Positions 1 through 20,581 of a stretch of 20,581 bases of DNA are shown one piece after another; positions within the stretch are counted from its first letter, which is position 1, and each line of letters opens with the position of its first letter. This DNA comes from a virus. Position numbers and translations under genes: made by a program. The notes under the pieces were generated by a model. That model had not been told where the DNA came from and did not search any database. It saw nothing but the letters and a program-made list of their open reading frames with translations. The DNA lies in the IMG/VR virus record IMGVR_UViG_3300033146_002671, positions 1 to 20,581 of that record; one strand, given 5' to 3'.

Positions 1-2
1 AT

Positions 3-284
3 GATAATGAGAAACTATATGAACTATTGGAAGAGTTCAAAATGGATGAAGATTATGATGATTTATTGTTATATAAGTTGGAGCGTTTCGATGTCAAAGA
101 AAATTACAAGGAAGATTTTCCAGATTATAAAAATGAAGATATAACAAGCAAATATATTAACATCACTGTTCATATAAAAGACGAGGAGCATTTGAAGAAA
201 TTCGCACAAGCTTTAGGAAGAGATATAAAAAGTTCTGCAAAATATCTTTATATACCAGCTGACTGTAAAGATGAATATCAATAG
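3..284 (+). CDS. C-terminal fragment of a probable ParB-like phage DNA-metabolism protein (5' end outside window)
   Basis: The frame is open from the window edge with no stop, so the gene very likely starts upstream; the first in-window candidate starts are TTG at 27 and ATG at 42. The visible part is acidic and helical (DNEKLYELLEEF, then several Asp/Glu/Lys-rich segments) and ends in a compact alpha/beta-looking unit (YINITVHIKDEEHLKKFAQALG, later YLYIP). From memory this ending resembles the C-terminus of phage ParB-N/DNA-modification proteins, where a similar strand-helix unit ends in an aromatic-Pro motif. The catalytic or ParB part itself is not visible, so the family call is an inference. 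The stop overlaps the start of the glycosyltransferase gene by 14 nt, implying coupled expression. It could also be the tail of a DNA methyltransferase. Confidence 0.5.
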   Translation, partial: DNEKLYELLEEFKMDEDYDDLLLYKLERFDVKENYKEDFPDYKNEDITSKYINITVHIKDEEHLKKFAQALGRDIKSSAKYLYIPADCKDEYQ

Positions 285-1131
285 CCAATTTCCAATTTTC
301 ATTGTATCCAAAGGAAGATATGAAATCAGAATGACATCTGATGCTCTATCTAAATTGAAAGTGAAACATCATATAGTTATAGAGAAGCAAGAATACGATT
401 TATACAGGGAACATACCAAAGGCAATTCTTTCGTAGAATTAGTCATATTAGATAAAAAATTTCAAGACGAGTATAAAGTTTTAGATGATTTAGGTGATTC
501 TAAGTCTAAAGGACCAGGAGCAGCAAGGAATTTTGTCTGGGATTATTCAATGAAAGCTGGATATAGTCATCATTGGGTTATGGATGATAATATTAGAGAT
601 TTTTATTCATACAATAAGAATAGAAGGAAACCGATAAAAGATTCCAAGATATTTAATAGCCTATTGAATCAAATAGAAAATGTGGCTTGTTCTTATTCTA
701 ATGTTTATATGTCGGGAATGAATTATGTAATGTTCGTTCCAGATAAGCAAAAATGCAATCCATACACTCTAAATACTCGGATCTATTCTTGCAACTTTAT
801 AAGAAATGATATTCCGTTTCGATGGCGAGGAAGGTATAATGAAGATACAATATTAAGTTTAGACATATTGGCTAAAGGATTTTGTACACTTCAATTTAAT
901 GTTTTACTACAACAGAAAATTACTACACAGAAATTAGGAGGAGGAAATACAAAAGAATTTTATGCAGAAGAGGGGACATACCCAAAGAGTAAAATGTTGA
1001 TTGATGTATATCCTCAATATTGCAAAATGGTACATAGATTTGGAAGAATACATCATTTTTGTAATTATCAAATATTTAAAAATAAACTAAAAAAATGCCT
1101 AGAGGTAAAAAGAGAGAACCAGAAGAAATAG
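271..1131 (+). CDS. TET-associated glycosyltransferase (TAGT family), putative DNA base glycosyltransferase
   Basis: This 286-aa protein is predicted to move a sugar from a nucleotide donor to an acceptor. The TAGT family was described from phage gene neighbourhoods with TET/JBP oxygenases and is proposed to glycosylate modified DNA bases. The family pattern is visible throughout: IVSKGR near residues 11-16 in the first Rossmann strand, GPGAARNFVW at 81-90, WVMDDN at 102-107 as the likely metal/nucleotide-sugar acidic motif, LNTRIYSC around 167-174, RWRGRYNED at 184-192, GGNT at 224-227 and RFGRIHH at 256-262. Length matches the family. The ATG at 271 lies inside the preceding gene's end, and its 3' end overlaps the small terminase gene by 37 nt, so it sits in the packaging operon. 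No TET-like oxygenase is visible in this window, so the base modified is unknown. The family call is strong; the substrate is inference. Confidence 0.85.
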   Translation: MNINSQFPIFIVSKGRYEIRMTSDALSKLKVKHHIVIEKQEYDLYREHTKGNSFVELVILDKKFQDEYKVLDDLGDSKSKGPGAARNFVWDYSMKAGYSHHWVMDDNIRDFYSYNKNRRKPIKDSKIFNSLLNQIENVACSYSNVYMSGMNYVMFVPDKQKCNPYTLNTRIYSCNFIRNDIPFRWRGRYNEDTILSLDILAKGFCTLQFNVLLQQKITTQKLGGGNTKEFYAEEGTYPKSKMLIDVYPQYCKMVHRFGRIHHFCNYQIFKNKLKKCLEVKRENQKK

Positions 1132-1472
1132 AAAGTTGGGTACGAACTATTGTACCAATGCTACAAAGAGGAAGTGATTTACACAATGCCTGTTTATATG
1201 CAAAAATTCCATATACAACTTTGCTAGATTATTATAAAAAAGATGAAAGTGTTCGTAATCAAATCGATTCTGCCACGAGTTATCTGGATATGGTAGCCGA
1301 AACAGTTATTGCTGATAAGATTATTAAGGAGAAATCAGACTTTAATGCAAGGTGGAGATTAGAGAGAACGCAGAAAGATAAATACAGCTCAAGACAGGAT
1401 TTGACGAGTAAAGGGAATGAATTAAATACAACTATCAATATTGTAACCAATGCAAAAAAAGATAAAAAATGA
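1095..1472 (+). CDS. terS: Terminase small subunit-like DNA-binding protein
   Basis: A 125-aa basic protein immediately upstream of the large terminase. Residues about 25-60 look like a helix-turn-helix (GSDLHNACLYAKIPYTTLL, then YYKKDESVRNQID), as in small terminase subunits that recognise packaging sites and load the motor. Residues 60-105 form a charged helix ending in the RWRLERTQKDKYSSRQ segment common in phage TerS-like proteins, followed by a polar tail. ATG 1095 lies within the end of the glycosyltransferase gene, and the TGA stop overlaps the large subunit start by 23 nt. There is no Shine-Dalgarno; the start follows an A-rich stretch. The role rests on the HTH and on position; small terminases are poorly conserved. 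Confidence 0.75.
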   Translation: MPRGKKREPEEIESWVRTIVPMLQRGSDLHNACLYAKIPYTTLLDYYKKDESVRNQIDSATSYLDMVAETVIADKIIKEKSDFNARWRLERTQKDKYSSRQDLTSKGNELNTTINIVTNAKKDKK

Positions 1473-2718
1473 GATAAATGTGGTGCTTAATATCGCTGAA
1501 TTTATTCTGAAACCTTTTGTATCGGTTATTAAATTTGTAATTATTAGAGCTGGAAGAAGATCTGGAAAGACTTATAATGCCGTTGAATGGATATGTATTG
1601 AATTAATGAGTGATGTAATGACTGGTTTATGGGTTGATACGACTCAACTTAATTTAAAGAAGTATGTAACAAAATATTTCAAGCCAATATTAGGAGAAGC
1701 ATGGGAATTATGTGATTATAATGCACAGATGCACATGATTACTTTTCCGAATGGGTCAATATTAGAAATGGGATCTGCACAAAGGCCAGAATTGTTAGAA
1801 GGTTTTGAATATGATCGAGGAGTAATTAATGAAGCTGGAATTGTCTTTAAGATGAAGCCAGATCTTTGGGATAATACACTAAGGGCGATGTTCAAAGGAA
1901 AAAATACTTTGGTTAAAATAATTGGAACACCAAAAGGAAAGAGAGATAAGAAAACACCAGATGGATTAAGTACATATTTTCGGTTATCTGAAAAATGTAA
2001 AATTAATGATGATTGGAAAGAATATAAATATAGATCGGAGGATTCACCATTTTGGGATAAAAAAGAATTAGCACAAATAAAAAAAGAAACACCTCCACAG
2101 AAATATAAACAAGAATATAATGCAGAATTTACAGAAGGGGATGAAAGCGGAATAGTTAAAATGGAAATGTTAAGGCATTGGGATTGTTTACCATCAACAA
2201 TAAAGACTGTTTATATGCACGCAGATACAACTCATACTGGAAAAACAACATCAGATTATTTTGCTTTATTTGCAATAGGACAATGTGAGAAGAGTAAGAA
2301 CTTTTATTTGATTGATTATATATTAGAAAAATTAACAGTCGAAGCACAATCAAAAGCTACTATACAATTTTATCAAAAATTAAGAGGAAAATATTCAGTT
2401 GGAAAATTAACTTATGATGAGAAAGCAAATCAAGGTTTTGGATTTTGGATAAAAAAATTAGCAAGAGAAGATTATGGAATAAGTTTACCGATCCAAGAGT
2501 TGAGATATCCGAATGATAAAATGACACATTTCGAGCCACATTATGCACATTTTGTTGCAAATAGGGTTTATTTTCCGAATGTTCATAATAAAAGGGAAGA
2601 GCTAATTGGACAAGTAACGTCTTTTCCAGATGAGTCTGTAAATGATGATGCAATTGATGGATTAAGTGGATGTTTAGATAATTTCATGCAAGCTGAACCG
2701 AGTATAACAATTGGCTGA
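1450..2718 (+). CDS. terL: Terminase large subunit (packaging ATPase-nuclease)
   Basis: A 422-aa two-domain packaging motor that translocates genome DNA into the prohead and cuts concatemers. The ATPase domain carries the Walker A motif GRRSGKT at residues 35-41, a Walker B-like segment GVINEAG with Glu128 as probable catalytic glutamate, and the coupling motif IIGTPKG near 157-163. The nuclease domain shows the RNase H-like acidic residues: Asp259 in HADTT, Asp323 in TYDEKA, and the NDDAID cluster (Asp399, Asp400, Asp403). All key residues are present and the length is normal, so it should be functional. The ATG at 1450 overlaps terS by 23 nt, typical of translational coupling. It ends in TGA, followed by 60 nt holding a promoter. 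Confidence 0.96.
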   Translation: MQKKIKNEINVVLNIAEFILKPFVSVIKFVIIRAGRRSGKTYNAVEWICIELMSDVMTGLWVDTTQLNLKKYVTKYFKPILGEAWELCDYNAQMHMITFPNGSILEMGSAQRPELLEGFEYDRGVINEAGIVFKMKPDLWDNTLRAMFKGKNTLVKIIGTPKGKRDKKTPDGLSTYFRLSEKCKINDDWKEYKYRSEDSPFWDKKELAQIKKETPPQKYKQEYNAEFTEGDESGIVKMEMLRHWDCLPSTIKTVYMHADTTHTGKTTSDYFALFAIGQCEKSKNFYLIDYILEKLTVEAQSKATIQFYQKLRGKYSVGKLTYDEKANQGFGFWIKKLAREDYGISLPIQELRYPNDKMTHFEPHYAHFVANRVYFPNVHNKREELIGQVTSFPDESVNDDAIDGLSGCLDNFMQAEPSITIG

Positions 2719-2719
2719 A

Positions 2720-2748
2720 TTTACATTTAAAAAATGATACAGTATAAT
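2720..2748 (+). promoter_or_regulatory. Predicted sigma70-type promoter ahead of portal gene
   Basis: TTTACA at 2720-2725 (five of six matches to the -35 consensus) and a perfect TATAAT at 2743-2748 are separated by exactly 17 nt. Transcription would start near 2755 and give a leader of about 23 nt before the portal ATG at 2779. It lies in the only clear gap between the packaging genes and the head genes. AT-rich DNA produces chance matches, but the match and spacing are good. The motif differs from the Bacteroidota-type promoter. Confidence 0.55.
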
Positions 2749-2778
2749 TGATGCAAGTATTGTTTTTTTAAATTTATA

Positions 2779-4818
2779 ATGATTAAAACAGCTATAAAAA
2801 ATTGGTTGGGAATGAAACAGAAAGAAATAACAGGAAATGCATTGATTGATTATTTAACAGGGAATCAAGACCAATTGACATTGGAAGAGCAATTGCAAAC
2901 ATACGATAGCAATGTATGGGTAAATACCTGCGTCAGTATCAGAGCTGATGTTTTTGCAGATTCAGTTTTATATTTAGAAGATCAAAACGGAGAGAGGATC
3001 GACAAACATCCTTTTTTAGAGTTGATTAATAAGCCTAGTCCATATATGACTAGATACGATATGATGAGATATATGTCAATCCACGAAGATCTAACAGGAA
3101 ATGCCTATATGCTTTACGATTCTGCTGGAAAAGAATTTAATAAAAGGAAGATCAATCGGATTCAAATAATGTTGCCACAAGATGTAACAATCACAACATC
3201 ACCAAAAACGTATATAGAGAAATATACATATAGAGTGAATGGAGTTGATCACGATTTTCCACCAGAGCAAGTAACACATTTTAAAGATCTATCACCAATT
3301 GATATGGTCTATGGGACTTCACCATTGAAGAGCTTAAAATATATATTAAAATCTGATAGCTTTTCTAATAGATGGAATTATAATTTTTTTAAGAATGGAG
3401 CGAGTATTGGGACAATTTTAGAGCATGAAAATACATTAACTGATGAAGTTAAAAGAAGATTAATCGCTGCATTTAGTGCGAATCATAAAGGGGCAGAAAA
3501 GAGCCACAAAACGATTATACTAGATGGAGGTTTGAAGGTAAAAGAAATGGAGAAAAAGCATAGAGATATGGAATTTTCTGAAATGCAAGATAAATATAGA
3601 GATAAGATTATTGCAGCATATAGAGTACCAAAAATTTTAATAGCTCAATATGAAGGAGGAAGTTTGGCAGAAGCAGAAACAGCAGAAAATGTTTTTGCAG
3701 AATTTGTTATCAAGCCAAAGTTGGCTAGATTTTGTCAGACATTAACGCTTGATCTGTTGCCACATTTTGATAATACTGGTAAATTGAAAGTTAGATATGA
3801 AGATCCAGTCAAGGCAAACAAAGAATTTGAAGAAAAGAAATTGAATGATGGAATCAATAAATGGATCACGATCAATGAACGTAGAGAATTAGAAGGATTA
3901 GAGAATGTTGAAGGGGGCGATGTTATTTATCAAGCTTTGAATCTTGTACCTTTAGGAACTGAATCAATAGTTGAAGAAGAAGTTGTTGAAGAAGTTGTTG
4001 AAGAAAAGCCAGAAGAAACAGAAGAGGATAAAAAAAAAGCCTTAATTAGAAAGAAAATTAAAAATCTATCTCAAGAATTCAAAGATACTTATGCACAGAA
4101 ATTTATATTAATGCATGGAAAGAATGAAGAGAGATTTATGAGTAAATTGCATGGAGTATTTAGGGATCAACAAAAAGATGTTTTGGCAAAATTAGAAGTT
4201 CACAAAACATATAAATATACAAAGAGTTTGGCAGATGATGTTTTTAATAAGAAGAAATGGATTAAAAAATTCAATGAAATATTTACACCTGTTTTGACAT
4301 CGATATTAGTTGAAAATGCAGATGATGCTTCAACTTTATTTGGGTTAGGTGTAACACTTACAGGAAGTGATTTAATCGTTCAGCAAGCAGTTAAAAAACA
4401 AGTACTAAAGTTTGCACAAGAAGTAAATAATACAACCAAAGATCATATCAGAAAAGAATTATCAGAAGGATTAGGAAGTGGTGAAGGAATACCAGACTTG
4501 TCTAAAAGAATGAAGAAAATATTTAAACAGGCTGCTACTTATAGGACTAATGCAATTGCAAGGACAGAAACAACAAAAGCGAGTAACAAAGGAGCAATTA
4601 TCACTTACAAGGAAAGCGATGTTGTTGATAAAAAAGAATGGTTGGCAACTTTTGATGAGAGAACAAGAACAGATCATGCAGTAGCAAATGGGCAAGTAGT
4701 AGGAGTTGATGAAGAATTTTTGGTAGGAGGTGAAAGATTAGAATATCCAGCAGCACCAACAGGATCAGCAAGCAATGTTATAAATTGTCGTTGCACAGTT
4801 TTACCAGTAGTAGAATAA
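2779..4818 (+). CDS. Portal protein fused to a MuF-like head morphogenesis domain
   Basis: At 679 aa this is much longer than a normal HK97-type portal (about 400 aa). Residues 1-395 are the portal: VNTCVSIRADVFAD near 48-61, KPSPYMTRYDM at 85-95, LTGNAYM at 105-111, VTHFKDLSP near 165-173, GTSPL at 179-183, and IIAAYRVPKILIA near 277-289. It forms the dodecameric ring at the packaging vertex. An acidic low-complexity linker (residues 398-420, Val-Glu-Glu rich) leads to a helical region and then a MuF-like domain at about 585-679 with ARTET (594-598), DERTRTDHA (626-634) and NCRC (669-672), the pattern of phage Mu F-like minor head proteins. In many phages these are two genes; here they are one reading frame. 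The linker codons include an A9 tract. It is probably the first gene of the transcript from the upstream promoter. No Shine-Dalgarno is present. Confidence 0.93.
   Translation: MIKTAIKNWLGMKQKEITGNALIDYLTGNQDQLTLEEQLQTYDSNVWVNTCVSIRADVFADSVLYLEDQNGERIDKHPFLELINKPSPYMTRYDMMRYMSIHEDLTGNAYMLYDSAGKEFNKRKINRIQIMLPQDVTITTSPKTYIEKYTYRVNGVDHDFPPEQVTHFKDLSPIDMVYGTSPLKSLKYILKSDSFSNRWNYNFFKNGASIGTILEHENTLTDEVKRRLIAAFSANHKGAEKSHKTIILDGGLKVKEMEKKHRDMEFSEMQDKYRDKIIAAYRVPKILIAQYEGGSLAEAETAENVFAEFVIKPKLARFCQTLTLDLLPHFDNTGKLKVRYEDPVKANKEFEEKKLNDGINKWITINERRELEGLENVEGGDVIYQALNLVPLGTESIVEEEVVEEVVEEKPEETEEDKKKALIRKKIKNLSQEFKDTYAQKFILMHGKNEERFMSKLHGVFRDQQKDVLAKLEVHKTYKYTKSLADDVFNKKKWIKKFNEIFTPVLTSILVENADDASTLFGLGVTLTGSDLIVQQAVKKQVLKFAQEVNNTTKDHIRKELSEGLGSGEGIPDLSKRMKKIFKQAATYRTNAIARTETTKASNKGAIITYKESDVVDKKEWLATFDERTRTDHAVANGQVVGVDEEFLVGGERLEYPAAPTGSASNVINCRCTVLPVVE
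4030..4038 (+). other. A9 homopolymer in the portal-MuF linker (possible slippage site)
   Basis: Nine consecutive A residues encode Lys418-Lys420, exactly in the low-complexity linker between the portal and MuF parts. A -1 slip meets TAG at 4047-4049 and a +1 slip meets TAA at 4043-4045. Either slip would therefore yield a portal-only protein of about 423 aa. A9 is long enough for transcriptional or translational slippage in bacteria; whether it is used here is inference. Confidence 0.35.
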
Positions 4819-4835
4819 TTAATTAAAATAATATT

Positions 4836-5741
4836 ATGAATGAATTATTGAAATTTATAAAAGAATACAAGGCGAAAAACTTTCAAGAAGTTTTGAAGGA
4901 AGAGAAAATTGATGTAACAGAAATTAAAGAGTTCCAGAATTTTGCAACAATCAACAAAGCTTCAGTAAATGAGAAAGATAGAACGATTGAAGTTATTGCA
5001 ACAAAGGAAGTTATAGACAGACAGGGAGATATGATCAAAGTGAATGGAATCAATATTGAAAAATTTATTAAAAATCCAGTTGTGCCATTTGGGCATGATT
5101 ATAGTGAATTGCCAGTAGCAAAAGGAGTAGGAATCAGATTTGAAGGCGATGAATTATTAATCAAACTACAATTTCCAACGAAAGCTGTATATGAAAAAGG
5201 AGATACAGTATTCAAAATGATTAAAGAAGGATATTTAAACGCTGTTTCTATCGGATTTATTCCAATTAAACAGGCTTGGGATGATGAAATAAAAGCTTAT
5301 GTAATAGAGAAATCTGAATTATTAGAAGTTTCAATTGTACCAGTTCCAGCAAATCAAGATGCTCTTATACGAGGATTTAAAGCATTAAAAACTGTTGAAG
5401 ATATAGAAACACCAGATCCAGAAGAAAAAGAAGTGAAAGAAGATGAACCAGAGGAGATTAATGAAAAAATTGTTGATCATAATAAAACAATGATAAAGAT
5501 TTATAGAAAATATCAAGTTCAATTAAGGGATGTTTTGCAAATTGATGCTACAGAAGATGAAGAAGAAACTGCAGAAAAAGTTTTTAATTCAGTTATTGGA
5601 GTTTGCAGTTTAGTTAAAGATTTAATTTCAGATAATCAGAATAAGACCAATTCTGATGATGATACTTCAAAAGAGGAAGAGAACCAACCTCAAGATGAAG
5701 AAAGCCTAGCTGAAAAGGCTCTAAAAGGATTCAGTTTATAA
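4836..5741 (+). CDS. Prohead maturation protease (HK97 gp4/S78 family) with acidic C-terminal extension
   Basis: A 301-aa serine protease that cleaves capsid and scaffold segments inside the prohead. Residues about 35-185 form the protease domain: IDRQGD at 60-65 is the typical opening motif, the catalytic His is probably His87 in PFGHDYS, the nucleophile Ser138 in NAVSIGF, and ELLEVSIVPVPAN at 161-173 is the signature closing segment with Glu164 as possible third residue. The remaining ~115 residues are very acidic and lysine-rich, with helical heptad-like stretches, and may act as internal scaffold removed by autoproteolysis; no separate scaffold gene is visible. It follows the portal gene by 17 nt and precedes the capsid gene by 18 nt. 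The leader is purely A/T-rich with no Shine-Dalgarno. Confidence 0.92.
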   Translation: MNELLKFIKEYKAKNFQEVLKEEKIDVTEIKEFQNFATINKASVNEKDRTIEVIATKEVIDRQGDMIKVNGINIEKFIKNPVVPFGHDYSELPVAKGVGIRFEGDELLIKLQFPTKAVYEKGDTVFKMIKEGYLNAVSIGFIPIKQAWDDEIKAYVIEKSELLEVSIVPVPANQDALIRGFKALKTVEDIETPDPEEKEVKEDEPEEINEKIVDHNKTMIKIYRKYQVQLRDVLQIDATEDEEETAEKVFNSVIGVCSLVKDLISDNQNKTNSDDDTSKEEENQPQDEESLAEKALKGFSL

Positions 5742-5759
5742 TTTACTAACCATATTATT

Positions 5760-7001
5760 ATGGACAAATTGAAAGAATTGTTAGCAAAGCAATTAGACGG
5801 AAGTATTTCTGAAACAGAGTTAAAAACTTTGAAAGAATTACAAGCTGAAAATGCTTTAATGGCAAAAATCAAAGATGTAGTTGTTGAAACTACAAAAGAA
5901 ACAATGGAGCTAAATCAAAAAGATCTTTTGGTGGCTCAAAAAAAGGAAGCTAAGGGAATTATTGCAAAAGCTCAAGGATTAATGAGTGATGCAATTAAAT
6001 CTCAATTTGACGGAGTCGAAGGAGAAGAAGAGAAAAAAGAATTTGCTACAAACGTAGTGATTCATTCTTATTTCAAAGCGTTAAGAAACAATGATGTTGC
6101 ATTAATTAAAGATCTATCAGAAGGAACTAATTCTGAAGGTGGGTATTTAGTACCAGCTCCATTAAGCAATAAGATTTATGAAATCATAGTTGCAGAAGGA
6201 CTTGCAAGAAGAGAAATGAGTGTTATTCCAATGACATCAAAAACTTTAGATCTTTCAACATTGGCTACAAAACCAACTATCTATTATGTAGCAGAAGGTG
6301 CAGCAATTACTGCTTCTGATGTTGCTTTTGGTAGAAAAACTTTGACTGCTCAAAAAATGGCTGGGATCACAGCAATGAGTAATGAGGTTTTAGATGATGC
6401 TAATATCGCATTAATTCCATTTGTAATCAGAAAATTTGCAGAAGCATTTATTGAAGAAGAAGATACAGCATTTTTCAATACTTCAGCTTCAGCAGGGATT
6501 ACTGGAATCATTGAAGATACAGGAACAAATGTTGTAACAATGGGATCTGGAAATACATCATTTGCAGATTTATCTTATGACAATTTAGTTGATGTAATTC
6601 AATCATTGCCAAATGGAGAAAGAAAAGGAGCAAAATGGTGTATGAGTTCTTATGTAGTTGGATTAGTTATGAAACTAAAAGACACTACAAACCAACCAAT
6701 CTGGAATAGAGCAGTAGAAGGTCAACCAGCAAGATTGTTAGGTTATCCAATCATAGAAAATGATAAAATGCCAGATGCATCTGATGATGGTATTTCAACT
6801 GAATTTATTACTTTTGGAAACTATAAAAAGTATCTAATCGGAGACAGAAAATCAGTTCAAGCAACTATTCTTAAAGAAGGAACAGTTGGGTCAACAAATT
6901 TAGCAGAGAAAGATTCAACAGGATTGAGAATCGTTCAAAGACTATCTGGAATTGCACCAACACCAACTTCATTCACTACAGTGAAAACTGCAGCAGCGTA
7001 G
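5760..7001 (+). CDS. Major capsid protein (HK97 fold)
   Basis: A 413-aa HK97-type shell protein. The first ~115 residues are charged and helical (KELLAKQLDGSISETELKTL and onward), matching the delta/scaffolding domain cleaved by the prohead protease. The shell domain begins around SEGTNSEGGYLVPAPLS (120-136), the typical junction in this family. The E-loop/N-arm region follows (TKPTIYYVAEGAAITASDV), then the KMAGITAMSNEVLDDA spine-helix start near 199-214 and the GYPIIENDKMPD segment late in the protein. Position directly after the protease agrees. The gene ends in Ala-rich codons followed by a GC-rich hairpin. The exact maturation cleavage site cannot be fixed by eye. Confidence 0.95.
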   Translation: MDKLKELLAKQLDGSISETELKTLKELQAENALMAKIKDVVVETTKETMELNQKDLLVAQKKEAKGIIAKAQGLMSDAIKSQFDGVEGEEEKKEFATNVVIHSYFKALRNNDVALIKDLSEGTNSEGGYLVPAPLSNKIYEIIVAEGLARREMSVIPMTSKTLDLSTLATKPTIYYVAEGAAITASDVAFGRKTLTAQKMAGITAMSNEVLDDANIALIPFVIRKFAEAFIEEEDTAFFNTSASAGITGIIEDTGTNVVTMGSGNTSFADLSYDNLVDVIQSLPNGERKGAKWCMSSYVVGLVMKLKDTTNQPIWNRAVEGQPARLLGYPIIENDKMPDASDDGISTEFITFGNYKKYLIGDRKSVQATILKEGTVGSTNLAEKDSTGLRIVQRLSGIAPTPTSFTTVKTAAA

Positions 7002-7017
7002 TATATTTCTTGTTTAG

Positions 7018-7058
7018 TTATATTCCTTTGCCCTTTCATTAGGGCAAGGATAATATAA
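7018..7058 (+). terminator. Hairpin downstream of the capsid gene, terminator or RNA-stability element
   Basis: TTGCCCT (7028-7034) pairs perfectly with AGGGCAA (7041-7047) around a 6-nt loop. The stem extends outward with small bulges through CC/GG to TTATATT (7018-7024) against AATATAA (7052-7058). It is by far the most GC-rich short element in the surrounding AT-rich DNA. No T-run follows, so it is not a canonical intrinsic terminator; partial termination or protection of the abundant capsid mRNA's 3' end are both plausible. Confidence 0.55.
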
Positions 7059-7077
7059 TTAATAATAACAATTTAAA

Positions 7078-7293
7078 ATGGCAACATATTTATTGAAAGA
7101 AGATGTCCAAAGAAAAATCATTATTGATGGAAAACAACTATCAGTAACAAAACCTGTAAAATTAAGCGACAAACAAGCAAAAGAATTTAAAAGCGAAATT
7201 GTTAAAGTGAAAACAGCAAAAGTTGAAACTCCAAAGGTTGAAGAAGAAAAAGAAGAAGAAACACCAATTAAAGAAGAAGAAATTAAAAAATAA
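7078..7293 (+). CDS. Small K/E-rich protein of unknown function between capsid and connector
   Basis: A 71-aa protein I do not recognise. Residues 1-45 could form a small beta-rich unit (TYLLKEDVQRKIIIDGKQ, then a short helix DKQAKEFKSE). Residues 46-71 are low-complexity Lys/Glu/Pro/Val repeats, likely disordered. It follows the capsid hairpin and ends 2 nt before the connector gene, so it belongs to the head-connector operon. In this position some phages carry small decoration or accessory head proteins, but nothing in the sequence proves such a role. Confidence 0.7.
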   Translation: MATYLLKEDVQRKIIIDGKQLSVTKPVKLSDKQAKEFKSEIVKVKTAKVETPKVEEEKEEETPIKEEEIKK

Positions 7294-7295
7294 TA

Positions 7296-7865
7296 ATGGC
7301 TATACTATCTTACGCATTAACGGATACAGCGACAATCGCAACGCAATTAGGTAAAACACTAACTGCTGGAGAAACAACGATTCTCGAAAATATGATTAAT
7401 CAAGCTACACAATATGCAGAAAAATATATTGGTAGATTCATAAAAGGAAGAGGGGAAGATTTAACAGAGGTTTTAGATATTGAAGAAAAAACTGATGTTA
7501 TATTTACAAAGAATTTTCCAATTATTTCAATTACAAGCATTACAGAAGATGAAGAGGTTATCAGCACAGATGATTATTATGAATATAGTAATACTGGAAT
7601 GTTACGGAAAAAAGACGCTAATTGGACTAAAGGTTTTCAGATTGTTTCAATAGTTTATCAAGGAGGATATGCAACAGTGCCAGAAGATATTGCTCAATGG
7701 TGTGTAAATTTAGTTATAACGATGTTTAAAGATAAAGATAGAGGAAATATCACAAGTGAAAAAGTAGGAGATCTAGCAGTAAGTTATGGAGAAGTGGGGG
7801 CATGGATCAACAAAAATTCATTTTCTCAAAAAGTTTTAGATACATATAAAAGTAATTTTTTATAA
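7296..7865 (+). CDS. Head-tail connector protein, HK97 gp6-like adaptor
   Basis: A 189-aa protein with the pattern of the adaptor ring that docks below the portal. The N-terminal helical part has the typical LENMINQATQYAEKYIGR segment (about residues 29-46), followed by the beta-hairpin region KNFPIISITSITEDEE, common in this family, and VYQGGYATVPEDIAQWCVNLV around 128-148, a hallmark of phage gp6-like connectors (a Gly-Tyr turn then a helix). Position after the capsid genes and before the head-closure gene agrees. The last base of its TAA stop is the first base of the next ATG (TAATG at 7863-7867), indicating stop-restart coupling. Confidence 0.85.
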   Translation: MAILSYALTDTATIATQLGKTLTAGETTILENMINQATQYAEKYIGRFIKGRGEDLTEVLDIEEKTDVIFTKNFPIISITSITEDEEVISTDDYYEYSNTGMLRKKDANWTKGFQIVSIVYQGGYATVPEDIAQWCVNLVITMFKDKDRGNITSEKVGDLAVSYGEVGAWINKNSFSQKVLDTYKSNFL

Positions 7866-8248
7866 TGGGATTAATTGAGCAAAACACAATTACATTTTCG
7901 GTGGAAAGATTAACGACAGTTGGAAACAAGCAAAATTATATAGAAATTTCAACAGGAAATGGTGGGTTTTTTCAACCAGTATCAGCAAAAGAAGGTGCTG
8001 CATTATCTGGTGATTATTCTAAAATGGTGTCAATATATTTTGATAGGAGTATCAATATAAAAATAGGAGATCGTATTATAGTAGATTCTTCTGATACATG
8101 GGATGAATTTCAAAATCTAATCTGGGATGAAATAGAAACTTCATGGAATAAAACAAAAGATTTATATTGTTATGTTAATGGATTACAAGATTTTAATTAT
8201 GGATCATTGAATCATAAAAAAGCTCTATTGGAGATTAAAAATGTATAA
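7865..8248 (+). CDS. Probable head closure (stopper) protein
   Basis: A 127-aa, beta-rich protein placed between the gp6-like connector and the gp10-like protein, where siphophages encode the head-closure protein that seals the DNA channel (SPP1 gp16/HK97 gp7 type). Sequence features are weak: alternating hydrophobic strands (MVSIYFDRSINIKIGDRIIVD near residues 53-73), then Trp-rich loops (DTWDEFQNLIWDE) and a C-terminal strand with YCYVNGL. The assignment is mainly positional. The start overlaps the previous stop by 1 nt, and its own TAA overlaps the next ATG the same way. Confidence 0.6.
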   Translation: MGLIEQNTITFSVERLTTVGNKQNYIEISTGNGGFFQPVSAKEGAALSGDYSKMVSIYFDRSINIKIGDRIIVDSSDTWDEFQNLIWDEIETSWNKTKDLYCYVNGLQDFNYGSLNHKKALLEIKNV

Positions 8249-8613
8249 TGGAATTAAAACTAGATAGTAAGGATTTAGAGAAGTTTCATAAATATTTAAA
8301 AACACATCCAGATCTAGTTAAAAAATATTCTGGGATCGCAATGGAGAAAAGTGGCTTTGTATTGGAAGAACAAGCAAAAAGAGAAGCACCAGTTGATACG
8401 AGTAGATTGAGAACAAGTATCAGAGCAAAAGTAACACCATTAAAGACTACAGTAACGCCAATGGTTGAATATGCAGTATATGTCCACGAAGGAACGAGAA
8501 ACCAAAAGAAGAATCCATTTTTAACCAGAGCAAGTGAAAAGAAAAGAAAAACAGTAATAGGATTCTTCAAAAAAGCATTAGATCAAATAGTAACAGCATT
8601 AAAAAATGGCTAA
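8248..8613 (+). CDS. HK97 gp10-like head-tail joining/tail completion protein
   Basis: A 121-aa protein with the recognisable family pattern: an N-terminal helix, then EEQAKREAPVDTSRLRTSI (about residues 40-58), the strand VEYAVYVHEGTR near 72-83, and the closing NPFLTRASEKK segment around 89-99 followed by an amphipathic helix. The APVDTxxLRxSI and YAxYVHEGT elements are diagnostic for this family, which sits at the head-tail interface. The start uses a TAATG overlap with the upstream gene, and the end overlaps the next gene by 8 nt. Confidence 0.88.
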   Translation: MELKLDSKDLEKFHKYLKTHPDLVKKYSGIAMEKSGFVLEEQAKREAPVDTSRLRTSIRAKVTPLKTTVTPMVEYAVYVHEGTRNQKKNPFLTRASEKKRKTVIGFFKKALDQIVTALKNG

Positions 8614-9034
8614 TTTTACAAGTATAAGAACATCATTATTAAATCTACTTAAAACACTATCATCAGTTGATAGTACGAAAGTAAAAGGATATGGTACAGT
8701 TGAGCCGACAGGTTATCCGTTTATAACTCTTGAAACTTTAGGGAATGAATCAGAAGCAACAGATGAAAAGAATATCGAGAGAATATATAAATACAGGATT
8801 AGAGTCTATATCAATATGGACAAAGAGCAAGCAGGAATTGAGTGGGCAGAAGATACATTATTGGTTGTATTAGATGAAATCGCAGATAAGATTGATAATG
8901 ATTATACATTAAGCAATACAGTCGATTGGATAGAAACAGTTGATGTAAATACTGGATATACAGAAAATGCAGAAGGAACAATGAGAATTGCAGAAATAGA
9001 ATTAAAAATACATAAATTGTACCAATTAACATAA
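8606..9034 (+). CDS. Probable tail terminator/tail completion protein
   Basis: A 142-aa alpha/beta protein between the gp10-like gene and the tail tube gene, the usual place of the tail terminator (lambda gpU-like). Visible features: an N-terminal helix (SIRTSLLNLLKTLSSV), a strand pair with TGYPFITLETLG (about residues 35-46), YKYRIRVYINMDK (62-74) as a central strand, a helix DTLLVVLDEIADKID, and a final strand RIAEIELKIHKLYQL. The Gly-Tyr-Pro loop and the late beta strand agree with this family, but conservation is low and the call relies partly on gene order. It overlaps the previous gene by 8 nt. Confidence 0.62.
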   Translation: MANFTSIRTSLLNLLKTLSSVDSTKVKGYGTVEPTGYPFITLETLGNESEATDEKNIERIYKYRIRVYINMDKEQAGIEWAEDTLLVVLDEIADKIDNDYTLSNTVDWIETVDVNTGYTENAEGTMRIAEIELKIHKLYQLT

Positions 9035-9038
9035 CTAA

Positions 9039-9179
9039 ATGGACAAAGCACCAAAGAATAAACAAATTACAAAGATCAAAAGAGAAAAGAGAAAATTCTT
9101 TTTTCCAGAAATGAATGTAACTATTGAAGCACATGATATAGTAGAAGCAACCAAATTATTAAAAAATAACATAAAATAA
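9039..9179 (+). CDS. Small 46-aa protein upstream of the tail tube gene
   Basis: A short frame that fills the space between the tail terminator and tail tube genes: its ATG lies 4 nt after the upstream stop and its TAA ends 1 nt before the tube gene's ATG. The protein starts with a very basic segment (KNKQITKIKREKRK), then a hydrophobic FFFPEMNVTIEA stretch and a helix DIVEATKLLKNN. The tight fit and the strand-helix ending (V-x-I-E-A followed by an EA helix) look like a real small domain. I do not recognise a function. It is too short for an ordinary ORF length cut-off. Confidence 0.65.
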   Translation: MDKAPKNKQITKIKREKRKFFFPEMNVTIEAHDIVEATKLLKNNIK

Positions 9180-9180
9180 T

Positions 9181-10155
9181 ATGAGCAAATTCATAGGAAA
9201 ACTTGCAGGAGTCGGAATTGGGAAAGAAGTAACAGCAGGAACGGCTGTAACACCAACATTTTGGCTACCAGTAGCAGAAAAGAACGCAAATATATCAGCA
9301 GAATATCTAAATGATGAATCTGATTATGGGATCATTAACAAGTCAGTAAGTGGCGAAGTTATTTATTCTAAAGGAGAACCAAATTTTAAAGGTATGATCT
9401 TTGATAAATCTTTTGGATTATTGATGTTGGCAGCGTTAGGAATAGTAACAACAACAGCAGATTCACCAGAAGCAGGAGTAAATACTCACGTTTTCACAGT
9501 TGATAATGATGTAGATCATCCAGCTTTGACAATAGCATTTAAAGATAAAAACCAAGATTATTGTATCCCATATTCTAAAATGGCAAATCTTGCAATTAAT
9601 TATATTGCTAAACAATTTATCGGATACGAAGCTTCATTTGTAGGACAGAAAAAAGAAACAGATTCAAACACTGTAGCTTATACTTCAGAAAATCATTTTA
9701 ATAGTTCAATGTTCAGTCTTAAATTAGCAGCGAATGTTGCAGGACTCGGAGCAGCTTCAGAAATTGATGTAGTAGATTTTAAATTAAATATTACAAAAGA
9801 TATTACAGAGCATGAAGCATTAGGACACGATGAACCAGCAGAAATATTTAATGGAGGAATGGAAATCGGAGTAGAATTTGAAATGTTAGCAGATAATACA
9901 ACTTACCAAGCACTATTTGAAAATGGGACAGCTCAAGCGATGGAAATTAATCTAGTAAATACTGGAGTTACAATCGGAGCGTCTTCAAATCCATCTTTAA
10001 AAATAGTTTTGGACAAAGTGAATCTTGAAGAAATGGATTATCCTTATGAAAATGAAGGATTAACAAGATACAAATTCACAGGAAAAGCACATTATGATAC
10101 AGCAAATGCAAGTGCAATAACTGGAACATTAGTAAATACTCAAACTTCATACTAA
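9181..10155 (+). CDS. Major tail tube protein
   Basis: A 324-aa protein typical of the tail tube family with extra domains. It opens with KLAGVGIGKEVTAGTAVTP (about residues 7-25), a pattern seen at the start of many phage tube proteins, followed by PVAEKNANISAEY and alternating beta strands with few charged helices. Later segments such as KQFIGYEASFVGQKK and the closing strand TRYKFTGKAHYD fit the tube fold. Placement directly before the chaperone pair and tape measure is the standard tail order. Hexameric rings of this protein would stack around the tape measure. No Shine-Dalgarno is visible; the leader is A/T only. Confidence 0.85.
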   Translation: MSKFIGKLAGVGIGKEVTAGTAVTPTFWLPVAEKNANISAEYLNDESDYGIINKSVSGEVIYSKGEPNFKGMIFDKSFGLLMLAALGIVTTTADSPEAGVNTHVFTVDNDVDHPALTIAFKDKNQDYCIPYSKMANLAINYIAKQFIGYEASFVGQKKETDSNTVAYTSENHFNSSMFSLKLAANVAGLGAASEIDVVDFKLNITKDITEHEALGHDEPAEIFNGGMEIGVEFEMLADNTTYQALFENGTAQAMEINLVNTGVTIGASSNPSLKIVLDKVNLEEMDYPYENEGLTRYKFTGKAHYDTANASAITGTLVNTQTSY

Positions 10156-10178
10156 TATAAATAACTAAACAAGAAATT

Positions 10179-10514
10179 ATGATTAAAGTAAGCAAAGGAG
10201 AAGTAAGTTTTAAAACTTATACTCGAAAAATGCAAAGAATTATCAATGCAATCACTTACAAAGGATTAGCAATTGAGATGGGTACAGGAGCAATATCTGA
10301 TATTCCTATGGAGAATATGATGGCAGCTCAAGAAAAAGCAGTTGAACTTTTATTTGATAAAATCACAATCAAAGGCAAAGATCATGAGTATAAAGATTTA
10401 GAAGATCTTGAAACAAAGGAATTATTTACACTTAATGATTGGGCAATTATCGAAGCAGCAGCAATTAATATTGTGAAAAATGCAAACGAACTAAAAAAAA
10501 AGTTAGTAAAATAA
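10179..10514 (+). CDS. Tail assembly chaperone, upstream frame (lambda gpG-like)
   Basis: A 111-aa, mostly helical protein between the tail tube and tape measure genes, the position of the first tail-assembly chaperone frame, which coats the tape measure during tail assembly. Features include the strand KGEVSFKTYTRKM (6-18), a helix MAAQEKAVELLFDKI and the C-terminal helix DWAIIEAAAINIVKNANELKKK. The last codons run through an A9 tract just before the TAA. The family diverges quickly, so the assignment rests on location, size and the frameshift arrangement with the next frame. The leader before the ATG is A-rich with no Shine-Dalgarno. Confidence 0.75.
   Translation: MIKVSKGEVSFKTYTRKMQRIINAITYKGLAIEMGTGAISDIPMENMMAAQEKAVELLFDKITIKGKDHEYKDLEDLETKELFTLNDWAIIEAAAINIVKNANELKKKLVK
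10493..10501 (+). promoter_or_regulatory. A9 slippery tract for probable -1 frameshift in tail chaperone genes
   Basis: Nine As lie 10 nt before the upstream frame's stop (10512-10514). The -1 frame is open from 10469 through the tract and continues without a stop into the downstream chaperone frame, ending at 10708. A slip on A-AAA-AAA would make a fusion of about 176 aa. This matches the widely conserved programmed frameshift between tail chaperone frames in long-tailed phages. Use of the site here is inferred. Confidence 0.7.
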
Positions 10515-10527
10515 GAGCAATATTGTT

Positions 10528-10533
10528 AGGAGG
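10528..10533 (+). promoter_or_regulatory. Consensus Shine-Dalgarno AGGAGG before downstream chaperone frame
   Basis: AGGAGG sits 7 nt before the ATG at 10541, ideal spacing. It is the only full Shine-Dalgarno I see ahead of a gene in the window. It supports independent initiation of the downstream frame at ATG 10541, in addition to or instead of the frameshift. It also fixes ATG 10541, rather than the TTG at 10523, as the likely independent start. Confidence 0.6.
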
Positions 10534-10540
10534 TCAGAAC

Positions 10541-10708
10541 ATGCATGATGAAGATCTAAAAGAATATATCTTATGTAAAAATATTTATCACTGTACACCA
10601 AAAGAATTAGATGAACAGGAAGCAATAAAATTAGATTTGCATTACAGTATTTATTCAATGGAAATAGAAGCGAAAAATAAATTAAATAAGAAAAATGGCA
10701 GAAAATAA
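10541..10708 (+). CDS. Tail assembly chaperone, downstream frame (lambda gpT-like), -1 relative to upstream frame
   Basis: From ATG 10541 this frame encodes 55 aa; upstream it is open back to 10469, so it can also be the C-terminal extension of the preceding chaperone by a -1 shift at the A9 tract. The protein is helical and acidic (DEDLKEYILCKNIYHCTPKE, then DEQEAIKLDLHYSIYSMEIE) and lacks a domain I can name from sequence. Its reading frame, size and location between the gpG-like gene and the tape measure fit the T-domain partner that recruits the tube protein. It overlaps the tape measure start by 14 nt. Whether it is made as a free protein, as a fusion or as both cannot be decided here. 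Confidence 0.7.
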   Translation: MHDEDLKEYILCKNIYHCTPKELDEQEAIKLDLHYSIYSMEIEAKNKLNKKNGRK

Positions 10709-12200
10709 GAATCTAAATCTAATACTATCTTTAAAAGATAATGCGACCAGCAAATTAAAAAAATTCAGTGCTGTTGGAATCGCAGCAGTTGGAGCTTTGG
10801 GAATAGCTTCTGTTAAAATGGCAGGAGATTTTGAGAAATCAATGGGAAATGTTGCAACTCTAGTTGATACCAGTGCAGAAAGCATGGCAGAAATGAGCCA
10901 GCAAGTTAAAGATATTGCTTCAAGATCACCTGTTCAATTAGGGGATTTATCAGCAGCTTTATATGATGTAAGATCTGCAGGAGTTTCTTCAGCAGATGCA
11001 ATGATGGTTTTAGAGCAATCGGCGAGATTAGGAGTAGCAGGATTAGGAACAACTGGGGAAGCTGTAAATCTAGCAACTTCAGCAATTAATTCTTTTGGAC
11101 TTGAAGGAATAGAAGCAAAAAATGCTTTTGATATTTTACAATTAACAGTTAAATCTGGAAAAACAAATATTGCAGAATTAGCTCAATCATTCGGAAATGT
11201 TGCAGGAGTCGCAAGTGCTGCTGGAATAGGATTTGATGAATTACAAGCTGCAACTGCTGCACTAACAACAACAGGGCAAAAAGCCAGCGTTGCACAGACT
11301 CAATTAAGGGCTTCAATTCTAGCAATTCAAGCACCAACAGATGCAATGGCAGATGCAATTAATACTGCTGGATATGAAAGTGGATCAGCAATGTTAAAAG
11401 AATTAGGTTTGGTCGATTCAATGAAATTATTGGCAGAAGTAGCAAATAATGATACTTCAGAAATGAAAAAAATGTATGGATCAGTTGAAGCATTAGGAGC
11501 TTCAATCTCATTAACAGGAGAACAAAATACAGCTTTTACTGATACCTTGAACCAAATGACAAATGCAGAAGGTGTTTTAGATGAAGCTTTTAATAAACAG
11601 AATGAAACTTTTGCAGCTCAATATCAGATTCTAAAGAATAATTTGGGCAATGTAATGATTGAATTAGGGACATCTATTTTGCCAGTTCTTATGGATGCAA
11701 TGAAAAGTCTAACAACATTTGTTAGTGAAAATAAAGAGTCTATAAAATCTCTTGCAACATTTTTAGGAACAGTATTTAAGGGAGCAATTGCAATAGCTGG
11801 ACATGCTATAAATGGGTTTAGTATAACATTCGAAAAATTAACTGATTGGGTTGCTAGAATAATTGGTGCATTTAATAGGTTAAAAAGAACATTCAGTAAT
11901 TTCTCTATTCCAAGAAGTGTAAGCAGGGCAGTCAGTGCTTTAGGATTTGCAGATGGAGGAATTGTGCCACAATATTTTGCAGGTGGAGGGATGCCAAAAG
12001 GTTCTGATACAGTGCCAGCAATGCTAACGCCTGGCGAAGTAGTTTTAAATGCAGCACAGCAAAAAAATGTAGCTGGGCAATTAAACGGAAATAGTATTAC
12101 AATTTCTGGTAACAATTTTCAAGGGACACCAAGAGAAATGGCAGAACAAATGTTTGAAATATTACAAGACAAATTACAAGCTAATTTAAGAATGGCATGA
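10695..12200 (+). CDS. Tape measure protein
   Basis: A 501-aa tape measure that sets tail length and is ejected ahead of DNA. Residues 1-45 contain an amphipathic/hydrophobic helix (SAVGIAAVGALGIASVKMAG) followed by DFEKSMGNVATLVDTS, a typical TP901-like core opening. Residues 60-330 are Ala/Ser/Gly-rich helices with the family pattern FGNVAGVASAAGIGFDELQA (about 166-185). Near the C-terminus comes the common motif FADGGIVPQYFAGGG with SDTVPAMLTPGEVVLN (about 418-452). At about 1.5 angstrom per residue the length predicts a tail of roughly 75 nm, short for a siphovirus. It starts within the chaperone frame and its TGA overlaps the hub ATG (ATGA, 12197-12200). Confidence 0.93.
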   Translation: MAENKNLNLILSLKDNATSKLKKFSAVGIAAVGALGIASVKMAGDFEKSMGNVATLVDTSAESMAEMSQQVKDIASRSPVQLGDLSAALYDVRSAGVSSADAMMVLEQSARLGVAGLGTTGEAVNLATSAINSFGLEGIEAKNAFDILQLTVKSGKTNIAELAQSFGNVAGVASAAGIGFDELQAATAALTTTGQKASVAQTQLRASILAIQAPTDAMADAINTAGYESGSAMLKELGLVDSMKLLAEVANNDTSEMKKMYGSVEALGASISLTGEQNTAFTDTLNQMTNAEGVLDEAFNKQNETFAAQYQILKNNLGNVMIELGTSILPVLMDAMKSLTTFVSENKESIKSLATFLGTVFKGAIAIAGHAINGFSITFEKLTDWVARIIGAFNRLKRTFSNFSIPRSVSRAVSALGFADGGIVPQYFAGGGMPKGSDTVPAMLTPGEVVLNAAQQKNVAGQLNGNSITISGNNFQGTPREMAEQMFEILQDKLQANLRMA

Positions 12201-14074
12201 GTTTCATATTAAAAATAAATAATATAGATCGGACTATTTATGTTGATAAAAGTTCGTTTGCTTTAACACAAGTTGCAAATGATGAAGTTGATGAATTACG
12301 TTTTACTTTAATTCTATCTAGTAGTGATATGGCAACAATCAAACCAGATATTTCAAGCAAAGTAGAATTTTTTGATGGATCTGATAAGTTATTTGGTGGA
12401 TATATTAGAAAAATAAATGAGGGAAATATTAATTATAAATTATTCGGAATTGAATGTACTTGTTTTGATTATTCTTTTGATTTAGGCTCAAAGGTTGTTG
12501 TGGATAATTATCAAGATAAAAGCCTATTATATGTATTGAATACATTGATTAATAATTATGCGAATACAGAGCAGAAAATAATTGATTCAATGGAATCTGG
12601 TTGGTCAGCAGGAAGTGCAGATACAACTAATTTTGTTGAAGGTGAACAGAGCTTAAAAATATCAAATACTACAGCGAATAAATCAATAGCATTAAATCTT
12701 GAAACTTTCTCAAATAATGTAGTAAGTGATTCAGATGATTATATTGATTTTTGGTATTATGTAGAAGATTCAAGCAATTTAACTTCTGTATCTTTGAAAT
12801 TAGGAGATTCAGCATTTACAAATTATTATCTTGAAACAATTTCTAGTGGATTCAGTGATGGATGGAATTATTCACATATTCAGAAATCAGATTTTACACT
12901 TACAGGAACATTAGACTGGGACAGTATCGCAAAAGTAGAAGTAGGATCTGTTGGAACTTCAGATGTAAGTTTTGATGATATTAGAATGATCAGTGAAGAT
13001 TCTTTTTATAAATCTGGGATAGAAAAAGATGGGGTCAATGTAGATTTTATTTCATGGAATTATGAACCTTTAAATCAAGTAATTAAACAGCTTGCAGATC
13101 TAGTTGGTTATTATTGGTATATAGATTCTGATAAAAATGTAAAGTTTTTCAGTGCAGGTTTTGAATTAACTACTTTTGATATAGAAGATGATAATGGGAA
13201 TATGCTACAGAATAGTTTGAAAATTATGAATGATGGAACACAGATAAAAAATGCTATATATGTCAGAGGAGGAGAATATCTTGCAACAAATTTAGCAGAA
13301 GAAAAACATCTTGGCGATGGAGAAATGAGAAATTGGAAATTAAATAATAATGGAAAAACATTAAAAGTTTATGTCGATTCTGGTTCTGGTTATGTAGAAA
13401 AAACAGTTGGAATTGAAAATCTTAATGAAGATGATGGTTCTTATGATTGGTTCTGGAATAATTCAGAGAAATATATAAAACAAGCAGATTTTGGAAGTCC
13501 AGCAACTTTATCTAATACAGATAAATTGAAGATTACGTATTATCCATATTTGCCTGTTTTAACGTACATTGAAGACGGTGGGTCTATCACAACTCATGGA
13601 AAGCAAGAAATCGCTATAATCGACAATACAATCAAATCTAAAGAAGGTGCAAGACAAAGAGCATTGGCAGAATTAGATGCATTTAAGAATAGTTTGGCAA
13701 ATAATAAAGTCCAAACATATACAGCAGGAGCGAGAGCAGGGCAACAAATACAGATCAATTCAGTTATAAGAAATTTGAATGAGTATTTTATAATTTGGCG
13801 ATTAAAGGTTATAATTAAAAATGATGATTCATTGCAATATTCACTTGATCTAATTGATAAGAAAAAATTGACACTTACAAATACATTGATTCAATTATTA
13901 TTAGCAAAATATAAATCTATCAAGATTGCAGATGATGAAATTTTAGATAAATTATCGGTTCATAATGAAAATGTTGTAATTCAAGAAAATCATATTATAA
14001 CAGTGGAAGGATTTACAAAAAATTATGGAGCAGATGCAAATGCAGGAAAATATAACCAGTGCCAATATGCGTAA
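12197..14074 (+). CDS. Tail hub/baseplate protein with inserted beta-sandwich domain
   Basis: A 625-aa tail-tip protein following the tape measure. Residues 1-125 resemble a gp27-like hub domain (SKVEFFDGSDKLFGGYIRKI near 54-72, then FGIECTCFDYSFDL and LLYVLNTLINNY). The hub pattern resumes after about residue 270 with WNYEPLNQVIKQLADLVGYY and KNVKFFSAGF, and continues to ARQRALAELDAF and the YTAGARAGQQIQIN segment. Between them, residues about 127-266 form a separate module, DSMESGWSAGSADTTNFVEG through DSIAKVEVGSV, reading like a carbohydrate-binding jelly roll. No distal-tail (Dit) gene lies between it and the tape measure. It overlaps the tape measure by 4 nt and the next gene by 8 nt. 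Hub identity is fairly firm; the sugar-binding idea is inference. Confidence 0.75.
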   Translation: MSFILKINNIDRTIYVDKSSFALTQVANDEVDELRFTLILSSSDMATIKPDISSKVEFFDGSDKLFGGYIRKINEGNINYKLFGIECTCFDYSFDLGSKVVVDNYQDKSLLYVLNTLINNYANTEQKIIDSMESGWSAGSADTTNFVEGEQSLKISNTTANKSIALNLETFSNNVVSDSDDYIDFWYYVEDSSNLTSVSLKLGDSAFTNYYLETISSGFSDGWNYSHIQKSDFTLTGTLDWDSIAKVEVGSVGTSDVSFDDIRMISEDSFYKSGIEKDGVNVDFISWNYEPLNQVIKQLADLVGYYWYIDSDKNVKFFSAGFELTTFDIEDDNGNMLQNSLKIMNDGTQIKNAIYVRGGEYLATNLAEEKHLGDGEMRNWKLNNNGKTLKVYVDSGSGYVEKTVGIENLNEDDGSYDWFWNNSEKYIKQADFGSPATLSNTDKLKITYYPYLPVLTYIEDGGSITTHGKQEIAIIDNTIKSKEGARQRALAELDAFKNSLANNKVQTYTAGARAGQQIQINSVIRNLNEYFIIWRLKVIIKNDDSLQYSLDLIDKKKLTLTNTLIQLLLAKYKSIKIADDEILDKLSVHNENVVIQENHIITVEGFTKNYGADANAGKYNQCQYA

Positions 14075-14621
14075 TGAAAAATCAAAAATAATAGGATTAC
14101 ATACTATAAGGAAATATGCACTTAATACAAAAGAAGCATTGCAGATTGATAAAATAATCAATAATTTATTGCAATGTGGTTATCTTTTGACTGGGAGAAC
14201 TATATCTTATTGGCTTGCAAAATTAGAATTAAAAAGGGAAAAAGTTTATAAAAATATTATAGTAACTGCAGGAAGAAATGTTTTGGCAGGAGTTTTAGCA
14301 AATGATTATGTTGCAGATGCATATATTAATTATGGAGCTTTAGGAGATTCTGGGACTACTCCAACAATAGGAAATACAACTTTAAATAATGAAACTACTA
14401 GAAAATTAATATCTAGTGCAGAATCTAATTTGAATGTTGCAGAAATAACTCAATATTGGGCAAGTGGTGAAGCGAACGATCATCATTATGAAGCTGGAGA
14501 GTTTATCGCAGCAACAGCAATAGCAAATTCTGGCGTTCTATTTAGTCATTGGTTAATGGATGAAGAGAAAACATCAGCAGAATCTATGACGATTGAAAGT
14601 CAATATACATTCACTCAATAA
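14067..14621 (+). CDS. Tail-tip/baseplate-associated structural protein
   Basis: A 184-aa protein read from ATG 14067, which overlaps the hub stop by 8 nt; an earlier in-frame ATG at 14025 would overlap by 50 nt and is less likely. The first ~60 residues are helical and basic (EALQIDKIINNLLQCGYLL, KLELKREK). The rest is a beta-rich module: IIVTAGRNVLAGVLANDY, then YINYGALGDSGTTP, NNETTRKLISSAES, and late SGVLFSHWLM, ending with SMTIESQYTFTQ. I recognise this Gly-Ala-Leu-Gly plus Arg-Lys-Leu layout from uncharacterised phage tail-region proteins, so a virion role in the tail tip is likely. The exact role is unknown. Confidence 0.65.
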   Translation: MRNEKSKIIGLHTIRKYALNTKEALQIDKIINNLLQCGYLLTGRTISYWLAKLELKREKVYKNIIVTAGRNVLAGVLANDYVADAYINYGALGDSGTTPTIGNTTLNNETTRKLISSAESNLNVAEITQYWASGEANDHHYEAGEFIAATAIANSGVLFSHWLMDEEKTSAESMTIESQYTFTQ

Positions 14622-14630
14622 TATTATTAT

Positions 14631-15044
14631 ATGGCAGTAGGAAAAAGCGTAAATGTAGCAGCAGGAGATACAATTTTGGCAGTTCATCATAATTTTTTAA
14701 GAGAAGATTCTATTAAAGAAGTTAAGAATAAAACAGCTAATTATATTGTTTCTATCACTGAAGATTATAATGATCTAATCACTAATTTAGGAGCAAGTGG
14801 AGATATAGAAATTTCTTTGCCTAGTTGTGAAGTTGATGCAGCTATTAATGTATTGGTGGCAGCAGATGGAAAAGCTTTGAAGATTCAGCCAGCAAGTGGA
14901 GATACGATTGAATGGGTAGATGGTTCAATAACATCAAGTGAATTTTTAGAAAGTAGTGATATTGGATCAACAGTAAAATTGATCGGATTAGATAACGATA
15001 AATGGCTTGCAACTATTATTGGAACATGGACAGAAACAACTTAA
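14631..15044 (+). CDS. Tail-associated protein, stand-alone copy of the module fused to the glycine-rich adhesin
   Basis: A 137-aa protein consisting almost entirely of one module that recurs as the N-terminus of the next gene. Shared landmarks are VGxSxxVA at the start, HxNxLRxDxxxxVKxKTAxYxVxI, DYNDxITNxGAxxDIEIxLPxCEV, a central strand with KALKI, an IGxxVxLxGLD motif, and a final W-I/P-I-G-x-W. The protein is beta-rich with a small helix and has no signal peptide. It starts 9 nt after the preceding gene in an A/T-only leader. A tail-attachment or chaperone-like small subunit is plausible; no enzyme motif is visible. Confidence 0.65.
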   Translation: MAVGKSVNVAAGDTILAVHHNFLREDSIKEVKNKTANYIVSITEDYNDLITNLGASGDIEISLPSCEVDAAINVLVAADGKALKIQPASGDTIEWVDGSITSSEFLESSDIGSTVKLIGLDNDKWLATIIGTWTETT

Positions 15045-15053
15045 TATATTTTT

Positions 15054-16652
15054 ATGGTAGGAGAAAGCTCGGATGTAGCACAAAGCGACATTGTAAATCC
15101 AGATGATCATAATAATTTAAGATCAGATATTTTCCAGTCTGTAAAAGCTAAAACAGCAGATTATTTAGTTGATATAAATACAGATTATAATGATATTATT
15201 ACAAATAAAGGAGCTACAGAAGATATAGAAATCACTTTGCCAGATTGTGAAGTTGGGGCAGTTCATAAATTTGAAGTAGTAGAAGCTTTTGCTTTAAAAA
15301 TTACTGCTGCTGCTGGGAATAATTTTATATGCAATGAAGATTTAACAGCTTTTGGAGATTCAATATCAAGTAATAAAATCGGTACAAGTGTAGAACTTTA
15401 TGGATTAGATTCAACTACTTGGGGAGTTTTCCCTATTGGTTTTTGGTATTCTCCATATTTTGGGGATGGATCAGATGGAGATTTAACAGTTACAGGAACA
15501 ACTACTGTAACAATGAAACAAATATATGAGGATGAAAATGTAACAGGGATTACAACTAAAAATGGAGTAGGAAAAGGATTAAACAAAGGATCTGGGACTT
15601 ATATGGATGGATCAGATGACGAAATGCCAAATTTCCAAAATGTAACAATAAATTCTGGTCAGAAAATAATCGGTGATGATTCTAATAGATACACTGATAA
15701 TGGACATACTTTTTTCAGATGTAGTGGAATTTTAGGAGGTTCTGGATCTATTGATGAATCTGGTTTTGGAGGAAAAGGATCAATCTCAAGTTATGGTAGG
15801 GGATATGGAGGATATGGGACACAAACAACAGTAAGAGGAGGAAATGGCGGAGTTCATTCATCATCTTATTCTGGAAGTGCAGCAACATCAAATGGAAGTG
15901 GTGGTGGAGGTGGTGGAGCTAGCAGATATGGAATTTCTGGTGGAGGAGGAGCAGGACAATCTGGTGCTTTAGGAGGAGCAGGAGGTGGTGGTGGTGGTGG
16001 TTATAACACCAACACAAATGATGATGGAAGAGGAGGAGGTGGTGGTGGAGCTGGTTATGGTTCTGCTGGTTCTGGGGGTTCTGGAGGTTATTCTGGAAAC
16101 AGTGGATCGACTTCTGGAGGAAATGGTGGAGCTGGTTTACATACTTATAGTGATGATTCTGAAGGCGGTGGAGGTGGTGGTGGTGGAACTTATGGATCTG
16201 CTAACTTCGGAAATGATAATATAGATTTAGTTGATGAATTTTATATAGGATCTGGTGGAGGAGATGGAAATATGGGGACTGGAGATGATGGTATCGGATA
16301 TGGAGGACTTGGAGGAAATGGTGGAGGAAAAATCAGAGTTGCAGCAAGAGAAATAGAAGATACAATTTCAATAAAAGCAAATGGAAATGTAGGAGGAAGT
16401 GGAACACAAGGAGGAGGTACTTCGGATGATGGACATGGAGGAAATGGTGGATCTGGATCTGGTGGTTCTATCTGGATAATAACTAAAAATGGATCTTTCG
16501 GTTCTGGATTAATAACAGCAAATGGAGGGGCTGCGAATAATGCAGGAACATATAATTCTGGGGGAGGATATGGTGGAGCTGGAAGAATTAGAATAGATGG
16601 AAATTATACAGGGACAACAACACCACCACCAGCTTATGTAGGAGGACTTTAA
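15054..16652 (+). CDS. Glycine-rich tail fibre tip/adhesin
   Basis: A 532-aa protein with three parts. Residues 1-131 are paralogous to the preceding 137-aa protein and probably anchor it to the tail. Residues 135-225 form a polar beta-rich connector (FGDGSDGDLTVTGTTTVTMK). Residues 226-515 are dominated by glycine, with runs of five to eight Gly near 283-288, 310-316, 327-332 and 371-378 separated by Ser/Ala/Tyr/Asn/Asp loops. The C-terminal part returns to mixed strands (GGSIWIITKNG, GGAGRIRIDGNYTG) and ends in TTTPPPAYVGGL. Polyglycine segments with variable loops are known from phage adhesins such as S16 gp38, where they pack as polyglycine-II helices and the loops bind the receptor. Homology to that protein is not claimed; the structural analogy is inference. 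Confidence 0.75.
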   Translation: MVGESSDVAQSDIVNPDDHNNLRSDIFQSVKAKTADYLVDINTDYNDIITNKGATEDIEITLPDCEVGAVHKFEVVEAFALKITAAAGNNFICNEDLTAFGDSISSNKIGTSVELYGLDSTTWGVFPIGFWYSPYFGDGSDGDLTVTGTTTVTMKQIYEDENVTGITTKNGVGKGLNKGSGTYMDGSDDEMPNFQNVTINSGQKIIGDDSNRYTDNGHTFFRCSGILGGSGSIDESGFGGKGSISSYGRGYGGYGTQTTVRGGNGGVHSSSYSGSAATSNGSGGGGGGASRYGISGGGGAGQSGALGGAGGGGGGGYNTNTNDDGRGGGGGGAGYGSAGSGGSGGYSGNSGSTSGGNGGAGLHTYSDDSEGGGGGGGGTYGSANFGNDNIDLVDEFYIGSGGGDGNMGTGDDGIGYGGLGGNGGGKIRVAAREIEDTISIKANGNVGGSGTQGGGTSDDGHGGNGGSGSGGSIWIITKNGSFGSGLITANGGAANNAGTYNSGGGYGGAGRIRIDGNYTGTTTPPPAYVGGL

Positions 16653-16671
16653 TAAATAATTAATAAAATAT

Positions 16672-17778
16672 ATGTCAACAATAACAACGATTGCAGGATC
16701 TGATAAAATAAAAGATAGCAGAGCCGTCATCAACACAAATTTTGAAAATCTTAATACTGATAAAGTAGAAAAAGATAATGTTTTAGAAAAGGATAATACA
16801 ACTGTATTTGTGCCAACAGCAGATTATCATCCAGCTACTAAAAAATATGTTGATGATACTATTCCATCAATACCAGTTACGTCAGTTGCAGGAAAAACAG
16901 GGGCAGTTCTTTTGGTAAAAGCAGATGTTGGACTTGGGAATGTTGATAATACTTCTGATGTGAATAAGCCAATAAGCACAGCGACTCAAGCAGCTTTAGA
17001 CGGAAAACAAGCAAGTATGGGATCAGATGATAATTATGTAACAGATGCAGAAAAGGTTATTATCGGAAACACTTCTGGATCAAATACAGGAGATCAAGAT
17101 TTAAGTGCTTTGGCTTTAAAATCAAATGTTTTAGAGAAGAATAATACAACATCATTTACACCAGATGCAGATTATGAGCCAGCGACCAAAAAATATGTTG
17201 ATGATAATATTCCAAATGTGCCAGTATCTTCAGTTGCAGGAAAAACTGGGGTAGTTACTCTTGTTAAAGCAGATGTCGGATTAGGAAATGTTGATAATAC
17301 CACAGATGCAGGAAAGCCAATAAGTTCAGCAACTCAATCAGCTTTAGATGGAAAACAGGCTTCAATGGGAAGTGATGATAATTATGTAACAGATGCAGAA
17401 AAAATAGTAATAGGAAACACTTCTGGAACTAATACAGGTGATCAAGAAATACCAGTAAAAGCTACAGGGACAGAATTAGATACAGGAACAGATGATACTA
17501 AATTTGCTACAGCAAAGGCTTTAGTAGATAGTAAATATATGAAAAATGATGAATCGGTTACTCTTACAAATAAAGTTATAGATGGAGATAATAATACAAT
17601 TCAAAATGTGCCAGCAGCAGCAATAAAAGCTGGATCATTAGTTGCTGAAATGGTTGCTTCAGATCATGGAGCAGCAGGAACAGATCAATTAGTTAATGTT
17701 TGTTATGGTACAAGTGCAACACCACCAACGGCTAATACAACGACTATTGGAACTCTTTATATACAATATACAGCTTAA
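16672..17778 (+). CDS. Tail fibre protein with two 116-residue repeats
   Basis: A 368-aa fibre-type protein. After a 36-residue N-terminus with VINTNFENLNTDKVE, two tandem units follow: VLEK at 37 and 153, ATKKYVDD at 55 and 171, SVAGKTG at 71 and 187, KADVGLGNVDNT at 83 and 199, and DAEK at 125 and 241, all with the same 116-residue spacing. The SVAGKTGxVxLxKADVGLGNVDNT element is widespread in trimeric phage tail fibres. Residues 262-300 add another common fibre segment (KATGTELDTGTDDTKFATAK), and the C-terminus (PPTANTTTIGTLYIQYTA) probably closes the trimer tip. Its neighbours are other adhesion genes. No chaperone domain or catalytic motif is seen. Confidence 0.85.
   Translation: MSTITTIAGSDKIKDSRAVINTNFENLNTDKVEKDNVLEKDNTTVFVPTADYHPATKKYVDDTIPSIPVTSVAGKTGAVLLVKADVGLGNVDNTSDVNKPISTATQAALDGKQASMGSDDNYVTDAEKVIIGNTSGSNTGDQDLSALALKSNVLEKNNTTSFTPDADYEPATKKYVDDNIPNVPVSSVAGKTGVVTLVKADVGLGNVDNTTDAGKPISSATQSALDGKQASMGSDDNYVTDAEKIVIGNTSGTNTGDQEIPVKATGTELDTGTDDTKFATAKALVDSKYMKNDESVTLTNKVIDGDNNTIQNVPAAAIKAGSLVAEMVASDHGAAGTDQLVNVCYGTSATPPTANTTTIGTLYIQYTA
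16780..17451 (+). repeat. Tandem 116-codon repeat, two copies, in the tail fibre gene
   Basis: Copy 1 spans 16780-17127 and copy 2 17128-17451 (the second slightly shorter at its end). Protein identity is high, while many codons differ between copies, so the duplication is not very recent. Confidence 0.85.
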
Positions 17779-17788
17779 TCAATAAATT

Positions 17789-20053
17789 ATGGCAGATAAT
17801 TATGATATATCAGAAATTGATTCAATATCTAGGGGATCGAAAAAAGAATGGAATTCTTTGGTTAGAATTGATGATACGCATTTTATAGAAGCATTTTGTG
17901 ATGATGATGATAAAGGTCATATTCATGTATTTAGTTGCGATGCAAATGGTGATAATATTACAATATTAGATTCATTAGAGCATGATGCATCAAGAGCAAC
18001 ATATAATTCTTTGGTAAAAATTGATGATACGCATTTTATCTTGGCGTATTGTGGGGTAGATTATGATGGCTATATCAAAACATTTTCAATTGATGGAAGT
18101 TATAATATTACAGAGATACATGAATTGGAACATAACACAACTTATGGGGCTAGTAATTCTTTAGTAAAAATTGATGATACACATTTCATTCTTGCTTATA
18201 GTGGAACTAATTATAATGCAAATATAAAAACATTTTCAATTGATGGAAGCTATAATATTACAGCAATACATGATTTGGAACATGACACAGGCAATGGATA
18301 CTCTCAATCACTGATTAAAATTTCTGATACTCTTTATGCACTCGGCTATTCGACTGTTGGTTATGCTGGAATGGTCAAAACATTTTCAATTGATGGAAGC
18401 TATAATATTTCTCAAGTTGGTTCACTAGAACATGAAGCAGATTTTGCTAATATAAATTCAATAGTTAAAATCGATGATACCCATATATTATTTGCTTGGT
18501 GCGAAGGTGCTGGTAGGGGCTGGCTGAAAACATTTAGTTTTGATACGGATGGAGCTAATATCGCTCAAATTGACTCACTAGACAATATAGCACGTTATAT
18601 AAGGTGGAATTCATTAGTAAAATTGAATAGTACACATTTTGTTTTGGCAATGGCCAGAGGTACTTCAGATCCAGAAATTAAGACAATTACAATTGATACT
18701 AATTATAATATTTCAATATTAAAATCAGTATCAATTAGTAGCATTGATACTGATTATTGTTCTTTAGTAATAGCAACAGCAGAAATGCTTGTACTTGGTT
18801 TTGGTGGCACTTATTCGGATGGATATATTTATACATTTGGTGTTGAAAGATTTTTTAATATAGAAGAAGTCGATTCATTGGAGCATGATACATCCTATGG
18901 TTATTATAATTCTGTAATTAAAATCGATGATACTCATTTTATACTTGCATATCAAGGAACAGATTATGGTGGATTTATTAAAACATTTAGTTGTGATGCA
19001 GATGGAACTAATATTGCTCAAATTGATTCACTAGAACATGATACTGGGTCTAGTAGCTATAATTCTTTTATTACATTAGATTCTACACATTTTATGTTGG
19101 CATATCTCAATTCTGATACAGAAGGTCAAATTAAAACTTTTAGTATTGACGGAAGTTATAATATAACTGAAATAGATTCATTAGTACATGATATTTATTA
19201 TGGAGGATATAATTCATTAGTAAAAATAGACTCTACACACGCAATTCTTTCTTATATGGGCAGATACAATGATAGTTGGATGGCGACATTTTCAGTTGAT
19301 GCAAGCTATAACATTACTAAAATATATTCATATAGGCACGATTTAGTTAGTGGACTTTACCATTCATTGGTAAAAATTGATGATACACATTTTATTCTTG
19401 CTTATACTTCAAATGGTTATGATGGCGTAATTAAAACATTTTCAATTGATGGAAGCTATATTCCATCTGTAATTAATACATTAACACATGATAGTGATTA
19501 TGCTCGATATAATTCTTTTATTATATTAGATTCTACACATTTTATGTTGGCATACTCTGATTCTAGTTATGATGGCTATATCAAAACATTTTCAATTGAC
19601 AGTAGTTATGACAACATCACAGAAATAGATTCATTAGAACATGATATCGATTACAATAAAGATAATTCATTAGTAAAAATAGACTCTACACACGCAATGT
19701 TGGCTTATGCTGGAGAAGATAATGGGGGCTATGTTAAAACATTTAGTTGTGATGCAGATGGAACTAATATTACTCAAATTGATTCACTAGTACACGATTC
19801 TACTATTGGGCTACAAAATTCTTTAGTTATGATGGGTGCAGAACTTTTATTGCTAGCCTATGCTGGTTCTGGTTATGATGGTTATGTAAAAACATTTAAG
19901 TTGACTGGAGAGCAAGAAAGCCAAATGTTAAAAATCAATATCGGAGATTCATGGAAAGAGGTTACAAGTGTAAAAATCAATATCGGAGATTCATGGAAAG
20001 AGGTTACAAGTGTAAAAATCAATATCGGAGATTCATGGAAAACAAGCTCATGA
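17789..20053 (+). CDS. Fourteen-repeat, probable double seven-bladed beta-propeller tail protein
   Basis: A 754-aa protein built from 14 consecutive repeats of 50-51 residues (about residues 3-709). The consensus reads NITEIDSLEHD, a variable loop, NSLVKIDDTHFILAY, a variable loop, then YIKTFSIDGSY. Each unit has four potential strands, the design of a propeller blade. Units 7 and 14 lack the DDTHF motif and carry TAEMLVL and GAELLLL instead; units 1 and 8, and 5 and 12, share a one-residue-longer ending. This fits two propellers of seven blades. Residues 715-754 hold a different repeat, KINIGDSWKEVTSV, in three copies (the last partial), a motif seen at the ends of phage tail proteins. No signal peptide or catalytic motif is visible. 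Within the tail-tip block the likely role is receptor binding; the propeller fold is inferred from repeat number and length. Confidence 0.75.
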   Translation: MADNYDISEIDSISRGSKKEWNSLVRIDDTHFIEAFCDDDDKGHIHVFSCDANGDNITILDSLEHDASRATYNSLVKIDDTHFILAYCGVDYDGYIKTFSIDGSYNITEIHELEHNTTYGASNSLVKIDDTHFILAYSGTNYNANIKTFSIDGSYNITAIHDLEHDTGNGYSQSLIKISDTLYALGYSTVGYAGMVKTFSIDGSYNISQVGSLEHEADFANINSIVKIDDTHILFAWCEGAGRGWLKTFSFDTDGANIAQIDSLDNIARYIRWNSLVKLNSTHFVLAMARGTSDPEIKTITIDTNYNISILKSVSISSIDTDYCSLVIATAEMLVLGFGGTYSDGYIYTFGVERFFNIEEVDSLEHDTSYGYYNSVIKIDDTHFILAYQGTDYGGFIKTFSCDADGTNIAQIDSLEHDTGSSSYNSFITLDSTHFMLAYLNSDTEGQIKTFSIDGSYNITEIDSLVHDIYYGGYNSLVKIDSTHAILSYMGRYNDSWMATFSVDASYNITKIYSYRHDLVSGLYHSLVKIDDTHFILAYTSNGYDGVIKTFSIDGSYIPSVINTLTHDSDYARYNSFIILDSTHFMLAYSDSSYDGYIKTFSIDSSYDNITEIDSLEHDIDYNKDNSLVKIDSTHAMLAYAGEDNGGYVKTFSCDADGTNITQIDSLVHDSTIGLQNSLVMMGAELLLLAYAGSGYDGYVKTFKLTGEQESQMLKINIGDSWKEVTSVKINIGDSWKEVTSVKINIGDSWKTSS
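17795..19915 (+). repeat. 14 tandem ~150-bp repeats (blade-like units)
   Basis: Repeat units begin near 17795, 17954 and then about every 150-153 bp to 19766, ending at 19915. Variable loops alternate with conserved strands. Some units share long nearly identical DNA: 18978-19034 with 19734-19790 (one mismatch in 57), 19061-19104 with 19511-19554 (one in 44) and 19211-19245 with 19664-19698 (identical). Confidence 0.9.
19929..20041 (+). repeat. 42-bp perfect direct repeats at the 3' end of the propeller gene
   Basis: Copies at 19929-19970 and 19971-20012 are identical by eye, followed by a 29-bp partial copy at 20013-20041. Each encodes KINIGDSWKEVTSV. Perfect identity, including wobble positions, points to recent duplication. 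Confidence 0.95.
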
Positions 20054-20076
20054 TTTTAAATATAAAATCAGATGAG
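20047..20076 (+). terminator. Hairpin spanning the stop codon of the propeller gene
   Basis: CTCAT-GATTTTA (20047-20058) pairs with TAAAATC (20063-20069) and ATGAG (20072-20076) around an AATA loop, with a 2-nt bulge (AG, 20070-20071): twelve base pairs covering the TGA at 20051-20053. The inner stem is AT-rich and no T-run follows, so termination would be weak; an mRNA-stability role is possible. Confidence 0.4.
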
Positions 20077-20083
20077 TTATAAT
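20055..20083 (+). promoter_or_regulatory. Weak candidate promoter before the last tail genes
   Basis: A perfect TATAAT at 20078-20083 lies 17 nt after TTTAAA (20055-20060), which matches only four of six -35 positions. The surrounding DNA is almost pure A/T and overlaps a hairpin, so chance is a real alternative. It would precede the ATG at 20107 by about 17 nt of leader. Confidence 0.25.
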
Positions 20084-20106
20084 GTAAATAATTAATAATA
20101 AAAAAT

Positions 20107-20376
20107 ATGCCAATAGCAACAACAACATTCAAAAGATTAGCAGCGACAACTACAGAAGCAGAATATGACTTCGATAATAAAGCAAGAAACATCCTTGTAG
20201 GGAATTTAAGCGAAGATGACTCACTTTATATCAAATTGAATGTAACAATCGGTGCAGATGATTATTTTGAGATTTTACCACAACAATCATTCACATTTAG
20301 AACTTCAGAATTAGACAACAAACTTGTTTATAAGAGTTCAGCAAATACAGTAAATTTTAATGTCGCATTAAACTAA
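20107..20376 (+). CDS. Small beta-rich tail-region protein
   Basis: An 89-aa protein predicted to be a single beta sandwich: strands around RNILVGNLSEDDSLYIKLNV (47 residues from the end), DDYFEILPQQSFTFRTSEL, and NKLVYKSSANTVNFNVALN. The layout (a short polar run, then a segment ending in ILPxxSF, then a Ser/Ala/Asn-rich closing strand) resembles small phage structural proteins that decorate or cap tail fibres, but I cannot name a family. It is compact, has no cysteine or signal peptide, and sits among adhesion genes. The leader is A/T-only. Confidence 0.65.
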   Translation: MPIATTTFKRLAATTTEAEYDFDNKARNILVGNLSEDDSLYIKLNVTIGADDYFEILPQQSFTFRTSELDNKLVYKSSANTVNFNVALN

Positions 20377-20388
20377 TAAAAATATACG

Positions 20389-20581
20389 ATGGATTTAAGC
20401 AAAATAACTAATATTCTTGGAGGTAATTTATTTTCTGGGTTTTCAATGAAGAAAATGCTCGGCTGGGCTATCCCAAATAAAACTGAGTGTCTTCAATCAG
20501 TAATGAATAAAGCACCAGTATATAATGGAACTACTGGGTTTTGGGAATGGGAGGATAAAATAGGCAAAGTAGACAAAGCTC
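20389..20581 (+). CDS. Unidentified gene, 3' end beyond the window
   Basis: The frame opens at ATG 20389, 12 nt after the preceding stop, and is still open at the window end after 64 codons. It begins MDLSKITNILGGNLFSGFSM, with KKMLGWAIPNKTECLQSV next and a Trp-rich GFWEWEDKIGK stretch near residue 50. The hydrophobic-Gly start could be an amphipathic helix rather than a signal peptide. Too little is visible to assign a function. Co-directional placement suggests it belongs to the tail-tip or following lysis/assembly block. Confidence 0.6.
   Translation, partial: MDLSKITNILGGNLFSGFSMKKMLGWAIPNKTECLQSVMNKAPVYNGTTGFWEWEDKIGKVDKA

Follow-up and report, generated by a model that had tools for sequence, protein, structure and literature searches.

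A predicted tail-associated tandem double beta-propeller of an uncultivated phage, probably formed by en bloc duplication of a seven-bladed propeller

Beta-propellers are described as toroidal folds with four to twelve blades (PMC6805158). Among phage propellers, a receptor role has been proposed for Gp45 of Staphylococcus phage phi11 and for gp131C of phiKZ (PMC4901313). Gp45 has one five-bladed propeller per chain, closed by an N-terminal strand and proposed to be a sugar-binding platform, within a trimer that has a helical stem and a tower. The C-terminal domain of gp131C (PDB code 4GBF, cited in PMC4901313) is a single seven-bladed propeller at the edge of the phage baseplate, and receptor binding has been speculated for it. 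Propellers can also have a structural role in phage tails, as in the crassvirus muzzle protein and the T7 nozzle (PMC10172136). Eukaryotic tandem WD40 proteins, such as Elp2, the tandem-WD40 subunits of the SSU processome and, with three rings, DDB1, carry seven-bladed WD40-type rings one after another in a single chain. Highly repetitive propellers, amplified from single blades, have similar blades and ongoing blade exchange (PMC9218822, PMC6805158).

Here we describe a gene in a 20,581-base IMG/VR virus record (IMGVR_UViG_3300033146_002671; this whole stretch is the window), from a bacterial virus seen in environmental DNA alone. The source is an uncultivated tailed phage. We consider that the gene encodes a tail-associated double-propeller protein, made by en bloc duplication, that binds the host through variable faces (probability about 0.7 for this reading as a whole). 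Like Gp45, it is predicted to be a tail propeller closed by an N-terminal strand; unlike Gp45, it would have two seven-bladed propellers per chain and no stem is seen. It shares the seven blades of gp131C but has two propellers instead of one, a likeness drawn from the published description. Neither the fold nor the concept of a propeller adhesin is new; the doubled seven-bladed form of this family was found here alone, as far as searched.

The gene (positions 17789..20053; all features given here are on the + strand) runs from an ATG at 17789 to a stop codon that ends at 20053. It encodes 754 amino acids: propeller 1, propeller 2 and a C-terminal triple tag. The initial annotation had counted 14 repeats of 50–51 amino acids, and this count holds, as residues 5–709 could be cut and aligned as 14 units and a blade HMM counts exactly 14. 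The units of the first half are residues 5–55, 56–105, 106–155, 156–205, 206–256, 257–306 and 307–356, and those of the second are 357–407, 408–457, 458–507, 508–557, 558–608, 609–659 and 660–709. Within each unit the strand order is d-a-b-c, with NITEIDSLEH (d), NSLVKI (a), THFILAY (b) and GYIKTFSI (c). The halves have diverged widely in DNA (in-register units are roughly 49–67% identical), which rules out assembly duplication as the source of the 14 units.

A period of seven had been read from the sequence in the initial annotation, and the division into 7 + 7 proved right, although some of the clues offered for it did not. In an ungapped self-match of the protein, the peak is at a lag of 352, which equals seven units. 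Unit alignment shows that units 7 (ATAEMLVLGFGG, 18707..18856) and 14 (MGAELLLLAYAG, 19766..19915) are closing blades that are degenerate in the same place, as had been claimed, with DDTHF replaced by ATAEML in unit 7 and MGAELL in unit 14; the residual similarity of this pair is among the highest. Mean similarity between units is greatest at a separation of seven, but the excess is modest (permutation p about 0.012 to 0.018) and comes mainly from pairs 7/14 and 4/11. The CDA-type long end said to pair units 1 and 8 is present in both, but a CDA/DADG-type end also occurs in units 5 and 13. Similarly, units 5 and 12 both have 51 residues, as do units 1, 8 and 13, and the extra residue of unit 12 is a different insertion (SSYD). 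Two in-register pairs of long units among the five long ones have a chance of about 0.10, and we therefore rejected both pairings as evidence of the period. A tree of the 14 single units, which had been suggested as a check of pairs 1/8, 5/12 and 7/14, was an unresolved star except for a weak 3/4/11 group, without evidence for any of the three pairs.

With two-blade alignments as the query, relatives were found in viral contigs and three bacterial genomes. Exactly seven blades are present in at least 23 distinct propellers of the family, from environmental virus contigs, a Peptococcaceae prophage and two Patescibacteria genomes (L002, L005, L006, L007, L010, the second gene of L011, L015, L016, L017, L018, L019 (identical to L020), L021, L022, L023, L024, L025, L027, L028, L029, L050 (identical to L051), L072, L132 and L141); in this set, the L002 open reading frame (ORF) meets the contig end 22 residues past blade seven, and L018, L023, L072 and L141 include blades that match weakly. 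No relative with 14 blades was present among the family propellers found. Genes not cut by a contig end also had six (L004), four (L012), two (L055) and one (L142) blades. The propeller genes of L004, L008 and L055 are near-identical and have six, at least six (L008 is cut by the contig end) and two blades, respectively. As L004 and L055 have near-identical blades in common, the low counts may reflect assembly collapse or real contraction. On contig 3300033145_002492 (L011/L043), two propeller genes are adjacent; the first is truncated at the start of the contig and broken by a frame change near 379–398.

In two Patescibacteria genomes (L027 and L029) the propellers are parts of large surface-type proteins, which indicates that the fold is not confined to phages. 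A domain ending in ...IGIFTETxxGEKxEWLPTIDGFxIYEW adjoins the propeller on its N-terminal side in L004, L007, L009, L010, L011, L027 and L055; its carriers include a Candidatus Falkowbacteria genome, and a similar stretch occurs in L141. This domain has no Pfam match in L007, L010 or L027.

Other searches delimit the family. The full-length protein retrieved nothing from viral and genome contigs (seeded by peptides particular to this protein) or from named phages. A composite two-blade query had no match in named phages and plasmids, the L028 propeller had none in named phages, and a PDB sequence search with the propeller protein had none. Scanning contigs retrieved via the portal protein with the blade HMM revealed no propeller. 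No family in Pfam, PHROGs or NCBIfam covers the blade, and many environmental members of the family consequently go unannotated. The Pfam WD40 profile matches neither the window protein nor any of 21 aligned members. The Pfam Lactonase profile (PF10282) gave 19.2 bits for half 1, below its curated cut-off of 21.7, and no single stretch was significant. Many other sub-threshold Pfam and NCBIfam matches of the repeats, DfrA35 and PARG among them, were set aside as probable chance similarity of repetitive sequence.

Structure prediction, proposed as a check that could instead have given a solenoid or a beta-helix, yielded closed propellers. Half 1 was modelled with AlphaFold2 from a 21-row alignment (half 1 plus 20 sequences, comprising relatives and half 2), giving a mean pLDDT of 92.2, a pTM of 0.90 and 28 strands (4 × 7). 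In this model of propeller 1 (residues 4–355, blades 1–7; 17798..18853), the N-terminal strand 4–17 is the outer strand that closes ring 1, and residues 360–366, at the start of the next ring, are disordered. In the full-length model, propeller 2 (residues 357–709, blades 8–14; 18857..19915) has a pLDDT of about 88–98 across residues 360–700 (about 96 overall), and residues 357–367 form a confident strand of ring 2 directly after propeller 1. Half 1 reaches a pLDDT of only about 75 there, because all relatives had been aligned to half 2; residues 1–19 are unformed and the closure of ring 1 is absent. The overall pTM is 0.62, which does not fix how the two propellers are placed relative to each other. 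By prediction, each half is a closed ring of seven antiparallel blades with four strands apiece, and strands from both domain ends close ring 1 in the half-1 model and ring 2 in the full-length model.

VIA-align supports this fold. Half 1 (residues 1–356) has Z scores of 30–33 to seven-bladed propellers, with 33.0 to CylK and about 31 to several WD40 proteins. Half 2 (model range about 350–707) has a Z score of 31.9 to CIAO1 (6tbl_F), and WDR61 and G-beta were also matched. The best pairs (Z 31.9 and 33.0) align more than 300 residues at an r.m.s.d. of 2.5–2.6. The top Foldseek matches of the full-length model are the multi-propeller proteins Elp2, a tandem-WD40 SSU processome subunit and DDB1. 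The likeness to these eukaryotic proteins lies in consecutive rings in one chain; unlike them, the phage protein lacks a WD40 profile match, and sequence identity is 8–13%. Taken with relatives that stop at seven blades and Z scores of about 32 to seven-bladed structures, the models of both halves make two seven-bladed beta-propellers in one chain, as initially proposed, a well supported prediction. The chain would then comprise two complete rings (4–355 and 357–709), each closed by the strand with which it begins and separated by almost no linker, with a triple-repeat tag of 45 residues behind them.

The genes upstream of the propeller encode a terminase, a portal, an HK97-type capsid, a tail tube, a tape measure (10695..12200; Pfam PhageMin_Tail E 4.5e-29, PHROGs tape measure E 6e-60), a tail or baseplate-hub-like protein 3′ of the tape measure (12197..14074; PHROGs tail protein E 2e-11, baseplate hub E 0.002), a glycine-rich protein of the same module (15054..16652; recognized from its sequence, without a family match) and a tail-fibre-like protein (16672..17778). 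The last has two GKTGAV..ADVGLGNVDNT modules, and its PHROGs matches are to minor tail and tail fiber families (best E 3e-35). At L028, the Peptococcaceae prophage locus, the propeller directly follows genes for the tape measure, Dit (Dit_N E 1.4e-25) and two tail proteins, in this order; in L006 and L018, the gene immediately upstream of the propeller matches tail fibre families. The propeller gene therefore lies among tail-tip or fibre genes in the window and in these three relatives, the setting of the Gp45 type, and this gene order bears out the assignment as a tail protein.

No relatives of the tail-hub-like protein were found in viral contigs, and L050, considered as a propeller fused to a homologue of it, was rejected because the match is too weak (E 0.008). 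Around 13950–14130, the ORFs 12197–14074 and 14025–14621 overlap in different frames, and the start of the second ORF, or a frameshift, is ambiguous. The 25 bases 5′ of the start codons of all genes in the window (GC 31.9%) are A/T-rich, without a clear Shine–Dalgarno motif, which may be a hint to the host group.

The d-a and b-c loops of an antiparallel four-stranded meander share one face, opposite the a-b and c-d loops. The mean entropy of loop columns is 2.41 bits on the d-a/b-c (top) face versus 1.37 on the other (bottom) face (p 0.0008), and the top face is the more variable in both halves and in 17/17 relatives. When the closely related L002 and L005 are compared, 45% of residues differ in the d-a loops and 30% in the b-c loops, compared with 10–12% on the bottom face. 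Judged from sequence, this one-sided variability is consistent with a recognition or binding face, and relaxed constraint on the loops could contribute. The contrast between a conserved and a variable face directly predicts where a ligand would bind.

The alternatives concern how the 14 units fold, how they came together and what the protein does. That they form one large ring, or split other than 7 + 7, is highly improbable: half 1 closes alone with high confidence, half 2 closes within the full-length model, the degenerate units fall at 7 and 14, seven is the family norm and described propellers have four to twelve blades (PMC6805158), all of which outweighs the unformed closure of ring 1 in the full-length model and the ability of repetitive propellers to adopt other blade numbers (PMC9218822). 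The origin of the two rings is a closer matter. A 24-row tree built from seven-blade domains places the two halves as sisters (support 96/89; 92/86 in an earlier 19-row tree), and when the blades of half 2 were rotated by one to six positions, the sister relation was lost in 6/6 controls. The signal thus sits in register, as expected under the proposed en bloc duplication; by in-register residual, the two halves rank 5th of 91 propeller pairs. That two separate propeller genes fused in tandem and were made alike later by blade exchange seems unlikely, as exchange at random positions should not prefer the register. The fusion has its own evidence, as substrates exist in the adjacent gene pair on 3300033145_002492 and for some relatives, identity to a half exceeds that between the halves (for example, L004 at 53% and 57% versus 45%). 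DNA patches of 23–38 bp are also shared between the halves, or between units that are not seven apart. The longest identical stretches (38, 37, 33, 33 and 30 bp) join units at separations of 5, 3, 1, 10 and 3, and patches occur at 7 and 8 as well (range 1–10), which points to later blade-to-blade exchange. Together with the star-like tree of single blades, the patches suggest a duplication that is old or blurred by exchange. We conclude that the doubled propeller was probably made by doubling a one-propeller gene: a gene of a normally seven-bladed family would have duplicated en bloc, after which the halves diverged and swapped sequence from blade to blade. Similar blades, exchange between them and a blade number that varies in some relatives (6, 4 and 2) recall the highly repetitive propellers (PMC9218822, PMC6805158), but the doubled form differs in holding the family count of seven and the in-register sister signal, as whole-propeller amplification would. 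If so, single propellers being known in phage adhesins, a doubled one with a traceable one-propeller ancestor offers a clear case of whole-domain duplication as opposed to blade amplification.

As to function, the propeller protein probably grips the host cell by binding a receptor. Structural tail propellers are known (PMC10172136), and the structural neighbours include sialidases and lactonases, so we also considered a structural or adaptor tail part or a virion-borne enzyme such as a glycosidase. We doubt this reading, as the gene is at the fibre end of the module and not in a nozzle position, no enzyme family scores above its cut-off and the loops of one face are diversified, as recognition would predict. 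For receptor binding, we hypothesize that the chain is located at the tail tip or on side fibres and that the variable faces of both propellers (d-a and b-c loops) bind a host surface molecule, probably a glycan. Two multivalent receptor-binding faces per chain, as the initial annotation suggested, are plausible; the chain would then carry two recognition discs and twice the binding faces, presumably with a gain in avidity.

For comparison with the trimeric stem of the Gp45 type, blade 1 has no preceding N-terminal domain, and the chain ends in the triple tag (19925..20050), three copies of about 14 amino acids (KINIGDSWKEVTSV) that were recognized by sequence and recur in other viral ORFs. 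A degenerate pattern of the tag matched 51 viral stretches (L064–L114). It lies within 60 amino acids of the C terminus in 47/51 viral ORFs, often in three copies, and the bodies of these ORFs are very diverse (LamG-like, glycine-rich and other propellers (L072 and L093)). The tag has no meaningful match in Pfam or the PDB and only weak ones in PHROGs; in the full-length AlphaFold2 model it forms three weak hairpins. As a tentative and rather speculative extension, the seven-bladed propellers of tailed phages and Patescibacteria could be an undescribed family of recognition platforms, with one face diversified blade by blade and the platform doubled here, and the triple KINIGDxWK tag could be an exchangeable docking module on unrelated adhesin types (propellers, LamG-like and glycine-rich) of many environmental phages. 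In L083, a KINIGD tag is at the N terminus and is followed by repeats that resemble another propeller type.
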